Assembly (NCBI RefSeq): GCF_003344865.1
Contig: NZ_CP031165.1
Span: 1,054,001-1,118,000 of the forward strand
Origin: Euzebya pacifica
GTDB taxonomy: Bacteria > Actinomycetota > Nitriliruptoria > Euzebyales > Euzebyaceae
Direction of reading: 5' to 3'
Length of the DNA: 64,000 nt
Under the pieces are notes generated by a model, which was given only the letters and a program-made list of their open reading frames with translations, did not search any database and was not told the DNA's origin. Position numbers and translations under genes: made by a program. Below are positions 1 to 64,000 of the stretch, one piece after another; position 1 is the first letter of the stretch, and each line of letters begins with the position of its first letter.

Positions 1-198
1 GACCTGCTGCGGCTGGGCGGACCGGATCCGGACGCGATCACCACCACACGACGGCCCGTCCCGATGGGGGCGGCCGCACCGCTTGCACAGGGGCTCGTTC
101 TCGCGGTTCATCGTCACGACGCTACCCGGCCGGACGAGGGGTCGGACCGGGGCGGATGGCAAGGAAGTCGTCACACTCTCCCGACGTCCGGGGGGTGA
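1..198 (+). other. possible 3' end of an upstream gene, entering from outside the window
   Basis: Frame 1 is open from the first base to a TGA at 196-198, ending eleven bases before the next gene's ATG. The encoded peptide is rich in Pro, Arg and Gly and matches no family I recognise. In DNA this GC-rich an open frame of 65 codons can be chance, and the response-regulator frame is also open here. Treat it as a candidate C-terminus only. Confidence 0.25.
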
Positions 199-208
199 AG
201 ATGCTTTC

Positions 209-940
209 ATGTCGACCATCACCATGAACACATCGACGCAGGCCCCGCCCGAGTCCTCCGCCCAGATCCTCGTCGTCGAGGACGACAAGACCGTGGCCGA
301 GGTCGTGTCGCGCTATCTCGTCCGGGAGGGGTTCGGGGTGGAGCACGTGGCCGACGGTGGCGTGGCGCTGGCCCGTGTCCAGGACCGGATGCCCGACCTG
401 ATCGTGCTCGACCTGATGCTTCCGGGCGTCGACGGTCGCGAGGTGTGCAGGCGGGTCCGTGCGGTCAGCGACGTGCCCATCATCATGCTGACCGCGCTCG
501 GCGAGACCGGTGACCGAATCGCGGGCCTCGAGCTCGGGGCCGACGACTACCTCGCCAAGCCGTTCAGTCCTCGTGAGCTGGTCGCACGCGTCAAGAACGT
601 GCTGAAGCGCTCGGGCAGCGGCGACGGACGGGCGGACAACAGCTCCCAGCTGGAGGTCGGCGGCATCCGACTGGACCGCAAGTCCCGCGAGGTCGAGATC
701 GAGGGTCGCAGCGTCGACCTGACCCAACGCGAGTTCGACCTGCTGGCCTTCCTGATGGAGCACCCCAAGGAGGTGTTCCGCCGCGAGGTCCTGCTCGAGC
801 ACGTCTGGGGCTACACCTTCGGGGACACCTCGACCGTGACGGTCCATGTCCGCCGGTTGCGCGAGAAGATCGAGCCGGACCCGTCCAACCCCACGTTCGT
901 GCAGACCGTGTGGGGTGTGGGGTACAAGTTCGGACCATGA
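209..940 (+). CDS. OmpR/PhoB-type response regulator
   Basis: DNA-binding response regulator of 243 residues. The receiver domain (about 19-133) has the acidic pair D25/D26, phospho-acceptor D68 in LDLMLPG and the conserved K117 in AKPFSPRE. A winged-helix Trans_reg_C domain fills about 143-241. I chose the ATG at 209 because GGGGGTGAAG lies just upstream and the receiver starts about 18 residues later; the reading frame is open further upstream without family-like sequence. The stop overlaps the ATG of the histidine kinase by four bases (ATGA), so the two are translationally coupled and form a two-component system. The signal sensed is not evident, and the target genes cannot be told from the sequence. 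Confidence 0.93.
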   Translation: MSTITMNTSTQAPPESSAQILVVEDDKTVAEVVSRYLVREGFGVEHVADGGVALARVQDRMPDLIVLDLMLPGVDGREVCRRVRAVSDVPIIMLTALGETGDRIAGLELGADDYLAKPFSPRELVARVKNVLKRSGSGDGRADNSSQLEVGGIRLDRKSREVEIEGRSVDLTQREFDLLAFLMEHPKEVFRREVLLEHVWGYTFGDTSTVTVHVRRLREKIEPDPSNPTFVQTVWGVGYKFGP

Positions 941-2328
941 GTCCCGCGGACCAGCCGACACCGAGCACCGTCAAGAGCTCGCGCACGTCGGCGGTCGTCG
1001 CCGGTGTCGTCGGCCTGATCGTCGTGATCGGCATCGCCTCGGCGCTGGGGAAACCCGCGGCGGACACGATCGAGCTGATCATGATCGCGGGCGGGGCCGC
1101 GCTCATCACCGGAGCCCTCGGTGGGCTGGCCCTGCACCTGTTGCGCGGCCGTTCCTTCTCCGCCCAGGTCGTGGTCGTCGCCCTCACCTCCACCGCTGCC
1201 GTCACGGCCGGCTCGTTGGCGGCGGGCAACGCGATGTTCCTGGAGACCCGTGACCTGCAGACCCTTGCCGTCGTCGTCCCCGTCGGGGCGGTCGTCGCCA
1301 TCGTCGCGGCCCTGCTGCTGGGTGAGCGGGTCGGTGCGGCCAGCCGATCCCTGGGCGAGGCCGCTCGTCGCCTGGGCGACCTCGAACATGCGCTGGACCC
1401 CGACGAGCACGGCGTCATGCCGGAATCGATGATCCGCGAGTTCGCCCGCCTCGCCGAACAGCTGGAGGCGACCCGCCACGAGCTGGAGATGTCCCGCGAA
1501 CGCGAGCAGGCCACCGACCGGGCCCGCCGTGAGCTGGTCAGCTGGGTGTCCCATGACCTGCGCACGCCCCTGGCCGGCATCCGGGCGATCACCGAGCTGC
1601 TCGAGGACGACATCGTCGACGACCCCGAGGAGATCCGTGGCTACTACGGCACGCTCCGCAGGGAGGCCGACAAGCTGTCGGCGCTGGTCGGTGACCTGTT
1701 CGAGGTCTCCAAGATCGAGGCGGGTGCGCTGCGGCTGGACTACACCGACGTCAACTTCGGCGACCTCGTGAGCGACACGCTGGCGGCGGCGATTCCCGTG
1801 GCCGAGAAGCGGCAGATCCGGGTGTACGGGCGGGTGGCGGATCCGGAGGCCAGCATCGAGGCGTCGCTGCCGGAGATCTCCCGTGTCCTGCGCAACCTGG
1901 TCTCCAACGCCATCCGTGAGTCAGCCGACGGCGGTGCGGTCCTCGTGGAAGCCGGTATCGACACGGCGTGGGAACAGGACTGTGGCTTCCTCGCCGTGCA
2001 GGACACCTGCGGCGGGATTCCCGAGGACGTGATCGACCGGGTCTTCGACGCCTCCTACCGGGGTGAGTCCGCCCGGACCCCGCGCCATGACGTCGGTGCA
2101 GGCCTGGGACTGGCGATCGCCAGGGGGTTCGTGGAGGCCCACGGCGGGACGATCAGCGTCGGGAACGTGGCCGATGGCTGCCGCTTCTACGTCCGGCTGC
2201 CCGCTCGACGACCCGACGCGACGCGTCCGGCTGCCCCGGAGCCGACCGTGCCGCCCATCCCGCTCGGCCAGCCGGCACGACCGGTCAGCGATCGGGACGT
2301 CTCACCGGCAGGACCACCCCAGGGTTGA
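937..2328 (+). CDS. membrane sensor histidine kinase
   Basis: Sensor kinase of 463 residues, partner of the preceding response regulator (four-base overlap). Four hydrophobic helices (about 19-37, 45-70, 76-98, 108-127) with short loops leave almost no extracellular domain, so sensing is probably within or at the membrane. A coiled linker leads to HisKA with the H-box SHDLRTPL (H206). The ATPase domain has an N-box (RNLVSNAIRES, about 320), a variant G1 box DTCGGIP and the G2 box GLGLAIA. A Pro-rich tail of about 35 residues follows. Its last 44 bases overlap, tail to tail, the oxidase gene on the other strand. Confidence 0.92.
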   Translation: MSPADQPTPSTVKSSRTSAVVAGVVGLIVVIGIASALGKPAADTIELIMIAGGAALITGALGGLALHLLRGRSFSAQVVVVALTSTAAVTAGSLAAGNAMFLETRDLQTLAVVVPVGAVVAIVAALLLGERVGAASRSLGEAARRLGDLEHALDPDEHGVMPESMIREFARLAEQLEATRHELEMSREREQATDRARRELVSWVSHDLRTPLAGIRAITELLEDDIVDDPEEIRGYYGTLRREADKLSALVGDLFEVSKIEAGALRLDYTDVNFGDLVSDTLAAAIPVAEKRQIRVYGRVADPEASIEASLPEISRVLRNLVSNAIRESADGGAVLVEAGIDTAWEQDCGFLAVQDTCGGIPEDVIDRVFDASYRGESARTPRHDVGAGLGLAIARGFVEAHGGTISVGNVADGCRFYVRLPARRPDATRPAAPEPTVPPIPLGQPARPVSDRDVSPAGPPQG

Positions 2329-3622
2329 GGATGCCGGCCGGGTCCATCGCCTGCCGGATCCGGTGCAGCGCGTCGACCTCGCCGGCCGAGCGCGTCAGGT
2401 GCAGGTGGCCGACCTTGGCCACCCCGACCCCGTGTTCGGAGGCGATGGACCCGTGGTGCTCGGCCACCAGGCGCAGCACCGCGTCCTCGTTGGCCGCGGT
2501 CGCCTCCTCACCCAGCAGGTTCACGTGCAGGTTGCCCTCGGCGAGGTGCCCGAAGCTGATGGCACCGGGGACGATGGCATCGAGGCGGTCCACGAACGCC
2601 CCCAGCCGGTCCAGCGGCACGGTGACGTCGAGCTTGACCGGGACGCCCCGGGCGTTGACGGCCTCGGTGTGGCGTTCGCGGAGCTGCCACAGCCGACGTG
2701 CGTCGGCGGCATCCTGCGCCACCGCCGAGGGTCGGTCGCCGACCACCTCCTCCAGCTGCGTCGGTCCTCCCTCGACCTCCACGAGCACGAGCCACGCGGG
2801 GAGCGGGGCCAGCGGGACCGGGACGCCGGCGTGCTCGGCGACCATCGCGATGCCGGCGGCCCGCATGACCTCCACCGCCAGCGGACGAACGCGCCGCACG
2901 GCCGCGACGACGGCGAGGGCACCGGCAGGGTCGTCGCAGCCGATGAGCGCGACGGCGGTGTCGGCGGGACGCGGGACCAACCGCAGGATCACGGCGGTGA
3001 TGACGGCGAGGATGCCCTCGCTGCCGGTCAGCAGCTGGGCGAGGTCGGGACCGGCGTTGTCCTTGGCCAGCCCCGTCATGTGGCGCACGACGGTGCCGTC
3101 GGCCAGGACCGCCTCCACACCCAGCACCTGCTGGCGCATCGACCCGTGGGCCACGACGTGGATGCCACCGGCGTTGGTAGCGACCATCCCCCCGATCGTG
3201 GCGCTGTCACGGGCGGCGAGGTCCACCCCGAGGGCCAGGTCGTGCCCAGCGGCGACCCGCTGGACCGTCGCTGCGGTGACTCCGGCGCCGACGGTGACCG
3301 ACGGGGTGTGGGGGTCGAGGGCGCCGACGGTGTCCAGCCGACGAAGGGACAGCACCAGCTCGCCGTTGCGCGGCACCCCACCACCGACGAGCCCGGTGTT
3401 GCCGCCCTGCGGCACGACGGGCACGCCCGCGTCATTGCAGGTGCGCAGCACCGCCGCGACCTGTGCGGTGTCGGCCGGTCGGACCACCGCGCGAGTGGGG
3501 CCGCCGAACCGGCCGGTCCAGTCAGCGCAGTAGCCGGTGGTGTCCTCGCCGGTCAGGACGTGGGACTGGCCGACGATCCCGCGCAGGGCGGCGAGGAGGC
3601 CGTCCCCGTCGGCCGTCGTCAT
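2285..3622 (-). CDS. FAD-linked oxidase, GlcD / D-2-hydroxyacid dehydrogenase family
   Basis: Flavoprotein of 445 residues with the vanillyl-alcohol-oxidase fold: an N-terminal FAD-binding domain (about 30-210) containing PQGGNTGLVGGGVP and GGMVATNAGG, and a C-terminal substrate domain ending in GHLAEGNLHVN and SEHGVGVAK, motifs of D-lactate, glycolate and D-2-hydroxyglutarate dehydrogenases. The exact 2-hydroxyacid cannot be named. The ATG at 3622 shares its A with the TGA of the upstream acetyltransferase gene (TGATG), so the two are coupled. The frame stays open far upstream, but that sequence is the shadow of the acetyltransferase. The 3' end overlaps the convergent kinase gene. Confidence 0.88.
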   Translation of the reverse strand: MTTADGDGLLAALRGIVGQSHVLTGEDTTGYCADWTGRFGGPTRAVVRPADTAQVAAVLRTCNDAGVPVVPQGGNTGLVGGGVPRNGELVLSLRRLDTVGALDPHTPSVTVGAGVTAATVQRVAAGHDLALGVDLAARDSATIGGMVATNAGGIHVVAHGSMRQQVLGVEAVLADGTVVRHMTGLAKDNAGPDLAQLLTGSEGILAVITAVILRLVPRPADTAVALIGCDDPAGALAVVAAVRRVRPLAVEVMRAAGIAMVAEHAGVPVPLAPLPAWLVLVEVEGGPTQLEEVVGDRPSAVAQDAADARRLWQLRERHTEAVNARGVPVKLDVTVPLDRLGAFVDRLDAIVPGAISFGHLAEGNLHVNLLGEEATAANEDAVLRLVAEHHGSIASEHGVGVAKVGHLHLTRSAGEVDALHRIRQAMDPAGILNPGVVLPVRRPDR

Positions 3623-4674
3623 CAGCGGTCGTGGTGGGCGGCCAGCGAGATGCTCCAGTGCCGGCCGGGCACGACGGCGCCGGCCGAGGGGTCGCTGGCG
3701 ATGCTGATGTGCCCCGACGTGTCGTCGATCAGGCTGGGCAGCCGACGCAACCCGCAACGACGAGCCCACTCCGCGACCTGACTGCCCTCGGTGGCCAGCA
3801 GGGTCGCGGCGACGTAGCTGCTGGACGCCTCGAGCGCGGTACCGAGGACACCGGCGGCGTGGTCGGCGTCGACGGCCTGCCAGTGGAGGATCTGCAGGAA
3901 CTCCGCGCCGAAGTAGCGGTCGGGGCGCACGGCGATCGCGGCCGTGATCCGTCCGCTGTCGTCGGTCGTGACGTACCGGTCGTAGGTGTGGACGGGGTTG
4001 TCCAGGAAGCGCCAGCGCCACCAGGTGGAGTCACACAGCGGGCCGTCGTCCTGCGCCGATCGGGCCAGGTCGTCCAGGCCGTCGGGAATCCCCTCCATCG
4101 GCTGCCCGGTGCCGTGGGGGCGGGGCCCGAAGGCGACCCGGGTCATCGTGGCGGCGAGCGGACGGGGGACTCGGCCCAGATCACGGAAGTCGTCGTCGAT
4201 CGGTCGGAACCAGCGCTGGGCGCGGTCCCGTTGGGTGACGCCGGCACCCTCCAGTCCCGGAACGGCGGCGGCGGTGGGCAGCGCCACCAGCAGGTCGACG
4301 TCGCTGCCGAGGTGCTGTCGTTGGCGTCGGGCCAGGCTGCCGAACAGGCCCCGGCCGCGGTATGCCCGGGTCGTCACCGCGTGGGCGGTCCGCCCGACGC
4401 GTACCTCGCGGCCCTCGACGAGGCCGGGCAGCCGGTACATGCCGGCATGGGCGACGACCTCGCCGTCCTGTTCCCACAGCACGTTGGCCGGCGGCCCCCA
4501 CGGGTTGTTCCAGTACAGCCAGTCGTGCGCAGCCGGATCGGCGAGGACGGGCGGGGCGTGGTGTGCCTCACCGGCGGTCTGCGCAGCGGCCTCGGCCAGC
4601 AGGGCGCAGACGGCATCGCGGTCGTCCGGCGTTGCGTCGCGCAGTCGGAGTCCTGGTGGAGCGGGGGCGTCCAT
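3622..4674 (-). CDS. GNAT-family N-acetyltransferase
   Basis: Protein of 350 residues, about twice the length of a single GNAT domain. The N-terminal half (about 8-150) starts with LRLRDATPDDRDAVCALL and has the acetyl-CoA loop RGRGLFGSLARRQR, as in GNAT enzymes. The C-terminal half (about 190-345) is a second mixed alpha/beta region that could be a degenerate second GNAT fold, as in mycothiol-synthase-like proteins, but lacks a clear acetyl-CoA loop. It is the first gene of a two-gene unit with the FAD oxidase (TGATG junction). The substrate is unknown. Confidence 0.75.
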   Translation of the reverse strand: MDAPAPPGLRLRDATPDDRDAVCALLAEAAAQTAGEAHHAPPVLADPAAHDWLYWNNPWGPPANVLWEQDGEVVAHAGMYRLPGLVEGREVRVGRTAHAVTTRAYRGRGLFGSLARRQRQHLGSDVDLLVALPTAAAVPGLEGAGVTQRDRAQRWFRPIDDDFRDLGRVPRPLAATMTRVAFGPRPHGTGQPMEGIPDGLDDLARSAQDDGPLCDSTWWRWRFLDNPVHTYDRYVTTDDSGRITAAIAVRPDRYFGAEFLQILHWQAVDADHAAGVLGTALEASSSYVAATLLATEGSQVAEWARRCGLRRLPSLIDDTSGHISIASDPSAGAVVPGRHWSISLAAHHDR

Positions 4675-4722
4675 GCCGGTGGGAGTCTAGCCAGACGAGG
4701 CGAGCAGTCGGAATCCGGTCGA

Positions 4723-5511
4723 TCAGGCCGGCTTGCGAGCCACGAGGATCAGGTTCGCGCCGATCCGCGACAGCCACGACAGGGGGAGATGGGTCTCCGC
4801 CGCGTGGCTCAGGCGCATCGACACGCGCGGGGGCAGCAGCGGCTTCTTGGCGACCTGCAGCGGACCGACCCCGTGGCCGAGCACCCCCACCGTGTCGAGC
4901 CCCGCACGTCGGGCGTAGCCCTCCAGCTGGCTCCGGGAGATGTACTGCCGTGGGTACCCCGTCGGCGGCGGGCCGAAGACGCCCATGGCCACCCCGATCG
5001 GGTCCAGCGCGAACGCGATCCGGTAGGGGTTGGGGGACGTGACGACGATGTGGCCGCCGGGTCGGGTGACCCGCGCGTACTCCTCGACCGCCTCACCGGG
5101 GTCGGTCAGGTACTCGATGGCACCCAGGCCCGAGACCCAGTCGAAGGTGTTGTCCTCGTACGGCAGGTCGCGCATGTCCGCGGTGCGGATGTCCGCGGTG
5201 CGGCCGGCCTCGGCGAACGTCGCCGTCGTGGCCTCGACCATGCCCTCGGAGATGTCCACGGCGCTGACGTCGTAGCCGCGCTCGGCCATCGCCAGCGCCA
5301 TCTGGCCGGCCCCGCAGCCGACGTCGAGGGCACGCCCGGGCGTGTCGTCGACCGGTCCGAGGTGATCGACGGCCTCCAGGCAGCGGTCCATGCGCCGCTG
5401 GATGACGTGGTCGTGGAAGGTCTGTCCGGAGTAGATCGTCTGCCACTGTCCGACACGGTCGTCGTAGTTCCGACGGACCTTGTCGACGTGTGCGTCGGCT
5501 TGGGTGCTCAC
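4723..5511 (-). CDS. class I SAM-dependent methyltransferase
   Basis: Methyltransferase of 262 residues. Motif I is ALDVGCGAGQMA (about 84-95), followed by VDISEGMVEA (ribose-binding Asp), a motif-II region DMRDLPYEDNTFDWV and the post-motif VTRPGGHIVVTSPN. The acceptor is unknown: the overall form (an N-terminal helical cap of about 80 residues) is like quinone, lipid and small-molecule C/O-methyltransferases. It is transcribed in the same direction as the acetyltransferase (48 bases downstream) and the membrane protein gene upstream, so a shared transcript is possible. Confidence 0.85.
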   Translation of the reverse strand: MSTQADAHVDKVRRNYDDRVGQWQTIYSGQTFHDHVIQRRMDRCLEAVDHLGPVDDTPGRALDVGCGAGQMALAMAERGYDVSAVDISEGMVEATTATFAEAGRTADIRTADMRDLPYEDNTFDWVSGLGAIEYLTDPGEAVEEYARVTRPGGHIVVTSPNPYRIAFALDPIGVAMGVFGPPPTGYPRQYISRSQLEGYARRAGLDTVGVLGHGVGPLQVAKKPLLPPRVSMRLSHAAETHLPLSWLSRIGANLILVARKPA

Positions 5512-5577
5512 ACCGTCACGGTAGCCGCTCCAGCGGAGGGGCAGTCCTCGTCCCGTCGGCCGACCCTGGCCGCGGGG

Positions 5578-6597
5578 TCAACCCGGATCGGCGAGGGCAA
5601 CCCGCATGTCGTCCTCGTCGGCGGCGTCGGGGTGGTCCTCGACGTACGCCGACCAGCGCCACCGGGCGAAGGCGGCGTAGCCGAGCTCCGCCACCAGCTC
5701 GAACAGCCGGGTGGCGCCGACGAGCATCAGGACCGGACCGCCGCCGATGACCGGGGCCAGCGCCAGCGCCGTGACCCCCTCGCGAGGGCCGAGGCCCCCG
5801 GGCGCGAACACCGCGACCGCCCCGATCAGGTGTCCCAGCGCGAACGCACCGGTGACCCGCAGGATGTCGTCGAGCGATCCGCCGACGCCGACGTACAGCG
5901 CCAGGAACCCCGCCAGACGCACCAGCGCGTTGCCGGTGTAGAGCAGCGTCAGGTGCAGCGTCTGCTGACGGGTGATGTCGACGTCGGCCGCCCTGCCGAG
6001 CTGCTCGATCCGGTTCAGCACGGGCAGCCGGGACGCCAGCACCGCCAGCTGGACGAACGACCGGGGGGACACGACGGCCAGCGCGATCACCAGGCCTGGC
6101 AGCACCGCGAACCACGCCGCCCAGGTCAGCCCGGTCTCGGGCAGCCACCAGGGGATCGTCGCCGCCGCCAGCAGGCCGTTGATGCACGTGTACCAGACGA
6201 CCTCCAGCAGGGTGGTGATGGCTCCCATCGACGCCGTCATGCCGTGCCGACGGGCCACGACGGCCCTGCTGGCCACCTGTGCCATGGCCATGGCGTAGCG
6301 GGCCAGCTGGCTCTTGGACCACACCCAGCGGCCGAGCTGGCGGTCGATGTGGCCGTGTCCGAGGTCCACCAGCGCCAGCCAGGCCCGCACGAGGATCTCG
6401 TTGGCGACCACGAACAGGACGACCGTCAGCCCGATCGAGGTCGGCGTGGGCCACGGGACGCCGGTGTCGGCCACGGAGGTGAACCGTCCGCGCAGCGCCA
6501 GCGCAACCACGACGAACACCCCGAGGGACACGGCCCAGCGGAGCACGAACCGGACAGCCGGCGACATCGGCAGGGAGGGAAGGCGCACGTCCGTCAT
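5578..6597 (-). CDS. YbhN/UPF0104-type integral membrane protein (LPG-synthase TM-region family)
   Basis: Polytopic membrane protein of 339 residues with about seven to eight hydrophobic helices, for example VSLGVFVVVALAL near the start and FALGHLIGAVAVFAPGGLG near residue 260. The APGGLGPREG motif, followed by a hydrophobic helix and a charged tail, is typical of the lysylphosphatidylglycerol-synthase transmembrane family, whose stand-alone members are putative lipid or glycan-lipid transport proteins. There is no aminoacyl-transferase domain. The ATG at 6597 is preferred; reading further upstream runs into the insertion element, whose end is only about 40 bases away, so the native promoter may have been displaced. 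Confidence 0.82.
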   Translation of the reverse strand: MTDVRLPSLPMSPAVRFVLRWAVSLGVFVVVALALRGRFTSVADTGVPWPTPTSIGLTVVLFVVANEILVRAWLALVDLGHGHIDRQLGRWVWSKSQLARYAMAMAQVASRAVVARRHGMTASMGAITTLLEVVWYTCINGLLAAATIPWWLPETGLTWAAWFAVLPGLVIALAVVSPRSFVQLAVLASRLPVLNRIEQLGRAADVDITRQQTLHLTLLYTGNALVRLAGFLALYVGVGGSLDDILRVTGAFALGHLIGAVAVFAPGGLGPREGVTALALAPVIGGGPVLMLVGATRLFELVAELGYAAFARWRWSAYVEDHPDAADEDDMRVALADPG

Positions 6598-6647
6598 CGT
6601 ACGGGCCGCCGTCCCCCCTCCCGCGTGTCGCCTCGGTCGACTTGTTG

Positions 6648-7559
6648 TCAACCGGTGGGTGCAACAAGTTGGGCGAGTTGGGCGGCTGGGGTCTTCCAGC
6701 CGAGGGTTTGTCGGGGGCGGGTGTTGAGGCTCTCGGCGAAGTCGTTGAGGTCCGCTGGGGTGTGGACTGACAGGTCGGTGCCCTTGGGCATGTACTGGCG
6801 CAGCAACCCGTTGGTGTTCTCGTTGGAACCGCGTTGCCAGGGCGAGTGGGGGTCGCAGAAGTAGACGGGCACGTCGGTGTCGATGGTGAACTGGACGTGC
6901 TCGGCCATCTCGATGCCCTGGTCCCAGGTGATTGACCGCCGCAGGTGCTCGGGCAGCCCGGTGATCGCGGTGGTCATGGCCTCGCGCACCGTCGCGGCGG
7001 TCCGGTCGCCATCGAGGTGCATCAGCATCACGTAGCGGGTGGAGCGCTCCACCAGGGTGCCCACCGCGGACTTGCCGTCCTTGCCGATGATCAGGTCGCC
7101 CTCCCAGTGACCGGGAACGGCACGGTCCTCCACCTCCGCGGGCCGCTCGCTGATCATCACCATGTCGTGCATGCGTGGCCGGGGAGATCGACCGGAGGGG
7201 ACCCGCTTGGCCCGACCGGTCCGCAGGCACGACGTCAGCTCGCGTCGCAGCTCGCCCCGCCCCTGGACGTACAACGACTTGTAGATCGTCTCGTGTGACA
7301 CCGTCATCGACTCATCGTCGCCGAACCGCTCCTTGAGATCTGCAGCGATCTGCTGGGGCGACCACAGTCTGCGCAGGCCGTGCTCGACGAGGCCGGCCAG
7401 CTCCGCGCAGCTGGCGAGCTTGGTCGGCTTGGCCCGCCGTGCCTGCTCGTGGGCACGCTTGTGGGCAAGCATCGGCCGGTAGGCCTCACGGCCACCGTTG
7501 CGGTCCACCTCGCGCCACACCGAGGACTTGTGCCGGCCGACCCGATCGGCGATGGCCTG
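6648..7559 (-). pseudogene. IS30 transposase, C-terminal part (separated by the IS256 insertion)
   Basis: Residues 90-392 of a rebuilt 392-residue transposase. The segment carries the rest of the helix-turn-helix (IADRVGRHKSSVWREV) and the DDE catalytic core: D in GHWEGDLI, D in ITWDQG and E in NENTNGLLRQY. A frame with a GTG at 7604 reads into it, but its first 15 codons lie in the IS256 end and the target duplication, so they are not IS30 sequence. Joining Tyr-89 of the upstream piece to Gln at 7559 restores a continuous HTH. As it stands the gene cannot make the full enzyme. Confidence 0.88.
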
Positions 7560-7567
7560 ATAGGTCT
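7560..7567. repeat. target-site duplication of the IS256 element, left copy
   Basis: ATAGGTCT, identical to 8967-8974, directly borders the inner terminal inverted repeat. Eight-base duplications are typical of IS256-family transposition, so this defines the insertion site and shows the insertion is a simple event without later rearrangement. Confidence 0.92.
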
Positions 7568-8966
7568 GGCTGAGTCCCGTGAGGTGGTGGAAGTAGAAGG
7601 TCACCGTTCGTGAAGTTGTTGGCAGGCTATGCCGCGGTGGTGGTGGCTGTCACCTCGATGGTGGTGTCGGCGGCGATGGTCTTCATGGATTCCTCGGAGA
7701 AGTAGCTGCGTTCGGCGACTTGCCATTCGTCGTGCTGCTCGAGCAGGACGGCGCCGATGAGGCGGATGATGGAGTTGTCGTCGGGGAAGATGCCCACCAC
7801 GTTGGACCGGCGCTTGATCTCCTTGTTGACCCGTTCCAGCGGATTGGTTGACCACACCCTGCGCCAGTGGGTCCTGGGGAACGCCGCGAACGCGGTGAGA
7901 TCGGGTTCGGCGTCAAGCAGCATCTGGGCCGCGGCGGGGAACCGGTCGGTGAGCATGTCGGCGACGGCGCGGAGCTGGGCGGTGACGGCGGCCTGGTCGG
8001 GCTGGGCGTAGATGGTGCGGATCATGGCGGTGACCATCTCGCCGTGGGCCTTGCCGACCCGGGCCAGGACGTTGCGGTTGAAGTGGACCCGACAACGCTG
8101 CCACGCCGCGCCCTGCAGGTGCCGGCGGATGGCGGCCTTCAACCCTTCGTGGGCGTCGGAGATGACCAGCTGCACACCACCGAGTCCGCGGGTCTTCAAG
8201 CTCCTGAGGAAGGCACCCCAGAACGCTTCGTCCTCGCTGTCGCCCACGTCCAGCCCGAGGACTTCGCGGGTGCCGTCAGCGGCGACGCCGAACGCCACGA
8301 CGATGGCGCGCGACACGACGTGGCGGCCGACGCGGCCCTTGACGTAGGTGGCGTCGCAGAACACGTAGGGGAAGTCGGTGTGGGCCAGGGTGCGGGCTCG
8401 GAACGCCTCGACGTGCCCGTCGATCTCCTTGCAGATCCGCGACACCGTCGATTTCGACACGCCCGAGTCCACGCCGAGTGCCTTGACGAGGTCGTCGACC
8501 TTGCGGGTGGAGGTGCCCTTGACGTAGGCGGTCATGATCACCGCCCACAGGGCCTGGTCCACCCGGCGGCGCGGCTCCAGCAGCGACGGGTAGAAGTTGC
8601 CGGCCCGAACCTTGGGGATCGCCAGCTCCACATCACCAGCCGGTGTTGACAGGGTCCGGGGTGGCCGGTGGCCGTTGCGCTGCCCCGTCCGGTCATCGGT
8701 GCGCTCGTGCAGCGCCGCCCCGATTGAGGCGGTCAGCTCTTCCTCGATCAGTGTCTGCAACGCGTTCTGGAGCAGATCACGAAACAGGCTGCGGTGCTCC
8801 TCGGTCAGCAGGTTCGTCGCAGCGTCGGTCAGCAGGTCATTATCAATGTCGGCCATCGTGTGGCCCCTTTCGAGAGATCCGTGGAAAGACCTCACGAACA
8901 GTCACACGGTGGCCAACACCGTCTGGGGAACCAACTCCGACTTACACCTGTTGCCGGGACTCAAAC
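7568..8966 (-). mobile_element. IS256-family insertion sequence, intact
   Basis: Element of 1399 bp bounded by the 8-bp duplication ATAGGTCT. The termini are inverted: GGCTGAGTCCCG on the left and GTTTGAGTCCCG on the right (minus strand), 10 of 12 identical, with similarity continuing inward to about 30 bases. A second, subterminal inverted repeat (about 7600-7616 and 8889-8905, containing TTCGTGA) lies inside. It encodes one full-length transposase with the three catalytic acidic residues, so it looks potentially active and recent. It disrupts the IS30 transposase after Tyr-89. Confidence 0.92.
7627..8856 (-). CDS. IS256-family transposase
   Basis: Full-length mutator-type transposase, 409 residues. 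The catalytic triad is visible: D in VFCDATYVKGRVG, D in VISDAHEGLKAAIRRHL, and E in NPLERVNKEIKRRSNVVGIFP near the C-terminus. The conserved C/H region AAWQRCRVHFNRNVL follows the second Asp. I start it at the ATG at 8856 because AAAGGGG lies about seven bases upstream; an earlier in-frame start at 8895 would add 13 residues inside the subterminal repeat. It acts as a DDE recombinase on the ends of its own element, moving by a copy-out route as known for IS256. Confidence 0.95.
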   Translation of the reverse strand: MADIDNDLLTDAATNLLTEEHRSLFRDLLQNALQTLIEEELTASIGAALHERTDDRTGQRNGHRPPRTLSTPAGDVELAIPKVRAGNFYPSLLEPRRRVDQALWAVIMTAYVKGTSTRKVDDLVKALGVDSGVSKSTVSRICKEIDGHVEAFRARTLAHTDFPYVFCDATYVKGRVGRHVVSRAIVVAFGVAADGTREVLGLDVGDSEDEAFWGAFLRSLKTRGLGGVQLVISDAHEGLKAAIRRHLQGAAWQRCRVHFNRNVLARVGKAHGEMVTAMIRTIYAQPDQAAVTAQLRAVADMLTDRFPAAAQMLLDAEPDLTAFAAFPRTHWRRVWSTNPLERVNKEIKRRSNVVGIFPDDNSIIRLIGAVLLEQHDEWQVAERSYFSEESMKTIAADTTIEVTATTTAA

Positions 8967-9233
8967 ATAGGTCTCGCCCCGACCGATCCCCAACCGGATC
9001 TCCACCCGATCATCAAGCGACAACCGGTGCGGTGAGGGATCAGTCGCAAGCTCTGCCCGCAACACCCCACCGAACGGCTTGAGCACGTTGAGGAAGCTGC
9101 CAACGGAGATGTCGACCTCCTCAAGGATCTGCCGGCGGCCCTGACCGGCTCGTGCCCGACGGATCACCTCCGCCCGCACCTCATCAGGCAACCGCAGCCA
9201 CCGCTTCTCACCCTTGGCCCTCGACATCACCAT
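8961..9233 (-). pseudogene. IS30 transposase, N-terminal part (truncated by the IS256 insertion)
   Basis: The first 89 codons of the IS30 transposase. They hold an N-terminal helical region (DEVRAEVIRRARAGQGRR) and the beginning of the second DNA-binding domain (LSLDDRVEIRLGIGRGETY). The frame then enters the right IS256 end and stops after one Val codon at 8961. The last native codon, TAT for Tyr-89, is part of the target duplication. Fused to the piece at 7559 it gives GRGETYQAIADRVGRH, a normal IS30 HTH. ATG starts are available at 9233 and 9227. Confidence 0.88.
8967..8974. repeat. target-site duplication of the IS256 element, right copy
   Basis: ATAGGTCT, identical to 7560-7567. It abuts the right terminal inverted repeat of the IS256-family element and belongs to the interrupted IS30 transposase gene. 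Confidence 0.92.
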
Positions 9234-9276
9234 GACCTACCGCCTCCACCTCGAAGTGTCGTGTTGCAACGAAGTC

Positions 9277-9430
9277 TTGAGGCTGCCCGACCCCCCTGCG
9301 ACTGGGACGACACGCCTCGGGTGCGTGTCGGCTCGGTCGACCCCCCTGCGACTGGGACGACACGCCTCGGGTGCGTGTCGGTTCGGTCGATCCCCCTGCG
9401 ACTGAGGCAACACACCTCAGGGGGAGGGAG
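9277..9430. repeat. array of 50-bp hairpin repeats, copy 1
   Basis: About 2.5 tandem units with a 50-bp period. Each unit holds the perfect dyad CGACACGC-N7-GCGTGTCG (9308-9330 and 9358-9380) followed by GGYTCGGTCGA and a C-run; the third unit is degenerate. The same family occurs at 21290-21435 and 24890-25030, always next to gene 3' ends, and a further half unit (GCGTGTCGCCTCGGTCGA, 6623-6640) lies on the other side of the IS30 element. The array is downstream of the YbjN-like gene. A role as terminator or mRNA 3' stabiliser is possible; it has no U-tract. Confidence 0.85.
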
Positions 9431-9433
9431 AGG

Positions 9434-10594
9434 TCAGAGGAGGCGTTGCTGGCGGATGGCCAGGACGCCGGGGAGCATGCGGGCCAGGTCGGCGATGCGG
9501 CGGGCGCCCTCGCGCAGGTCGGCCACGCTCAGGTCGTGGCCGAGGTCGGTCTCGACGAGGATCTGCCCGCCGGTGATGAACACCCGGGCGTGGCGGACGT
9601 CGGCGTTCAGCCCGTTGATGGTGTTCAGCAGCAGGCCGTCGTCCTCCTCGCCCTCGCCGAGCACCGCGAACACCTGCACCACGGGCGGTTCGCCGTCGGC
9701 CACCCGCAGGAACAGGCGCTGCTCCTCGAACCGCATCGGCAGGTCACCGTCGTCGTCGGGCCCCGCGTCGCCCTGGCCGAAGTCGTCCTCGAGCCACAGC
9801 TGGAGGCGGGTCTGCAGCTCCGAGGTGGTCGGGAACGGACGGAAGCGGGCCACGCCACCGGTCCAGCCGGCCTGGCGCATGACCAGCCAGCTGGCCTCCT
9901 GGATGGGCAGGAACAGCTCGATCTCGGGGTCCGTGGCAGTCTGCAGCAGCCGCTCGAGCAGCCCCAGCGGCACGGTCATGCGGGCGGCACCCTCGACCTC
10001 GGCGTCCACGAACGCCTCCGCGCGACCGACGCCGGGCCAGTCGACCCGGACGCCGACCCGTCCGGGCTCGGCGATGAACCAGGCCAGCGGCGGCGGGTAG
10101 TCCGGGCCGAGCTCCAGGCCGCCGGGCACGGTCCGGATCTGCTCGACCACGGCCAGCAACGCCACCGTGGAGGTCCGGGCACGGGCGTGCTTGTCGGTGT
10201 GGAGGGTGTCGGTGACGTCGGGGTAGAAGCCGACCCCCGCCGGCTGCACGACACGCATGGGGCCGACCGTCAGCTCCACCGCGCCGGTGCACAACCCGTC
10301 CTCGTCGGGGGCGGGCAGCGACAGGCGAACGCTGTCGACCTCCAGCTCGCTGACCAACGACGGCATCGGCAGCAGCCGTGGGGAGAGCAGCGCCTTGGGC
10401 ATCGGGCCGCCCTCGACGGTGTCGAGCATCACGTACACGTTGCTGCTGCCGCCGATCCACCGACGTCGGCCCGCGTGGGAGGTCAGCAGCACGTGGCCGA
10501 GCGGCCAGCCCTCGTCGTCGTCGCAGAAGGTCGACACCCGCTGTGCGACGTCCACGAGCTCGTCGACGTCCAGGTGCAGATCAACGGGAGGCAT
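9434..10594 (-). CDS. hypothetical protein with YbjN-like C-terminal domain
   Basis: Protein of 386 residues, no signal peptide or membrane segment. The last 120 residues (LFLRVADGEPPVVQVFAVLG, later LLLNTINGLNADVRHARVFI) have the alternating strands and the LN-x-ln signature of the YbjN/type-III-secretion-chaperone-like fold, which is common in actinobacteria as a peptide-binding or oligomerisation module. The N-terminal 220 residues resemble nothing I can name. The ATG at 10594 is preferred; a GTG two codons upstream is an alternative. It is divergent from the TetR gene 96 bases away, so the two may share a control region. Confidence 0.6.
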   Translation of the reverse strand: MPPVDLHLDVDELVDVAQRVSTFCDDDEGWPLGHVLLTSHAGRRRWIGGSSNVYVMLDTVEGGPMPKALLSPRLLPMPSLVSELEVDSVRLSLPAPDEDGLCTGAVELTVGPMRVVQPAGVGFYPDVTDTLHTDKHARARTSTVALLAVVEQIRTVPGGLELGPDYPPPLAWFIAEPGRVGVRVDWPGVGRAEAFVDAEVEGAARMTVPLGLLERLLQTATDPEIELFLPIQEASWLVMRQAGWTGGVARFRPFPTTSELQTRLQLWLEDDFGQGDAGPDDDGDLPMRFEEQRLFLRVADGEPPVVQVFAVLGEGEEDDGLLLNTINGLNADVRHARVFITGGQILVETDLGHDLSVADLREGARRIADLARMLPGVLAIRQQRLL

Positions 10595-10666
10595 GGTCAC
10601 CCAGTGTGCACGGTCGCGCTCTCGCCGAGGTCCCGGCCGCTGCCCGACGACACGGATCCGCCTCGT

Positions 10667-10679
10667 CGTACGGTGTACG
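10667..10679. promoter_or_regulatory. putative TetR-type operator
   Basis: CGTACGGTGTACG is a perfect 5+3+5 palindrome ending 11 bases before the ATG of the TetR-family gene, in the divergent gap with the YbjN-like gene. Position and form fit auto-repression by the TetR protein; no experimental support is available. Confidence 0.5.
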
Positions 10680-10690
10680 GTCGATCGCTG

Positions 10691-11380
10691 ATGGCTGCTC
10701 GCGACACCCCTGCCCGACCGGTGCCCGCTCGACCGGTGCTCTCCCGCGAACGGGTGCTCGACGCCGCCATCGCGCTCGCCGACGCCCAGGGGATCGAGGC
10801 CGTCACCATGCGTCGGCTGGCGGACGCCGTCGGCGCCAAGCCGATGTCGCTGTACCACCACCTGGCCAACAAGGAGGAGGTGGTGGACGGCATGGTCGAC
10901 GTGGTCTTCGCCGAGATCGAGCTGCCGTCCCCGGCGCTGGGGTGGAAGGAGGCGGCCCGCCTGCGCGCGCGGTCGGCCCGACGGGTACTCATCGCCCACC
11001 CGTGGGCGGTCCCGCTGCTCGAGTCACGACGGTCGCCCGGACCGGCAACGCTGCGCCACCACGACGCAGTGATCGGCGCGTACCGGGAGAACGGCTTCGA
11101 CATCGCGATGGCCGCCCATGCCGTCTCGGTCGTGGACGCCTACGTCTACGGGTTCGTCCTGACCGAGGCCGCGCTGCCGTTCGATGCCACCGACGGGGAA
11201 GGGGCACGCGACGCCATCGACGAGATCCTCTCACCCATGGACCGAGACTCCCATCCCCACCTCGTCGAGCTGGCGACGGCGCACGTCCTGCAGCCGGGCT
11301 ACAGCTTCGCCGAGGAGTTCGACTGGGGTCTCGACCTCGTGCTCGATGGCCTCGGGCGGCGGGTCGCCGGCCGCTCGTGA
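10691..11380 (+). CDS. TetR/AcrR-family transcriptional regulator
   Basis: Regulator of 229 residues. The N-terminal HTH (about 20-66) reads RVLDAAIALADAQG and MRRLADAVGAKPMSLYHHLA, the standard TetR DNA-recognition helix. The C-terminal ligand domain (about 90-225) is of the TetR_C type often fused to repressors of efflux or drug-response genes. The ATG at 10691 is just downstream of a palindrome. The ABC exporter operon starts 148 bases later on the same strand, so it is a likely target, but the ligand is unknown. Confidence 0.9.
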   Translation: MAARDTPARPVPARPVLSRERVLDAAIALADAQGIEAVTMRRLADAVGAKPMSLYHHLANKEEVVDGMVDVVFAEIELPSPALGWKEAARLRARSARRVLIAHPWAVPLLESRRSPGPATLRHHDAVIGAYRENGFDIAMAAHAVSVVDAYVYGFVLTEAALPFDATDGEGARDAIDEILSPMDRDSHPHLVELATAHVLQPGYSFAEEFDWGLDLVLDGLGRRVAGRS

Positions 11381-11528
11381 CCGCTCGCCGGCCCAGTGGG
11401 CCGCGAAGTGGACCCTGTTTCGGCCACTGCAGAGGGTCGGGCGACCGATCAGTATGGGGGTCGAGCGGATCCGCGCACGCCGATGCGGGTCCGCTCGTTG
11501 CCGCCGGAGACGACGAAAGGGTCGGTGC

Positions 11529-13505
11529 GTGAGCGCGAATCAAGCCGCCGTGGTGCAGCGCGCCGAGATGGGCGGTGCCCACCTCGCCGGTGCTGGCTGG
11601 CGCTTGATCGTCCGCCAGCTCAAGCGTGCCCCGAAGCAGTTCGCGCTGGGCATGCTGGGCACGACCTTCTACGCCGGTGCCACCGTCGTGTCCTCCGTCG
11701 TCATCGGCTGGGTCACCGACACCGTCCTGTTCCCCGCCGTGGAGGCCGGATCGATCGGGACGGCGTCCCTGGCCGTCGCCGCCATCGCGGTCATCGGCGT
11801 GTCCATGGTCCGCGCCGTCGGCATCGCGTTGCGCCGGGGCGGGGCCTACGCCGCCCAGTTCCGCCTGCAGCAGCGCGACCGGCGCGAGGTGACCGACCGG
11901 TACCTCGAGCTGCCGATCGCCTGGCACCGCCGTCACCCGACCGGCCAGCTGCTCGCCAACGTCAACGACGACGTCGAGGCCGCGTCCTTCATCGCCGCGC
12001 CGCTGCCGATGGCGGTCGGCGTGATCGTCATGCTCGTCGTCACCGCTGCGCTGCTGGTGTCCACCGACCCGTTCCTGGCGTTCGTCGGCTTCGCGGTCGG
12101 TCCCCTCCTCGGTGTCGCCAACTACGTGTACCAGCGGAAGATGCGTGTCGTCGCCGCCGATGCCCAGCGGCTGCGTGCCCGGGTGTCGGAGACCGCCCAC
12201 GAGTCCTTCGACGCGGCCTTGGTCGTCAAGACCCTCGGCCGGGAGGATGCCGAGGCCGAACGCTTCGGGGTCCGCAGCGATGCCCTGCGCGACCGGATGA
12301 TCCAGGTCGGCCGGCTCCGCGCGGTCTTCGACCCCGTGATGGAGGCGCTGCCGAGCATCGGCATCCTCCTCGTCCTCTTCGTCGGCGCCCAGCGTGCGGC
12401 GAGCGGCGCCATCACCGCCGGTGACCTCGTGACGTTCGCCTACCTCTTCCGGCTGGTCGCGCTGCCGATGCGGGTCTTCGGTTGGCTGCTCGGCGAGCTG
12501 CCCCGCGCAGTGGTCGGCATGGAACGCATCGATGCCGTGCTCGACACCACCGACCGGGTCGACTACGGCACCGACGTCCCTGCGGCGACGCCCGACGCGA
12601 CCGGCGCCCGTGCCACCGTCCATGACGTGGCCTACCGCCACCCCGAGGGGGCCTACCAGGACCTGTCCCGCGGCCCCGTCGTCGAGCCGATCGCGACCGC
12701 GTGGCCCGAGACAGGCCCCGTCGAACCGGCGGTCGTCGACCAGACGCGTGGCCTTCGTGCCATCGACCTCGACGTCCCCGCCGGCTCCACCGTCGCCGTC
12801 GTCGGCCCCACCGGGTCGGGCAAGACCACCATCGCCCACCTGCTGGCGCGCCTGTTCGACCCCGACGAGGGACGGATCGCGCTGGACGACCGGCCCCTCG
12901 CGGACCTCCAGCGTGCAGCGCTTGCCGACAACGTCGCGCTCGTCTTCCAGGAGGCGTTCCTGTTCGACGACGACGTCATGGGCAACCTCACCCTCGGCGA
13001 GCCGATGGCCGAGGACGACGTGCGGTGGGCAGCCGAGCTGGCGCAGGCCGACGGTTTCATCGCCGACCTGCCCGACGGCTACCGCACCCAGCTGGGGGAG
13101 CGGGGGGCCTCCTTGTCCGGGGGGCAGCGGCAACGGATCGCCCTGGCCAGGGCGCTGCTGCGTCGCCCTCGCCTGCTCATCCTCGACGACGCCACGTCGG
13201 CGGTCGATCCCAGCGTGGAGTCCGCGATCCTCCGCGGCCTGTCGGCGCTGGACACCACCGTCGTGCTGGTCGCCTACCGCCGCTCCTCCATCGCCCTTGC
13301 CGACGAGGTCGTCTACGTCGAGGCCGGTCGTGTGGCCGGTCGTGGCAACCACGACGAGCTGTACGCGAGCCAGCCCGGCTACCGCGACCTGATCGACGCC
13401 TACGACTCCGGCAAGCCGGTCCGGACCGGTACCCGTGTCCCGACCGACACCCGTGTTCCGACCGACACCCGTGTTCCGACCGACCACAGCGGAGCAAGGC
13501 GATGA
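11529..13505 (+). CDS. ABC exporter half-transporter with degenerate ATP site (subunit A)
   Basis: Type IV ABC exporter of 658 residues: six membrane helices (about 20-330) then an ATP-binding domain with Walker A GPTGSGKTT (429-437) and signature LSGGQRQ (529-535). The Walker B reads LLILDDATS, with D554 in place of the catalytic Glu, and the H-loop reads VAYRRSS with Y583 in place of His. These two changes mark the degenerate partner of heterodimeric exporters. A linker of about 50 residues precedes the NBD core. GTG start at 11529 follows GAAAGGG. The C-terminal tail is three TRVPTD repeats. The stop overlaps the next gene (ATGA). Confidence 0.92.
   Translation: MSANQAAVVQRAEMGGAHLAGAGWRLIVRQLKRAPKQFALGMLGTTFYAGATVVSSVVIGWVTDTVLFPAVEAGSIGTASLAVAAIAVIGVSMVRAVGIALRRGGAYAAQFRLQQRDRREVTDRYLELPIAWHRRHPTGQLLANVNDDVEAASFIAAPLPMAVGVIVMLVVTAALLVSTDPFLAFVGFAVGPLLGVANYVYQRKMRVVAADAQRLRARVSETAHESFDAALVVKTLGREDAEAERFGVRSDALRDRMIQVGRLRAVFDPVMEALPSIGILLVLFVGAQRAASGAITAGDLVTFAYLFRLVALPMRVFGWLLGELPRAVVGMERIDAVLDTTDRVDYGTDVPAATPDATGARATVHDVAYRHPEGAYQDLSRGPVVEPIATAWPETGPVEPAVVDQTRGLRAIDLDVPAGSTVAVVGPTGSGKTTIAHLLARLFDPDEGRIALDDRPLADLQRAALADNVALVFQEAFLFDDDVMGNLTLGEPMAEDDVRWAAELAQADGFIADLPDGYRTQLGERGASLSGGQRQRIALARALLRRPRLLILDDATSAVDPSVESAILRGLSALDTTVVLVAYRRSSIALADEVVYVEAGRVAGRGNHDELYASQPGYRDLIDAYDSGKPVRTGTRVPTDTRVPTDTRVPTDHSGARR
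13431..13484 (+). repeat. three in-frame 18-bp tandem repeats at the end of exporter subunit A
   Basis: Three copies of ACCCGTGTYCCGACCGAC encode TRVPTD three times, just before the stop codon. Copies two and three are identical at the DNA level, which implies recent duplication. The tail has no known role and may simply be tolerated slippage. Confidence 0.9.
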
Positions 13506-15331
13506 GCACCGACACCGGAGCTCCCGACGTGGCCGCCAAGGCAACCGAGCTCGGCGCGATGGAGACCATCCGCCGTGGCCTCGCCCTGTCACCCGAGCTG
13601 CGTGTGGGACTCGGTGTCACCGGCCTGCTGGCGCTCGGCTCGACCGCCGGCCGGGTCGTGGTGCCCGTCCTGGTCCAGCAGGTGCTCGACCGCGGGTTCG
13701 ACGTGTCGACCGGCACCGTGGACATGGGCATCGTGACCAACTTGGTGCTGTTCGGCGCCCTCGCCGTTGCCCTCACCGCGTTGTCGACCGGGATGATGAA
13801 CCTGCGGCTCGCGGTCGTCGCCGAGCAGGCGCTGTCCAACCTTCGCCGGCGCGCGTTCGCCCACATCCACGACCTGTCGATGCTGCACCAGGCAGGCGAA
13901 CAGCGCGGCGTGCTTGTCGCGCGCGTCACCACCGACATCGACCAGATCTCGCGGTTCATGCAGTGGGCCGGCCTGCAGCTGATCATCAACTTCGGGCAGG
14001 CCACCCTGGCCCTGACCGTCATGCTCGTCCTCACCTGGCAGCTGGCCCTCGTCGTGGTCGTGCTCGTGCCCGTCATCGCGGTCGTCATCAAGCTGTTCCA
14101 GGGCCGCCTCGACGCCGCCTACCTCGAGGTCCGCCGCCGGGTCGGTCGCCTGCTCGGCACCCTGGCCGAGACCGTCGTGGGCGCCCAGGTCATCCGTGCC
14201 TACGGCATGGAGGACCGAGTCCGCGAGCGGCTCGACGACGCGATCACCGACCACCGGGAGGCCTCCCTCAAGGCGGGGTGGCTGTCGGCGACCTTCTCCG
14301 GCGTCGGCGAGCGGCTCAGCTCCCTGGTCATCGCCGGTGTGCTCGTCGTCGGTGCAGTGCTCGCCGTCAACGACGTCACCACTGTCGGTCGCGTCGTGGC
14401 GTTCCTCTTCCTCGCCCAGCTGTTCGTGGAACCCGTGCAGGCCTTCGGGGAGGCCGTCAACGAGGCCCAGAACGCCATCGCCGGCTGGCGCCGGGTGATC
14501 GAGATCCTCGACACCGCCCCCGACGTCGCCGACCCGGGACCCGACGGCGTCGACCTGCCCGAGGGTCCCCTCGGCATCCACTTCGACCACGTCGGCTTCG
14601 CCTACCCGCCTGCCGAGGGCGACGAGCCCACGCAGGTCCTCTTCGACGTCGACGTCACCATCCAGCCACAGACGCGCATCGCCGTCGTCGGCGAGACCGG
14701 CTCGGGCAAGACCACCTTCGCGAAGCTGTTGACCCGCCTGATGGACCCCACCGGCGGGGCTGTCCTGCTGGGTGGCGTGCCGCTGGACGACGTGCGGTTC
14801 CGCAGCCTCCGCTCCCGTGTCGTCATGGTCCCGCAGGACGGCATGCTGTTCGCCGGCACCATCACCGAGAACGTGCTGATGGGCGACGGCGACCTCGCCG
14901 TCGCGCAGGTCCGTCGGGCCTTCGACGAGCTGGGCCTCGGCGACTGGGTCACCAGCCTGCCCGAGGGCCTTGACACGCCCGTCGGGGAACGGGGTGACGC
15001 CCTGTCGGCCGGCGAACGCCAGCTCGTGGCGCTGGCCCGCGCCTACGTCGCCGACCCCGACGTGCTGGTCCTCGACGAGGCCACCTCGGCCGTCGACCCG
15101 GCGGCGGAGATGCGGCTGCAGCGGGCGCTCGCCGGGCTGACCGCCGGGCGGACCACGGTGACGATCGCCCATCGGCTGTCCACGGCCGAGCAGGCAGACC
15201 GCGTGCTCGTGTTCGACGCCGGGCGCATCGTCGAGGACGGCCCGCACGCCGACCTGGTCGAGGCCGGCGGGCTGTACAGCCGCATGCACGGTGCCTGGGA
15301 GGCCGGCACCTCCAGCGCCCGGTCGGCCTGA
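13502..15331 (+). CDS. ABC exporter half-transporter with catalytic ATP site (subunit B)
   Basis: Partner of the preceding subunit, 609 residues. Six membrane helices lie within about 30-320; the NBD has Walker A GETGSGKTT (about 397), Walker B VLVLDEATS with the catalytic E526, and H557 in the H-loop AHRLST. Its signature is LSAGERQ (501-507), deviating from LSGGQ; in a heterodimer this signature faces the degenerate Walker site of subunit A, which fits the pattern exactly. The ATG overlaps the TGA of subunit A by four bases. Likely a drug or lipid exporter; the substrate is unknown. Confidence 0.93.
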   Translation: MSTDTGAPDVAAKATELGAMETIRRGLALSPELRVGLGVTGLLALGSTAGRVVVPVLVQQVLDRGFDVSTGTVDMGIVTNLVLFGALAVALTALSTGMMNLRLAVVAEQALSNLRRRAFAHIHDLSMLHQAGEQRGVLVARVTTDIDQISRFMQWAGLQLIINFGQATLALTVMLVLTWQLALVVVVLVPVIAVVIKLFQGRLDAAYLEVRRRVGRLLGTLAETVVGAQVIRAYGMEDRVRERLDDAITDHREASLKAGWLSATFSGVGERLSSLVIAGVLVVGAVLAVNDVTTVGRVVAFLFLAQLFVEPVQAFGEAVNEAQNAIAGWRRVIEILDTAPDVADPGPDGVDLPEGPLGIHFDHVGFAYPPAEGDEPTQVLFDVDVTIQPQTRIAVVGETGSGKTTFAKLLTRLMDPTGGAVLLGGVPLDDVRFRSLRSRVVMVPQDGMLFAGTITENVLMGDGDLAVAQVRRAFDELGLGDWVTSLPEGLDTPVGERGDALSAGERQLVALARAYVADPDVLVLDEATSAVDPAAEMRLQRALAGLTAGRTTVTIAHRLSTAEQADRVLVFDAGRIVEDGPHADLVEAGGLYSRMHGAWEAGTSSARSA

Positions 15332-15384
15332 GCCCTGCCGTCACCGACGGGCGGATCGGCCGGGTTGGCGGGGTGGCGGCCGAC

Positions 15385-15611
15385 GCTATTCTCGTCCTCG
15401 AGCGGCGTTGATCCGGCCATCACCGGGGAGCCACCGGAAGAACGGCCGGACGATCCAGCGGATCGCCCGGCCCAGTAGAACCGGTCGGGCAGGCCCGTCA
15501 CAGCCGTCAACGAGTGGTCGCCGTTCGCCGGTGACAAACGAGGTGGTACCGCGGAGGTCGACGAGCGCGTCGACCCTCGTCCTCGGCACAGCACCAACGC
15601 CCCGAGGACCC
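15385..15611 (+). promoter_or_regulatory. T-box riboswitch for ileS, translational type
   Basis: Leader of ileS. The T-box core GAGGTGGTACCGCGG lies at 15540-15554; its UGGU pairs with the 3' end of uncharged tRNA-Ile (discriminator A). Upstream, CCGGGGAGCCACCGGAAGAAC (within 15422-15442) matches the stem II region of actinobacterial ileS T-boxes, next to a short stem I with the candidate specifier ATC at 15419-15421. Downstream a hairpin (15555-15577) and then GTCCTCGG (15579-15586) pairs perfectly with CCGAGGAC (15602-15609), hiding the GAGGA ribosome site before the GTG at 15616. Uncharged tRNA-Ile should free this site. Confidence 0.9.
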
Positions 15612-15615
15612 AGCC

Positions 15616-18600
15616 GTGACCGCTCCCGCTCTCCAGCCATCCCGTGCCGCCTACCCGCGTCACGGCGGCACCGTGCCCGCCGCGCCCTCCTTCCCCGAGA
15701 TCGAGACCGCGGTGCTGCGCTACTGGGCCGACGACGCCACGTTCGAGGCGTCGGTCGAGGCACGCCCGGCCGGTGAGAACGGCGACAACGAGTTCGTCTT
15801 CTACGACGGCCCGCCGTTCGCCAACGGCCTGCCGCACTACGGCCACCTGCTGACCGGCTACGTCAAGGACGTCGTCCCGCGGTTCCGCACCATGACCGGC
15901 CGCCGGGTCGAGCGGCGGTTCGGCTGGGACTGCCACGGCCTGCCCGCGGAGGTCGAGGCCGAGAAGCAGCTCGGGATCACCCACAAGTCCGAGATCGAGG
16001 ACATGGGCATCGAGGTGTTCAACGACGCCTGCCGCACCTCGGTCCTGCGCTACACCGACGAGTGGGAGGACTACGTCACCCGCCAGGCCCGCTGGGTCGA
16101 CTTCGAGGGCGACTACAAGACCCTCGACACCGACTACATGGAGTCGGTGATGTGGGCGTTCAAGACGCTCCACGACAAGGGGCTGGTCTACGAGGGCTTC
16201 CGCGTCCTCGCCTACTGCTGGCGCTGCGAGACCCCGCTGTCCAACACCGAGACCCGGATGGACGACACCTACCGCCAGCGGCAGGACCCGGCGGTGACGG
16301 TCGGTCTGCGGTTGTCGGAGGAGGGGGACGAGCTGGACGGCGCGCTCGCGCTGATCTGGACCACCACCCCGTGGACCCTGCCCTCCAACCTGGCCGCCGC
16401 CGTCCACCCCGACCTGGACTACGTCGTCGTCGAGCCCACCGAGGGCGACTTCGCCGGCCAGAAGCTGGTCCTCGCCGACGCCGCCGTGTCCCGCTACGCC
16501 CGCGAGCTCGGTGAGGAGCCGCCGGTCGTCGCCCGCCTGACCGGCGCCGACCTGCTGGGTCGTGGCTACACCCCGCCGTTCGGGTACTTCCTCGGGGCGG
16601 ACAACGCCCACCAGGTCCTGGCGGCCGACTACGTCTCGGCCGAGGACGGCACCGGGCTGGTCCACATCGCCCCTGCGTTCGGCGAGGACGACAAGCTGGT
16701 CACCGACGCTGCCGGGATCACGCCGGTCGTGCCCGTCGACTCCCAGGGCCTGTTCACCGCCGAGGTCAGCGACTTCGCGGGCATGCACGTGTTCGAGGCC
16801 AACACGCCGATCACCCGGGCGCTGCGCGACGCCGGGCTGCTGGTGCGCCACGAGACCTACGAGCACCCCTATCCGCACTGCTGGCGCTGCGACAACCCGC
16901 TGATCTACCGCGCCGTCTCGTCATGGTTCGTGGAGGTCACCAAGATCCGCGACCGCATGGTCGAGCTGAACGCCGACATCGACTGGGTGCCCGGCCACAT
17001 CAAGGACGGCTCGTTCGGCCAGTGGCTGGCCGGGGCGCGGGACTGGTCGATCAGCCGCAACCGCTACTGGGGTTCGCCGATCCCGGTGTGGCAGTCCGAC
17101 GACCCCCGCTACCCCCGCACCGACGTGTACGGCTCGCTGGACGAGCTCGAGGCCGACTTCGGGGTCCGCCTGACCGACCTCCATCGGCCCGCGATCGACG
17201 AGCTGACCCGGCCCAACCCCGACGACCCGACGGGCCAGTCGACGATGCGCCGGGTGCCGGAGGTGCTGGACTGCTGGTTCGAGTCCGGTTCCATGCCGTT
17301 CGCGCAGGTCCACTACCCGTTCGAGAACGCCGAGTGGTTCGAGCACCACTACCCGGGCGATTTCATCGTTGAGTACAACGGCCAGACGCGCGGCTGGTTC
17401 TACACCCTCCATGTCCTGGCGACGGCCCTGTTCGACCGCCCCGCGTTCACGACCTGCCTGGCCCACGGCATCCTGCTGGGCGACGACGGCCGCAAGATGA
17501 GCAAGTCACTGAAGAACTATCCCGACGTGCGCGAGGTGTTCGACCGCGACGGCGCCGACGCCATGCGCTGGTTCCTCATGTCCTCGCCCGTCCTCCGCGG
17601 CGGAAACCTGATCGTGACCGAGCAGGGCATCCGCGACTCGGTCCGCCAGGTCCTGCTGCCGCTGTGGAACACCTGGTACTTCCTGCAGCTCTACGCCGGC
17701 GCGGCCGGGACCTCCGGATCGGTGTCGACCGCGTCGACGGATGTGCTGGACCGCTACGTGATGGCACGGGTCCGCGAGGCGGTGGAAGGCATGACGTCGG
17801 CGCTGGAGTCCGGTGACATCGCCGGGGCCACCGCGACATTCGGCGACACCCTCGACAGCGTCACCAACTGGTACGTCCGCCGGTCGCGCGACCGGTTCTG
17901 GAACGCCGAGACGCCGGAGGGGCAGGCTGCCGTCGACACCCTCCACACGGTGCTGGAGGTGCTGTGTCGCTTGGCCGCGCCGCTGCTGCCGCTGGTGGCG
18001 GAGGAGGTGTGGCGTGGCCTGACCGGCGAGCGCTCGGTCCACCTCACCGACTGGCCGATGCCCGACGAGCTGCCCAGCGACCACGCGCTGGTCGCCGGCA
18101 TGGACGGCATCCGGGCAGCAGCCTCGGCCGTGCTGGGCCTGCGAACCGCTGCCGGCCTGCGCGTGCGCCTGCCACTGTCCACCCTCACCGTGGCGGTGGA
18201 GGATCCCGCAGCGCTGCAGCCCTACGTCGGACTGCTTGCCGACGAGGTCAACGTCAAGGACGTCCGGCTGGTCTCCATCGCCGAGGCCGAGGCGGCCGGG
18301 GTCGGGGTCAGCCAGCAGCTGACCGTCAACGCCCGTGCGGCCGGCCCGCGGTTGGGCAAGGACGTGCAGGGCGTCATCAAGGCCTCCAAGACCGGCGACT
18401 GGTCCGTCGACGGCGACGCGGTCGTGTGCGGCGGGGTCGCCCTGGACCCGGCCGAGTACGAGCTCACGACCGTGGTCGAGGGCTCCGGGGACCATTCGGT
18501 CGTCGGTCAGATCCCGGCGGTGGGTGATGGGCCGGGCGGCTTCGTGCTGCTGGACACGACGGTCACGCCGGAGCTCGAGGCCGAGGGCTGGGCCCGCGAC

Positions 18601-18807
18601 GTCATCCGCAAGGTCGCCGACGCCCGCCGTGACGCCGACCTGCACGTGTCGGACCGGATCGTGCTGTCGCTGACCGTCCCGCCGGGCCGTAGCGACGCCC
18701 TGGACGTCCACCGCGACATGATCGCCGCCGAGACGCTGGCGACCGAGCTGCACGGCGACCTCGACGGACAGCTGGGTGACGACGACGTCAGGATCACGCT
18801 GGGGTGA
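15616..18807 (+). CDS. ileS: isoleucyl-tRNA synthetase, long eukaryotic-like type
   Basis: Charges tRNA-Ile in the cytoplasm. Class Ia synthetase of 1063 residues. The ATP-binding signatures are HYGH (74-77, in [15 protein letters not shown]) and KMSKS (627-631). An inserted CP1 editing domain contains [12 protein letters not shown] (about 250). The length and the [18 protein letters not shown] stretch fit the eukaryotic-like clade found in mycobacteria and linked to natural mupirocin tolerance. The GTG start at 15616 is set by the GAGGA site that is hidden in the T-box leader. The last codons are copied twice after the stop. Confidence 0.97.
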
Positions 18808-18839
18808 GATCACGCTGGAGTGAGATCACCCTGGGGTGA
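18792..18839 (+). repeat. three 16-bp tandem repeats across the ileS stop codon
   Basis: GATCACGCTGGGGTGA and two near-identical copies follow each other without gap (18792-18807, 18808-18823, 18824-18839). The first contains the last codons and the TGA of ileS. Since 16 is not a multiple of three, later copies present TGA in other frames. The rest of the gap to 18910 carries the ribosome site AAGGA for the next gene. Confidence 0.9.
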
Positions 18840-18909
18840 TGGAACCTCGCGCGTGGTAGAACCGCTGCCGGTCCCCGAGCCGAGGGGACCCGCAGTCGAA
18901 GGACCCGCC

Positions 18910-21285
18910 ATGCCCGTGTTCGCCGAACCCCGAACCGCCACCGCCCACGGGGCACCGCACCGTCGGGGGCTCGCCGTCGTCGTGCTCGTCCTCGCCGCGG
19001 GGCTGGCCTTCGCGCCATGGGGCAGCCCGGTCACCGGCCAGTCCTCGGAGCTGCCGGGCGTCCCGCGCGCCGACTGCGGGCCGGGCAGCGCCCCCGAGAC
19101 CGCCGAGCAGGGCCGAGTGCCGGCCGCCGACTACGACTCCGGTCGGGCCGACAGCCCCTACACCTGCAACACCGAGCTGGTCGGGCACCACGGGGCCACC
19201 GGCGGGTTCAAGGTCCACCGCTACGTCGACGCGCAGGGCCAGGAGTGCGCCTACTACGACTCCACCCTGATCTTCGGGCTCGACCTGCTGGTCCAGTCCA
19301 GCACCGGCGTCGGCGTCCTCGTCCTGGACATGACCGACCCGTCCGAACCGGTCCTGACCGACCAGCTGATGACCCCGGCGATGCTGTCACCGCACGAGTC
19401 CCTGGAGCTGAACCAGGCCCGCGGGCTGCTGGCCGCCGTGACCGGCACGGCCGCGACCTACCCCGGCATCGTCGACGTCTACGACGTCAGCCAGGACTGC
19501 ACCCAACCGGAGCTGAAGGCGTCGGCCCCCGTCGGGTTCTTCGGCCACGAGTCCGGGTTCGCGCCCGACGGCATGACCTTCTACACCGCCTCCACCGCCC
19601 TGTCGTCGGTGGTGGCCGTCGACCTGACCGACCCGTCGACGCCGACGCCGGTGGCGTTCCTGCCGGTCAACTCCCACGGCATCCAGATCTCCGACGACGG
19701 CACCCGCGCCTACATGACGCCGTTGGACATCGGCAGCGGGCCGATCCCGACCACCGGCGAGCTCGACGGCGGCATAGCCATCTACGACATCAGCGCCATC
19801 CAGGACCGCGAGCCACTGGCCCAGGCCGAGCTGCTGTCGGAGCTCAGCTGGCCGCACAGCTCCATCGCCCAGACCGCCATCCCCGTGATCATCGACGGTG
19901 ACCCGTACCTGGTCGAGATCGACGAGTTCGTGGACTTCACCGAGTTCCTGTCGCCGCTGGACTTCGCGCCGGGCGTCGGCCGCATCATCGACATCAGCGA
20001 CGAGACCGCCCCCGAGGTCGTCGCCGACATCCGCCTGGAGGTCCACGACCCGGCGCTTCGTCCCTCCTTCGCCGACGACCCGGGAGCCACCAGGCCCTAC
20101 CAGGGCTACGCCGGCCACTACTGCGCCGTGCCGCAGCGCGACGAACCGGAGATCGTGGCCTGCTCGATGATCGGCTCGGGCCTGCGGGTGTTCGACATCC
20201 GCGACCCGCGCGCACCGAAGGAGATCGCCTACTTCAACGCACCGGCCAACCCGTCCTCGTTGATCCTCAACTTCGACGGCGCGCCCTTCGCCATGTCCGC
20301 CCCGGCGTTCGTGCCCGAGCGCGGCGAGATCTGGTACTCCGACACCGCCAGCGGCTTCTGGGCGGTGCGGTTGACCAACGACGTGTGGCCCTTCGACGCC
20401 CAGGTGGACCGCCTGGCCGGTCCCTCCCGGATCGAGACCGCGGTCGAGGCGTCGCGGGACACCTTCACCGACGGCGAGGCCGACGCCGTCGTGCTGGCCC
20501 GCTCCGACGTCTTCGCCGACGCCATCACAGGTGGTCCGCTGGCGGTCTCCCTCGATGCGCCGATCCTCCTGTCGAGCCCCGACGCGCTGCACCCCGCGGC
20601 CGCGGCGGAGGTCCAGCGGGTCCTGGCGGAAGGCGGCACGGTGCACCTCCTCGGCGGTACCGCCGCCCTGTCGACCGCGGTGGAGGCGCAGGTCCGCGCG
20701 CTCGGCGTCACCGTGCAGCGCCACGCCGGGTCCGACCGCTTCGGCACTGCCGTGGCGGTCGCCGAGGCCATCGGGGACGCCGACGAGGTCGTGCTGGCCG
20801 ACGGTGGTACGTACGCCGATGCTGTCGTTGCTGCCCCGCTGGCCGCCGACCGTGGCGCCGTGATGCTGCTGACTGACGGCGGATCGGTCCCGGCAGCAAC
20901 CCAGGGCTGGCTGGACGGCCACCCCGACGTGTCGGTGACCGCCATCGGCGCCGCTGCGGCGTCGGCTGCTCCCGAGGCCGAGGAGGTCATCGACGGCCGC
21001 CTGTCCGGCGATCTGTCGGCCGACGTCGCCACCCTCGGCTTCGACGGCCCCGCCCGCGTGGGCATCGCCCGGGCCGACGACTTCGCCGACGCCCTGTCCG
21101 CTGGTGCGGTGCTGGGCCGGCGCGCCGCCGGTCCCGTGCTGCTCGTCGGACGAGACACCCTCCCCGGGCCCGTCGCCGACGTGCTGACCGCCAACGCCAC
21201 GAGCATCCGCCGGGCGATCGTCCTCGGCGGCGAGTCCGCCGTCAGCTCGACCGTCCTCGACGCCGTCGCCCGCGCCCTGGCCTGA
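18910..21285 (+). CDS. secreted LVIVD beta-propeller protein with C-terminal cell-wall-binding repeats
   Basis: Surface protein of 791 residues. An N-terminal signal helix (LAVVVLVLAAGLAFAP) is followed by a beta-propeller region (about 80-490) with LVIVD-type blades such as VLVLDMTDPSEPVL and LRVFDIRDPRAPKEIAYF. From about residue 499 three CWB2 repeats follow, beginning VDRLAGPSRIETAVEASR, which in clostridia attach proteins to wall polymers non-covalently. The ATG at 18910 was chosen for the AAGGA site eight bases upstream; the upstream in-frame ATG at 18820 lies in the repeat-rich gap. The function is unknown, most likely a wall-attached scaffold or binding protein. Confidence 0.85.
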   Translation: MPVFAEPRTATAHGAPHRRGLAVVVLVLAAGLAFAPWGSPVTGQSSELPGVPRADCGPGSAPETAEQGRVPAADYDSGRADSPYTCNTELVGHHGATGGFKVHRYVDAQGQECAYYDSTLIFGLDLLVQSSTGVGVLVLDMTDPSEPVLTDQLMTPAMLSPHESLELNQARGLLAAVTGTAATYPGIVDVYDVSQDCTQPELKASAPVGFFGHESGFAPDGMTFYTASTALSSVVAVDLTDPSTPTPVAFLPVNSHGIQISDDGTRAYMTPLDIGSGPIPTTGELDGGIAIYDISAIQDREPLAQAELLSELSWPHSSIAQTAIPVIIDGDPYLVEIDEFVDFTEFLSPLDFAPGVGRIIDISDETAPEVVADIRLEVHDPALRPSFADDPGATRPYQGYAGHYCAVPQRDEPEIVACSMIGSGLRVFDIRDPRAPKEIAYFNAPANPSSLILNFDGAPFAMSAPAFVPERGEIWYSDTASGFWAVRLTNDVWPFDAQVDRLAGPSRIETAVEASRDTFTDGEADAVVLARSDVFADAITGGPLAVSLDAPILLSSPDALHPAAAAEVQRVLAEGGTVHLLGGTAALSTAVEAQVRALGVTVQRHAGSDRFGTAVAVAEAIGDADEVVLADGGTYADAVVAAPLAADRGAVMLLTDGGSVPAATQGWLDGHPDVSVTAIGAAAASAAPEAEEVIDGRLSGDLSADVATLGFDGPARVGIARADDFADALSAGAVLGRRAAGPVLLVGRDTLPGPVADVLTANATSIRRAIVLGGESAVSSTVLDAVARALA

Positions 21286-21289
21286 CCCG

Positions 21290-21435
21290 TGTCGCCTCAG
21301 CCGACCCCCCTGCGGCGGAGCCGACACGCTTCCTAGGCGTGTCGGATCAGTCGACCCTGCCGCGGCGGTGCCGACACGCTTCTGGGGCGTGTCGGATCAC
21401 TCGACCCCCGTGCGACGGTGACGACACACCCCCGG
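21290..21435. repeat. array of 50-bp hairpin repeats, copy 2
   Basis: Lies between the convergent 3' ends of the CWB2 protein gene and the CGNR gene. Two perfect hairpins CCGACACGC-N7-GCGTGTCGG (21321-21345 and 21371-21395) are exactly 50 bases apart and each is followed by GATCASTCGACC; partial units flank them. Sequence and period match the arrays at 9277 and 24890. The position suggests bidirectional transcript ends. Confidence 0.87.
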
Positions 21436-21451
21436 CGCCGCCGGGACGCGA

Positions 21452-22012
21452 CTATCCGCTGCCGTGCTGACGGCGGGTGTGCGCGGCCTGCTTGGCCCTG
21501 TTCCCACAGGTCGCCATGTCGCACCAGCGCCGTCCACCGCCGCGGGTGGTGTCGTGGAAATGGAGCACGCAGTCGTGGCTGGCACAGGTGCGGACCCGCT
21601 CACGTGGTAGCCCGGCCGCCTCCACGACGGCCAGCGCCGTCGCCACGAGCACCAGGTCGAGGGGGTCTGCGTCGGGCAGCGGCCCAACCCAGGGTGGGCC
21701 AGCCGCGGTGGTGAGTCGAACCGGGACGGCAGCGAGGTGGGCGTCGAGATGGTCGCTGGGTGCCTTGTCGTCGAGGACGTCGCGGAGGGAGTCCCGCAGC
21801 GCGACGACGGTTGCGTGCGCCGCCGCTGCGCGTTCGCCCTCCGCTTCGTCGTCCCCGACGACCGACCGTTCCACGAGCTGTGCCTCGACGGCCCAACGCT
21901 GGACCGAGGTCCAGTCGGGCAACAGGTCGACCAGCGCTCCGGGTGAGGGCGCCTCGACGGTGTTGACCAGGTCGATGCCGGGATGGTTGCCGATCCAGCG
22001 GAACGAGCTCAT
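21452..22012 (-). CDS. CGNR zinc-finger (ABATE-domain) transcriptional regulator
   Basis: Regulator of 186 residues. The N-terminal ABATE domain starts FRWIGNHPGIDLVNTVEA and is thought to bind a small ligand. The C-terminal CGNR zinc finger is complete: C in RTCASHDCVLHFHD and C in WCDMATCGNRAKQAAHTRR, where the CGNR motif gives the family its name. The ATG overlaps the stop of the PNPOx-fold gene (ATGA), so it is the third gene of a VOC/PNPOx/CGNR operon and probably controls that operon. Confidence 0.93.
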   Translation of the reverse strand: MSSFRWIGNHPGIDLVNTVEAPSPGALVDLLPDWTSVQRWAVEAQLVERSVVGDDEAEGERAAAAHATVVALRDSLRDVLDDKAPSDHLDAHLAAVPVRLTTAAGPPWVGPLPDADPLDLVLVATALAVVEAAGLPRERVRTCASHDCVLHFHDTTRGGGRRWCDMATCGNRAKQAAHTRRQHGSG

Positions 22013-22977
22013 GGGTCGATCGTGCCACCGATCGCTGCGGGATCCGGTGAGAACCGACTGGCCTCGGCAGGCCCCCACGCCAGCCCGGTCGCGCCGGGCT
22101 GGCGAACCACCTCGTCGACGGACAGGTGGATCATCCGCAGGGCACCCCCCGTCGTGACGTGGGCCGGATCGAAGTCGACCGCGGCCGTGCCGGTGACCTG
22201 CAGCGTGTCCCCCGTCGCGAAGTCGATGAACAGCAGGCCGGCCCGCGGCTGCACCTCGAGGTTCCCCAGCGTGATGTACATCGAGTTGCCGGTGTAGTCC
22301 CCGAACGTGATCTCGCGGCCGTCGACGTGCACGAATCCCGGCTGGCCCCCGCGATGGGAGGCATCGACCCCGCCGTCGGAGTCGCTCGTGGCGATGAAGA
22401 ACGTGTCGGCCCCTCGGATCAACGACACGTCCGCATCGGTGAGGTCCGCCGATCGTCGGGCCTGCCCTGCCGGGGCGTCCGGGGCTGCCGAGACCGTCCT
22501 CGCGCTGATGTACTTCGGACAGTTGGAGAAGACCTCCTCCAGGTCGATCGTCAGGCCCCGGTGGTTCCCACCCGACGTGGACGGACGGCTGCGTCCGTTC
22601 AGCCGAATCCGCCGACGGCTGGACAGCTCGATGGCGATCGTGCCGACGGGGGCATCCCCCTCGCTCAACACGGCGCGGAGCGGATCACCCGAGGCCGGCA
22701 GCGCACGCACGTCCACCGACGTGCGGCTGGTCGGACGGATGAAGCCGGGAGGGCCCACGAGGATCGACGCCCACAGGGAGCCGCCGGGGTCCGCGGCGCC
22801 GACCACGAGCATCGGTTGGTCCCGCAGGAACGTCGCCGCGACCTGGGGCAGCTCCGGGTGGATGGAGCGGACGATCCTGGAGGCAACGTCGGTGGCGCCG
22901 AGCCGGTCCTGGACTGCCACCTCCCCGGGATGCCAGCGGTGCCCCATGATCGGCGTGGTGTGGCGCGCGGCGGACAT
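22009..22977 (-). CDS. PNPOx-like flavin-binding split-barrel protein
   Basis: Protein of 322 residues from the pyridoxamine-5'-phosphate-oxidase-like family of large type. Typical stretches are GADTFFIATSDSDGGVDASH followed by RGGQPGFVHVDG, and YTGNSMYITLGNLEVQPRAG, the flavin-contact strands. Such proteins bind FMN or F420 and often reduce or oxidise small molecules. Its TAG lies in the overlap with the CGNR gene and its ATG directly abuts the stop of the VOC gene, so the three are co-translated. The substrate cannot be inferred; an unsaturated carbonyl detoxified with the VOC protein is one idea. Confidence 0.85.
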   Translation of the reverse strand: MSAARHTTPIMGHRWHPGEVAVQDRLGATDVASRIVRSIHPELPQVAATFLRDQPMLVVGAADPGGSLWASILVGPPGFIRPTSRTSVDVRALPASGDPLRAVLSEGDAPVGTIAIELSSRRRIRLNGRSRPSTSGGNHRGLTIDLEEVFSNCPKYISARTVSAAPDAPAGQARRSADLTDADVSLIRGADTFFIATSDSDGGVDASHRGGQPGFVHVDGREITFGDYTGNSMYITLGNLEVQPRAGLLFIDFATGDTLQVTGTAAVDFDPAHVTTGGALRMIHLSVDEVVRQPGATGLAWGPAEASRFSPDPAAIGGTIDP

Positions 22978-23427
22978 CTAGAAGAACCCGCAGGCGGGAC
23001 CGTCGTCGCTGGCGGGGGCGGTGCCCTCCAGGCCGCTGTTGGTGTAGACCTCCAGCCGCGTGCCGTCGGGGTCCCGGAAGAACACACCTCCGGAGGCCCG
23101 GCCCTCGTCGTGGGCGACCAGGCGGTCGTGGACCAGGGTCCCACCTGCTCCGAGGACCCGTGACTCCACGGCGGTGACGGCGTCCACGTCGGGGACGAGG
23201 AACGCCAGGTGGTGCAGGCCGGCGAGATCGGCATCGAAGCTGCCGCTGGCCTGTTGCCAGAGCGTCAGCAGCAACACCTCCTCGGTACCGAGGTAGGCGT
23301 ACCGGCGGCCGTCGTCGTCGTGTCGCTCGAGTACGTCCAGGGTCAGGACATCGGTGTAGAAGCCGATGCTGCGATCGAGGTCGCTGACGTTGATGCCGAC
23401 GTGGCCGGTGCTGAGTGCGGTGGACAT
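22978..23427 (-). CDS. VOC-superfamily (glyoxalase/dioxygenase-type) protein
   Basis: Protein of 149 residues with two beta-alpha-beta-beta-beta units. Candidate metal ligands are H9 in TGHVGINVSDLD, the Glu of TEEVLLLTLW, H71/H72 in LHHLAFLVPDVDA and the terminal E in RDPDGTRLEVYT; the last motif is typical of glyoxalase-like and extradiol-like enzymes. First gene of the three-gene operon, directly followed by the flavin protein. Its control region contains an imperfect TAACCG(G)CTA inverted repeat. The reaction is unknown. Confidence 0.88.
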   Translation of the reverse strand: MSTALSTGHVGINVSDLDRSIGFYTDVLTLDVLERHDDDGRRYAYLGTEEVLLLTLWQQASGSFDADLAGLHHLAFLVPDVDAVTAVESRVLGAGGTLVHDRLVAHDEGRASGGVFFRDPDGTRLEVYTNSGLEGTAPASDDGPACGFF

Positions 23428-23475
23428 GCGTGCTCCTCGTGGGTCGGGGTGTCGGTCGACCGTGCTGGCCGAACA

Positions 23476-23503
23476 TAACCGCTAAAACGATCCTAGCCGG
23501 TTA
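23476..23503. promoter_or_regulatory. putative operator of the VOC/PNPOx/CGNR operon
   Basis: TAACCGCTA at 23476-23484 and TAGCCGGTTA at 23494-23503 form an inverted repeat with one base missing in the left arm. It lies in an AT-richer island between the operon and the divergent paaK gene, about 50 bases before the VOC start and 80 before paaK. The CGNR regulator of the operon is the natural candidate to bind here. Confidence 0.5.
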
Positions 23504-23583
23504 GTTACGCTCGTGCGAGAACCCGGGGGCGAAGGGGCAGCAGGACTAGGCTGCGGCGTCCGCCCACCACGAGGAGCCGACCC

Positions 23584-24879
23584 TTGCTGGACCTGACCCC
23601 CGACCCCGCCTCGCTCGATCCGATCGAGACCGCGTCGATCGAGGAGCTGCGAGCGCTGCAGCTCGAGCGGCTGCGCTGGACGCTTCGTCACGCCCACGAC
23701 CACGTGCCCCACTACCGGCAGGCGTTCGCCGAAGCACGGGTCCACCCCGACGACATCACCTCGTTGGCCGACCTCGCTCGCGTCCCGTTCACCACCAAGC
23801 AGGACCTGCGCGACGCCTATCCGTTCGGCATGTTCGCCGTCCCGACCGAGCAGGTGGCCCGCATCCATGCCTCGTCGGGCACGACGGGCCAACCGACGGT
23901 GGTGGGCTACACCGCAGACGACGTGGACATGTGGGCCGACGTCGTCGCCCGCTCGCTGCGTGCCGCCGGGGTACGGCCGGGGATGCGGGTCCACGTCGCC
24001 TACGGCTACGGCCTGTTCACCGGCGGGCTGGGCGTGCACTACGGGGCCGAGCGCCTCGGGTGCACCGTCATCCCGGTCTCGGGCGGCATGACCGAACGGC
24101 AGGTCCAGCTGATCACCGACTTCGAGCCCGACGTCATCCTGGTCACCCCCTCCTACATGCTGTCGATCCTCGACGAGATGCGCGTGCAGGGCGTCGATCC
24201 GCGCTCGACCTCGCTGAAGGTCGGGGTGTTCGGCGCCGAGCCGTGGACCGACGCGATGCGGGGCGAGATCGAGGAGGCCCTCGACATGCACGCCGTCGAC
24301 ATCTACGGCCTGTCGGAGGTCATCGGTCCCGGCGTGTCGCAGGAGTGCGTGGACACCAAGGACGGGCTGCACATCTGGGAGGACCACTTCTACCCCGAGG
24401 TCATCGACCCCGAGACCGGTGAGGTGCTGCCCGACGGGGAGGAAGGCGAGCTGGTCTTCACGTCGCTGACCAAGCAGGCCCTCCCGATCATCCGCTACCG
24501 CACCCGCGACCTGACCCGGCTGCTGCCCGGCACCGCCCGCACGATGCGGCGGATGGAGAAGGTCACCGGCCGCTCCGACGACATGATGATCCTGCGGGGC
24601 GTCAACGTCTTCCCGACCCAGATCGAGGAGCTGCTGCTGGCCGTCGACGGCCTGGCCCCGCACTTCGAGTGCGTCCTGACGCGCCCCGACCGGCTGGACG
24701 TCCTGACCGTGCGGGTCGAGCGCCGCGAGGGCTGGACGGGCGACCCCGCCGAGGCCGCCCGGTCGCTGGCCGCCGCCGTCAAGCACCGGGTGGGCGTCAC
24801 CGTCGCCGTCGACGTCCAGGCACCCGAGTCGCTGGACCGGTCCGTCGGCAAGGCCCGCCGCGTCATCGACCAGCGCTGA
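23584..24879 (+). CDS. paaK: phenylacetate-CoA ligase
   Basis: ANL-superfamily adenylating enzyme of 431 residues, the usual PaaK length. It forms phenylacetyl-CoA (or a related aryl-CoA) from acid, ATP and CoA. The P-loop is IHASSGTTGQPTVVGY (about 97-112), followed by DIYGLSEVIGPG and the GRSDDMMILRGVNVFPTQIE hinge that separates the N- and C-terminal domains. A C-terminal Lys is present in SVGKARRVI. The TTG start at 23584 follows GAGGAG at eight bases. No paa oxygenase genes are nearby, so the ligase may serve another aryl acid. Confidence 0.9.
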   Translation: MLDLTPDPASLDPIETASIEELRALQLERLRWTLRHAHDHVPHYRQAFAEARVHPDDITSLADLARVPFTTKQDLRDAYPFGMFAVPTEQVARIHASSGTTGQPTVVGYTADDVDMWADVVARSLRAAGVRPGMRVHVAYGYGLFTGGLGVHYGAERLGCTVIPVSGGMTERQVQLITDFEPDVILVTPSYMLSILDEMRVQGVDPRSTSLKVGVFGAEPWTDAMRGEIEEALDMHAVDIYGLSEVIGPGVSQECVDTKDGLHIWEDHFYPEVIDPETGEVLPDGEEGELVFTSLTKQALPIIRYRTRDLTRLLPGTARTMRRMEKVTGRSDDMMILRGVNVFPTQIEELLLAVDGLAPHFECVLTRPDRLDVLTVRVERREGWTGDPAEAARSLAAAVKHRVGVTVAVDVQAPESLDRSVGKARRVIDQR

Positions 24880-24889
24880 CCGCCCTGCG

Positions 24890-25030
24890 TGTCGGATCAG
24901 CCGACCCGTGTGCGTACCAGGCGACACACATCCGAGGCGTGTCGGATCAGTCGACCCGTGTGCGCGTCAGGCGACACGCATCCGAGGCGTGTCGGATCAG
25001 TCGACCCGTGTGCGCGTCAGGCGACACGCG
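24890..25030. repeat. array of 50-bp hairpin repeats, copy 3
   Basis: Lies between the convergent 3' ends of paaK and a methyltransferase gene. Units begin at about 24921, 24971 and 25021, a 50-bp period. Stems read CGACACGC-N7-GCGTGTCG (24972-24994), each followed by GATCAGTCGACCCGTGTGCG. The last unit touches the stop codon of the methyltransferase gene. Same family as the arrays at 9277 and 21290, but with internal sequence identity greater within the array than between arrays. Confidence 0.87.
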
Positions 25031-25033
25031 GGG

Positions 25034-25681
25034 TCAGCCGAGGCGGCGCAGGACGGTCCAGATGCCGGTGCCGTGCTGGCCGGCCATGCCGCCCCAGCGG
25101 CCGGGCATGGCCGCGGCGACCTGTTCGGGGGTGAGGTGGATGGGGGTCGCCGGGCCGCGGGAGGACAACCAGACCAGCACCCCGCCGGGGGCGATGACGC
25201 GATCGAGCTCCCAGGGGAACAGCAGCATGTTCACCAGCACGGCCACGGTGACGGCGTGGTCGTCGAGGGGCAGGTGGGCGGCGTCGGCCTGCAGCACCGG
25301 GGTGGGCCCGGTGGGCACGCGGCGGACCATCTCCCACGACAGGTCCGTGGCGATCAGCCGTGGAGCCCGCTCGGCCAGGGTCGACGTCATCCAGCCGTCG
25401 CCACAGCCGAGCTCCAGCCAGGTCCCGTGATCGGGGATCGGCCCGCCACGCTCGAGGGCGTCCACCAGCGGCAGCAGGCGGTCGGGGGAGGCGTGGGTGT
25501 GCCACTCGCCAGCGAGCTCGTCGAACCAGCGCTGGACCATCCCGGGGGTGTCGCCCTGCCACACCCCGACCTCCGCCGCGGCGGCGTGGGTGACGGTGCG
25601 CATGGGGTGGCGCTCGCCCATCGCCACGACGTCGTCGGGCATCGTCTCGGGGGCGATGGGGTCCAGCCAGGTGATGCTCAC
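25034..25681 (-). CDS. SAM-dependent methyltransferase, possibly BioC-like
   Basis: Class I methyltransferase of 215 residues. Motif I is TWLELGCGDGWMTSTLA (about 97-113), then ATDLSWEMVRRV with the ribose-binding Asp, and QADAAHLPLDDHAVTVAV. The following gene upstream in the same direction encodes a BioD-like protein seven bases away, which suggests a possible role like BioC, the malonyl-ACP methyltransferase that starts pimelate synthesis; the sequence itself is not specific enough to say so. The C-terminus ends within the repeat array region. Confidence 0.75.
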   Translation of the reverse strand: MSITWLDPIAPETMPDDVVAMGERHPMRTVTHAAAAEVGVWQGDTPGMVQRWFDELAGEWHTHASPDRLLPLVDALERGGPIPDHGTWLELGCGDGWMTSTLAERAPRLIATDLSWEMVRRVPTGPTPVLQADAAHLPLDDHAVTVAVLVNMLLFPWELDRVIAPGGVLVWLSSRGPATPIHLTPEQVAAAMPGRWGGMAGQHGTGIWTVLRRLG

Positions 25682-25688
25682 GGGGTGC

Positions 25689-26249
25689 TCACCACTCGAT
25701 CCGGGGGAGGTCAGCGGCCACCGGCGGGTGGTCGAGGAGGGGAAGGACAGCCATGACGGGCGCCATCCGTTCCAGCTCGGCCAGGGTCGTGGTGGTGGCC
25801 GAGTCGGGATCGGAAGGGTAGCCGTTGACCACCAGGCCGAGGACCCGCAGGCCCCGTGCCCACGACGCCTCCAACGTCAGGCGTGTGTGGTTGAGCGCGC
25901 CCGCCGTCGCACGGGTGACCAGCACCAGGGGAAGCTCCAGGTCGGCAGCCAGGTCGGCCAGGGTCGTCCCGTCGGTGCCGAGCTCGACGAGCAGCCCACC
26001 AGCACCCTCCCCGACGACGAGGTCCAGCCCGCTGAAGGGCGCCAGCAGGTGGGCGCGCTCCACACGGGCGCCCACATCACGGGCCGCGAGGCCCGGTGGA
26101 AGGCCCAGCGGCAGCGTCCGACCCTGCACGGTGCCGGTCGGGACCGGCCTGACATGGATCGCGCCCGGCCGCGACGCGACGAGTGTCGCCGCGACGGTGG
26201 TCGTGCCGACCCCCACATCGGTCCCCGTGACGAGCACACCGTTCGTCAC
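25689..26249 (-). CDS. bioD: BioD-like protein (dethiobiotin synthetase family) with altered P-loop
   Basis: Protein of 186 residues in the SIMIBI ATPase fold of dethiobiotin synthetase, which closes the ureido ring from DAPA, CO2 and ATP. The N-terminus reads VTGTDVGVGTTT where the family has GTDTGVGKT: the P-loop Lys is Thr16. The second catalytic Lys (YKPVQTG in the family) is Arg34 in VRPVPTG. The EGAGGLLVEL motif is kept. With both lysines replaced, normal activity is doubtful; it may have drifted or changed function. No bioA, bioB or bioF is close by. Short for the family (about 225). Confidence 0.75.
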   Translation of the reverse strand: MTNGVLVTGTDVGVGTTTVAATLVASRPGAIHVRPVPTGTVQGRTLPLGLPPGLAARDVGARVERAHLLAPFSGLDLVVGEGAGGLLVELGTDGTTLADLAADLELPLVLVTRATAGALNHTRLTLEASWARGLRVLGLVVNGYPSDPDSATTTTLAELERMAPVMAVLPLLDHPPVAADLPRIEW

Positions 26250-26349
26250 CGAACCGGCCTGCCCGGGGACACGTCGAGGGGAGGGGGAGTCATGGAGCGG
26301 CCGAGGCTATCGGCCGCCCTTCACCGCGTCCCCCAGCCCCCCGGGCCGA

Positions 26350-27282
26350 TCAGGCGAGGCCCATTCGCTTCCACGCAAGGATCGCCGGTCCGTCCAGCAG
26401 CCCCTGCTCGCGGAAGATGCCCATCGGCTTGCGGGCAGCCCAGCGGATGGTCTCCTGCCAGTACGGGTTGGCAGCGGCCTCGGCCCTGGCCCGGTCGACG
26501 TCCAGCCCGACGTTGGCGTACACCCGCGGGTGGATCAGGATCTCGTTGCACACCGTCGCGACCAGCGGCAGCAGCAGGCGCGTCCGTTGCCGGTCCAGGA
26601 ACCCCATCCCGTCCATGGTGCGGGCCAGCTCCTCGTCGGCGTAGCGCATGTGCCGCGCCTCCTCCACGACGTGGATGTAGGAGACCCGACGGCAGATGTC
26701 CTGCACGCGTTCGTCGGTCGCCCCCTCGCGCTGGATCGCGTCGAGGACGGCTTCGACGTAGTACGTCCCGCCGAAGGCGATCGCCTCGTTGATGACGGGG
26801 GTCTGCATGATCTCCGCCAACCGCCGGACCTTGTTGCCCGGGCCGTAGCTGGGGACGCCGAGCCACTCGATCATCCTGCCGAACATCGTGGAGTGGTGGC
26901 ACTCGTCGGCGACCTCGGTCAGGCCGTACTGGAAGTGCTTGGACTGTGCGTCGTGCTTGCCGAGGTGCTTGAGCAGCATCCGCATCAGCACCATCTCGAA
27001 GAAGATGCCCGTCGCCGCGATGCTGGCGACCTCGTGCCGGCTCAGGTCGACCTGCTGCTCGGGGGTCATCTCCTCCCAGAGGGGCGTGCCGTACAGCGAC
27101 AGCCGCTCGGGCTGCATGTACCACTTGCCCGCTTCGTGCGGCCGGTCCCAGTCGATGTCGACGCTCGGGTCGAAGCTCAGCTTGGCGCTCGACCGCAGCA
27201 GCCGCTCGGCGGTGGTCTCGCGGTCGCTGGTGCGGTGCTTGCCGTTGGTGCGGTAGTCGAGATCGGTGTCGACGGCGGTCAT
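26350..27282 (-). CDS. AurF-type di-iron oxygenase (ferritin-like)
   Basis: Protein of 310 residues, a four-helix ferritin-like fold with di-iron ligands: HEVASIAATG, the ECHHSTMFGR motif and EEARHMRYADEE, as in the AurF p-aminobenzoate N-oxygenase family (PF11583). Many actinobacterial members have unknown substrates, and no biosynthetic cluster surrounds this one. I start at the ATG at 27282, which has GGGAGGT eight bases upstream; an in-frame ATG ten codons earlier lies in the operator. A strong palindrome (27304-27327) covers the promoter region, so expression is likely tightly controlled. Confidence 0.87.
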   Translation of the reverse strand: MTAVDTDLDYRTNGKHRTSDRETTAERLLRSSAKLSFDPSVDIDWDRPHEAGKWYMQPERLSLYGTPLWEEMTPEQQVDLSRHEVASIAATGIFFEMVLMRMLLKHLGKHDAQSKHFQYGLTEVADECHHSTMFGRMIEWLGVPSYGPGNKVRRLAEIMQTPVINEAIAFGGTYYVEAVLDAIQREGATDERVQDICRRVSYIHVVEEARHMRYADEELARTMDGMGFLDRQRTRLLLPLVATVCNEILIHPRVYANVGLDVDRARAEAAANPYWQETIRWAARKPMGIFREQGLLDGPAILAWKRMGLA

Positions 27283-27303
27283 CGTGTTACCTCCCACTGA
27301 TTC

Positions 27304-27327
27304 ATGTGCCACTTAACAATGGCACAT
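27304..27327. promoter_or_regulatory. palindromic operator upstream of the AurF-like gene
   Basis: ATGTGCCA-N8-TGGCACAT, a perfect dyad of two 8-base arms, 22 bases before the AurF-like start and 51 bases before the divergent aldolase gene. The core GTGCCA-N8-TGGCAC recurs exactly at 59661-59686 in front of the MerR gene, implying that this MerR protein controls both. Confidence 0.7.
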
Positions 27328-27377
27328 AGGTGGTTGGTGCGTCCAGTGCCGAAGTTGGACGCGTAGGCTGCCGCCCC

Positions 27378-28139
27378 ATGGAACCTGTCTTCAGCGGTGT
27401 GGGCGTGGCGCTGGTCACGCTGTTCGACGACGACGGCCGGGTCGACGTACCCGGCACGGCCGACCTCGCCGGCCGCCTGGCCGAGACGGGCCTCGATGCG
27501 GTCGTCGTGGGCGGGTCGACGGGCGAGGCGTACGCCCTGGAGGACGACGAGCGGCGCGCGCTGCTGGTCGCCGTCCGCGACGTGCTGCCCGACGGCGTGG
27601 CACTCCTCGCCGGTACGGGCGCGCCGTCGGCCCGGCAGGCGATCGCGCTCACCCGGACTGCGGCGGAGGTGGGTGCGACGGCCGCGCTGGTCCTCAGCCC
27701 CCTCCGCAGCGCCGACCCGCGGCCCTACTACGACGCCGTGGCCAAGGGCGTGCCGGACCTGCCCCTGCTCGCCTACCACTTCCCCGGCATGACCCCGCCG
27801 GGGATCTCCATGGCCCACCTGCGGGACCTGCCGGTCGTCGGCCTCAAGGACTCCACCGGTGACCCCAACCGGTTGCTGGAGGAGTTGACGACGTACGACG
27901 GCGACACCTACGTGGGTTCCTCGGCGCTGGTGCACACGGCCGGGGCGCTGGGCGCCACCGGGGTCATCCTGGCGCTGGCCAACGCCGAGCCGGAGGACTG
28001 CATCGCGGCCTTCCGCGGCGACGCCGAGGCCCAGCTGCGCCTTGCCGGCCCCCACGCGTCGCTGCCCCCGTTCCCCCAGGGGGTCAAGGCGCTCACCGCC
28101 GCCCGTTGGGGTGTCTCGGCCGCGACCCGGATGGGCTGA
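27378..28139 (+). CDS. DHDPS/N-acetylneuraminate-lyase family aldolase
   Basis: Protein of 253 residues with the DapA-type TIM barrel. GGSTGEAYALEDDER matches the GTTGE pyruvate-binding loop, AYHFPGMTPPG holds the catalytic Tyr region, and GLKDSTGDPNRL carries the Schiff-base Lys. It condenses or cleaves pyruvate-type substrates; whether it makes dihydrodipicolinate or acts on another 2-keto acid is not decidable. It is slightly short for a DapA (about 290) and lacks the usual C-terminal helices. Divergent from the AurF-like gene. Confidence 0.83.
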   Translation: MEPVFSGVGVALVTLFDDDGRVDVPGTADLAGRLAETGLDAVVVGGSTGEAYALEDDERRALLVAVRDVLPDGVALLAGTGAPSARQAIALTRTAAEVGATAALVLSPLRSADPRPYYDAVAKGVPDLPLLAYHFPGMTPPGISMAHLRDLPVVGLKDSTGDPNRLLEELTTYDGDTYVGSSALVHTAGALGATGVILALANAEPEDCIAAFRGDAEAQLRLAGPHASLPPFPQGVKALTAARWGVSAATRMG

Positions 28140-28220
28140 CACCGCAGGGCAGGTCGTGGGAGCATCGTGAACGCGGTGCCTCGGCTGCGTCACGTCCATG
28201 GCCCTCCGCGGTCGCGCCGA

Positions 28221-28251
28221 AGGTCCCGGGACCATCCGGGACCAAGGTCCC
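28221..28251. promoter_or_regulatory. DevR/DosR-like box cluster upstream of the multicopper oxidase
   Basis: GGGACCAAGGTCCC at 28238-28251 has the core GGGAC-N4-GTCCC of the DosR consensus and is preceded by another palindrome GGTCCCGGGACC (28222-28233). It lies about 90 bases before the GTG start of the oxidase. A second site of the same form lies at 35141-35154 next to the DevR/DevS genes. The rest of the 200-base gap shows nothing else clear apart from the GGAGGA ribosome site. Confidence 0.5.
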
Positions 28252-28339
28252 CCGGCGGTGGGGACCCGTGGCCTGTGGCTGGCAGACCCCGGACCACGAC
28301 GCTCGTCCTCGAGTCACCACCACCCTCGGAGGAAGCCCT

Positions 28340-29911
28340 GTGAACGAGTCCCGATTTTCGCCTGCCATCGCGTTGGTCGCGATCCTCTCGGTGATCGCCC
28401 TGATCACGAGCATCGTCGCGATCGACTCGGGCGGCGGCAGCACCGCCGCGCCGGTCGCGCTGGAGGACGGCGCCGCACCGGCGGGCGACACGCCTGCCGA
28501 CGGGGACCCCGCCGAGGTCGTGCCCGTCTCCGCTGAGCCCGGCTCGGGTGGGACCGCCAGCGTCGGGCTCATCGAGTTCGCCATCGAGCCCGACGCCATC
28601 GTCCTGGGCCCCTCCGGCACCATCGAGGTCACCAACAACGGCGCCATCCCGCACAACCTCGTGCTCGACGGCTACGAGGAGCAGTACGGCACGATCGACC
28701 TGAACGCCGGCGACGCCGCCAACATCGACCTGTCCGGGCTGGAGCCGGGGGAGTACCCGCTGTACTGCTCGATCGTCGGCCACGCCGAGTCCGGCATGAC
28801 GGGGACCCTGGTCATCGACGCAGCCGGGCCTGCAGCCGCTGCCGAGGGCGAGGTCGACGGCGAGTCCCTGACGGGCATGGAGCGGGCCGAGTGGCTGCGC
28901 GCCAACTACGAGGCCTCCGTCAGCCAGTTCCCTGCCGAGACCGCCGCGATGGGCAACCAGCCGATGGAGCCCGAGATCGGCGACAACGGCGAGAAGGTCT
29001 TCGAGCTGACGCTGGACGAGGTCGAGTGGGAGGTCGCCCCCGGCGACGTCGTCGAGGCGGTCGGCTACAACGGCCAGGTCCCGGGCCCGTGGATCCAGGT
29101 CGACGTCGGCGACGAGATCACGATCCGGATCGTCAACGAGCTCGACGACGAAGCGACCACGCTGCACCCCCACGGCATCTTCATGCACCCCTTCGAGGTC
29201 GACGGGGTCGGCATGATCTCCATGGAACCGATCATGCCGGGTGACGTCTGGGAGCAGACCTTCGTCGCCCAGGAGACCTCCGTGGGCATGTACCACGGGC
29301 ACGACAACGGTGTGCACCAGGTCATCAACGGCGCGTTCGGTGCCTTCACCGTGGGGCAGGTCCCGCTGCCCGCGGTGGCCGACAACGTGGTCGCCGAGGA
29401 CGTGATGATCCTCAACGACGCCGGGGAGATCGGCCTGACGCTGAACGCCAAGAGCTTCCCGGCGACCGCCCCGTACGTCCTCACCGAGGGCGAGCAGATG
29501 ATCCTGCACTACTACAACGAGGGCCTGTCGGCCCACCCGATGCACCTGCACAACAACGCGCAGATGGTCATCGCCAAGGACGGCTACCCGTTGGCCACCC
29601 CGATCGTGATGGACACCGTCAACGTCGCACCGGGCGAGCGGTACACCGTCGTGATCTTCGCGGAGGTCCCGGGCACGTGGGTCTACCACTGCCACATCCT
29701 GTCCCACGTGGAGCGCGACGACGGGTCGGTGTTCGGCATGTTCACCGCGCTGATCGTCGAGCCCAGCGATGACCCCGACGTCAACGCCGACCTGTCCCGT
29801 GAGCTCGGCCGCGACCAGGTCCCGAGCTTCCCGGGGCAGGAGGCGGCGGCGACCCCCGACACCGGCGAGGACGAGCCCGACGCCGACGAACCCGACACCG
29901 ACGAGGCGTAG
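28340..29911 (+). CDS. membrane-anchored multicopper oxidase with N-terminal cupredoxin domain
   Basis: Exported copper enzyme of 523 residues. An N-terminal helix (ALVAILSVIALITSIVAI) anchors or exports it. Residues 75-160 form a plastocyanin-like domain with a type 1 copper site (H in IPHNLV, about 105; YCSIVGHAESGM, about 143). Then two cupredoxin domains carry the four His motifs of multicopper oxidases: HPHG (about 276), YHGH, HPMHLH and HCHILSHVERDDGSVFGM (about 451). The extra domain could pass electrons to the oxidase. GTG start with GGAGGA eight bases upstream. An acidic tail ends the protein. Substrate unknown. Confidence 0.9.
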   Translation: MNESRFSPAIALVAILSVIALITSIVAIDSGGGSTAAPVALEDGAAPAGDTPADGDPAEVVPVSAEPGSGGTASVGLIEFAIEPDAIVLGPSGTIEVTNNGAIPHNLVLDGYEEQYGTIDLNAGDAANIDLSGLEPGEYPLYCSIVGHAESGMTGTLVIDAAGPAAAAEGEVDGESLTGMERAEWLRANYEASVSQFPAETAAMGNQPMEPEIGDNGEKVFELTLDEVEWEVAPGDVVEAVGYNGQVPGPWIQVDVGDEITIRIVNELDDEATTLHPHGIFMHPFEVDGVGMISMEPIMPGDVWEQTFVAQETSVGMYHGHDNGVHQVINGAFGAFTVGQVPLPAVADNVVAEDVMILNDAGEIGLTLNAKSFPATAPYVLTEGEQMILHYYNEGLSAHPMHLHNNAQMVIAKDGYPLATPIVMDTVNVAPGERYTVVIFAEVPGTWVYHCHILSHVERDDGSVFGMFTALIVEPSDDPDVNADLSRELGRDQVPSFPGQEAAATPDTGEDEPDADEPDTDEA

Positions 29912-29916
29912 CTTCG

Positions 29917-31179
29917 ATGCCCACTCCGCTCGCCCCGGTCCTCGTGGCCGCGGTGGCCGGTGTGGCCACGGTGGCCGCGATGGCCATCTCCGCTGGACCG
30001 CCGCCCGCCCCCCGCGTTGCCGCGGGAGTGGCCCCGGAGACCACGCTCGTGGTCGATGGGGCCGCTGGGGCGGGGACCGGTGCCGTCCTGCTGTACCCGG
30101 TGGACCGCCCCGACGCCCCGTTCGTCGTTCGCCCCGTGCGTGATGGGCTCGAGCTCGTGGACCCCGACGGCGGGAGCGTTGCCGACACGGTCACCTGTGG
30201 CGAGCTGGGTGCCGTTCCGAGGGCAGGGGCAACGCTGACCCCCGACACTGCTGGCCACGTCGACTCTGCTGGTCATGTCGACACCGCCGGTCACCTCGAC
30301 AGTCGCAGCGTCGTGCCGGTGCAGCGCGCTCACGGCCCAGCGGTCGTGGCGGTCGCGCTGGGCGGCGCCACCTCCCCGTGTCCGACCGCCGACCCGGCCG
30401 TGGCCCTCGTCGACGTCACCGATGCCAGGACGGCCTGGCCGACGGCCCTGGTGCCGCGAGACGACGTCGTTCGTTCGATGGCGTCGAGCCCGGACGGACG
30501 GACCCTCGTCGTGGCCGATACCGAGCTCCACGACCGCAGCGGCTGGGCCGACATCGTGGACGTGGCCGAGCCCGAGGAGCCGCGCATCGTCACCGGCACC
30601 CCGACCGGCAACGGCGTGGCCGCCGACGACATGGCGTTCTCCGCCGACGGGACCGTCCTGTACGCCACGGCCGCGACACATGCGGTGGCCATCGACATGT
30701 CCGACCCCGCCACGCCCGTCAAGCTCGGCCAGATCGCCGACCCCCTGGTGCGCAACTACTGGCGAATCGAGTCGCTGACCATCGACGACCCGCTGCTCGG
30801 CACCCGTGAGCTGTTCGTGGTCCGCCCTCGGGTCGACGGGTTGGACTGTCCGACGGGCATGGTGCACGTCTACGACATCACCGGCGAGCTCTTCGAGGAG
30901 CCGGCGATGGTCGCCGACCTCGACATCCCCGACGAGCTGACGACCATGCATGCCGACCAGCCGCTCGAGGGGTGCCCCCGGGCGGTCGTGCGGCTGCAGG
31001 CGGTGGATCGGACGATGACCGTCGGCTTCGGCGACAACCGCGTCCCGTGGCTCGAGCGGATCCCGACCGGCAGCCGACGCACCCAGGCCGCCGTGGTGCC
31101 CAGCGCAGCGCTGCCCTACGACACCACGGACGCGTTCCGGGCCACCCTGCCGCGCTGCACCCTCGTCCGTACCGCCTGA
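29917..31179 (+). CDS. secreted beta-propeller-like protein
   Basis: Protein of 420 residues with an N-terminal signal helix (VLVAAVAGVATVAAMAI). The body has blade-like strands related to LVIVD repeats, such as ALVDVTDARTAWPTAL, ADIVDVAEPEEPRIVTG and AIDMSDPATPVKLGQI. Residues 110-127 are three tandem hexapeptides of the type DTAGHV. The start lies five bases after the stop of the multicopper oxidase, so the two are probably one transcript and both act outside the membrane; a role as partner or scaffold for the oxidase is possible but unproven. No enzymatic motif is visible. Confidence 0.7.
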   Translation: MPTPLAPVLVAAVAGVATVAAMAISAGPPPAPRVAAGVAPETTLVVDGAAGAGTGAVLLYPVDRPDAPFVVRPVRDGLELVDPDGGSVADTVTCGELGAVPRAGATLTPDTAGHVDSAGHVDTAGHLDSRSVVPVQRAHGPAVVAVALGGATSPCPTADPAVALVDVTDARTAWPTALVPRDDVVRSMASSPDGRTLVVADTELHDRSGWADIVDVAEPEEPRIVTGTPTGNGVAADDMAFSADGTVLYATAATHAVAIDMSDPATPVKLGQIADPLVRNYWRIESLTIDDPLLGTRELFVVRPRVDGLDCPTGMVHVYDITGELFEEPAMVADLDIPDELTTMHADQPLEGCPRAVVRLQAVDRTMTVGFGDNRVPWLERIPTGSRRTQAAVVPSAALPYDTTDAFRATLPRCTLVRTA

Positions 31180-31211
31180 CCAACCTGACATCGCGGTGAC
31201 GCGGTGGTCCA

Positions 31212-32750
31212 ATGCCTCGCGTGCGAATCCTCGTGACCCTCCTCCTGCTGTCCGCCCTGGTTGCCTGCACGGGTGAGGCCATCGACCCCGTGGCAGGCGA
31301 CGCCTCGTCCCCGAGCGGATCCGAGGCGTCGACGGAGATCGCCGACGTCGGAGAGGACCTGCAGGGGTTCGCCAGGCCCGGAACGGCGCTGCCCCCGGAA
31401 CCGGACCTCCGCGACGCCATCCGGCTGGAGGTCGGCGTGCGGTTGCAGGACGTCGTCGACGCCTCACCCGTCGGATCCACGTTCCTGCTCGCCTCCGGCC
31501 TCCACCGAACCCAAGCGCTCACACTCCGCGACGGTGACACCCTCGTGGGGGAACCCGGGGCGGTGATGGACGGGTCGATCCTCCTCGAGGACCTCGTGCC
31601 GGATGGCGACCGTTGGGTGTCATCGGGTCGGACCGAGGATCCAGCCCCCCACGGCGTGATGCTGGAGGGGTGGGACAACGAAGCCAACCCACACGACCTC
31701 TTCGTGGATGGCGTGCGGCAGCGCCACGTCCTGACCAGGGCCGATGTCGGCCCGGGGACGTACTGGTTCGACTACGACAACGACCAGCTCGTCATGGGCA
31801 CCGACCCCACCGGGAAGGACGTCGAGCTCGCGGTCGTGCAGGTCGGCATCGCGGGTCCGGGGACCAGCGACGTGACGGTCCGCGGGGTCGAGCTTCGCCA
31901 CTATGCGGTCTGGGCCCAGCAGGGGGCCATCAGCGCCGCCGACACCCACGACTGGACGCTGGTTGCCGTTCGCGCCGTGGACAACCACGGTGCCGGCATC
32001 CGCCTGGGGTCGGGCACCGAGGTCCACGGCTGCTGGGCGGAGGGCAACGGACAGATGGGGGTCATCGGCTGGCACCAGGAGACCGATGATCGTCCCATGG
32101 TCGTGTCGGGGTGCCACATCGAGTCCAACGGCGTGCTCGGGTTCGACTGGACCTGGGAGGCCGGGGCGACGAAGTTCATCGACACCCACGGCCTGGACTT
32201 CCGCAACAACGCCGTCCTCGACAACGCCGGACCGGGCATCTGGTTCGACACCATGAACACCGACGCCACGATCGTCGGCAACGAGATCAGCGGCAACGCC
32301 ATCAACGGCGTTTTCTACGAGCTGTCGTCCGGGGCGCTGGTGGAGGACAACGTCATCACCGACAACGGCGCGGAGGGTGGCGCGCTGGCCGCCGGCATCT
32401 TCGTCGCCAACTCGCCCGGGGTGACCGTCCGGAACAACACGCTGTCGGGAAACACCAACGAGGTCGTCGGTGTGCAGTCCCACCACGGTGACGAGATCGA
32501 CATCCCCCGCCTCGTGGAGGACCTGCAGGTCACCGGCAACCACATCACCCTGACCACCGGATTCGTCGGGTTGTCGGTCACGACGGACCAGACCTTCCTC
32601 TACGAGGAGGGCAACAACCGGTTCGCCGACAACGACTACGTGCTGGACGGCTGCGACCCGTGCTTCATCTGGGGCGACTTCATGGAGCTCGGCGAGTGGC
32701 AAGCCGTCGGCAACGACCTCGAGGCGACGTTCACCACCGTCGGGGACTGA
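31212..32750 (+). CDS. right-handed beta-helix (NosD-like) lipoprotein
   Basis: Lipoprotein of 512 residues; the lipobox is SALVAC with the Cys near residue 19. From about residue 200 the sequence is a parallel beta-helix with short repeated rungs rich in Asn and Gly (NNAVLDNAGPGIWF, IVGNEISGNAINGVFY, VRNNTLSGNTNEVVG), the pectate-lyase/NosD fold. In nos operons NosD helps copper delivery to N2O reductase; here the multicopper oxidase operon lies just upstream (32 bases from the propeller gene), which makes a copper link conceivable. A polysaccharide-active role is the alternative. No catalytic residues can be assigned. Confidence 0.8.
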   Translation: MPRVRILVTLLLLSALVACTGEAIDPVAGDASSPSGSEASTEIADVGEDLQGFARPGTALPPEPDLRDAIRLEVGVRLQDVVDASPVGSTFLLASGLHRTQALTLRDGDTLVGEPGAVMDGSILLEDLVPDGDRWVSSGRTEDPAPHGVMLEGWDNEANPHDLFVDGVRQRHVLTRADVGPGTYWFDYDNDQLVMGTDPTGKDVELAVVQVGIAGPGTSDVTVRGVELRHYAVWAQQGAISAADTHDWTLVAVRAVDNHGAGIRLGSGTEVHGCWAEGNGQMGVIGWHQETDDRPMVVSGCHIESNGVLGFDWTWEAGATKFIDTHGLDFRNNAVLDNAGPGIWFDTMNTDATIVGNEISGNAINGVFYELSSGALVEDNVITDNGAEGGALAAGIFVANSPGVTVRNNTLSGNTNEVVGVQSHHGDEIDIPRLVEDLQVTGNHITLTTGFVGLSVTTDQTFLYEEGNNRFADNDYVLDGCDPCFIWGDFMELGEWQAVGNDLEATFTTVGD

Positions 32751-32780
32751 CCGGGCGGTCCGGCAGACAGCCCCAGCGGA

Positions 32781-33434
32781 TCAGCTGTCGTCGCGGTGGG
32801 CGACCAGGTAGGCCGCGGCCTCGGCCCGACGGACCACCTGCAGCTTGGACAGGATGGTCGAGACGTAGTTCTTGATCGTCTTCTCCGCCAGTCCGAGCTC
32901 GTCACCGATCTGGCGGTTCGTCGATCCGACGGCGATCTGGTCGAGGATGCGTCGTTCGGTGGGGGTCAGGCGGGCAAGCCGGGGGTCGCCCGACCGCGGG
33001 TTGCGGATGCGCTCCAGGACCTGGGCGGTCACGGCAGGGTCCAGCAGGGACTCGCCTGCCGCCACACGGCGGATCCCGTCGAGCAGGTCGTGACCCCTGA
33101 TCTGCTTCAGCACGTACCCCGCGGCCCCGGCCATGATCGAGTCGAACAACGCCTTGTCGTCGGAGAACGACGTCAGCATCAGCACCCGGGCGGTGGGGTC
33201 CTCTGCCCGGATGTCGCGACAGGCCTCGACGCCGCTGCCGTCGGGCAACCGCACGTCCATGACGATGACGTCGGGGTGGTAGGAGCGGGCACGCAGCACC
33301 GCCTCGGCGACGGTGCCGGCCTGGGCGACGACCTCCATCTCACCGGTCGACTCCACCAGCGCCTTGAGGCCCTGCCTGACCACCTCGTGGTCGTCGACGA
33401 GCATCACGCGCGTCGGCGTCTCCTCCTCGGTCAT
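32781..33434 (-). CDS. NarL/DevR-type response regulator
   Basis: LuxR-class response regulator of 217 residues. The receiver has VDDHE, the phospho-acceptor Asp in VMDVRLPDGSGVE (about residue 60) and a Lys in VLKQIRG. The HTH LTPTERRILDQIAVGSTNRQ then IGDELGLAEKTIKNYVSTIL is very like the mycobacterial DevR/DosR output domain, including KTIKNYVS. The start overlaps the stop of the GAF kinase by four bases. Family knowledge plus the DosR-like palindromes in the window suggests it responds to hypoxia, NO or redox state. Confidence 0.92.
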   Translation of the reverse strand: MTEEETPTRVMLVDDHEVVRQGLKALVESTGEMEVVAQAGTVAEAVLRARSYHPDVIVMDVRLPDGSGVEACRDIRAEDPTARVLMLTSFSDDKALFDSIMAGAAGYVLKQIRGHDLLDGIRRVAAGESLLDPAVTAQVLERIRNPRSGDPRLARLTPTERRILDQIAVGSTNRQIGDELGLAEKTIKNYVSTILSKLQVVRRAEAAAYLVAHRDDS

Positions 33435-34621
33435 GCGCTGTAGTCCTCCTGCTCGGGGGCGGTCGGGTGCAACGGCACGGTCAGGGTGACGGTGGTGCCC
33501 TCGCCGATGGTGGAGGTGACCCCGAGGTGGGCGCCGAGCAGCACAGCCCGTTCGGCCATGTTCTCCAGCCCGTTGCCCCGGGTGACCGTGTCGGCGTCGA
33601 ATCCACCGCCGGTGTCACGAACGCTGATCACCAGGTCGCGGGCGATGATCTCGGCGTCCAGCATGACCTGGGTTGCGGTGGCGTGCTTGGCCACGTTCGA
33701 CAGCGCCTCGCGGACGATGTGCAGGACGTCGGGGACCAGCTCCTCCTCCACGTGCACGTCCAGCGACTGCGAGACGTTGAGCACCGGCCGCAGGATCTCG
33801 TTGACCTCGTACTCGCGGGCGAGGTCGACCAGCCCGCGCTGGAGTCCCAGGTCGGCGGAGCCCGGGCGGAGGGTGAAGATGGTGTTGCGGATCTCGCGGA
33901 TGGTGTCGTCGAGCTGGTCCACCGCGATGTCGATTCGCGTCTGCAGGCGGGTCGGGTCGCGATCGATGAGGGCCTTCGCGCCTTCCAGCCCCATGCCGAC
34001 ACTGAACAACGACTGGATGACCCCGTCGTGGAGGTCGCGGCTGATCCGCTCGCGCTCGTCCTGCACGGCGGAGTCCCGCAGCCGGTCGGCAAGCTCCGCT
34101 GCATGGATGGCCGCACCGGCCTGCGCCGCCAGGATGGCAACCGCCCGCAGGTCCTCCTCGGTGAAACCGTCAGCCCGATCGGTCAGGTAGAGGTTGCCGA
34201 AGATCCGCCCGCCGGCGCGAACCGGAACCCCGAGGAAGTTCGTCATCGGTGGGTGGTTCGGGGGAAATCCCCGGTAGGCCGGATGGGCATCGAGCTGGTC
34301 GACGACCAACGGCTCGGGATGGCGGATGAGCTCGCCGAGCAGCCCGCCCCCTGTGGGGTGTGGCCCGATGCGCCTGACCGTGTCCGGGTCCATGCCCTCG
34401 TGGATGAACCGCACGAGCGATTCGCCCGAGGGCGCCAGGACCCCGAGCGCGGCGTACGGGGCGCCGGTCACGTGGCGGGCGGCGGACACGATGCGCATGA
34501 GCAGCTGGTCGAGGTCGATCTGCCCCGACAGGTCCTCGGCGATCTGAGCGAGCAGCGCCTCGAGATCGGCCCTCGACGCGGCACGCCGCTCGGTCGGTAC
34601 GTCGGTTCCTTGATCGTTCAC
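33431..34621 (-). CDS. GAF-domain histidine kinase, DevS/DosT-like
   Basis: Soluble sensor kinase of 396 residues with one GAF domain (about 38-175) and a HisKA_3 dimerisation domain (RERISRDLHDGVIQSLFSVG; phospho-His in the DLHDG motif, about residue 198), then an HATPase domain with RDTGGGFD and NGLENMAERA. DevS and DosT have two GAF domains, the first binding heme; this one has a single GAF and I cannot assign a heme ligand. Coupled to the response regulator downstream and, through ATGA, to the small gene upstream, so all three form one operon. Confidence 0.92.
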   Translation of the reverse strand: MNDQGTDVPTERRAASRADLEALLAQIAEDLSGQIDLDQLLMRIVSAARHVTGAPYAALGVLAPSGESLVRFIHEGMDPDTVRRIGPHPTGGGLLGELIRHPEPLVVDQLDAHPAYRGFPPNHPPMTNFLGVPVRAGGRIFGNLYLTDRADGFTEEDLRAVAILAAQAGAAIHAAELADRLRDSAVQDERERISRDLHDGVIQSLFSVGMGLEGAKALIDRDPTRLQTRIDIAVDQLDDTIREIRNTIFTLRPGSADLGLQRGLVDLAREYEVNEILRPVLNVSQSLDVHVEEELVPDVLHIVREALSNVAKHATATQVMLDAEIIARDLVISVRDTGGGFDADTVTRGNGLENMAERAVLLGAHLGVTSTIGEGTTVTLTVPLHPTAPEQEDYSA

Positions 34622-35082
34622 ACGGGCAACCTACCGCCGACCGTGTGCCCGATGATGGACAGGACGAGTGGCTGGGCGATCGCCTCGGCTGCGGCGTACT
34701 CGTCGTGGGGCTCCCGGCCGTTGAGGATTCCGGCTGATGCGAGCGTCGGGCGGAACTCGCCCTGCAGGCGAAGGCGCACCCCGTGCCCGGGGGCCGGACC
34801 GACCGAGAGGTCACAGCGGACCAGCGGGACGAGGCCCTCGACGCGATACGACAGTCGCCGGACCACACCCGACTCGTCAGCGGTCACCGGGCCGACGGTG
34901 ACCTCCACCGCCACCGAGGTCGATGGATCCGGCAGCAGCCCGGCAGGCCTGAGGGTCACGAGGACCACGTCGCTGTCGACACGCTGACCACCCAACCATA
35001 CCTCGGGGTCGCCGAGCAGGGCGTCGAGGACGGTCTCGGGGTCGCTGGGGGTGTGGAAGCAGAAGTGGACGAGGCGTGCCAT
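34618..35082 (-). CDS. small hypothetical protein, first gene of the DevS/DevR-like operon
   Basis: Protein of 154 residues without signal peptide. Sequence such as DPETVLDALLGDPEVWLGGQ and LRLQGEFRPTLASAGI has an alternating helix/strand form. It looks related to the divergent gene product at 35190 (similar order of a short helical start ending DPxxWL, strand-rich centre and a helical end), perhaps an SRPBCC-like fold; this is a weak judgement. Its stop overlaps the kinase ATG by four bases, so it is probably co-expressed with the two-component genes and may be a modulator. Confidence 0.65.
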   Translation of the reverse strand: MARLVHFCFHTPSDPETVLDALLGDPEVWLGGQRVDSDVVLVTLRPAGLLPDPSTSVAVEVTVGPVTADESGVVRRLSYRVEGLVPLVRCDLSVGPAPGHGVRLRLQGEFRPTLASAGILNGREPHDEYAAAEAIAQPLVLSIIGHTVGGRLPV

Positions 35083-35125
35083 GACACCATGAGACCCTCG
35101 CGTGGGGGAACCAGCACCCGTCGAG

Positions 35126-35154
35126 GGTCCCACGTGCTGTGGGACCTTCGTCCC
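35126..35154. promoter_or_regulatory. DevR/DosR-like box in the divergent promoter region
   Basis: GGGACCTTCGTCCC at 35141-35154 has the DosR core GGGAC-N4-GTCCC; GGTCCC at 35126-35131 with the same GGGACC forms a second, wider dyad. It lies midway between the first gene of the kinase/regulator operon and the divergent gene at 35190, so the regulator may control both directions. Confidence 0.55.
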
Positions 35155-35189
35155 TGCACCAGCGGCCGGGTTCCACGCACGCTGATCGT

Positions 35190-35666
35190 GTGTCCACCAC
35201 CGTCCGCACCGCCACCGTCCTCGGGCCCGAACAGGCCCGTGTCGCCGCACGGCTGCTCCAGCGGGATCCCGCCGAATGGCTTCCCGCCGATGCCCGACGA
35301 TCAGGCGCCGGATGGCTGCTGACGGTCCGGGCCGGACGCGCGACCCGGACGGTCCGTGCCCGGATCGGCGGCGTGGTGATCACCGACGGCCGCATCGGCC
35401 GCAGGCTGCGGTGGGTGCCGCTCCGCCCCGACGCCCCCCAGCGCGAGACCGTCCTTCCCGCCTTCGAGGGCCGTATCCAGCTGCTGCCCGACGACGGCGA
35501 GGGCGAACCCCTGCTGGTCGTGTCCGGCACGTACGACCCGCCCGGCGGGGTCGCAGGCCGGGGAATCGACGCCCTGGTCATGCACCACGTCGCCCGACAC
35601 ACCCTCAACCGCCTGCTCGAGGACGTCCTGCCGGGGCTGACCGACGCCGCCAGCACGGCCGCCTGA
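35190..35666 (+). CDS. small hypothetical protein divergent from the DevS/DevR-like operon
   Basis: Protein of 158 residues starting with GTG at 35190. It has no signal peptide and is strand-rich in the centre (RTVRARIGGVVITDG, EGRIQLLPDDGEGEPLLVVS) with a C-terminal amphipathic helix (HHVARHTLNRLLEDVL). It resembles the product on the other strand at 34618 in length and element order. It shares the control region with a DosR-type palindrome, and the PNPOx-like gene follows after 56 bases. The function is unknown. Confidence 0.6.
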   Translation: MSTTVRTATVLGPEQARVAARLLQRDPAEWLPADARRSGAGWLLTVRAGRATRTVRARIGGVVITDGRIGRRLRWVPLRPDAPQRETVLPAFEGRIQLLPDDGEGEPLLVVSGTYDPPGGVAGRGIDALVMHHVARHTLNRLLEDVLPGLTDAASTAA

Positions 35667-35722
35667 CCGACCTGCAGGACCGCCGACACCGACCCCCACC
35701 CGCACGAGACGAGGAGACCGAC

Positions 35723-36133
35723 ATGTTCACCGCCGACCGGACCCGAGTGCTGTCCATGGACGAGTGCGTACGGTTGCTGCGCGAGCACCAGCACGGCGTC
35801 GGACGGGTGGCCTTCGACGACGGCCTTCCCGTCATCTTCCCCGTCAACTACGTGCTGGACGCCGGTCGAATCGTCTTCCGCTCTGCTGGGGGCAGCAAGA
35901 TCGATGCCGCCGCCGACGGACGCATGATGGCCTTCGAGATCGACTCCGTCGTCGTGGCCGACGGCCATGTGGCCCACGCGTGGAGCGTCCTGGTGCGCGG
36001 ACGTTCGTCGGTGGTGACCGACGACGACGAAGCAACCTTCCTCCGCCTCAGCCGGCTGGAGCCCTCCGCTGGCGGACTCAAGCCCACCTACGTGACCATC
36101 GACGTCGATCAGGTGACCGGGCGACGCTTCTGA
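35723..36133 (+). CDS. small PNPOx-like flavin/F420-binding protein
   Basis: Protein of 136 residues with the split-barrel fold: LSMDECVRLLREHQHGVGRV and a core DGLPVIFPVNYVLDAG then RIVFRSAGGSKIDAA, as in short pyridoxamine-phosphate-oxidase-like proteins such as DosR-regulon members in mycobacteria. GAGGAG lies eight bases before the ATG. It follows the small hypothetical gene in the same direction, within the presumed DevR-controlled region. Its last codons and stop are partly repeated just downstream (GCTTCTGAAC at 36126 and 36143). Confidence 0.85.
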   Translation: MFTADRTRVLSMDECVRLLREHQHGVGRVAFDDGLPVIFPVNYVLDAGRIVFRSAGGSKIDAAADGRMMAFEIDSVVVADGHVAHAWSVLVRGRSSVVTDDDEATFLRLSRLEPSAGGLKPTYVTIDVDQVTGRRF

Positions 36134-36182
36134 ACAACGGCCGCTTCTGAACGAGCTTCCGTCGTCGGATACGGTCCAGACG

Positions 36183-37607
36183 ATGCAGCAGCGGATCGTG
36201 ATTCTCGGTGGAGGCCCCGGCGGCTACGAAGCGGCGCTCGTCGCAGCGGAGCAGGGCGCCGACGTGACCGTGGTGTCCCGTGAGGGCCTCGGCGGCAACA
36301 GCGTCCTGTGGGACTGCGTGCCGTCCAAGGCGATGATCGTCTCGTCGGTGGCGATGGGGTCGATGCAGACCGCCAGCCGCCTCGGCGTCCACCTCGAGGG
36401 CGGCGTCGACCTGAGCGGACGCGCCCGGGCCGACATCGCGGCGGTCATGGACCGTGTCCGCCTGCTCGGCCTGGACCAGTCCGCCGACATCGAGTCCAAG
36501 GTCGAGGCCGCCGGGGCCACCATCCTCCGGGGCGAGGGTCGGCTGGCCGGTCCCGAGACCGTGGAGGTGGAGACCGAGGGCGGCGGCGTGGAGGTGCTCC
36601 ACGCCGATGCGATCCTGGTGGCAACCGGGTCCCATCCCCGACGGCTGCCCTTCTCCACCCCCGACGGCAAACGCGTCTTCACCTCTCGCGAGCTGTTCGC
36701 GCTGCAGGAGCCGCCCGAGCGGTTGATCGTCGTCGGCTCGGGTGTCACCGGCGCCGAGTACGCGCAGGCCTTCGCCAAGTTCGGGGTCGACGTCCACCTC
36801 GTCAGCTCGCGCGACATGATCCTGCCCAGCGAGGACCCCGACGCCGCCGCAGTCCTCGAGGGCGAGTTCGAGCGGTGGGGGATGACCATCCACCGTCGCC
36901 GTCGTGCCTACGACATGGAGGTCGACGAGGGCGGGGTGCGCGTGAAGATCGGCGACAAGGACGGTGGGCAGGAGGAGTGGATCGAGGCCAGCCACGCCCT
37001 GTACTGCGTCGGCATGATCCCCAACTCGCGTCGGATGGGCCTGGAGGCCGCGGGCGTGCTGACCCGTCCCGACGGCGCCATCCCCGTGGACGCCGTGAGC
37101 CGGACCAACGTGCGGACGGTCTACGCGGCAGGTGACGTCACCGGCGGGATCATGCTGGCCTCCGTCGCAGCGATGCAGGGACGGAACGCCATGTACCACG
37201 CGCTCGGGATGGCCGTCGCGCCGCTGCGGTGGGACGCCGTCGCCGCCTGCGTGTTCACCAGCCCCCAGGTCGCCACCGTCGGCATGCAGGGGCCCGACGA
37301 CGACGCCGCCAACGGTCCCGTGGACACCATCCGACTGGACTTCGCCGGCAACCCCCGCGCCAAGATGGAGGAGGCGACCGTCGGATTCGTCAAGATCCAC
37401 GCGCGGAAGGGGTCGGGCACCGTGCTCGGGGCGACCGTCGTGGCCCCCAACGCCTCGGACCTGATCACCCCCCTCAGCGTCGCCGTCCACAACCGGCTGA
37501 CCGTCGGCCAGGTCGCGCAGGCGTTCACCATCTACCCCTCCATGGGTGGCTCGACCGCCGAGGCCGCCCGCCAGCTCATGGGCCTGGCCACCGCCGCGGC
37601 CCAGTGA
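36183..37607 (+). CDS. lpdA: LpdA-type NAD(P)H quinone reductase (flavoprotein disulfide reductase family)
   Basis: Flavoprotein of 474 residues. The FAD loop is ILGGGPGGYEAALVA, the NAD loop is VVGSGVTGAEYAQAFAKFG, and a second FAD motif is VYAAGDVTGGIML. The redox motif reads GGNSVLWDCVPSK: the first Cys of CxxxxC is replaced, leaving one Cys, and the C-terminal His-Glu pair is absent (IYPSMGGSTAE). The same changes occur in mycobacterial LpdA (Rv3303c), which is a quinone reductase rather than a lipoamide dehydrogenase. Its stop overlaps the GTG of modA (GTGA). Confidence 0.9.
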   Translation: MQQRIVILGGGPGGYEAALVAAEQGADVTVVSREGLGGNSVLWDCVPSKAMIVSSVAMGSMQTASRLGVHLEGGVDLSGRARADIAAVMDRVRLLGLDQSADIESKVEAAGATILRGEGRLAGPETVEVETEGGGVEVLHADAILVATGSHPRRLPFSTPDGKRVFTSRELFALQEPPERLIVVGSGVTGAEYAQAFAKFGVDVHLVSSRDMILPSEDPDAAAVLEGEFERWGMTIHRRRRAYDMEVDEGGVRVKIGDKDGGQEEWIEASHALYCVGMIPNSRRMGLEAAGVLTRPDGAIPVDAVSRTNVRTVYAAGDVTGGIMLASVAAMQGRNAMYHALGMAVAPLRWDAVAACVFTSPQVATVGMQGPDDDAANGPVDTIRLDFAGNPRAKMEEATVGFVKIHARKGSGTVLGATVVAPNASDLITPLSVAVHNRLTVGQVAQAFTIYPSMGGSTAEAARQLMGLATAAAQ

Positions 37608-38338
37608 CCCCGCGGGGGGTCGGTGCGCTGCTCGCGGGGTGCCTGCTCGTGCTGGGCACGACCGCAGCCGCCTGTTCGGTGGCCGGCCCCCAGCAGGTGG
37701 TCGTGTCCGCGGCGGCGTCGCTGACCGAGGCCTTCGACGAGCTGGAACGAACCTACGAGGACGACAACCCCGACGTCGACATCGTGCTCAACCTGGGCGG
37801 CAGCCAGATCCTGGCCGGCCAGATCGTCGACGGGGCCCCGGCCGACCTGTTCGCCTCGGCCAACCCACAGTCGGTTCGCCTGGTCGCCGACGCCGGGCTC
37901 GGGCAGGGCGATCCGATCGTGCTGGCCACCAACCGGCTGGTCATCGTCGTTCCGGCCGGCAACCCACAGGGGGTTGCGTCGCTGGGCGACCTCGTCGAGC
38001 TCGATGTCGTGCTCGGTGCGGAGGAGGTGCCCGTCGGCGCCTACGCCCAGGAGGCGCTCGACGCCGCCGGGGTGACGTTGCAGCCGGTCTCGCTCGAGCC
38101 GGACACTCGTGCGGTCGTCAGCCGGGTCGTGCAGGGCGATGCCGACGCGGCCATCGCCTACGCCACCGACGTCGTCGCCCTCGACGCGGTCGAGGGCATC
38201 GAGCTACCAGCCGACGTGCAGCCCGAGATCACCTACCAGGTCCTGCTCCTGACCGACGGCGCCGGCGGCTTCCTCGAGTTCCTCGCCAGCACCGAAGCGC
38301 AGCAAATCCTGCGCCGCTTCGGGTTCTCCGGTCCATGA
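37604..38338 (+). CDS. modA: molybdate ABC transporter substrate-binding lipoprotein
   Basis: Periplasmic-type binding protein of 244 residues, anchored as a lipoprotein (hydrophobic start ending TTAAAC). It begins VVVSAAASLTEAFDELERTY, then LNLGGSQILAGQI and GAPADLFASANPQ, the oxyanion-binding loops of ModA. The GTG start overlaps the lpdA stop by four bases, which links molybdate uptake to the LpdA transcript. It delivers molybdate to the ModB/ModC channel encoded directly after it. Tungstate specificity cannot be excluded. Confidence 0.93.
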   Translation: MTPRGVGALLAGCLLVLGTTAAACSVAGPQQVVVSAAASLTEAFDELERTYEDDNPDVDIVLNLGGSQILAGQIVDGAPADLFASANPQSVRLVADAGLGQGDPIVLATNRLVIVVPAGNPQGVASLGDLVELDVVLGAEEVPVGAYAQEALDAAGVTLQPVSLEPDTRAVVSRVVQGDADAAIAYATDVVALDAVEGIELPADVQPEITYQVLLLTDGAGGFLEFLASTEAQQILRRFGFSGP

Positions 38339-38348
38339 TCCGGGGCAC

Positions 38349-39119
38349 GTGAACCGAACCGTCGGCCCCCTGCACCCGCTCGCCGCGATCGCGGTCGCCC
38401 TCCTGGCGCTGCCCTTGCTCGCCCTGGTGTTCGCTGCGCCGTGGTCGACCCTCCCGTCGCGGCTGTTCGACGAGCGGGTGATCGGCGCCATGACCCTGTC
38501 GATCGTGACGGCGTCGGTGGCCACCGTGATCGTCGCCCTCGTCGGCGTGCCGCTGGGATGGGTGCTGGCACGGGACGAACGCTGGACGTGGCTGCGCCCC
38601 ATCGTGCTCGTGCCCATGGTCCTGCCGCCGGTCGTCGGTGGTGTGGCCCTGCAGCTGCTGTGGGGTCGCTCGGGCGTGTTCGGCGGGATCCTGGCCGACA
38701 TCGGCATCGTCGTTCCCTTCACCTCTGCCGCGGTCGTGCTCGCGCAGGTGTTCGTCGCCCTGCCGTTCTGTGTCCTTGCCGTGGAGACCGGCGTCCGGGG
38801 GGTGGACCCACGGATGGAGGAGATGGCCGGTGTCTACGGGATGTCCGGCTATCGCTTGTTCCGGCGGGTCACCCTGCCGCTGGCCGGGCCGGGGATCCGG
38901 GCCGGGCTCGCGGTGGCATGGGCCCGGGCCCTGGGGGAGTTCGGCGCCACCATCACCTTCGCCGGCAACCTGCCGGGTCGGACGCAGACGATGCCGCTGG
39001 CCACGTACCTGCAGCTGCAGACCGACCAGCCCTCGGCCGTGCTGCTCAGCCTGCTGCTGCTGGCCATCAGCCTCGTGGTGCTCGTCGGCCTGCGCGGTCG
39101 CCTGGGCGTGACCACATGA
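38349..39119 (+). CDS. modB: molybdate ABC transporter permease
   Basis: Inner-membrane permease of 256 residues with about five to six helices. The EAA loop reads EEMAGVYGMSGYRLFRRVTL and the family signature ARALGEFGATITFAGN follows. GTG start at 38349, ten bases after modA; its stop overlaps the modC ATG (ATGA), so the three genes are one operon. Confidence 0.93.
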   Translation: MNRTVGPLHPLAAIAVALLALPLLALVFAAPWSTLPSRLFDERVIGAMTLSIVTASVATVIVALVGVPLGWVLARDERWTWLRPIVLVPMVLPPVVGGVALQLLWGRSGVFGGILADIGIVVPFTSAAVVLAQVFVALPFCVLAVETGVRGVDPRMEEMAGVYGMSGYRLFRRVTLPLAGPGIRAGLAVAWARALGEFGATITFAGNLPGRTQTMPLATYLQLQTDQPSAVLLSLLLLAISLVVLVGLRGRLGVTT

Positions 39120-40177
39120 GCGAACGCGGACGCGGGGACCTGCAGGTGCACGTCGTCGTGCCCGACCGCGACGTCGACGTGGCCTTCACCGCCGAACCGG
39201 GCGAGGTCATCGGTGTCGTCGGCCCCTCGGGCGCCGGCAAGACCACCGTGCTGCGCGCCATCGCTGGGCTGGACCGGCCGCACGGGGGGACGGTCGCGCT
39301 CGGCGACGAGGTGTGGGACGACGGTGGCCGCCGACGGGTCGCCACGGCCGACCGCCGGGTCGGCCTGGTCCTCGCCGAACCGCTGCTGCTGCCCCACCTG
39401 GACGTGCGCACCAACGTCGCCATCGCCCTGGACGCCGGCGTCGGCGGGCCCGATGCGCTGGCCGACGCCGACGGATGGATCGATGCCCTCGGCCTCGGGG
39501 AGATCGGGCACCACCGGGCCGACACCCTCTCGACCGGTCAGGCCCAGCGGGTGTCGCTCGGCCGTGCGCTGGCGTCCGACCCGCGGGTCCTGCTGCTGGA
39601 CGAGCCGCTGGCGAACCTCGACATCCGGACCCGCGCCGAGGTCCGTCGCCTGCTGTCCACGGTGCTGCACCGGATCGAGGGGCCGACGGTGATCGTCACC
39701 CACGACCCGGTGGACGCCTACGCGCTGGCCGACCGCCTGGTGGTCGTCGAGGACGGCACGGTCAGCCAGGCCGGCGACCTCCGTGCGGTCACGCGGCGTC
39801 CACGGACGGACTGGGTTGCCGCGCTGGTCGGGCTGAACCTGTACCGGGGACGGGTCGAGGACGGACGCTTCCACCTCGACGACAGCGACCAGAGCCTGGC
39901 GGTGGCGACCGACGTCCGAGGCCCAGCCCTGGCCACGATCCTCCCGCGGGCGGTGTCGTTGCACCGGGGCCGTCCCAGCGGCAGCCCGCGCAACGTCTGG
40001 CACGGCGGCGTGGTGTCCGTCGACGGACGGGCCGGGCGAATGCGGGTGTCCATCGCCGGGCGCGTCCCGATCGTGGCCGAGGTGACGGCCACGGCAGTCG
40101 CCGACCTCGAGCTCGGTCGCGGCGGCGGGATCTGGGTGTCGGTGAAGGCCACCGAGATCGACGTGTTCGCCGACTGA
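39116..40177 (+). CDS. modC: molybdate ABC transporter ATP-binding protein with altered Q-loop
   Basis: ATPase of 353 residues that drives ModB. Walker A is GPSGAGKTT (36-44), the signature is LSTGQAQRVSLGRAL, Walker B is VLLLDEPLANLD and the switch His is in IVTHDPVDA. The Q-loop is unusual: RRVGLVLAEPLLLPH has Ala87 where ModC proteins have the conserved Gln. A C-terminal region of about 110 residues (TOBE-like, with RAVSLHRGRPSGSPRN) should bind oxyanion and regulate. The protein is complete, so this may be an active variant. Confidence 0.9.
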   Translation: MSERGRGDLQVHVVVPDRDVDVAFTAEPGEVIGVVGPSGAGKTTVLRAIAGLDRPHGGTVALGDEVWDDGGRRRVATADRRVGLVLAEPLLLPHLDVRTNVAIALDAGVGGPDALADADGWIDALGLGEIGHHRADTLSTGQAQRVSLGRALASDPRVLLLDEPLANLDIRTRAEVRRLLSTVLHRIEGPTVIVTHDPVDAYALADRLVVVEDGTVSQAGDLRAVTRRPRTDWVAALVGLNLYRGRVEDGRFHLDDSDQSLAVATDVRGPALATILPRAVSLHRGRPSGSPRNVWHGGVVSVDGRAGRMRVSIAGRVPIVAEVTATAVADLELGRGGGIWVSVKATEIDVFAD

Positions 40178-40184
40178 CAGGCCA

Positions 40185-40210
40185 GCGGCCGGGCGTCGAC
40201 GGTCGGCCGC
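40185..40210. terminator. possible bidirectional terminator
   Basis: GCGGCCG (40185-40191) and CGGCCGC (40204-40210) form a 7-bp stem with a 12-base loop between the convergent modC and lipoprotein genes. There is no T-run, so the call rests on position and stem only. Confidence 0.35.
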
Positions 40211-40225
40211 GGATCGCCCCGACGG

Positions 40226-40954
40226 TCAGCGCAGCGCCAGGTACGCCGGTTCGCTCGTCGCGAACGCGCGTCCCAGGACGATCACGGCGTCGCTGGTGAC
40301 GTCCACGCCCTGCCGGACCTCGTAGACGACGGTCCCGCGCTGTCGCTCGCCGGGCTTCATCTCCCCGCCCGGTCCCGGTGGTTCGTGCAACGTCGCCACC
40401 CGGACGTCGACGAACGTGCCGTCGGTCAGCAGCATCTCGGTGGAGAACGACGCGGAGAACGTCCGCGGCTCGGTCCCGAGGTGGTGCACCTCCATGTCCA
40501 GCCCCACGAAGCGACTGCCCTCCTCGGGGACCGAGATGGTGTTGACCGGTTCGAGCGGGTCGACGATCCCGTGGATGGTGACCTCCCAGCTGCCGCTCGT
40601 GGCGGGGGTTCCCAGCGGCACCGTCGGCAGGCTGAACGTCGGGCTGCCGGCGGAGTCGGCGGCCGCCGTGGCCGTGGGTGTGGCAGCGGCCGACTCCGGA
40701 GGGACCGTCGTCGCGTCGACCGGTTGGAGGCCGTCGTCGAGCTGCAGCTCGGGATAGACCTTGTCCTCGCCCTGCGGCTCCGTCGGCGAGTCCTGCGATC
40801 CTTGCTCGTCCTGCTGGGCCACGGCCGTGGGCGCGACCGATGCCGGTGCTGCCGCGTCGCCGCCACCGCCCCCGGCGCAGCCGGACAGCAACAGCGCCGC
40901 CACGAGGGCGGCGCCGACTGTTCGGGGGTCGGACACGATCGGCACCGACCCCAT
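40226..40954 (-). CDS. lipoprotein with DUF4352-like C-terminal domain
   Basis: Lipoprotein of 242 residues; the lipobox is LLLSGC with the Cys near residue 25, followed by a low-complexity Ala/Pro/Thr-rich linker to about residue 115. The C-terminal 125 residues start WEVTIHGIVDPLEPVN and continue FVGLDMEVHHLGTEPRTFSA, the immunoglobulin-like telokin form of DUF4352 proteins, which are often exposed on the cell surface with unknown roles. It is four bases downstream of the carboxylase alpha gene and probably cotranscribed. Confidence 0.75.
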   Translation of the reverse strand: MGSVPIVSDPRTVGAALVAALLLSGCAGGGGGDAAAPASVAPTAVAQQDEQGSQDSPTEPQGEDKVYPELQLDDGLQPVDATTVPPESAAATPTATAAADSAGSPTFSLPTVPLGTPATSGSWEVTIHGIVDPLEPVNTISVPEEGSRFVGLDMEVHHLGTEPRTFSASFSTEMLLTDGTFVDVRVATLHEPPGPGGEMKPGERQRGTVVYEVRQGVDVTSDAVIVLGRAFATSEPAYLALR

Positions 40955-40958
40955 CGTC

Positions 40959-42779
40959 CTACGCGTCGGCGATCGTGGCCAGCACGTCGCCGGAGTTGAC
41001 GACCGCCCCGGCCTCCACGGGCAGCGCGGTCACCGTGCCCGCCTTGTGGGCCTTGATGGCGTTCTCCATCTTCATGGCCTCCAGGACCACCACCAGGTCG
41101 CCCTCCTCGACCGTTGCGCCCTCCTCGACCGCGACCTTGACGATGGTGCCCTGCATGGGGGCGGCGAGGTCGTCGCCGCTGGCTGCCGCACCGCCGCTGC
41201 CGGACGATCCGCGCTTGCGCTTGGCCGTGGACGGCGCGGGTGCCGCTGCGGCGGCAAGGCCGCGCACGGTGACGGCCAGGCGCTTGCCGCCCACCTCGAC
41301 GGTGACTTCCTGCGCGGGCACGTCGTCGTCCTCCGCCGCACCGGGCATCGGGGCGACCGGGATGCCCGACAGGTCCCATTCCTTCTCCACCGAGATGGTG
41401 GCGGTGTTGGCCGTGATGAAGTCGTCGTGCTCGAAGGCCACGCGGAAGAAGTCCACCGTCGTCGGGACGCCCTCGATCTCCAGCTCGGTCAGCGCACGGA
41501 CCATGCGGCGACGGGCCTGCTCGCGATCGGACCCGGTGGTGATCAGCTTGGCGATCAGGGAGTCGTAGGACCGGGGGATCTCCCAGCCGGCCTCGCCGAC
41601 CCCGTCGACCCGCACGCCCGGGCCGGACGGGGCGCGCCAGCCCGTGATCAGGCCGGGGGAGGGGACGAAGCCCATGCCCACGTTCTCGGCGTTGATGCGG
41701 GCCTCGATCGAGTGGCCGGTCAGCTCGACGTCGTCCTGGGTCAGGGGCAGGGCCTCACCGGCCGCGATGCGCAGCTGCCACTCGACCAGGTCCATGCCGG
41801 TGACCTGCTCGGTGACCGGATGCTCCACCTGCAGGCGGGTGTTCATCTCCAGGAAGTAGAAGTCGCCGTCCCCCGCGCCCGGCGAGGACGCCGTCGCGGG
41901 GTCGTAGAGGTACTCGCAGGTGCCGGCCCCCGTGTAGCCGACCTGCTCGCTGACGCGGACGGCCGAGGCGCCCATCGCGGCGCGGACGGCATCCGACAGC
42001 CCGGGTGCGGGCGCCTCCTCGATCAGCTTCTGGTGCCGACGCTGCGTCGAGCAGTCGCGGTCACCCAGGTACAGGGTCGTCCCGTGGGTGTCGGCGAGGA
42101 CCTGGATCTCGATGTGCCGCGGGCGGCCCAGGTAGCGCTCGACGTAGACCTCGCCGCGGCCGAACGCCGCGACGGCCTCGCGCTGCGCGGAGTCCAGCGC
42201 CTCCTGCAGCTCGTTGTCGGCGTTGACGACCTTCATGCCGCGTCCGCCACCGCCGTAGGCGGCCTTGATGATCAGCGGGTAGCCGTGCTCGGCAGCGAAG
42301 GCCTTGACCTCCTCCGCGTCGTCGGTCGGCTCCATCATCCCCGGGACGAGCGGGCACTCGGCGGCCTTCGCGGCCTCACGGGCGCTCAGCTTGTCGCCCA
42401 TCTTCACGATCGACTGGGGCGGCGGGCCGATCCAGGTGACGCTGGCGTCGGTCATCGCCTGGGCGAAGTCGGCGTTCTCGCTGAGGAACCCGTAGCCGGG
42501 GTGCACCGACCGGGCACCCGACTGCTCGATGACCTCCACGATCCGCTCGGTGTTGAGGTAGGACTCCGCCGGGGCTGCACCACCCAGCAGGTAGGCCTCG
42601 TCGGCGTAGCGCAACCACGGAGCGTCGCGGTCCGCCTCGGAGTACACCGCCACGGTGGGCAGGCCGAGATCGCGGCACGTGCGGAACACACGCAGGGCGA
42701 TCTCCCCACGGTTGGCCACCAGAACCGGCCCGAGGGAGGCGAGCGCGGAGGAGGGGTTGGCGGATGCAGAAGCGGACAC
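40959..42779 (-). CDS. acyl-CoA carboxylase alpha subunit (biotin carboxylase + BCCP)
   Basis: Carboxylates biotin with ATP and bicarbonate for acetyl- or propionyl-CoA carboxylase. The 606 residues form a biotin carboxylase (about 15-465) with the ATP-grasp loop AAYGGGGRGMKVV, DCSTQRRHQKLIEEAPAP and FYFLEMNTRLQVEHPVTE, and a C-terminal biotinyl domain with the acceptor Lys in VLEAMKMENAIK. The size and layout match mycobacterial AccA3. The beta and epsilon subunits are at 55826 and 53878, and BirA, which biotinylates the Lys, is at 59744. Confidence 0.95.
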   Translation of the reverse strand: MSASASANPSSALASLGPVLVANRGEIALRVFRTCRDLGLPTVAVYSEADRDAPWLRYADEAYLLGGAAPAESYLNTERIVEVIEQSGARSVHPGYGFLSENADFAQAMTDASVTWIGPPPQSIVKMGDKLSAREAAKAAECPLVPGMMEPTDDAEEVKAFAAEHGYPLIIKAAYGGGGRGMKVVNADNELQEALDSAQREAVAAFGRGEVYVERYLGRPRHIEIQVLADTHGTTLYLGDRDCSTQRRHQKLIEEAPAPGLSDAVRAAMGASAVRVSEQVGYTGAGTCEYLYDPATASSPGAGDGDFYFLEMNTRLQVEHPVTEQVTGMDLVEWQLRIAAGEALPLTQDDVELTGHSIEARINAENVGMGFVPSPGLITGWRAPSGPGVRVDGVGEAGWEIPRSYDSLIAKLITTGSDREQARRRMVRALTELEIEGVPTTVDFFRVAFEHDDFITANTATISVEKEWDLSGIPVAPMPGAAEDDDVPAQEVTVEVGGKRLAVTVRGLAAAAAPAPSTAKRKRGSSGSGGAAASGDDLAAPMQGTIVKVAVEEGATVEEGDLVVVLEAMKMENAIKAHKAGTVTALPVEAGAVVNSGDVLATIADA

Positions 42780-43004
42780 GTGTCGACCCTTTCGACGGCT
42801 GAGCGGTCGTTCGCCGGGATGCTAGCGGTCGGACACCACGAGCCTTCAAGCGAGGGGCGGGCATGACCTCGCTTCGCGCCGGGCACCCTGTCCGTCGTAC
42901 CCTCCGCAGTCGGATATCTCCGTGCCGACCTCCGCGACGCTTCTGGTCGCGCCCGTTCGGTCACGCCCCGACTACTCACGCGTCCTGCAAGGAGTCACCA
43001 GACC

Positions 43005-43448
43005 ATGCGTCGCACGTCCATCGTCCTCGTCCTCGCCCTCGGCCTCTTCCTGACCGCGTGCAGCGCCCAGGAGCCCGAGGTCGTCCTGAACGAGCAGGTC
43101 CCCGCCGCGCAGGCGGTCGCCGAGGTTGCCGAAGGCGAAGAGGGCGAGCCCGCCGTCGAGGCCGACTTCGCCGCGGCCGAGGCCGTCTGGGTCGCCGAAC
43201 AGCTGGCCTTCACCAGCGCCCCGTCCAGCATGCCTGCCGATGAGGTCGTCATGGGCCTGCAGGTCATCGGTGGCCTCCCGCACAACGTCATCTTCGAGGG
43301 CCTCGAGGGCGACCGCGTCCTGGTCGACGGGCCCGGCGAGGGCGAGTTCGCGGCGGTCAACACCATCCCGGCTGGCACCTACACCTACTACTGCGGCATC
43401 CCCGGCCACCGTGCGGCCGGCATGGAGGGCGAGATCACGGTCGGCTAG
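43005..43448 (+). CDS. cupredoxin (plastocyanin-like) lipoprotein
   Basis: Exported copper protein of 147 residues. The lipobox is LFLTAC (Cys near residue 19), followed by an acidic linker to about residue 70. The copper domain has the ligands H in LPHNVIFEG and C, H, M in YYCGIPGHRAAGMEG, a type 1 blue-copper site. It is similar in form to the N-terminal domain of the multicopper oxidase at 28340 and could be an electron carrier. The 225-base gap before it shows nothing clear other than the ribosome site AAGGAG. Its last codons lie in a tandem repeat. Confidence 0.9.
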   Translation: MRRTSIVLVLALGLFLTACSAQEPEVVLNEQVPAAQAVAEVAEGEEGEPAVEADFAAAEAVWVAEQLAFTSAPSSMPADEVVMGLQVIGGLPHNVIFEGLEGDRVLVDGPGEGEFAAVNTIPAGTYTYYCGIPGHRAAGMEGEITVG

Positions 43449-43520
43449 CAGGCACGGTCAGCTGACGCCGACACGGTCGGCTGACGCCGGCACGGTCGGC
43501 TGACGCCGGCACGGTCGAGC
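43436..43520 (+). repeat. 19-bp tandem repeats across the cupredoxin stop codon
   Basis: Units CACGGTCGGCTGACGCCGG (19 bp) begin at 43453, 43472 and 43491; the first, shorter unit (43436-43452) contains the final codons and TAG of the cupredoxin gene. Each copy contains a TAG or TGA. The following 170 bases to the next start hold no recognisable gene; GTTCACC at about 43585 is the only motif-like element. Confidence 0.85.
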
Positions 43521-43689
43521 AGTGACCGGCGGCCTCTGAAGGTCGTTCATCGGTCGGCTGGGGGCAACCAGCCGGCCACCCTCGGTTCACCTGCCGTGGT
43601 TACCGTCCGGTAGGTGCGCGGTGGTCAGTCCGCCGCGAGCGTCCCGACCTCGCCCTGGGGTCGGGTTCTCCCTGCCCGAGGTGTTCGCC

Positions 43690-44721
43690 GTGCTGTCCCC
43701 GTTGCCCCTGTCTCGTGTTCGTCGCATCGGCCCGCCGCTGGTCGCGGTCGCCCTCGTCGTGGGCATCGTCCTCGGCGGAGTGGCGATCGCCCAGTCCGCG
43801 CCTGCGGCGGTCCGGCTGGACGGAACGGACCCGTCGAGCCACGCGATCGCGGTGTCGACGGCGGTCTTCGACGATGCCGGCGGTGCCGACACGACAGCAC
43901 GCCATGCGGTGCTCGGCCGCGACGACGACTTCGCCGACTCCCTGGCTGCCGGCCCCCTGCTGAACGGTGGGCCGTTGCTGTACGTGCCGGGCGGCGAGGA
44001 CGGCACGCTGCCTGGGCCCGTGGCCGCGGAGCTGCAGCGCATCCTGCCCCCTGCTGCTGACGTGTTCGTCGTCGGCGGGGTGGACGCCATCTCCGAGGAC
44101 ATCGCCACGGCCGTCGAGGACCTCGGCTATCACGTCGTTCGGCTCGCAGGGGAGGAGCGCACGGCGACCGCTGCGGCCATCGCCGACGAGGCGACCCGGA
44201 CCCACGGACCGGCCGACCGGGTGCTGGTCGCCCTGGCCGGCCGCTGGCCCGACGCCGTGGCCGGCGGTGCCCTTGCCGCCAGCGAACAGCTTCCGTTGTT
44301 GCTGACCGACGGCACCAGCGCCTCGACCGCCACCGTCGCGTGGCTGGATGCCCACCCAGACCACGAGGTCGTCGTGCTCGGCGGCCCCGCCGCCATCGAG
44401 GAATCGGTGTTCACGGCGCTCGGCGGCGACCGGCGGCTGACCGGCGAGACCCGTGCCCACACCGCCGCCGCCATGGTTGCCGAGTTCGGCGATGACGTCA
44501 CCGGCACCACGGTGATGCAGGGATTCGCCGACGACGGGTGGGTGCACGGCAACGCCGGCGCGGCCCTGCTGCAGCCGCTGCTGCTCAACGGCCCTGATGT
44601 CGACACGCTCAACAGCGTCGTCACGAGCGCGCTGGACGGGCGCACGGGCGAGCTGTTCGTGCTGGGGGGCACCGACCGGGTGGGCACCACCGCCCTGACC
44701 GCCGCCGAGGCCGCCCGCTGA
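43690..44721 (+). CDS. secreted protein with cell-wall-binding repeat 2 domains
   Basis: Protein of 343 residues with a membrane/signal helix (PPLVAVALVVGIVLGGVAI) and three CWB2-type repeats, for example HAVLGRDDDFADSLAAGPLL, VFVVGGVDAISEDIATAV and DHEVVVLGGPAAIEESVF. Nothing else is attached, so it is mostly a wall-binding module. GTG at 43690 is preferred because GAGG lies eight bases upstream; an in-frame GTG at 43621 would add 23 residues before the signal helix. The PhoD gene follows after 68 bases in the same direction. Confidence 0.8.
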   Translation: MLSPLPLSRVRRIGPPLVAVALVVGIVLGGVAIAQSAPAAVRLDGTDPSSHAIAVSTAVFDDAGGADTTARHAVLGRDDDFADSLAAGPLLNGGPLLYVPGGEDGTLPGPVAAELQRILPPAADVFVVGGVDAISEDIATAVEDLGYHVVRLAGEERTATAAAIADEATRTHGPADRVLVALAGRWPDAVAGGALAASEQLPLLLTDGTSASTATVAWLDAHPDHEVVVLGGPAAIEESVFTALGGDRRLTGETRAHTAAAMVAEFGDDVTGTTVMQGFADDGWVHGNAGAALLQPLLLNGPDVDTLNSVVTSALDGRTGELFVLGGTDRVGTTALTAAEAAR

Positions 44722-44789
44722 CCGCGGGCCCCGGCGACCCCCTCCCGCTCCTCCAGCACCGCACTCCTCCAGCACCGAAAGGACACATC

Positions 44790-46481
44790 GTGTCGACCAC
44801 CTGGACCCGCCGTTCCTTCATGTCCGCCGCAGCCGCCGCCGGGGTCGGCGGCCTGATGCTGCCCTACGGGGTCGGCATGCTGCGTGACGAGGCCGAGGCG
44901 CAGATGCAGCCACTCGGCGTGCGTTTCGACGCCTTCCCGTTCCCGCTGGGGGTCGCCTCCGGCGACCCGACCGCGGACAGCGTCATCCTGCAGACCCGGC
45001 TGTCGGACGCCCCGTTCGACCTCGACGCCCCGTGGGGGAACATCCCCGAGGACGTCGATGTCCACTGGGTCGTGGCCGAGGACGCTCGCCTGCGCCGCAT
45101 CGTGGCACAGGGCACCGTCGGCTCGTCGTCGACCCGAGGTCACGCCGTGCATGTCGACGTGACGGGCCTCGAGCCCGGGAAGGTCTACTGGTACCAGTTC
45201 GCCGCGCTCGGGGCCCGCTCTCGCATCGGGCGCACCAAGACCGCTGGCATCGCGCCGCTGCAGAGGCTGCGCATCGCCTACCTGTCGTGCCAGAGCTTCC
45301 CCCACGGCTACTTCACCGCCTACCAGAACCTTCTGGACGAGGACGTGGACGTCGTGTTCCACCTCGGCGACTACATGTACGAGTACGCCGATGGGGGCTA
45401 CGGCGACCTCCGCTCCAGCCCGCCGGTGGACCAGGTCTTCTCGCTGAACTCCTACCGGGTCCGCTACGCCGCCTACCGCGGGGACCCGTGGCTGCGCGCC
45501 TGCCACGCCCGCTTCCCGTTCATCACGACGTGGGACGACCACGAGATCGACAACAACTGGGCCGGGGAGACGCCGGAGAACACCAGCGACGAGGGCAACG
45601 CCACGCCGGCGGCCTACGCCGAACGGCGCTTCAACGCCTTCCAGGCGTATCACGAGAACCTGCCGATCCGGCCGGCCCCCGAGGACAACGCCATCGACGC
45701 GCCGGCGTACCAGATCTACCGCCAGTTCGTCTTCGGCGACCTGCTGGACGTCAGCGTCCTCGACACCCGCCAGTACCGGACCGACCAGCCGTGCGACGAC
45801 GGCTTCGTGACGGTCAACTGCGCCGACCAGGCCGACCCGGACGCCACGATCATGGGTCCCACACAGCGTGACTGGCTGTTCGGCAACCTGTCGACGTCGA
45901 CCGCGGCCTGGCGGGTCATCGCCCAGCAGCTGATCGTCTCGCAGGTCTCCTCGCTCGGGCTGTCCACACTGCTGCCCGACACCGGCGCCGGCCCCGCGCA
46001 GGGCGGGAACCTGTACTTCTCCGCCGACCAGTGGGACGGATACCTGGTCGAGCGGCAAGCGTTGATGAGCCACCTGGCCGACAACGCCATTCCCGACACC
46101 TTCGTCATCACCGGTGACATCCACTCCTCGTGGGTCCTCGACATGAAGGAGGACTTCGACGACCCCTCCTCGGCCACCGTGGGCACCGAGTTCGTCGGCA
46201 CGTCGGTCACGTCCCCCGGGTTCGAGCAGCTCGGCGGCAACGAGCCGTTCCGCACGGGCCTGTACGCCTCCAACCCGCACATGAAGTACCTCGAGGGAAC
46301 CCGCAAGGGCTACACGATCGCCGACATCACCCACGACGGGGTGACGGTGACCTACCGCGTCGTGGACACCATCGAGGAGAACCGTTCCGGGGTCTCCACG
46401 CAGTCGGAGTGGCTGCTGCCCCGAGGGGGCGCGGTCGAGCAGGTCGCCGGCGACAGCGTCAACCCGCTCAGCGGCGCGTAA
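44790..46481 (+). CDS. phoD: PhoD-type alkaline phosphatase/phosphodiesterase, Tat-exported
   Basis: Extracellular phosphatase of 563 residues. The Tat signal is TRRSFMSAAAAAGVGG. Family motifs are present: PLGVASGDPTADSVILQTRL near the N-terminus, YLSCQSFPHGYFTAYQNL, FHLGDYMYEY, WDDHEIDNNWAGE, VLDTRQYRTD and VITGDIHSSWVLD; these hold the metal-binding Asp, Asn and His residues. It releases phosphate from esters, including diesters such as teichoic-acid-like polymers. GTG start with GAAAGGA upstream. It lies near a second secreted phosphatase at 49870. Confidence 0.93.
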   Translation: MSTTWTRRSFMSAAAAAGVGGLMLPYGVGMLRDEAEAQMQPLGVRFDAFPFPLGVASGDPTADSVILQTRLSDAPFDLDAPWGNIPEDVDVHWVVAEDARLRRIVAQGTVGSSSTRGHAVHVDVTGLEPGKVYWYQFAALGARSRIGRTKTAGIAPLQRLRIAYLSCQSFPHGYFTAYQNLLDEDVDVVFHLGDYMYEYADGGYGDLRSSPPVDQVFSLNSYRVRYAAYRGDPWLRACHARFPFITTWDDHEIDNNWAGETPENTSDEGNATPAAYAERRFNAFQAYHENLPIRPAPEDNAIDAPAYQIYRQFVFGDLLDVSVLDTRQYRTDQPCDDGFVTVNCADQADPDATIMGPTQRDWLFGNLSTSTAAWRVIAQQLIVSQVSSLGLSTLLPDTGAGPAQGGNLYFSADQWDGYLVERQALMSHLADNAIPDTFVITGDIHSSWVLDMKEDFDDPSSATVGTEFVGTSVTSPGFEQLGGNEPFRTGLYASNPHMKYLEGTRKGYTIADITHDGVTVTYRVVDTIEENRSGVSTQSEWLLPRGGAVEQVAGDSVNPLSGA

Positions 46482-46517
46482 CGCCCGCGAAACGGGCCGG
46501 GCGTATCGTCGCCCGCC

Positions 46518-48062
46518 ATGGCCGCCTCCGACGTTCTTGCCTGGCAACAGGTCGACGTCGACGGCGTGCCCACGCGGTACGCCGTCGGAGGCGAGGGGCC
46601 ACCCGTGCTGTTCCTCCATGGCTGGGCGCTCGGCACGCGTGCCTATCGTCGACCGCTGCGTCGGCTGATCAGGCGCGGATGTCGGATCTACGCCCCGGCC
46701 CTGCCCGGCCTCGGGGGCACCGCTGATCTCGCGCCGCATGCCCGGACCGTCGCCGGCTACGGCTGGTGGGCGGCGCGCTTCCTTGCCTCGGTCGGCGTGT
46801 CCGAACCCGCGATCGTGATCGGCCACTCCTTCGGCGGCGCGGTCGCCATCGGCATGGCGCACGCCCAACCCGACATGGTGCAGTACCTGGTGCTGCTCAA
46901 CGCGGTGGGTGGCGGCCGCTGGTCGGGCATGGTGGGCGACAGCCGTCCGCTGGCCGACCGTCCGCTGTGGGACTGGGCCGTGCACTTCGCCCGCGAGGCG
47001 GTCGTCGCGACCACCGATGTGAAGGCCGTCCGCTCGGTGGTACCCGAGGTGGTGGGGAACCTGCTGCGCAACCCCAAGGGGGTCTGGCGGTCGGCCAACA
47101 TGGCCCGGCGGGCCAACCTGACCGCAGAGCTCGCGTGGCTGCGCTCGCGCCGGATTCCGGTCCTGGCGTTGACCAGCGATGCCGACTCCGTGATCCCCCA
47201 AGCCGCCTTCGAGGCGCTGTGTGCGGCAATCGGCACCGACGGACACGTCGTCGCCGGCCGGCACTCGTGGCTCCTGACCGATCCCGACTCGATGGGTGAG
47301 GTCCTGGCCAACGTCGTCGACGTGCAGGTGGCCGAGCACCGCGGCCGCACCAACGCCAGCCGCCTCGAGGCGCTCGAGGACCTGCTGTCCCAGACGCCGA
47401 TGTCGGTCGGGGACCGTCGTCGGCTGCTCGACGAGGCATCACCGCTGTGGTTGATGAGTGAGGACGAACGCACCCTCGCCGGGGACCTGGCGTTGTGCAC
47501 GCCGGCGCTGGAGGACGGCGAGGTCCGCGCGGTCGTGGTGCCGATCGAGGACAGCCGGTTGCTGCGGCTGACCGTCGTCGCCCACGACCGGCCGGGCCTG
47601 CTGGCCGACACGACCGCGATCCTGGCGGGGGAGGGCCTGTCGATCCTGGGCGCCACCGCGATCACCTGGTCACGGCTCGGTATGGCCCTGCACTCGTTGA
47701 CCGTCGAACCGGACGAGGACTTCTCGGTCCAGCGGTGGAACACCATCGGCGCGCGGCTGCAGCAGGCCGACGGCACGCCGGTGCCGGTGCCGACGCCGCG
47801 CTCGTCCGCCCCGGTCGTGCGCATCCACGGCGAGACCGAGGACCGAACCCTGGTCACCGTCGAGGCCGACGACCAGCTGGGCACGCTCGCGGCGATCTGT
47901 CGCTGGCTGGCTGACGAGGGCGCCACGATCGAGTCGTTGGGCACCCGCAGCGTCGGCGGCCGTGTCGTCGACAGCTTCGTGACCCGCGGCCGGGTCCCCA
48001 CCGGCATGCCCCGCCTGACGGGTCGCTACCGCTCCCCGCGGCAGCGCACGACCGCCGCCTGA
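46518..48062 (+). CDS. alpha/beta hydrolase fused to two ACT domains
   Basis: Protein of 514 residues with an unusual layout. Residues 1-270 are an alpha/beta hydrolase: oxyanion region FLHGWALG, nucleophile S104 in GHSFGG, acid near LTSDADSVIP and a C-terminal His in GRHSWLL. A helical linker (270-345, with LEALEDLLSQTPMS and LALCTPAL) resembles the region before the ACT pair of GlnD. Two ACT domains follow, starting LRLTVVAHDRPGLLADT (about 348) and LVTVEADDQLGTLAAI (about 443). Binding of an amino acid or nucleotide could control the hydrolase. Cytoplasmic; substrate unknown. Confidence 0.85.
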   Translation: MAASDVLAWQQVDVDGVPTRYAVGGEGPPVLFLHGWALGTRAYRRPLRRLIRRGCRIYAPALPGLGGTADLAPHARTVAGYGWWAARFLASVGVSEPAIVIGHSFGGAVAIGMAHAQPDMVQYLVLLNAVGGGRWSGMVGDSRPLADRPLWDWAVHFAREAVVATTDVKAVRSVVPEVVGNLLRNPKGVWRSANMARRANLTAELAWLRSRRIPVLALTSDADSVIPQAAFEALCAAIGTDGHVVAGRHSWLLTDPDSMGEVLANVVDVQVAEHRGRTNASRLEALEDLLSQTPMSVGDRRRLLDEASPLWLMSEDERTLAGDLALCTPALEDGEVRAVVVPIEDSRLLRLTVVAHDRPGLLADTTAILAGEGLSILGATAITWSRLGMALHSLTVEPDEDFSVQRWNTIGARLQQADGTPVPVPTPRSSAPVVRIHGETEDRTLVTVEADDQLGTLAAICRWLADEGATIESLGTRSVGGRVVDSFVTRGRVPTGMPRLTGRYRSPRQRTTAA

Positions 48063-48204
48063 CCAGCACCACGACTGACCAGCACGCCGTTTGACCGGTC
48101 ACCGTTCCCGGGGACGCAGGGCGGCATCCAAATCGTGCAGGAGGAGCAGCGGGCGCTGTCGAACAGGGAGGCGACATCCCCCAACGTCCAAGGAGCAACT
48201 CCGG

Positions 48205-49704
48205 ATGCGTGCACGCCTCGTCGTCCTCCTCGCCCTCCTCCTGCTGGGCAGCGTCGCTGTCCCCGCGGGGGCGATCGATGCCCTTTCAGCCGTTCGTGAC
48301 GAGACCGGTCCCGTCGACCTGCTGCAGCTCGACCAGCGGGTCCTGACGTCCGACAACGTCACCTACCACGGCACGATCCCGATCGACTCGCCCGGTGTGG
48401 GCGGTGAGGTCGTGCACCGCGCGGACCTCGACAAGACGTTCTTCTACGCCACCGGCGCCAAGGGCCTGTCGATCTACGACATCACCGACCCGGCCCTGCC
48501 GATCCTGGTCAGCACCTTCCCGTTCTGGCACGCCCAGAACGAGGACGTGCGGACCTCCGCCGACGGCACCATGGTGATGATCTCCGCCGACGGGTCCATC
48601 CTGGTCCCGATCGCCCCGCTGACGGTCGGTATCACGCTGATCGACGTCACCGACCCGGCCCTGCCCGAGATCGTGGCGTCCTCCAACGACCTCGTGATGG
48701 GACGCGGCACGAACCGCGGCATCGCCGAGCACACCTCGGAGTGCGCCGTCGACGACTGCTCGGTCATCTACGGACGGACCGGCCGCATCTACACGGTGGA
48801 CTTCGACGCGGGCACGATCACCCCGATCGAGCGGCGCTGGAACCAGTTCCTCGACCCGACGACCGGCAGCGTCCGCGAGACCAGCCAGATCCACGCGCTG
48901 GACCGTGACGAGTCCGGCCTGGTCATCGCCGACTCCACCCCGCGCCTGGTCCTGGACCCACTCGGCCTGTTCGAGCCGCTGTCCACCCCCGAGAACCCGG
49001 CGGTGCTGTCCATCGGCGAGCGTCCCGAGAACGACGACCGCCTGCAGCACAACAACCGTCGTCCCGGGGCGCTGGACTGGACGCCCCGTGACCCGGCCGA
49101 CCCGGCCGACGCCATCGAGACCCGGACCGTCACCGGGCGCGAGCGCAGCCTCTCCGAGCTCGACGACCGTCCGGTGCTGCGCGAGGGCGAGCTGCTGATC
49201 GGCAACTCCGAGTCCAACCTCAACACCGGCTGCAGCGAGGCCGGTGGCCTGAGCACCTGGAGCATGGCCAACTTCGACCAGGGCGCGGAGATGCAGCCGC
49301 TGGAGGTCTTCCGGCCGCTGAAGGGCACCTACGTCGACGGCAGCCCGCTGGTCAACGCGCTGGGCTGCTCGGGCCACTGGTTCACCATCCGTGACGGGGT
49401 CGTGGCCGCCAGCTGGTACGAGCACGGCATCCACTTCTTCGACATCGACATGGAGGTGGGCACGATCGACGAGGTCGGCTTCTTCCAGCCCATCGCCACC
49501 GAAGCCGGCGCCGCCTACTGGGTCGACGACAGCTTCGTGTACTCCGTGGACTACGCCCGCGGGATCGACATCGTCAGCTTCGACCGCGAGGCGGCAGCCC
49601 CGTCGCAGCTCGAGCTCGACAACGCCTGGCTGACCAACCTCGGCATCGTCGGATCGGTCGCGCCGAACGAACGTGCGTGGTGCCGCCTGGCCGCGACCGG
49701 CTGA
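48205..49704 (+). CDS. secreted LVIVD beta-propeller protein
   Basis: Exported protein of 499 residues: signal peptide LVVLLALLLLGSVAVPAGA, then LVIVD-type blades such as KGLSIYDITDPALPILVST and ITLIDVTDPALPEIVASS, later IHFFDIDMEVGTIDEVGFF. It resembles the propeller part of the protein at 18910 but has no CWB2 repeats. The ATG at 48205 follows AAGGAG at nine bases. A strong hairpin terminator lies just after the stop. The function is unknown; in this neighbourhood of secreted phosphatases it may bind a surface polymer or partner. Confidence 0.8.
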   Translation: MRARLVVLLALLLLGSVAVPAGAIDALSAVRDETGPVDLLQLDQRVLTSDNVTYHGTIPIDSPGVGGEVVHRADLDKTFFYATGAKGLSIYDITDPALPILVSTFPFWHAQNEDVRTSADGTMVMISADGSILVPIAPLTVGITLIDVTDPALPEIVASSNDLVMGRGTNRGIAEHTSECAVDDCSVIYGRTGRIYTVDFDAGTITPIERRWNQFLDPTTGSVRETSQIHALDRDESGLVIADSTPRLVLDPLGLFEPLSTPENPAVLSIGERPENDDRLQHNNRRPGALDWTPRDPADPADAIETRTVTGRERSLSELDDRPVLREGELLIGNSESNLNTGCSEAGGLSTWSMANFDQGAEMQPLEVFRPLKGTYVDGSPLVNALGCSGHWFTIRDGVVAASWYEHGIHFFDIDMEVGTIDEVGFFQPIATEAGAAYWVDDSFVYSVDYARGIDIVSFDREAAAPSQLELDNAWLTNLGIVGSVAPNERAWCRLAATG

Positions 49705-49725
49705 CCGACGCCCCCCGGTTCATCG

Positions 49726-49759
49726 GGCCCCGGCTGGATCACCTGATCCGGCCGGGGCC
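49726..49759 (+). terminator. strong hairpin terminator after the LVIVD protein gene
   Basis: A 15-bp stem with one G-U pair (GGCCCCGGCTGGATC, 49726-49740; GATCCGGCCGGGGCC, 49745-49759) and a 4-base loop, followed by TCGTTCGTTCGG. It starts 21 bases after the stop codon and separates this gene from the phosphatase gene. Confidence 0.75.
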
Positions 49760-49772
49760 TCGTTCGTTCGGT

Positions 49773-49805
49773 GTTCACCGAGCGTTCGTCGTGCGTCCGT
49801 AGGGG
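49773..49805 (+). promoter_or_regulatory. PHO-box-like direct repeats upstream of the phosphatase gene
   Basis: Three 11-base units in a row: GTTCACCGAGC, GTTCGTCGTGC and GTCCGTAGGGG. The first matches the actinobacterial PhoP direct-repeat consensus GTTCACC; the others are partial matches at the correct 11-base spacing. It lies 65 bases before the phosphatase ATG and would make the gene phosphate-responsive. Confidence 0.4.
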
Positions 49806-49869
49806 TGCGAGGGGCGGGTGGCGAACTCAAGGGGGAGACCGTTTCCGCCCTGCTCGAGGTACCCCGCCG

Positions 49870-51591
49870 ATGTCGTCCCGCCGCACGTTCCTTCGCCAGA
49901 TGCTCTCCGCCCCCGCGGGGCTGGCCCTGACCACCGGTGCCGGCGCCGCCCTTGCCGGCCCGGCCCGACCCGCGTTCGCCCAGGACGTCCCACCGCCGGA
50001 CGGCATCTGGAACCTGCTCCAGGAGCAGGTTCCCGCCTACGTCCAGCCCGGTGTCCCCCGCGGCGTCCAGCTGTCCTTCGCAGGCGACGACCTGTCCCGG
50101 CGGGCCGTGACCTGGCTGACCTCGGTGGAGGACCCCCGCAGCATCGTCCAGTGGGGCGTCGTCGGCGCCACCGCGGACACGAGCGAGCTGACCGCAGACG
50201 ACCTGACCCACGTGCAGGACGGCAGCAGCGAACGGGCGCCCTTCGGGGACGGTGCGGACTCCACGTACCTGTCCGCCAAGCGGGACAACGGGCCGGACGT
50301 CCACCACGGCGAACGGGAGGTGTTCGTGCACCGAGCGTCGCTGAGCGGGCTGCAGCCCGGACAGCGGATCGCGTACCGCGTCGGCGACGGGACCCGCTGG
50401 AGCGACATCGCGATCACCCGCGGGGGGCCGCTGGCCGACGAGGGCTTCCGGTTCACCCACGTCGGTGACCACGGGCCCAAGCTCGCGGCCCAGCGGACCA
50501 CCCGGGCGCTGCGTCGTCGCCAGCCCGACTGGCACCTCTTCGCCGGCGACCTCAGCTACGCCAACGGCGACCAGCGGATCTGGGACCTGTGGGCCGAGCA
50601 GTACAGCGTCATGGGCCGCGAGGTCCCGACGATGGTCGCGCCGGGCAACCACGAGTCCAAGGACTTCATGGGCCAGGCCTACCGCACGCGCTTCACCCAG
50701 CCGCGGCACGGCAGCTCGTTCTACGACTGGATCCACGGCAACGTCTTCATGATCTCCACCGCCGCCGGGGCGTTCTTCGGCGACGAGCGGGGAGCCATGG
50801 AGGACATCCGCCACGAGCTGGTCTGGATGGAGCACACGCTGGCCCGCGCCGCCGCGTTGCGTGCTGCCGGGATCATCGACTTCATCGTCGTCACCCAGCA
50901 CTTCCCCAGCTACACCGACCACCGCACCCGCGGGCCGATCTCGCCCGACCGGGTCGTCGTCGCCGAGCAGATCCTCCAGCGGTACCAGATCGACCTCCTG
51001 CTGGTCGGCCACGACCACATGTACCAGCGCTCCCACCCGATGGCGTACGGACTGCCGACGTCCACCGCCGGCTACACCAACACCCTCGCGCCGGTCCTCG
51101 GCCTCGAGCCGACCCGCCCCGAGCGCTACAGCAACGCCACCGGATACATCGAGGTCATCGCCGGCTCCGGCGGCAACGGCATGTACGACTTCACCGAGAT
51201 CGACACCCTGCAGCTCGGGGTCGACCCGGAGATGCCGCCGCAGCGCCACCTGCCCTGGCTGGCCGCGTCCGCTCGCGAGCTGTGCTTCGTGGAGTACGAC
51301 GTGCGCGGACCGGAGATGGCGGTGACGGGGTTCGTGTTCGACGACGGATACGACGAGAACCGCGGCGACGGCATCCCCGACAACGAGCCCGGCTACAACG
51401 GTGACGACCCACGGTTCCTCGCCGACGCCGACCCCGAGCCGTTCGACACCTTCACGCTGGTCCGCAAGGCCTACGCCGAGGAGGTGCCGACCGTGCCGCG
51501 GCTGGCGGCGGAGATCCTGCGCGAGCTGCCCGAGGCCCACGGCGAGCTGCGCTACGACGTCGCGGAGGACTGCACGACCCACGACCACTGA
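49870..51591 (+). CDS. purple-acid-phosphatase-like metallophosphoesterase, Tat-exported
   Basis: Secreted enzyme of 573 residues. Tat signal SRRTFLRQMLSAPAGLAL; a fibronectin-like N-terminal domain (about 50-190), then the metallophosphoesterase core with HVGDHG, LFAGDLSYANGDQ, MVAPGNHES, VTQHFPSYTDH and LVGHDHMYQR, which hold the dimetal ligands. A C-terminal region with NRGDGIPDNEPGYNGDDPRF looks like a calcium-type Asp-rich loop. It hydrolyses phosphate esters outside the cell. ATG at 49870 has GAGGT eight bases upstream. Isolated on its own transcript by the terminator before it. Confidence 0.92.
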   Translation: MSSRRTFLRQMLSAPAGLALTTGAGAALAGPARPAFAQDVPPPDGIWNLLQEQVPAYVQPGVPRGVQLSFAGDDLSRRAVTWLTSVEDPRSIVQWGVVGATADTSELTADDLTHVQDGSSERAPFGDGADSTYLSAKRDNGPDVHHGEREVFVHRASLSGLQPGQRIAYRVGDGTRWSDIAITRGGPLADEGFRFTHVGDHGPKLAAQRTTRALRRRQPDWHLFAGDLSYANGDQRIWDLWAEQYSVMGREVPTMVAPGNHESKDFMGQAYRTRFTQPRHGSSFYDWIHGNVFMISTAAGAFFGDERGAMEDIRHELVWMEHTLARAAALRAAGIIDFIVVTQHFPSYTDHRTRGPISPDRVVVAEQILQRYQIDLLLVGHDHMYQRSHPMAYGLPTSTAGYTNTLAPVLGLEPTRPERYSNATGYIEVIAGSGGNGMYDFTEIDTLQLGVDPEMPPQRHLPWLAASARELCFVEYDVRGPEMAVTGFVFDDGYDENRGDGIPDNEPGYNGDDPRFLADADPEPFDTFTLVRKAYAEEVPTVPRLAAEILRELPEAHGELRYDVAEDCTTHDH

Positions 51592-51670
51592 CCCGGGCGG
51601 TGGCCCGGTGGGGGAGGCGGGTCGAACGGACATGGGTGACGGTCGGGCCCCCGCGGGCACACTGCCGCCC

Positions 51671-51931
51671 ATGAGCGACTACCAGCGGGCCGTTGACCAC
51701 ATGAACGCCGACCACGCCGACGCGCTGGTCGACATCGTCCGCCACGTCACGGGCATGCACGTGACCGGCGTGACCATCACCTCGATGGACGACCGGGGGT
51801 TCGACGTGGAGATCGTCGACGACGACACCACCGGCACCGCCCGCATTCCGTTCCCCGACGGGCCGATCGACCCCTCGGCGGTCCGGCAGGTCATGGTGGA
51901 CATGACCCGCCGGGCCCGCGACGAGGCCTGA
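51671..51931 (+). CDS. DUF2470-family small protein
   Basis: Protein of 86 residues with MNADHADALVDIVRHVTG at the start, the DUF2470 signature found at the C-terminus of heme-utilisation and PNPOx-like proteins. Here it stands alone. It begins 79 bases after the phosphatase and ends eight bases before the convergent ABC permease gene. Family members are linked to heme or flavin handling; a stand-alone role is unknown. Confidence 0.8.
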   Translation: MSDYQRAVDHMNADHADALVDIVRHVTGMHVTGVTITSMDDRGFDVEIVDDDTTGTARIPFPDGPIDPSAVRQVMVDMTRRARDEA

Positions 51932-51939
51932 CCCCGACC

Positions 51940-52746
51940 TCAGCCGCGTTCGGTGGTCCGCTGGTACTGCCGGGCCGACAACGGCACGAAGATCGCCAGG
52001 ATGATGCCGACCCAGATGAGGGTGTAGAGCACCGGGTGCTGCAGCGACCACACGTCGGGGGCGGGGAAGCTGCTGGCCGTGTTGCCGAACAGCTCCCTCG
52101 CCGCTTGCGTCACCGACGACACCGGATTCCACTCCGCGAAGTGTCGTAGCGGCGTGGGCAGGTTGTCGGACGGCACGAAGGTGTTGGCGATGAAGGTCAG
52201 CGGGAAGATGACCATGAACGAGGCGTTGTTGACGACCTCGGGTGAGGGGACCAGCAGGCCGACCCACGCCATCATCCAGGACACGGCGTAGGCGAAGGCC
52301 AGCAACAGCAGGAACCCGCCGATGGCCTCCAGCGGTGTGCTGCGGATGCGCCAGCCGATGATCAGGCCGGTCACCGACATCACGATGATGACCAGGACGT
52401 TGTTGACCACGTCGCTGGCGGTCCGGCCGGCGAGCACCGCCGAGCGGGACATCGGCAGCGACCTGAACCGGTCGATGATGCCCTTCTGCAGGTCCTCGGC
52501 CAGACCGGCCCCGGTGATGGTGGCACCGAAGATGACCGTCTGGGCGAAGATGCCCGCCATCAGGAACTCGCGGTAGTCGACCCCGGGCGGTGAGATCGAC
52601 CCACCGAACACGTAGGCGAACAGCAGCACGAACATGATCGGGCTGAGCAGGGTGAAGACCAGCAGGTCGGGGACCCGCTTGATCTTGATGAGGTTGCGGC
52701 GGGCGACGATGCGCGAGTCGCGGAACGTTCGGGCGACGGAGCTCAT
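51940..52746 (-). CDS. ABC-2 type permease, DrrB-like
   Basis: Membrane subunit of 268 residues with six helices; the ABC-2 region contains LVFTLLSPIMFVLLFAYVFG and a long central loop GIIDRFRSLPMSRSAVLAGR, the amphipathic coupling helix of DrrB/ABC-2 exporters. Its ATG overlaps the stop of the ATPase gene (ATGA), so the two make one exporter for a drug, lipid or polyketide-like molecule. No biosynthetic cluster is adjacent. Confidence 0.9.
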   Translation of the reverse strand: MSSVARTFRDSRIVARRNLIKIKRVPDLLVFTLLSPIMFVLLFAYVFGGSISPPGVDYREFLMAGIFAQTVIFGATITGAGLAEDLQKGIIDRFRSLPMSRSAVLAGRTASDVVNNVLVIIVMSVTGLIIGWRIRSTPLEAIGGFLLLLAFAYAVSWMMAWVGLLVPSPEVVNNASFMVIFPLTFIANTFVPSDNLPTPLRHFAEWNPVSSVTQAARELFGNTASSFPAPDVWSLQHPVLYTLIWVGIILAIFVPLSARQYQRTTERG

Positions 52747-53738
52747 CGGGAGGCCTCCTGCGTGGTGGTGGCGGCGTCGCCGCCGGTCTCGGGGGTCGTC
52801 TCGGCGCGGTGGCCGGTCAGCGTCAGGAAGACGTCGTCGAGGGTGGGTCGACGCAGGCCGAAGTCCAGCACCGCGATGCCCGCGTCGTCGAGGCCGTCGA
52901 GCAGCCGACGCAACGACGAGGCGCCGTCGGCAACCTGGGCGGTCAGCAGGCGGGACTGAGGAGTCACCCGCACCTCGCCGACGGCGTGGGTGGCCAGCAC
53001 CGCGCGGGCACGGTCGACCTCCTCGGGTCGTTCGACGGTGACCTCGGCTCGTTCGCCGCCGACCTGGGCCTTCAGCTGGTCGGCATCGCCCTGGGCGATG
53101 ATGCGGCCGTGGTCCATCACGACGATGTCGTCGGCCAGCTTGTCGGCCTCCTCCAGGTACTGGGTGGTCAGCAGGAGGGTGGCGCCGCCGCCGACCAGCT
53201 CGCGGATCACGTCCCACAGCTCGATGCGGGCGCGCGGGTCGAGGCCGGTGGTCGGCTCGTCCATGAACAGGACCGGCGGCCGGGCGACCAGCGCCGCGGC
53301 GAGGTCCAGCCGGCGACGCATGCCGCCGGAGTAGGTCTTGATGATCCGGGCGCCGGCGTCGGTCAGGGAGAACTGGGCCAGCAGCTCGGTCGCACGGGAC
53401 TTCGCCTCCGAGCGGGACATGCCGTACAGCTCGCCGACCATCTGCAGGTTCTCGACCCCGGTCAGGTACTCGTCGACCGCGGCGGACTGGCCCGACAGGC
53501 CGATCAGCTCGCGAACGCCCGACGGGTTCGACAGCAGATCCACCCCGGCGATCGTGGCGCGGCCGGCGTCGGGCTTCAGCAGCGTGGACAGGATCCGAAC
53601 CGCGGTCGTCTTGCCGGCGCCGTTGGGTCCGAGGACCCCCTGCACGGTGCCCTCGGGGACCGACAGGTCGATGCCGGCCAGGGCCGTGACGTCGCCGTAG
53701 GACTTGGCCAGGCCCTCGGCGTGGATCATCGCCTCCAT
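52743..53738 (-). CDS. ABC transporter ATPase, DrrA-like
   Basis: ATPase of 331 residues for the ABC-2 permease. Walker A GPNGAGKTTAVRIL, Q-loop IGLSGQSAAVDEYLTG, signature YSGGMRRRLDLAAALV, Walker B VLFMDEPTTGLDP and switch TTQYLEEADKLAD; the Gln-for-His in TTQYLEEAD is the normal state in DrrA proteins. A C-terminal domain of about 90 residues with GLRRPTLDDVFLTLTGH is also DrrA-typical. The Met at 53738 or at 53729 could be the start. Gene pair in the order ATPase then permease. Confidence 0.92.
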   Translation of the reverse strand: MEAMIHAEGLAKSYGDVTALAGIDLSVPEGTVQGVLGPNGAGKTTAVRILSTLLKPDAGRATIAGVDLLSNPSGVRELIGLSGQSAAVDEYLTGVENLQMVGELYGMSRSEAKSRATELLAQFSLTDAGARIIKTYSGGMRRRLDLAAALVARPPVLFMDEPTTGLDPRARIELWDVIRELVGGGATLLLTTQYLEEADKLADDIVVMDHGRIIAQGDADQLKAQVGGERAEVTVERPEEVDRARAVLATHAVGEVRVTPQSRLLTAQVADGASSLRRLLDGLDDAGIAVLDFGLRRPTLDDVFLTLTGHRAETTPETGGDAATTTQEASR

Positions 53739-53877
53739 GGCGTGCGCTTTCGCTGGGTGCTCATGGTCGACACGCTAGCCGCGCCGGGTGACACCGAGGG
53801 TGCCGAGGGTGTGCCCCTGCTGACAGGAACGTGTCAGGAGACCGGCTGTCCGGCTACGGGTGGCCCGCAGGCCGGAA

Positions 53878-54129
53878 TCAGGTGGCGGCGGACGGCAGCG
53901 CGCCGGTGGAGCGGTGGGTCAGGCGCGGGTCGTTGGAGGCGACGAACGGGGTCTGCCCGACCGCCTCGAAGCGGGCGGCGCGGGCCCACGCCGGAGCCCG
54001 ATGGACCGGCGCCGGTGCGCCGGCGGTCCCGAGGCCCAGGACCGCCACGGTCACGGCCGCGATCTCCTCGTCGGTGGGGTTGCCCGCCGTGACGTGGATG
54101 GTGACCGAAGGGGTGTCGTCGCTGCTCAC
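53878..54129 (-). CDS. accE: acyl-CoA carboxylase epsilon subunit
   Basis: Small subunit of 83 residues. The N-terminal motif VTIHVTAGNPTDEEIAAVTV matches the actinobacterial epsilon family (RGNPTPEE consensus), and a Trp in HRAPAWARAARFE lies near the conserved C-terminal site. In mycobacteria and streptomycetes this subunit binds the beta subunit and raises activity of the propionyl/acetyl-CoA carboxylase. The beta gene lies 1.7 kb away on the same strand with two unrelated genes between, instead of directly adjacent as in mycobacteria. Confidence 0.85.
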   Translation of the reverse strand: MSSDDTPSVTIHVTAGNPTDEEIAAVTVAVLGLGTAGAPAPVHRAPAWARAARFEAVGQTPFVASNDPRLTHRSTGALPSAAT

Positions 54130-54212
54130 GGCGCCGATCCTGCCACGTCGGTGGCAGCAGGCCCCAACCGATGCAGGTCCGGCAGCCGATGGAGTCGGCT
54201 AGCGTCACCCCC

Positions 54213-55325
54213 GTGGCAGACACGCTCAAGTCCCGCTTCGGCCCCGAGGTCGTCCACGGGCTGGCCGCAGACCTGGCGGGTGTGGCCCCGACGTTCGACG
54301 TCGACGGATTCACCCGGATGGCCCTCGACGGGTTCGAGGACCTCGAGCTCACCGACCGATCCCGCCACATCGCGCGGGCCCTGGCCGTCCACCTGCCCGC
54401 CGACCCGACCACGGCGATGCACACGATCGTGGCGGCGCTGGGCGCGCCGCTGGGCGACACGCTGGAGGGAATGGACGCCTTCAGGTACATGCCGTACGGC
54501 CACTGGGTTGCCGAGCACGGCCTGGCCGATGTCGAGACCGCCCTGGACCTCCAGCACGCGTTGACGCAGCGCTTCACCGCGGAGTTCAGCATCCGCGCCT
54601 TCATCCAGCAGGCACACGAACCGACCATGGCGCGCCTCAGGCGCTGGGCCGTCGACGAGAACCACCACGTCCGCAGGCTCGTCAGCGAGGGGACCCGTCC
54701 GCGGCTGCCCTGGGCACCCGTGCTGCGTGACTTCGTGGCCGACCCCTCGCCGATCCTTCCCCTCCTGGAGGCGTTGAAGGACGACCCGTCGGACTACGTG
54801 CGGCGATCGGTGGCCAACAACCTCAACGACATCGCCAAGGACCATCCCGACCTCGTGGTCCGGATCGCGCAGCGCTGGTGGGCCGATGCCACCGACGACC
54901 GGCAGCGGCTGGTCCGCCATGCCCTGCGGACGCTGGTCAAGCGGGGGCACGCCGGCGCGCTGGCCGTCCTCGGCTACGACCCCGCTGCACCGGTGGTCGT
55001 CGACCGGGTCGTCGTCGAGCCACCGGTCGGGGTCATCGGGCAGCGGGTTCGCGTGGCGGTCGACCTGCGGACGGACGGTCCGGCGCCAACACCTGCCCTG
55101 GTCGACCTCGTCGTCGGGTTCGTGAAGGCCGACGGGTCCGTCCGGCCGAAGGTGTTCAAGGGCGCTGCGCTCCACCTCGAACCGGGCGTGGTCCAGCAGG
55201 TCGGCAAGACCATCTCGCTGCGCCAGCACACGACTCGCACCCACCACCCCGGCACCCACACGGTGGCGGTCCAGGTCAACGGTCGGACCGTCGGCCAGCT
55301 GACCCCATTCGAGGTCGTCGGTTGA
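54213..55325 (+). CDS. AlkC-like DNA glycosylase with Ig-like domain
   Basis: Protein of 370 residues. The N-terminal 265 residues are HEAT-like helical repeats (VHGLAADLAGVAPTFDVDGF, ARLRRWAVDENHHVRRLVSE, DYVRRSVANNLNDIAKDHPD), matching the AlkC/AlkD superfamily that removes N-alkylated purines without base flipping. The last 100 residues are a beta-sandwich (VVVEPPVGVIGQRVRVAVDL and on), like the Ig-like domain of AlkC. I prefer the GTG at 54213 (VADTLKSRFGPE fits the family start) over the ATG at 54189. Single gene between convergent and divergent carboxylase genes. Confidence 0.82.
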   Translation: MADTLKSRFGPEVVHGLAADLAGVAPTFDVDGFTRMALDGFEDLELTDRSRHIARALAVHLPADPTTAMHTIVAALGAPLGDTLEGMDAFRYMPYGHWVAEHGLADVETALDLQHALTQRFTAEFSIRAFIQQAHEPTMARLRRWAVDENHHVRRLVSEGTRPRLPWAPVLRDFVADPSPILPLLEALKDDPSDYVRRSVANNLNDIAKDHPDLVVRIAQRWWADATDDRQRLVRHALRTLVKRGHAGALAVLGYDPAAPVVVDRVVVEPPVGVIGQRVRVAVDLRTDGPAPTPALVDLVVGFVKADGSVRPKVFKGAALHLEPGVVQQVGKTISLRQHTTRTHHPGTHTVAVQVNGRTVGQLTPFEVVG

Positions 55326-55334
55326 CCCCGGGGC

Positions 55335-55814
55335 TCAGCGGCCCGAGACCCTGGCCACGAAGGACTGCGGGTCGGCCGGGCTGACGGTCACGATGCCGAC
55401 GTCGGTGGTCACCGGGACGACGATGTCGTTGGCCCGGCTGGTCAGGTAGGCCCGATAGGCGCCGATGTCGCTGCGTCGGAACCTGCCGTAGTACCCGAAC
55501 CCGCCACCGGATCCGGCGACGCGAAGCCCCATCCGACCCGGTTCCGACATCTCCGCCAGCCCGCGCAGCGGAGACCTGAACGGCCTCCAGGCGTTGCGGT
55601 TGACGACCAGGTCACCGCCCTGGACCGCGTAGGACCGCGGGGCCATGGCCCAGCTGAGGGCCAGGACGATCACGTACAGCACCGCGACGAAGGGGCCGAC
55701 GGCCGGGCCGGCCAGGGTCCACATCACGACCCCGATGACGACGAGCATCACGACCAGCACCCCGGACACCACCCTCGCGGTGCTGTCCAGCGGTGCGGCC
55801 CGGAACTCAGTCAT
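55335..55814 (-). CDS. small membrane protein with PH-like domain
   Basis: Protein of 159 residues with two N-terminal membrane helices (VVSGVLVVMLVVIGVVMWTL and VGPFVAVLYVIVLALSWAM) and a C-terminal half (RSYAVQGGDLVVNRNAWRPF, FGYYGRFRRSDIGAYRAYLT) that resembles the bacterial PH-like fold (PF10756 type). In mycobacteria a comparable gene sits next to birA/accD5. Function unknown. It follows the beta-subunit gene in the same direction, 11 bases downstream, so it is probably part of that transcript. Confidence 0.8.
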   Translation of the reverse strand: MTEFRAAPLDSTARVVSGVLVVMLVVIGVVMWTLAGPAVGPFVAVLYVIVLALSWAMAPRSYAVQGGDLVVNRNAWRPFRSPLRGLAEMSEPGRMGLRVAGSGGGFGYYGRFRRSDIGAYRAYLTSRANDIVVPVTTDVGIVTVSPADPQSFVARVSGR

Positions 55815-55825
55815 CGGAGGGCGGC

Positions 55826-57379
55826 CTACAGGGGGATGTTGCCGTGCTTGCGGGGCGGTCGGGACTCGCGCTTGGACTTGGTCAGCTCAAGCGCCTTGAT
55901 CAGCATGGGACGGGTCTGGGCGGGCTCGATGACCTCGTCGACGTAGCCCCGTTCGGCGGCGATCCACGGGGTGGCGAACCGCTCGTTGTAGCCGTCGATG
56001 ATCTCCTGGCGCTTGGCCTCCGGGTCGTCTGCCGACTCCAGCTCGTTGCGGTACAGGATGTTGACCGCGCCCTGCGCACCCATCACGGCCACCTCGGCGG
56101 ACGGCCAGGCGAAGTTCATGTCGGCACCGACGTGCTTGGAGCCCATCACGTCGTAGGCACCGCCATAGGCCTTGCGGGTGATGACGGTGATCTTGGGAAC
56201 CGTCGCCTCGCAGTAGGCGTACAGCAGCTTGGCACCGTGCCGGATGATCCCGTTCCACTCCTGCTCGGTGCCCGGCAGGAACCCCGGCACGTCCTCGAAG
56301 GTGATGATCGGGATGTTGAACGCGTCGCAGGTCCGGACGAACCGGGCACCCTTCTCGCTGGCCTCGATGTTGAGGGTGCCGGCCAGCGACATCGGCTGGT
56401 TGCCGACGATGCCGACGGGGTAGCCGTTCAGCCGCGCGAACCCGACGACGAGGTTGGTCGCGAAGTGCTGCTGCACCTCGAAGAACTCCTCGTCGTCGAC
56501 CACACGGGTGATGACGTCGCGCATGTCGTAGGGGACGTTGGGGCTGTCCGGCAGGAAGGTGTTGAGTCCATCGTCGGTGCGGTCGGGCGCGTCGGTCGGC
56601 GCCACCCAAGGCGCGTCCTCGAGGTTGTTCTGCGGGAGGAAGCTCAGCAGGTACTTGATGTCGTCGATGCAGGCCGGCTCGTCGTCGGCGGCGAAGTGGG
56701 CGACCCCCGACTTGGTGTTGTGGCTCATGGCGCCACCGAGCTCCTCCATGGACACGTCCTCGCCGGTGACGGTCTTGATGACCTCCGGACCGGTGATGAA
56801 CATGTGCGAGGTCTCCTTCACCATGAAGATGAAGTCGGTCATCGCAGGGGAGTAGACCGCCCCGCCGGCGCACGGCCCCATGATGGCGGAGATCTGGGGG
56901 ACCACGCCGCTGGCCTGCACGTTGCGGTAGAAGATCTCGCCGTAGCCGCCGAGCGCGACCACACCCTCCTGGATGCGTGCACCGCCCGAGTCGTTCAGCC
57001 CGATCATGGGGACGCCCATCTTCAGGCTGAGCTCCATCACCTTGACGATCTTCTCGGCGAACACCTCGCCGAGGGATCCGCCGAAGACGGTGAAGTCCTG
57101 TGCGAAGACGCAGACCTGTCGGCCGTCGATCGTGCCGTAGCCCGTGACGACGCCGTCGCCCGGCATCTTCTTCTCCTCCAGGCCGAAGCCCGTCGCGCGG
57201 TGGACGGCCAGGCGGTCGGTCTCGACGAACGATCCCTCGTCGAGCAGCAGGTCCAGGCGCTCACGTGCGGTGAGCTTGCCCTTGGCGTGCTGCTTCTCCA
57301 CCGCCCTTGCGGATCCGGCGTGTTCAGCTTCGTCGATGCGGCGACGGAGCTCCTGCAGCTTCTGTTCAGTGGTCGACAT
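55826..57379 (-). CDS. acyl-CoA carboxylase beta subunit (propionyl-CoA type)
   Basis: Carboxyltransferase of 517 residues that moves CO2 from biotin to an acyl-CoA. It has the crotonase-like double domain with [40 protein letters not shown], the acyl-CoA loop near [17 protein letters not shown], and ends with the family sequence [20 protein letters not shown]. Its closest type is AccD5/PccB of actinobacteria, which works with the AccA3-type alpha and an epsilon subunit, all present here. The PH-like gene is directly downstream. Confidence 0.95.
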
Positions 57380-57539
57380 CGGGTGCGGATCCTAGTCGGC
57401 GGTGCCGCGCCTCAACGATTCGAGTCCGCGGGCACCCCGGAACGGGGGGTTCTTACATCGACATTTCGGGCTTGCTGGGCCTGCGGGCCAGCTGTGTAGG
57501 GTCCTCCCACACAAATCTTCTGAGGGGAAGCAGTCAATC

Positions 57540-58841
57540 GTGAAGACCCGTTACATCGCCCTGTTCGCCGTGCTCGTGCTCGCGCTCGCCGCCTGTGGGG
57601 GAGGGGAGGAGGCGTCGGACACGACGGCCGCCGACCCGACCGATGAGGCCGCGGCCGAGACCGTCGAGGAGGCACCCGACCCGACCGAGGCACCGGCCGC
57701 CGAGGAGGCCGAGCTCACCCAGGTGGACGCCGAGCCCACCGAGGCCGCCGTCGCTGCCGATGACCCGCGTGCCGCGGACGCCGCCGTGCTGGCCGGCAGG
57801 ATCGACGGGGAGTCCTTCCCCTACGAGCTGGAGGACGAGCAGGCCAACGGCCCGCTCTTCCTCTACCTGGCCGCCACCGAGTCCGACCCGACGCTGGTGC
57901 GCGCCGCGCTGCAGGCGCTCGACGAGAGCTACTGCCCCGGCGAGTTCGACGGCTGCAACCCGATCGACGAGGAGTTCCTGACCGTTGTCACCGGCCACCT
58001 GACCGCCGACACCGACCCGAACATCGTGACTGCCGCCGTCGAGCTGGGCGGCAAGGCCCTCAACCTGGACGAGGAGCCCACCGAGCTGCTGGACGCGATG
58101 CTGGCGCTGGCCGCCGACATCGACGACCCGGCGCTGGATGCGGCCGTCGCCAACGAGATCTGGCAGGCCGACTGGGAGGGCAACCCGGCCGTGGAGGCGC
58201 TGTACCTGGAGGCCGTCAGCTCCGACGTCGACTACCTCAACAAGGTCGGCACCTTCCGCATCGAGACGGGCAGCCCCAGCTCCCTGGCCGCCTTCGACGA
58301 CTTCTACGCCGCGCTGACCGCCAACCTGGGCCACGAGAACTTCGCCGTGTACGGCGGCTCGCTCAAGGCACTCGGCGAGATGATGGCGACCGTCGACCGC
58401 AGCGACCCCCGCTGGCAGGAGGTCTACGACGCCGCCGACGTGGCACGGACCCACGCCCACCCCTTCGTCCGCGGTGCCGCGATGAACGCCTGGGAGAGCA
58501 TGAAGGCGCTGGAGGCGATCCCGACCGTCATCAGCGACCACCTCGCCGACTTCGAGGACGGCGGCCTGGGTTCGGTGTCGTTCACCGCCTACGACGGCCG
58601 CTCGGACTCCATCGGGTTCGACATCTCCGCCTGGTCCAACGTGACCGACGCCGCCATGACCATGCTCTGGTGGTCCACCAGCGGCCAGGACTGGCACTTC
58701 GACTACCTCGGCGACTACGACATCGAGCTGGGCGAGGGCGCCCCGGAGGTCGACGACCAGATCGCTGCCATCGCCGAGGAGGCCCGTGCCTGGTTCACCA
58801 CCAACGAGGCCGCGATCGCGGCCGCCGCAGGCGGCGCGTAG
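57540..58841 (+). CDS. lipoprotein of unknown function with helical repeats
   Basis: Lipoprotein of 433 residues: lipobox LALAAC, then an acidic Glu/Asp/Ala/Thr-rich stretch to about residue 75. The body (80-425) is mostly helical with HEAT/armadillo-like spacing (DPTLVRAALQALDESY, DPNIVTAAVELGGKAL, DPALDAAVANEIWQA, HPFVRGAAMNAWESM) and ends with a strand-rich unit. It is therefore a surface-tethered scaffold rather than an enzyme, as far as can be seen. GTG start; GAGGGGAAG is about nine bases upstream. The gene ends in a short tandem repeat. Confidence 0.65.
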   Translation: MKTRYIALFAVLVLALAACGGGEEASDTTAADPTDEAAAETVEEAPDPTEAPAAEEAELTQVDAEPTEAAVAADDPRAADAAVLAGRIDGESFPYELEDEQANGPLFLYLAATESDPTLVRAALQALDESYCPGEFDGCNPIDEEFLTVVTGHLTADTDPNIVTAAVELGGKALNLDEEPTELLDAMLALAADIDDPALDAAVANEIWQADWEGNPAVEALYLEAVSSDVDYLNKVGTFRIETGSPSSLAAFDDFYAALTANLGHENFAVYGGSLKALGEMMATVDRSDPRWQEVYDAADVARTHAHPFVRGAAMNAWESMKALEAIPTVISDHLADFEDGGLGSVSFTAYDGRSDSIGFDISAWSNVTDAAMTMLWWSTSGQDWHFDYLGDYDIELGEGAPEVDDQIAAIAEEARAWFTTNEAAIAAAAGGA

Positions 58842-58892
58842 GGAGGGCCGCAGGCGGCGCGTAGGGAGGGCCGCAGGCGGCGCGTGGGGAGG
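58824..58892 (+). repeat. three 23-bp tandem repeats across the helical lipoprotein stop codon
   Basis: GCCGCAGGCGGCGCGTAGGG plus AGG is repeated three times without gap (58824-58846, 58847-58869, 58870-58892). The first copy contains the last codons and the TAG at 58839; the second keeps TAG, the third has TGG. It fills the short space to the convergent MerR gene. Confidence 0.9.
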
Positions 58893-58907
58893 GCTGCGGG
58901 AGCCTGG

Positions 58908-59642
58908 TCAGTCCTGCTGTTCGAGGGCCGTGGCAAGGCGTGCCACGGCGTCCTCGACGGCGGTGACCAGCTCGCGGATGAGGATCGGCTTGACCGCCTC
59001 CAGCGCCAGCGGGCGCAGCTTCTCCAGCGCACCGATGGCGTCCGACGGCGATGGCGCCCCGTCGGTCCCGAGCTCCACCGGCCGCACCAGGAACCGTTCG
59101 GCGATGCCGACGAAGGCGTCGGCCACCCCGGACAGGTCGACGCGGACGCGTTCGAAGAGGTCGAGGACCTCCGCCAGCGGCACGCCGATCCGCGTCAGCT
59201 CCACGCCCGCCTGCAGCAGCAGGGGCGAGGGAATCAGCAGCTGGTTGGACGGCCCGGGCTCGATCAGCCGCAGCCGCATGGCTCGGGTCAGCAGGGTCGC
59301 GTCGTGCATCGCCTCGGGGAACCGGACGAGCAGCTCGGGGACCGAGACGACCTCGGGCTCCTCGGTCTGGAAGGGCGAGTTGAGGATCTGCTTGAGCGTG
59401 AGCAGGTGGCTGAAGTCCCCACCCGCCGACCAGGCGTCCAGGGTCTTGCGGATGGCCTCCAGGGAGAAGCCGCGATCCTGCAGGTAGGTGATGATGTCCA
59501 GCCGCTGCAGGTGCTCGTCGGTGTAGAAGCCGGTGCGGCCCTCGAGCTCGGGTGCGGGCAGCAGGCCCTTCTCCCGGTACGCGCGGATGTTGCGCGACGT
59601 CACTCCCGTCCGCGCGGCGAGCTCGTCGATCCGCATCCGCAT
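58908..59642 (-). CDS. MerR-family transcriptional regulator
   Basis: Regulator of 244 residues. The N-terminal winged HTH reads RIDELAARTGVTSRNIRAYR then EKGLLPAPELEGRTGFYTDE and a linker helix HLQRLDIITYLQDRGFSLEAI, standard MerR. The C-terminal 150 residues are a long helical domain without metal-binding cysteines, so an organic ligand is likely. Starts at 59642 or 59636 fit; the first is used here. A 26-base dyad 18 bases upstream shares its core with the operator of the AurF-like gene, suggesting autoregulation and control of that gene. Confidence 0.9.
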   Translation of the reverse strand: MRMRIDELAARTGVTSRNIRAYREKGLLPAPELEGRTGFYTDEHLQRLDIITYLQDRGFSLEAIRKTLDAWSAGGDFSHLLTLKQILNSPFQTEEPEVVSVPELLVRFPEAMHDATLLTRAMRLRLIEPGPSNQLLIPSPLLLQAGVELTRIGVPLAEVLDLFERVRVDLSGVADAFVGIAERFLVRPVELGTDGAPSPSDAIGALEKLRPLALEAVKPILIRELVTAVEDAVARLATALEQQD

Positions 59643-59660
59643 GCGCCCAAGGGTACGCAT

Positions 59661-59686
59661 CACGTGCCATCTCGTGGTGGCACGTG
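59661..59686. promoter_or_regulatory. palindromic operator of the MerR gene
   Basis: CACGTGCCA-N8-TGGCACGTG is a perfect dyad of two 9-base arms. Its core GTGCCA-N8-TGGCAC is identical in sequence and spacing to the dyad at 27304-27327. It lies between the MerR gene and the divergent birA gene (58 bases from the birA start), so birA could also be affected. Confidence 0.7.
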
Positions 59687-59743
59687 GCCCGACCACGGAG
59701 AGCGGACCGACCGTGCCGGCCAGGACGTCCCTACGATGCGTCC

Positions 59744-60517
59744 ATGAGCTTCCCCCCACCGCACGTCATCGACCGCGTCGTCGGCAGCGGCGTCGTTCGT
59801 CGCCTCGAATGGCACGAGTCGACCGGCTCGACCAACGCCGACGTCAGCGCGGCGGCCGCGGCTGGCGAACCGGCTGGCCTGGTCATCGGGACCGACCTGC
59901 AGACCGCCGGGCGAGGACGCCGCGGACGGTCGTGGACGGAGTCCGCCGGCCGGGGCCTGGCCCTGTCGGTCCTCCTGCGGCCGTCGCTGCCGCCCAGCCG
60001 ATGGCCGCTGCTTCCGCTGGTTGCGGGCCTCGCCGTGCACGACGCCGCCGCCTCGGTGGTGGGGACGGACCGGATCGGGCTCAAGTGGCCCAACGACCTG
60101 CTGCTGGACGACACCAAGACGTCGGGCATCCTCGTGGAGGCGCTCAACGACGCGGTCGTGATCGGCATGGGGATCAACATCGACTGGCGCGGGGTCGATC
60201 GTCCCGCCGACCTCCGGGCCACCAGCCTCGCCGAGGCGACGGACGCCGACGTCGACCGGGCCGCGGTGCTGGTGGAGCTGCTCGAGGCGCTCGGTCGGTG
60301 GGTCGACCTCGCCGAGACCGACCCCGAGGCGATCGTGCCGGCCTACGTCAGCCGCTGCGCCACCCTGGGCACCGACGTCGTCGTGCACGGCCCCTCGACG
60401 GTGACCGGCCGAGCCGTGGGGTTGACCCACGAAGGCCACCTGCGGGTCCGTCGCGACGACGGCACCGAGGTCGTGGTGTCCGCCGGGGACGTGGAGCACC
60501 TCCGCCCCTCCACCTGA
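59744..60517 (+). CDS. birA: biotin-[acetyl-CoA-carboxylase] ligase
   Basis: Biotin protein ligase of 257 residues that activates biotin to biotinyl-AMP and attaches it to the carboxylase BCCP Lys. It contains STGSTNADVSAAA, the nucleotide/biotin loop QTAGRGRRGRSW, and the biotin-site motif LKWPNDLLLDDTKTSGILVE, then GMGINIDW. There is no N-terminal HTH, so it is a group I enzyme and not a repressor. A C-terminal SH3-like domain ends it. It serves the alpha subunit at 40959 and is divergent from the MerR gene. Confidence 0.95.
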   Translation: MSFPPPHVIDRVVGSGVVRRLEWHESTGSTNADVSAAAAAGEPAGLVIGTDLQTAGRGRRGRSWTESAGRGLALSVLLRPSLPPSRWPLLPLVAGLAVHDAAASVVGTDRIGLKWPNDLLLDDTKTSGILVEALNDAVVIGMGINIDWRGVDRPADLRATSLAEATDADVDRAAVLVELLEALGRWVDLAETDPEAIVPAYVSRCATLGTDVVVHGPSTVTGRAVGLTHEGHLRVRRDDGTEVVVSAGDVEHLRPST

Positions 60518-60556
60518 GGTCCGCCCGGCGAGCCCGAACGGTCCGTGCGTCGGGCC

Positions 60557-61435
60557 CTACTGGGGCGGCCCGACCTGCCCGGCCAGCAGGCGCGTGAACA
60601 GGTCGCCCGGCTGGGGGCGGATGACCGATCCGCCACCGATCGTGCCGAACGGGCCCGAGATCGTGACCTGCTCGATGTGCTCCGGCGGGATGCGCAGGGC
60701 CAGCAGTGCCAGGGGGAGGACCTCCGAGGGCGGGATGTTGTGCACGGCGCTGCGTTCGAACAGCTCCACCATGCCCAGGACGTTGGTCAGCTCGCCCCCG
60801 GACTGCGTGCGCATCTGCTGCAGGGCCGAGATGATCATCCGGCCCTGGTTGTGGCTGCGCCCGATGTCGCCGTTGGCCAGGCTCTTGCGGTCCCGTGAGA
60901 AGGCCAGCACCTGACCGGGATCGACCCGCTGGAACCCCGGCTCGAGGTTGGTGCCGCTGAACGGGTCGTGCATGGACTGCTGGACGTCGATCTCAAGCCC
61001 ACCGAGACCGGTGGCCACCTGCTCCAGCGACCAGAACGACCCCAACGCCCAGAAATCGATGGGCAGGCCGCTCCACGCCTCGAGCTGCGCCTCCAGGCGT
61101 TCGGGACCACCGAACGCCAGGTGGGCGTTGACCTTGCCGCCGCCGATCGCGGAGTCGCGCGGGATGTCGACCACGGTCATCCGGGTCGTCCGGGTGTCGA
61201 CCACCAGCAGGTGGATGCCGTCGGCCCGGGCAGCCATGGGGTTGCCCGGACGGTGTGGCGGTCCGCCGTCGCTGCCGATGGCCAGCACGACCAGCAGGTC
61301 GTCGTCGCCGTAGCCGGCGCCGAAGGTCATCGAACGGGTGAGCCCGGCCACCGCGAACGCGCCGACCGTGCCGAACAGGACGGCTGCCAGCACCAGCGGC
61401 AGCACGCCCGCCAGGAGGCGACGCAGGCGGCTCAC
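60557..61435 (-). CDS. LytR-CpsA-Psr family protein
   Basis: Membrane-anchored LCP protein of 292 residues: an N-terminal helix (LAGVLPLVLAAVLFGTVGAF) and an extracellular LCP domain with LAIGSDGG, the Arg/Asp motifs ADGIHLLVVDTRT and MTVVDIPRDSAIGG, and NAHLAFGGPERL. LCP enzymes transfer wall glycopolymers (teichoic-acid-like or arabinogalactan) onto peptidoglycan. The GTG start overlaps the stop of the upstream lipoprotein gene (GTGA). The conserved Arg and Asp residues are present. Confidence 0.9.
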   Translation of the reverse strand: MSRLRRLLAGVLPLVLAAVLFGTVGAFAVAGLTRSMTFGAGYGDDDLLVVLAIGSDGGPPHRPGNPMAARADGIHLLVVDTRTTRMTVVDIPRDSAIGGGKVNAHLAFGGPERLEAQLEAWSGLPIDFWALGSFWSLEQVATGLGGLEIDVQQSMHDPFSGTNLEPGFQRVDPGQVLAFSRDRKSLANGDIGRSHNQGRMIISALQQMRTQSGGELTNVLGMVELFERSAVHNIPPSEVLPLALLALRIPPEHIEQVTISGPFGTIGGGSVIRPQPGDLFTRLLAGQVGPPQ

Positions 61436-62169
61436 GACAGCACCACCTGCAGGTCGCCGCCGTAGGTCGTGTCGGCCTCGAGGGCCACCAGCTCCGGTCC
61501 GGCGCCGCGTTCGACGAACGACGCCACCCCCGTCTGGGTCACCGGGCCGGTGACGCCGGTCAGCACGAGCGTCGCCGAGGTCGACCAGAAGAGGGTCACC
61601 GTGCCCAGCCGGGTGGTGTCCATCTGCACCTGCACGGTGGTGGCGGCGGCCACGTCGGTGACGCCCAGCACGTCGGGCCGGTCGAGCACGCCGAGGCCCT
61701 GCCGAGCCTCCGGCGGCAGGGACGCGGGATCCAGCAGCGTGGCGACCGCCGCGTCGGACAGCATCGTGTCGGTGTTGACCCACATGGCGTTCACGAAGTC
61801 GCGCAACCGGTCGCTGGCCGCGGTCACCCACTGGCCTGCGACGGCCGGATCGACCGGGGCGGGCGCCGCGCCGAAGATGCCGTCGCTGCTGGTCGACGCC
61901 AGCTGCACGCCGTCGACGCGCACCTGCACCGACGGGCCCTGCGGCAACGGCTGCGGGACCGGCGGCGTGGTCGGCACGACCTCCTCGGGCGTCGGTGTCG
62001 GCGTGACCTTCGCCAGCGCCTCGCCGTCGGCGATCACGGGCGCCCCGCTGGTGCAGGCCGCCAGCCCCAACAGGAGGACGAGGACGAGTGCGAGGGCGCG
62101 GCGTGGTCCGCTCCGGGAGCGTCGCAGGGGGTGGCTCGATGCAGGGCGAGCGGTCGAGGGGCAGGGCAC
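61432..62169 (-). CDS. GerMN-like lipoprotein, coupled to the LCP gene
   Basis: Lipoprotein of 245 residues; the lipobox is LGLAAC (Cys near residue 38), then a Thr/Pro linker with PTPTPEEVVPTTP. The C-terminal 180 residues contain GQWVTAASDRLRDFVNAMWV and VTLFWSTSATLVLTGVTGPV, in keeping with a GerMN or extracellular solute-like domain. GTG at 62169 with GGAGG just upstream; there is no clear function, but pairing with an LCP protein suggests a role in wall polymer assembly. Confidence 0.6.
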   Translation of the reverse strand: MPCPSTARPASSHPLRRSRSGPRRALALVLVLLLGLAACTSGAPVIADGEALAKVTPTPTPEEVVPTTPPVPQPLPQGPSVQVRVDGVQLASTSSDGIFGAAPAPVDPAVAGQWVTAASDRLRDFVNAMWVNTDTMLSDAAVATLLDPASLPPEARQGLGVLDRPDVLGVTDVAAATTVQVQMDTTRLGTVTLFWSTSATLVLTGVTGPVTQTGVASFVERGAGPELVALEADTTYGGDLQVVLS

Positions 62170-62289
62170 GGGTCCTCCAGCGTGCCACTCGGCGGCGCGC
62201 TCGGCCCACCACCCGGCCGCGACCGGGACCGGCAACCGCGTCCCACGACGAGGAACGTCCGCCGCGGGGCCGGTAGCCTCCGCTCCATC

Positions 62290-62448
62290 ATGGCGGCCAT
62301 CCACGAACCACTGCCCCCCTGCCCTGCCTGCGGCGCCGACACCACCCGGGTGACCGAGGACGTCAGCGACGAGGTCACGGTGCTGGGCTGCGGGACGTGC
62401 ACGCAGACATGGGCCGTCCGAGCCGACGACAAGGACACGACGAAGTGA
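62290..62448 (+). CDS. zinc-ribbon mini-protein coupled to a carboxylase beta subunit
   Basis: Protein of 52 residues with two CxxC pairs: CPAC and CGTC, 21 residues between, a four-Cys zinc ribbon. Its stop overlaps the GTG of the next gene by four bases (GTGA), so the two are translated together. Bacterial AccD proteins contain an N-terminal zinc ribbon that the downstream family lacks; whether this mini-protein has that role is an open idea. It is small but has a proper ATG at 62290 and a clear motif. Confidence 0.7.
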
Positions 62449-64000
62449 CCGCCTACCCCGCCCTCGGCACCGGCGCCGACCCCACCAGCGACCAGTTCTC
62501 CTCCTGGACACAGGCCAACAACGGCCTGGTCGACGACCTGCGCGACCAGCTGCGCAACGTGCGTGGCGGCGGTGGGGAGCGGGCCCGCGACCGCCACACC
62601 GAACGCGGCAAGATGCTGCCGCGCGATCGGGTCGACGCGCTGCTGGACCCGCTGTCGCCCTTCCTCGAGCTCTCGCCCATGGCCGCGCACGGGCTGTACG
62701 ACGGCGACGCCCCGTCGGCCGGCATCATCACCGGGGTCGGTCGGGTCAGCGGCCGCGAGTGCGTGATCGTGGCCAACGACGCCACCGTCAAGGGCGGCAC
62801 GTACTACCCGATGACGGTCAAGAAGCACCTGCGCGCCCAGGAGGTGGCGCTGGAGAACAACCTGCCGTGCATCTACCTCGTCGACTCCGGCGGCGCGTTC
62901 CTGCCCAAGCAGGACGAGGTCTTCCCCGACCGCGAGCACTTCGGCCGGATCTTCTACAACCAGGCCAACCTGTCCAAGCGTGGGATCCCCCAGATCGCCG
63001 CGGTGATGGGCTCGTGCACCGCTGGTGGTGCCTACGTCCCGGCGATGTCGGACGAAACCGTCATCGTCCGCGAGCAGGGCACCATCTTCCTGGGCGGCCC
63101 GCCCCTGGTGAAGGCCGCCACCGGTGAGGTCGTGACCGCCGAGGAGCTCGGCGGCGGCGATCTGCACAGCCGCACCTCCGGGGTGACCGACCACCTGGCC
63201 GACGACGATGCGCACGCCCTGCAGATCGTCCGTCGGATCGTCGCCTCGTTCGGGCCGAAGGCCGAGGCGCCGTGGACCCGCGAGGCGTCGATCGAACCCA
63301 AGGTCGACCCGTCCCAGCTGTACGGCGTCGTGCCGCCGGACACCAAGACCCCCTACGACGTCCGCGAGGTCATCGCGCGCATCGTCGACGGGTCGGGGTT
63401 CCAGGAGTTCAAGCAGCTGTACGGAACGACGTTGGTCACCGGCTTCGCGCGCATCCACGGCCACCCGGTCGGCATCGTCGCCAACAACGGCATCCTCTTC
63501 CGCGAGTCGGCCCTCAAGGGCGCCCACTTCATCGAGCTGTGCGACCGGCGCAAGACGCCGCTCGTGTTCCTGCAGAACATCTCCGGCTTCATGGTCGGCA
63601 AGGACTACGAGGCCGGCGGCATCGCCAAGGACGGGGCCAAGATGGTCACGGCCGTCTCGACGGCGTCGGTGCCCAAGCTGACCGTCGTGGTGGGCGGATC
63701 GTTCGGGGCCGGCAACTACGGCATGTCGGGCCGCGCCTACTCACCCCGGTTCCTGTGGATGTGGCCCAACGCGCGCATCTCGGTGATGGGTGGCGAGCAG
63801 GCCGCCACGGTCCTCGCGACGATCCGTCGCGACCGGGCGGAGGCCAAGGGGGAGGAGTGGTCCGCCGAGGACGAGGCGGCTTTCAAGCAGCCCCTGCTGG
63901 ACCAGTACGAGACGCAGGGCCACCCCTACTACTCGACCGCCCGCCTGTGGGACGACGGCGTCATCGACCCCGCCGACACCCGGATGGTCCTCGGCCTGGC
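62445..64000 (+). CDS. acyl-CoA carboxylase beta subunit, methylcrotonyl-CoA type (runs off the window)
   Basis: Carboxyltransferase of at least 518 residues, open to the last base, so the 3' end is outside. Sequence such as [37 protein letters not shown] and [20 protein letters not shown] is typical of the beta subunit of 3-methylcrotonyl-CoA carboxylase (AccD1/MccB), which acts in leucine breakdown with its own alpha subunit, expected just downstream. It differs clearly from the beta subunit at 55826. The GTG start at 62445 overlaps the zinc-ribbon gene. Confidence 0.92.

Follow-up and report, generated by a model that had tools for sequence, protein, structure and literature searches.

The gene considered here lies in a stretch of 64,000 nucleotides, referred to throughout as the window, from a genome that is assembled in two contigs (G000). 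It begins with an ATG at 46518 and ends with a stop codon at 48062, with 514 codons and no internal stop between them, and it is a real gene for an alpha/beta hydrolase that is joined, through a helical connector, to a pair of ACT domains. An initial annotation, made from the sequence alone, had arrived at the same domain description and coordinates, both of which agree with the Pfam, NCBIfam and open reading frame checks reported below. The features are collected in Table 1.

Table 1. Features of the fused gene, its upstream neighbour and a divergent fusion from another genome.
Feature	Position	Strand	Basis or remark
PhoD-like phosphatase	44790..46481	+	Context, outside the proposed system; 36 bases upstream of the fusion; adjoins the fusion otherwise only in G002
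Whole fused gene (514 aa; alpha/beta hydrolase, helical connector, ACT, ACT)	46518..48062	+	Pfam and NCBIfam profiles; conserved in seven further genomes
Alpha/beta hydrolase domain, residues 1-270	46518..47327	+	Pfam Abhydrolase_6/_1; standalone orthologues end at ~270-285
Ser104 nucleophile codon (GHSFGG)	46827..46829	+	Orthologue alignments; Ala in the G879 fusion
Asp223 codon, triad acid	47184..47186	+	Alignments
His249 codon, triad	47262..47264	+	Alignments; Ala in G879
Helical connector, residues 271-345	47328..47552	+	Matches the N-terminus of standalone ACT-ACT proteins
ACT domain 1, residues 346-425, loop motif DRPGLL	47553..47792	+	Pfam ACT, alignments
ACT domain 2, residues 426-495, loop motif DQLGTL with Gly kept	47793..48002	+	Pfam ACT, alignments
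G879 fusion, substituted Ser, His and oxyanion motif	L140:8698-10737		Alignments

The hydrolase and the surroundings of the gene

Membership of the alpha/beta hydrolase superfamily is indicated by two Pfam profiles, both above their curated cut-offs: Abhydrolase_6 at residues 30-257 (E 1.5e-14; 55.6 bits against 26.3) and Abhydrolase_1 (E 2.8e-12; 47.3 bits against 25.8). The nucleophile, which had been read as intact, is indeed so; it sits in a GHS104FGG elbow and, aligned across 19 relatives, forms a complete triad with Asp223 and His249. These residues, together with an oxyanion motif HGW at positions 34-36, are conserved in the orthologues. The NCBIfam models for particular substrates score far lower than their cut-offs (BioH, 38.8 against 207; PcaD, 27.6 against 256; MenH, 24.8 against 209), and for this reason we leave the substrate class unassigned. 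The best solved relatives are meta-cleavage-product (MCP) hydrolases (4lxg, E 5e-12). BioH, PcaD and the MCP hydrolases share the fold and the Ser-Asp-His triad with the window hydrolase, but have no counterpart of its C-terminal connector and ACT pair. The window protein would be a cytoplasmic serine hydrolase of the esterase, thioesterase or C-C hydrolase type.

The initial annotation had advised a check on whether the gene is conserved beside phosphatases. This does not hold beyond the congener G002: the PhoD-like gene is absent from the other fused and split loci examined, and a purple-acid-type phosphatase 3' of the window fusion is not present in G002 and belongs to the window genome only. 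A functional link to the two phosphatases was rejected because the adjacency is limited to the window genome and G002 for PhoD, and to the window genome for the other. At the other fused and split loci examined the neighbours are unrelated, the sole recurring partner being an ACT-ACT protein, which is described below. Two minor observations concern the flanks. The 36-base spacer that separates the fusion from the PhoD gene (46482-46517) folds into a pair of neighbouring G+C-rich hairpins immediately ahead of the ATG, with a folding energy of -20.6 kcal/mol over a 50-nt stretch; these hairpins are only partly kept in G002, and a search of positions 40000-54000 of the window against Rfam gave no matches. 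On the 3' side, positions 48199-49704 encode a 501-aa protein without a Pfam match that is 95% identical in G002.

The connector and ACT pair in relation to GlnD

The Pfam ACT profile matches two stretches of the protein (E 9.9e-12 and 44.9 bits for the whole protein, against a cut-off of 27), and both have the glycine of the beta1-alpha1 loop (Gly360 and Gly455); the ACT motifs that had been recognized from the sequence alone are thus upheld by profile search. Residues 298-490 match GlnD models in their C-terminal parts only, with E 2.3e-12 for PRK03381 and with a match to TIGR01693 that spans model positions 618-825 (~600-830) of 850, in keeping with the GlnD-like helical region and ACT pair described initially. 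The order and spacing are those of the GlnD C-terminus, where helices that follow the HD domain are succeeded by two ACT domains. The protein as a whole is nevertheless not a GlnD: it scores 38-46 bits against model cut-offs of 519-631, and the nucleotidyltransferase and HD domains that precede this region in GlnD are missing, residues 1-270 being the hydrolase instead. A single-sequence structure prediction of the window protein reached a pLDDT of 38 and has been left out of the argument.

The loop glycine occupies a ligand-contact position in the 3-phosphoglycerate dehydrogenase (PGDH) of E. coli and is kept in ACT domains of the GlnD type (PMC3173338). It is retained in both ACT domains of all eight fusions known to us from the genomes searched. 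The ACT1 loop, DR.GLLAD, is invariant in the fusions and in nearly all standalone relatives of the tail (that is, the connector and ACT pair). The ACT2 loop is degenerate, with DQLG in place of DRPG in most fusions; lacking the Arg and Pro, its pocket may differ from that of GlnD. Conservation peaks in the second half of the connector (residues 301-345), where 18 of 45 columns are invariant among five divergent fusions, compared with 24% of the hydrolase columns.

It was originally suggested that the ACT part had been taken from GlnD. What survives of this is the likeness: the tail is GlnD-like and is sister to the GlnD C-termini. It was not lifted straight from GlnD, however, and belongs to a family of standalone ACT-ACT proteins of its own. 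When fused and standalone tails were placed in one tree with the tails of GlnD, this family was separated from the latter with support of 100/99 and did not fall inside the GlnD clade; identity between the two sides is ~26-33%. A complete, separate GlnD is encoded in G000 at C1:4517089-4519470 and scores above the model cut-off, which argues against a displaced GlnD function and rules out a displaced or fragmented GlnD. A recent copy of that same GlnD is likewise ruled out, by 26% identity and the separate clade. A search of the G000 genome found no second tail of this kind.

Fused, split and substituted forms

Other genomes were searched for the fusion, as the initial annotation had advised, and it was found in seven besides the window genome: G002, G517, G670, G799, G879, G950 and G1007. 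The intact fusion in G002, which is 94% identical to the window protein and has the same gene order, excludes a frameshift or assembly fault in the region. Comparison of G000 with G002 by the NG86 method gave dN/dS values of 0.028/0.51 for the hydrolase, 0.031/0.34 for the connector, 0.024/0.39 for ACT1 and 0.024/0.35 for ACT2, and these ratios (~0.05-0.09) indicate that purifying selection acts on all four parts. Neither G001 nor G003, which also belong to the genus, has a close relative of the hydrolase or the tail. The remaining six fusions come from another class of the same phylum. BLAST identities to the window protein are ~49% (G517), 50% (G799), 49% (G670) and 38% (G879); between G000 and G517 they are distributed as 57% for the hydrolase, 44% for the connector, 45% for ACT1 and 37% for ACT2. 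A short-peptide-pattern scan of 84,980 genomes returned a distant hydrolase only, and plasmid records gave matches to the hydrolase with no fusion among them.

Both parts also occur alone. The hydrolase is found without ACT domains in dozens of genomes of the class and the phylum, at 40-52% identity and ending at ~270-285, and most relatives of the window genome within its class have it without the tail. A profile of the fused tails recovers the connector and ACT pair as proteins of ~250-300 aa; since the N-terminus of these proteins is the connector, the latter belongs to the ACT-ACT protein and is not a linker made by fusion. Such standalone tail proteins also occur without an adjoining hydrolase. 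In three genomes, the ACT-ACT gene lies directly 3' of a standalone hydrolase gene, with stop and start codons overlapping by one base (TAATG, in G782 and G812) or by four (ATGA, in G847). The overlap predicts translational coupling of the two genes, and makes the fusion readable as a joined operon.

There is also a tendency for the two parts to be found in the same genomes. In the order of G670, 10 of the 17 genomes with a strong hydrolase match have a tail match as well, whereas a tail match is found in 18 of 397 genomes overall. The thresholds were strict (E up to 1e-84 for the hydrolase and up to 1e-22 for the tail), and the comparison is indicative only, the samples being unequal in size and the genomes related. 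The other seven of the 17 hydrolase genomes have no tail match at E up to 1e-22 and, taken with the class relatives that lack the tail, they imply that the hydrolase can work without it. The occurrence of fused and split forms, a 'Rosetta stone' pattern, is nonetheless strong genomic evidence that the hydrolase and the ACT pair work together.

The phylogenetic trees are consistent with a single origin of the fusion. Fused tails form one group (87/84) in a tail tree that includes the standalone relatives, and the fusions are grouped once in the hydrolase tree (92/90, or 100/100 in a smaller set). Within the tail tree, the fusions of the window genus nest inside those of the other class, so that a transfer of the fusion between classes is likely.

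The triad is retained in seven of the eight fusions, the exception being that of G879, where Ser104 and His249 have both become Ala and the HGW motif HAA. The connector and ACT1 of this protein are well kept, and its end branch measures ~2.9 changes per site in the hydrolase against 0.76-1.07 in the tail. This sequence, from one draft assembly, suggests that the role of the tail can outlive catalysis; a tail kept beside a dead-looking hydrolase implies that catalysis is not always the point.

Several further observations were made at these loci. In G782 and G812 a gene for a wax-ester synthase/DGAT adjoins the split operon (L160:9631-11055 and L161:3097-4584), and another lies ~7 kb from the hydrolase locus of G425; the adjoining cases, from two species of one genus, are no more than a hint at a link to storage-lipid metabolism. 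In G670, a divergent single-ACT protein of ~200-270 aa is encoded right beside the fusion (L137:7044-7853), and urease genes (UreC and UreG-type) are found a few kb away. A link between urease and the fusion was rejected, as the arrangement was seen in this one genome only.

Possible modes of action

GlnD is held to sense glutamine via its C-terminal ACT domains (PMC3173338, PMC12702975), and plant ACR11 has been reported to bind the partner enzymes GS2 and Fd-GOGAT (PMC12702975, PMC3173338), although its mechanism is disputed (PMC12702975). ACR11 and ACR12 are two-ACT proteins that resemble the GlnD tail, as do the standalone tails described here, and they provide a model for the split form; they differ in being plastid proteins with unrelated partner enzymes and no hydrolase.

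A second precedent is the regulation of a catalytic domain by C-terminal ACT domains, as in 3-phosphoglycerate dehydrogenase, aspartate kinase and prephenate dehydratase. The position of the ACT domains after the catalytic domain is the same in the window protein, but those enzymes belong to amino-acid biosynthesis and respond to its end products, whereas the catalytic part here is a serine hydrolase. To our knowledge, ACT domains occur mostly on enzymes of amino-acid biosynthesis, and GlnD-type pairs on GlnD. The initial annotation knew of no well-described enzyme with the present layout, and none of the open papers that turned up in our searches describes an alpha/beta hydrolase under ACT regulation. 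Both parts are of known kinds; as far as we can tell, there is no earlier account of the way they are combined, of a family of standalone tails, or of the series of split, fused and dead forms.

On balance, we favour a scheme in which a serine hydrolase is under the allosteric control of an ACT pair whose ligand is a small molecule, in all likelihood an amino acid, and in which the fusion arose once. The ancestral state would probably have been two proteins, encoded by overlapping genes of one operon and presumably binding each other; they would have been joined into one chain just once, in a lineage that includes the window genome. A ligand would bind at the interface of ACT1 and ACT2, and the signal would pass through the conserved connector (residues 301-345) to the hydrolase, much as the ACT pair of GlnD relays glutamine status to its catalytic domains. 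We infer, in part by analogy, contact between the two parts, allostery, an amino acid as the ligand and the direction of control. That glutamine itself is the ligand is possible but doubtful. A broader version, put forward more tentatively than the scheme itself, is that a GlnD-type ACT-ACT protein that binds an amino acid, fused or co-translated, gates the serine hydrolase according to nitrogen or amino-acid status and so links nitrogen status directly and allosterically to acyl or ester metabolism, and that in one lineage the hydrolase has lost catalysis and turned into a sensor or scaffold.

ACT domains commonly dimerize, and the pair might instead be a structural or oligomerization module that stabilizes or shapes the hydrolase and binds no ligand. 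The degenerate ACT2 loop and the lower identity of ACT2 in the G000-G517 comparison would fit such a role. It is made unlikely by the invariance of the ACT1 loop and the retained glycine of the ACT2 loop, and by the persistence of standalone tails where no hydrolase adjoins them. Less probable again is an arrangement in which the hydrolase fold is the sensor, with a ligand bound or slowly turned over, and the connector and ACT pair act as output on a third partner. The hydrolase-fold hormone receptors of plants use a hydrolase as receptor in this way, and the substitutions and long hydrolase branch of G879 point in the same direction; against this, one fusion in eight looks dead, and that one is known from a draft, while the other seven have the triad. 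It is very improbable that the tail takes part in PII/nitrogen signalling by binding PII or GlnD, as a decoy or partner of GlnD to which the hydrolase is attached as a passenger: the sister relationship to GlnD C-termini and the presence of GlnD in G000 are outweighed by the well-supported separation and low identity of the two families, by the missing nucleotidyltransferase and HD domains, and by a gene overlap that couples the tail to the hydrolase and not to glnB or glnD. Finally, a chance read-through or assembly artefact joining two genes has a negligible probability and is ruled out by the recurrence of the fusion in eight genomes of two classes, with low dN/dS on either side of the junction.

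If the allosteric scheme is correct, the direct sensing of nitrogen or amino acids would extend to a new class of enzyme, the serine hydrolases. The split, fused and apparently dead forms offer three natural constructs with which to probe how an ACT pair transfers its signal.

A further arrangement was noted during this work. In two genomes, a Na+/H+ exchanger (Pfam Na_H_Exchanger) is fused to a GlnD-like region that runs from the HD part through both ACT domains, giving a protein of ~1012 aa (G893, L172:2330-5365; G843, L158:1-2244; 50% identical to each other). In G893 the gene is divergent from a standalone tail gene. The exchanger fusion adds another instance, after the hydrolase, in which a sensor module of the GlnD type is attached to an unrelated protein.
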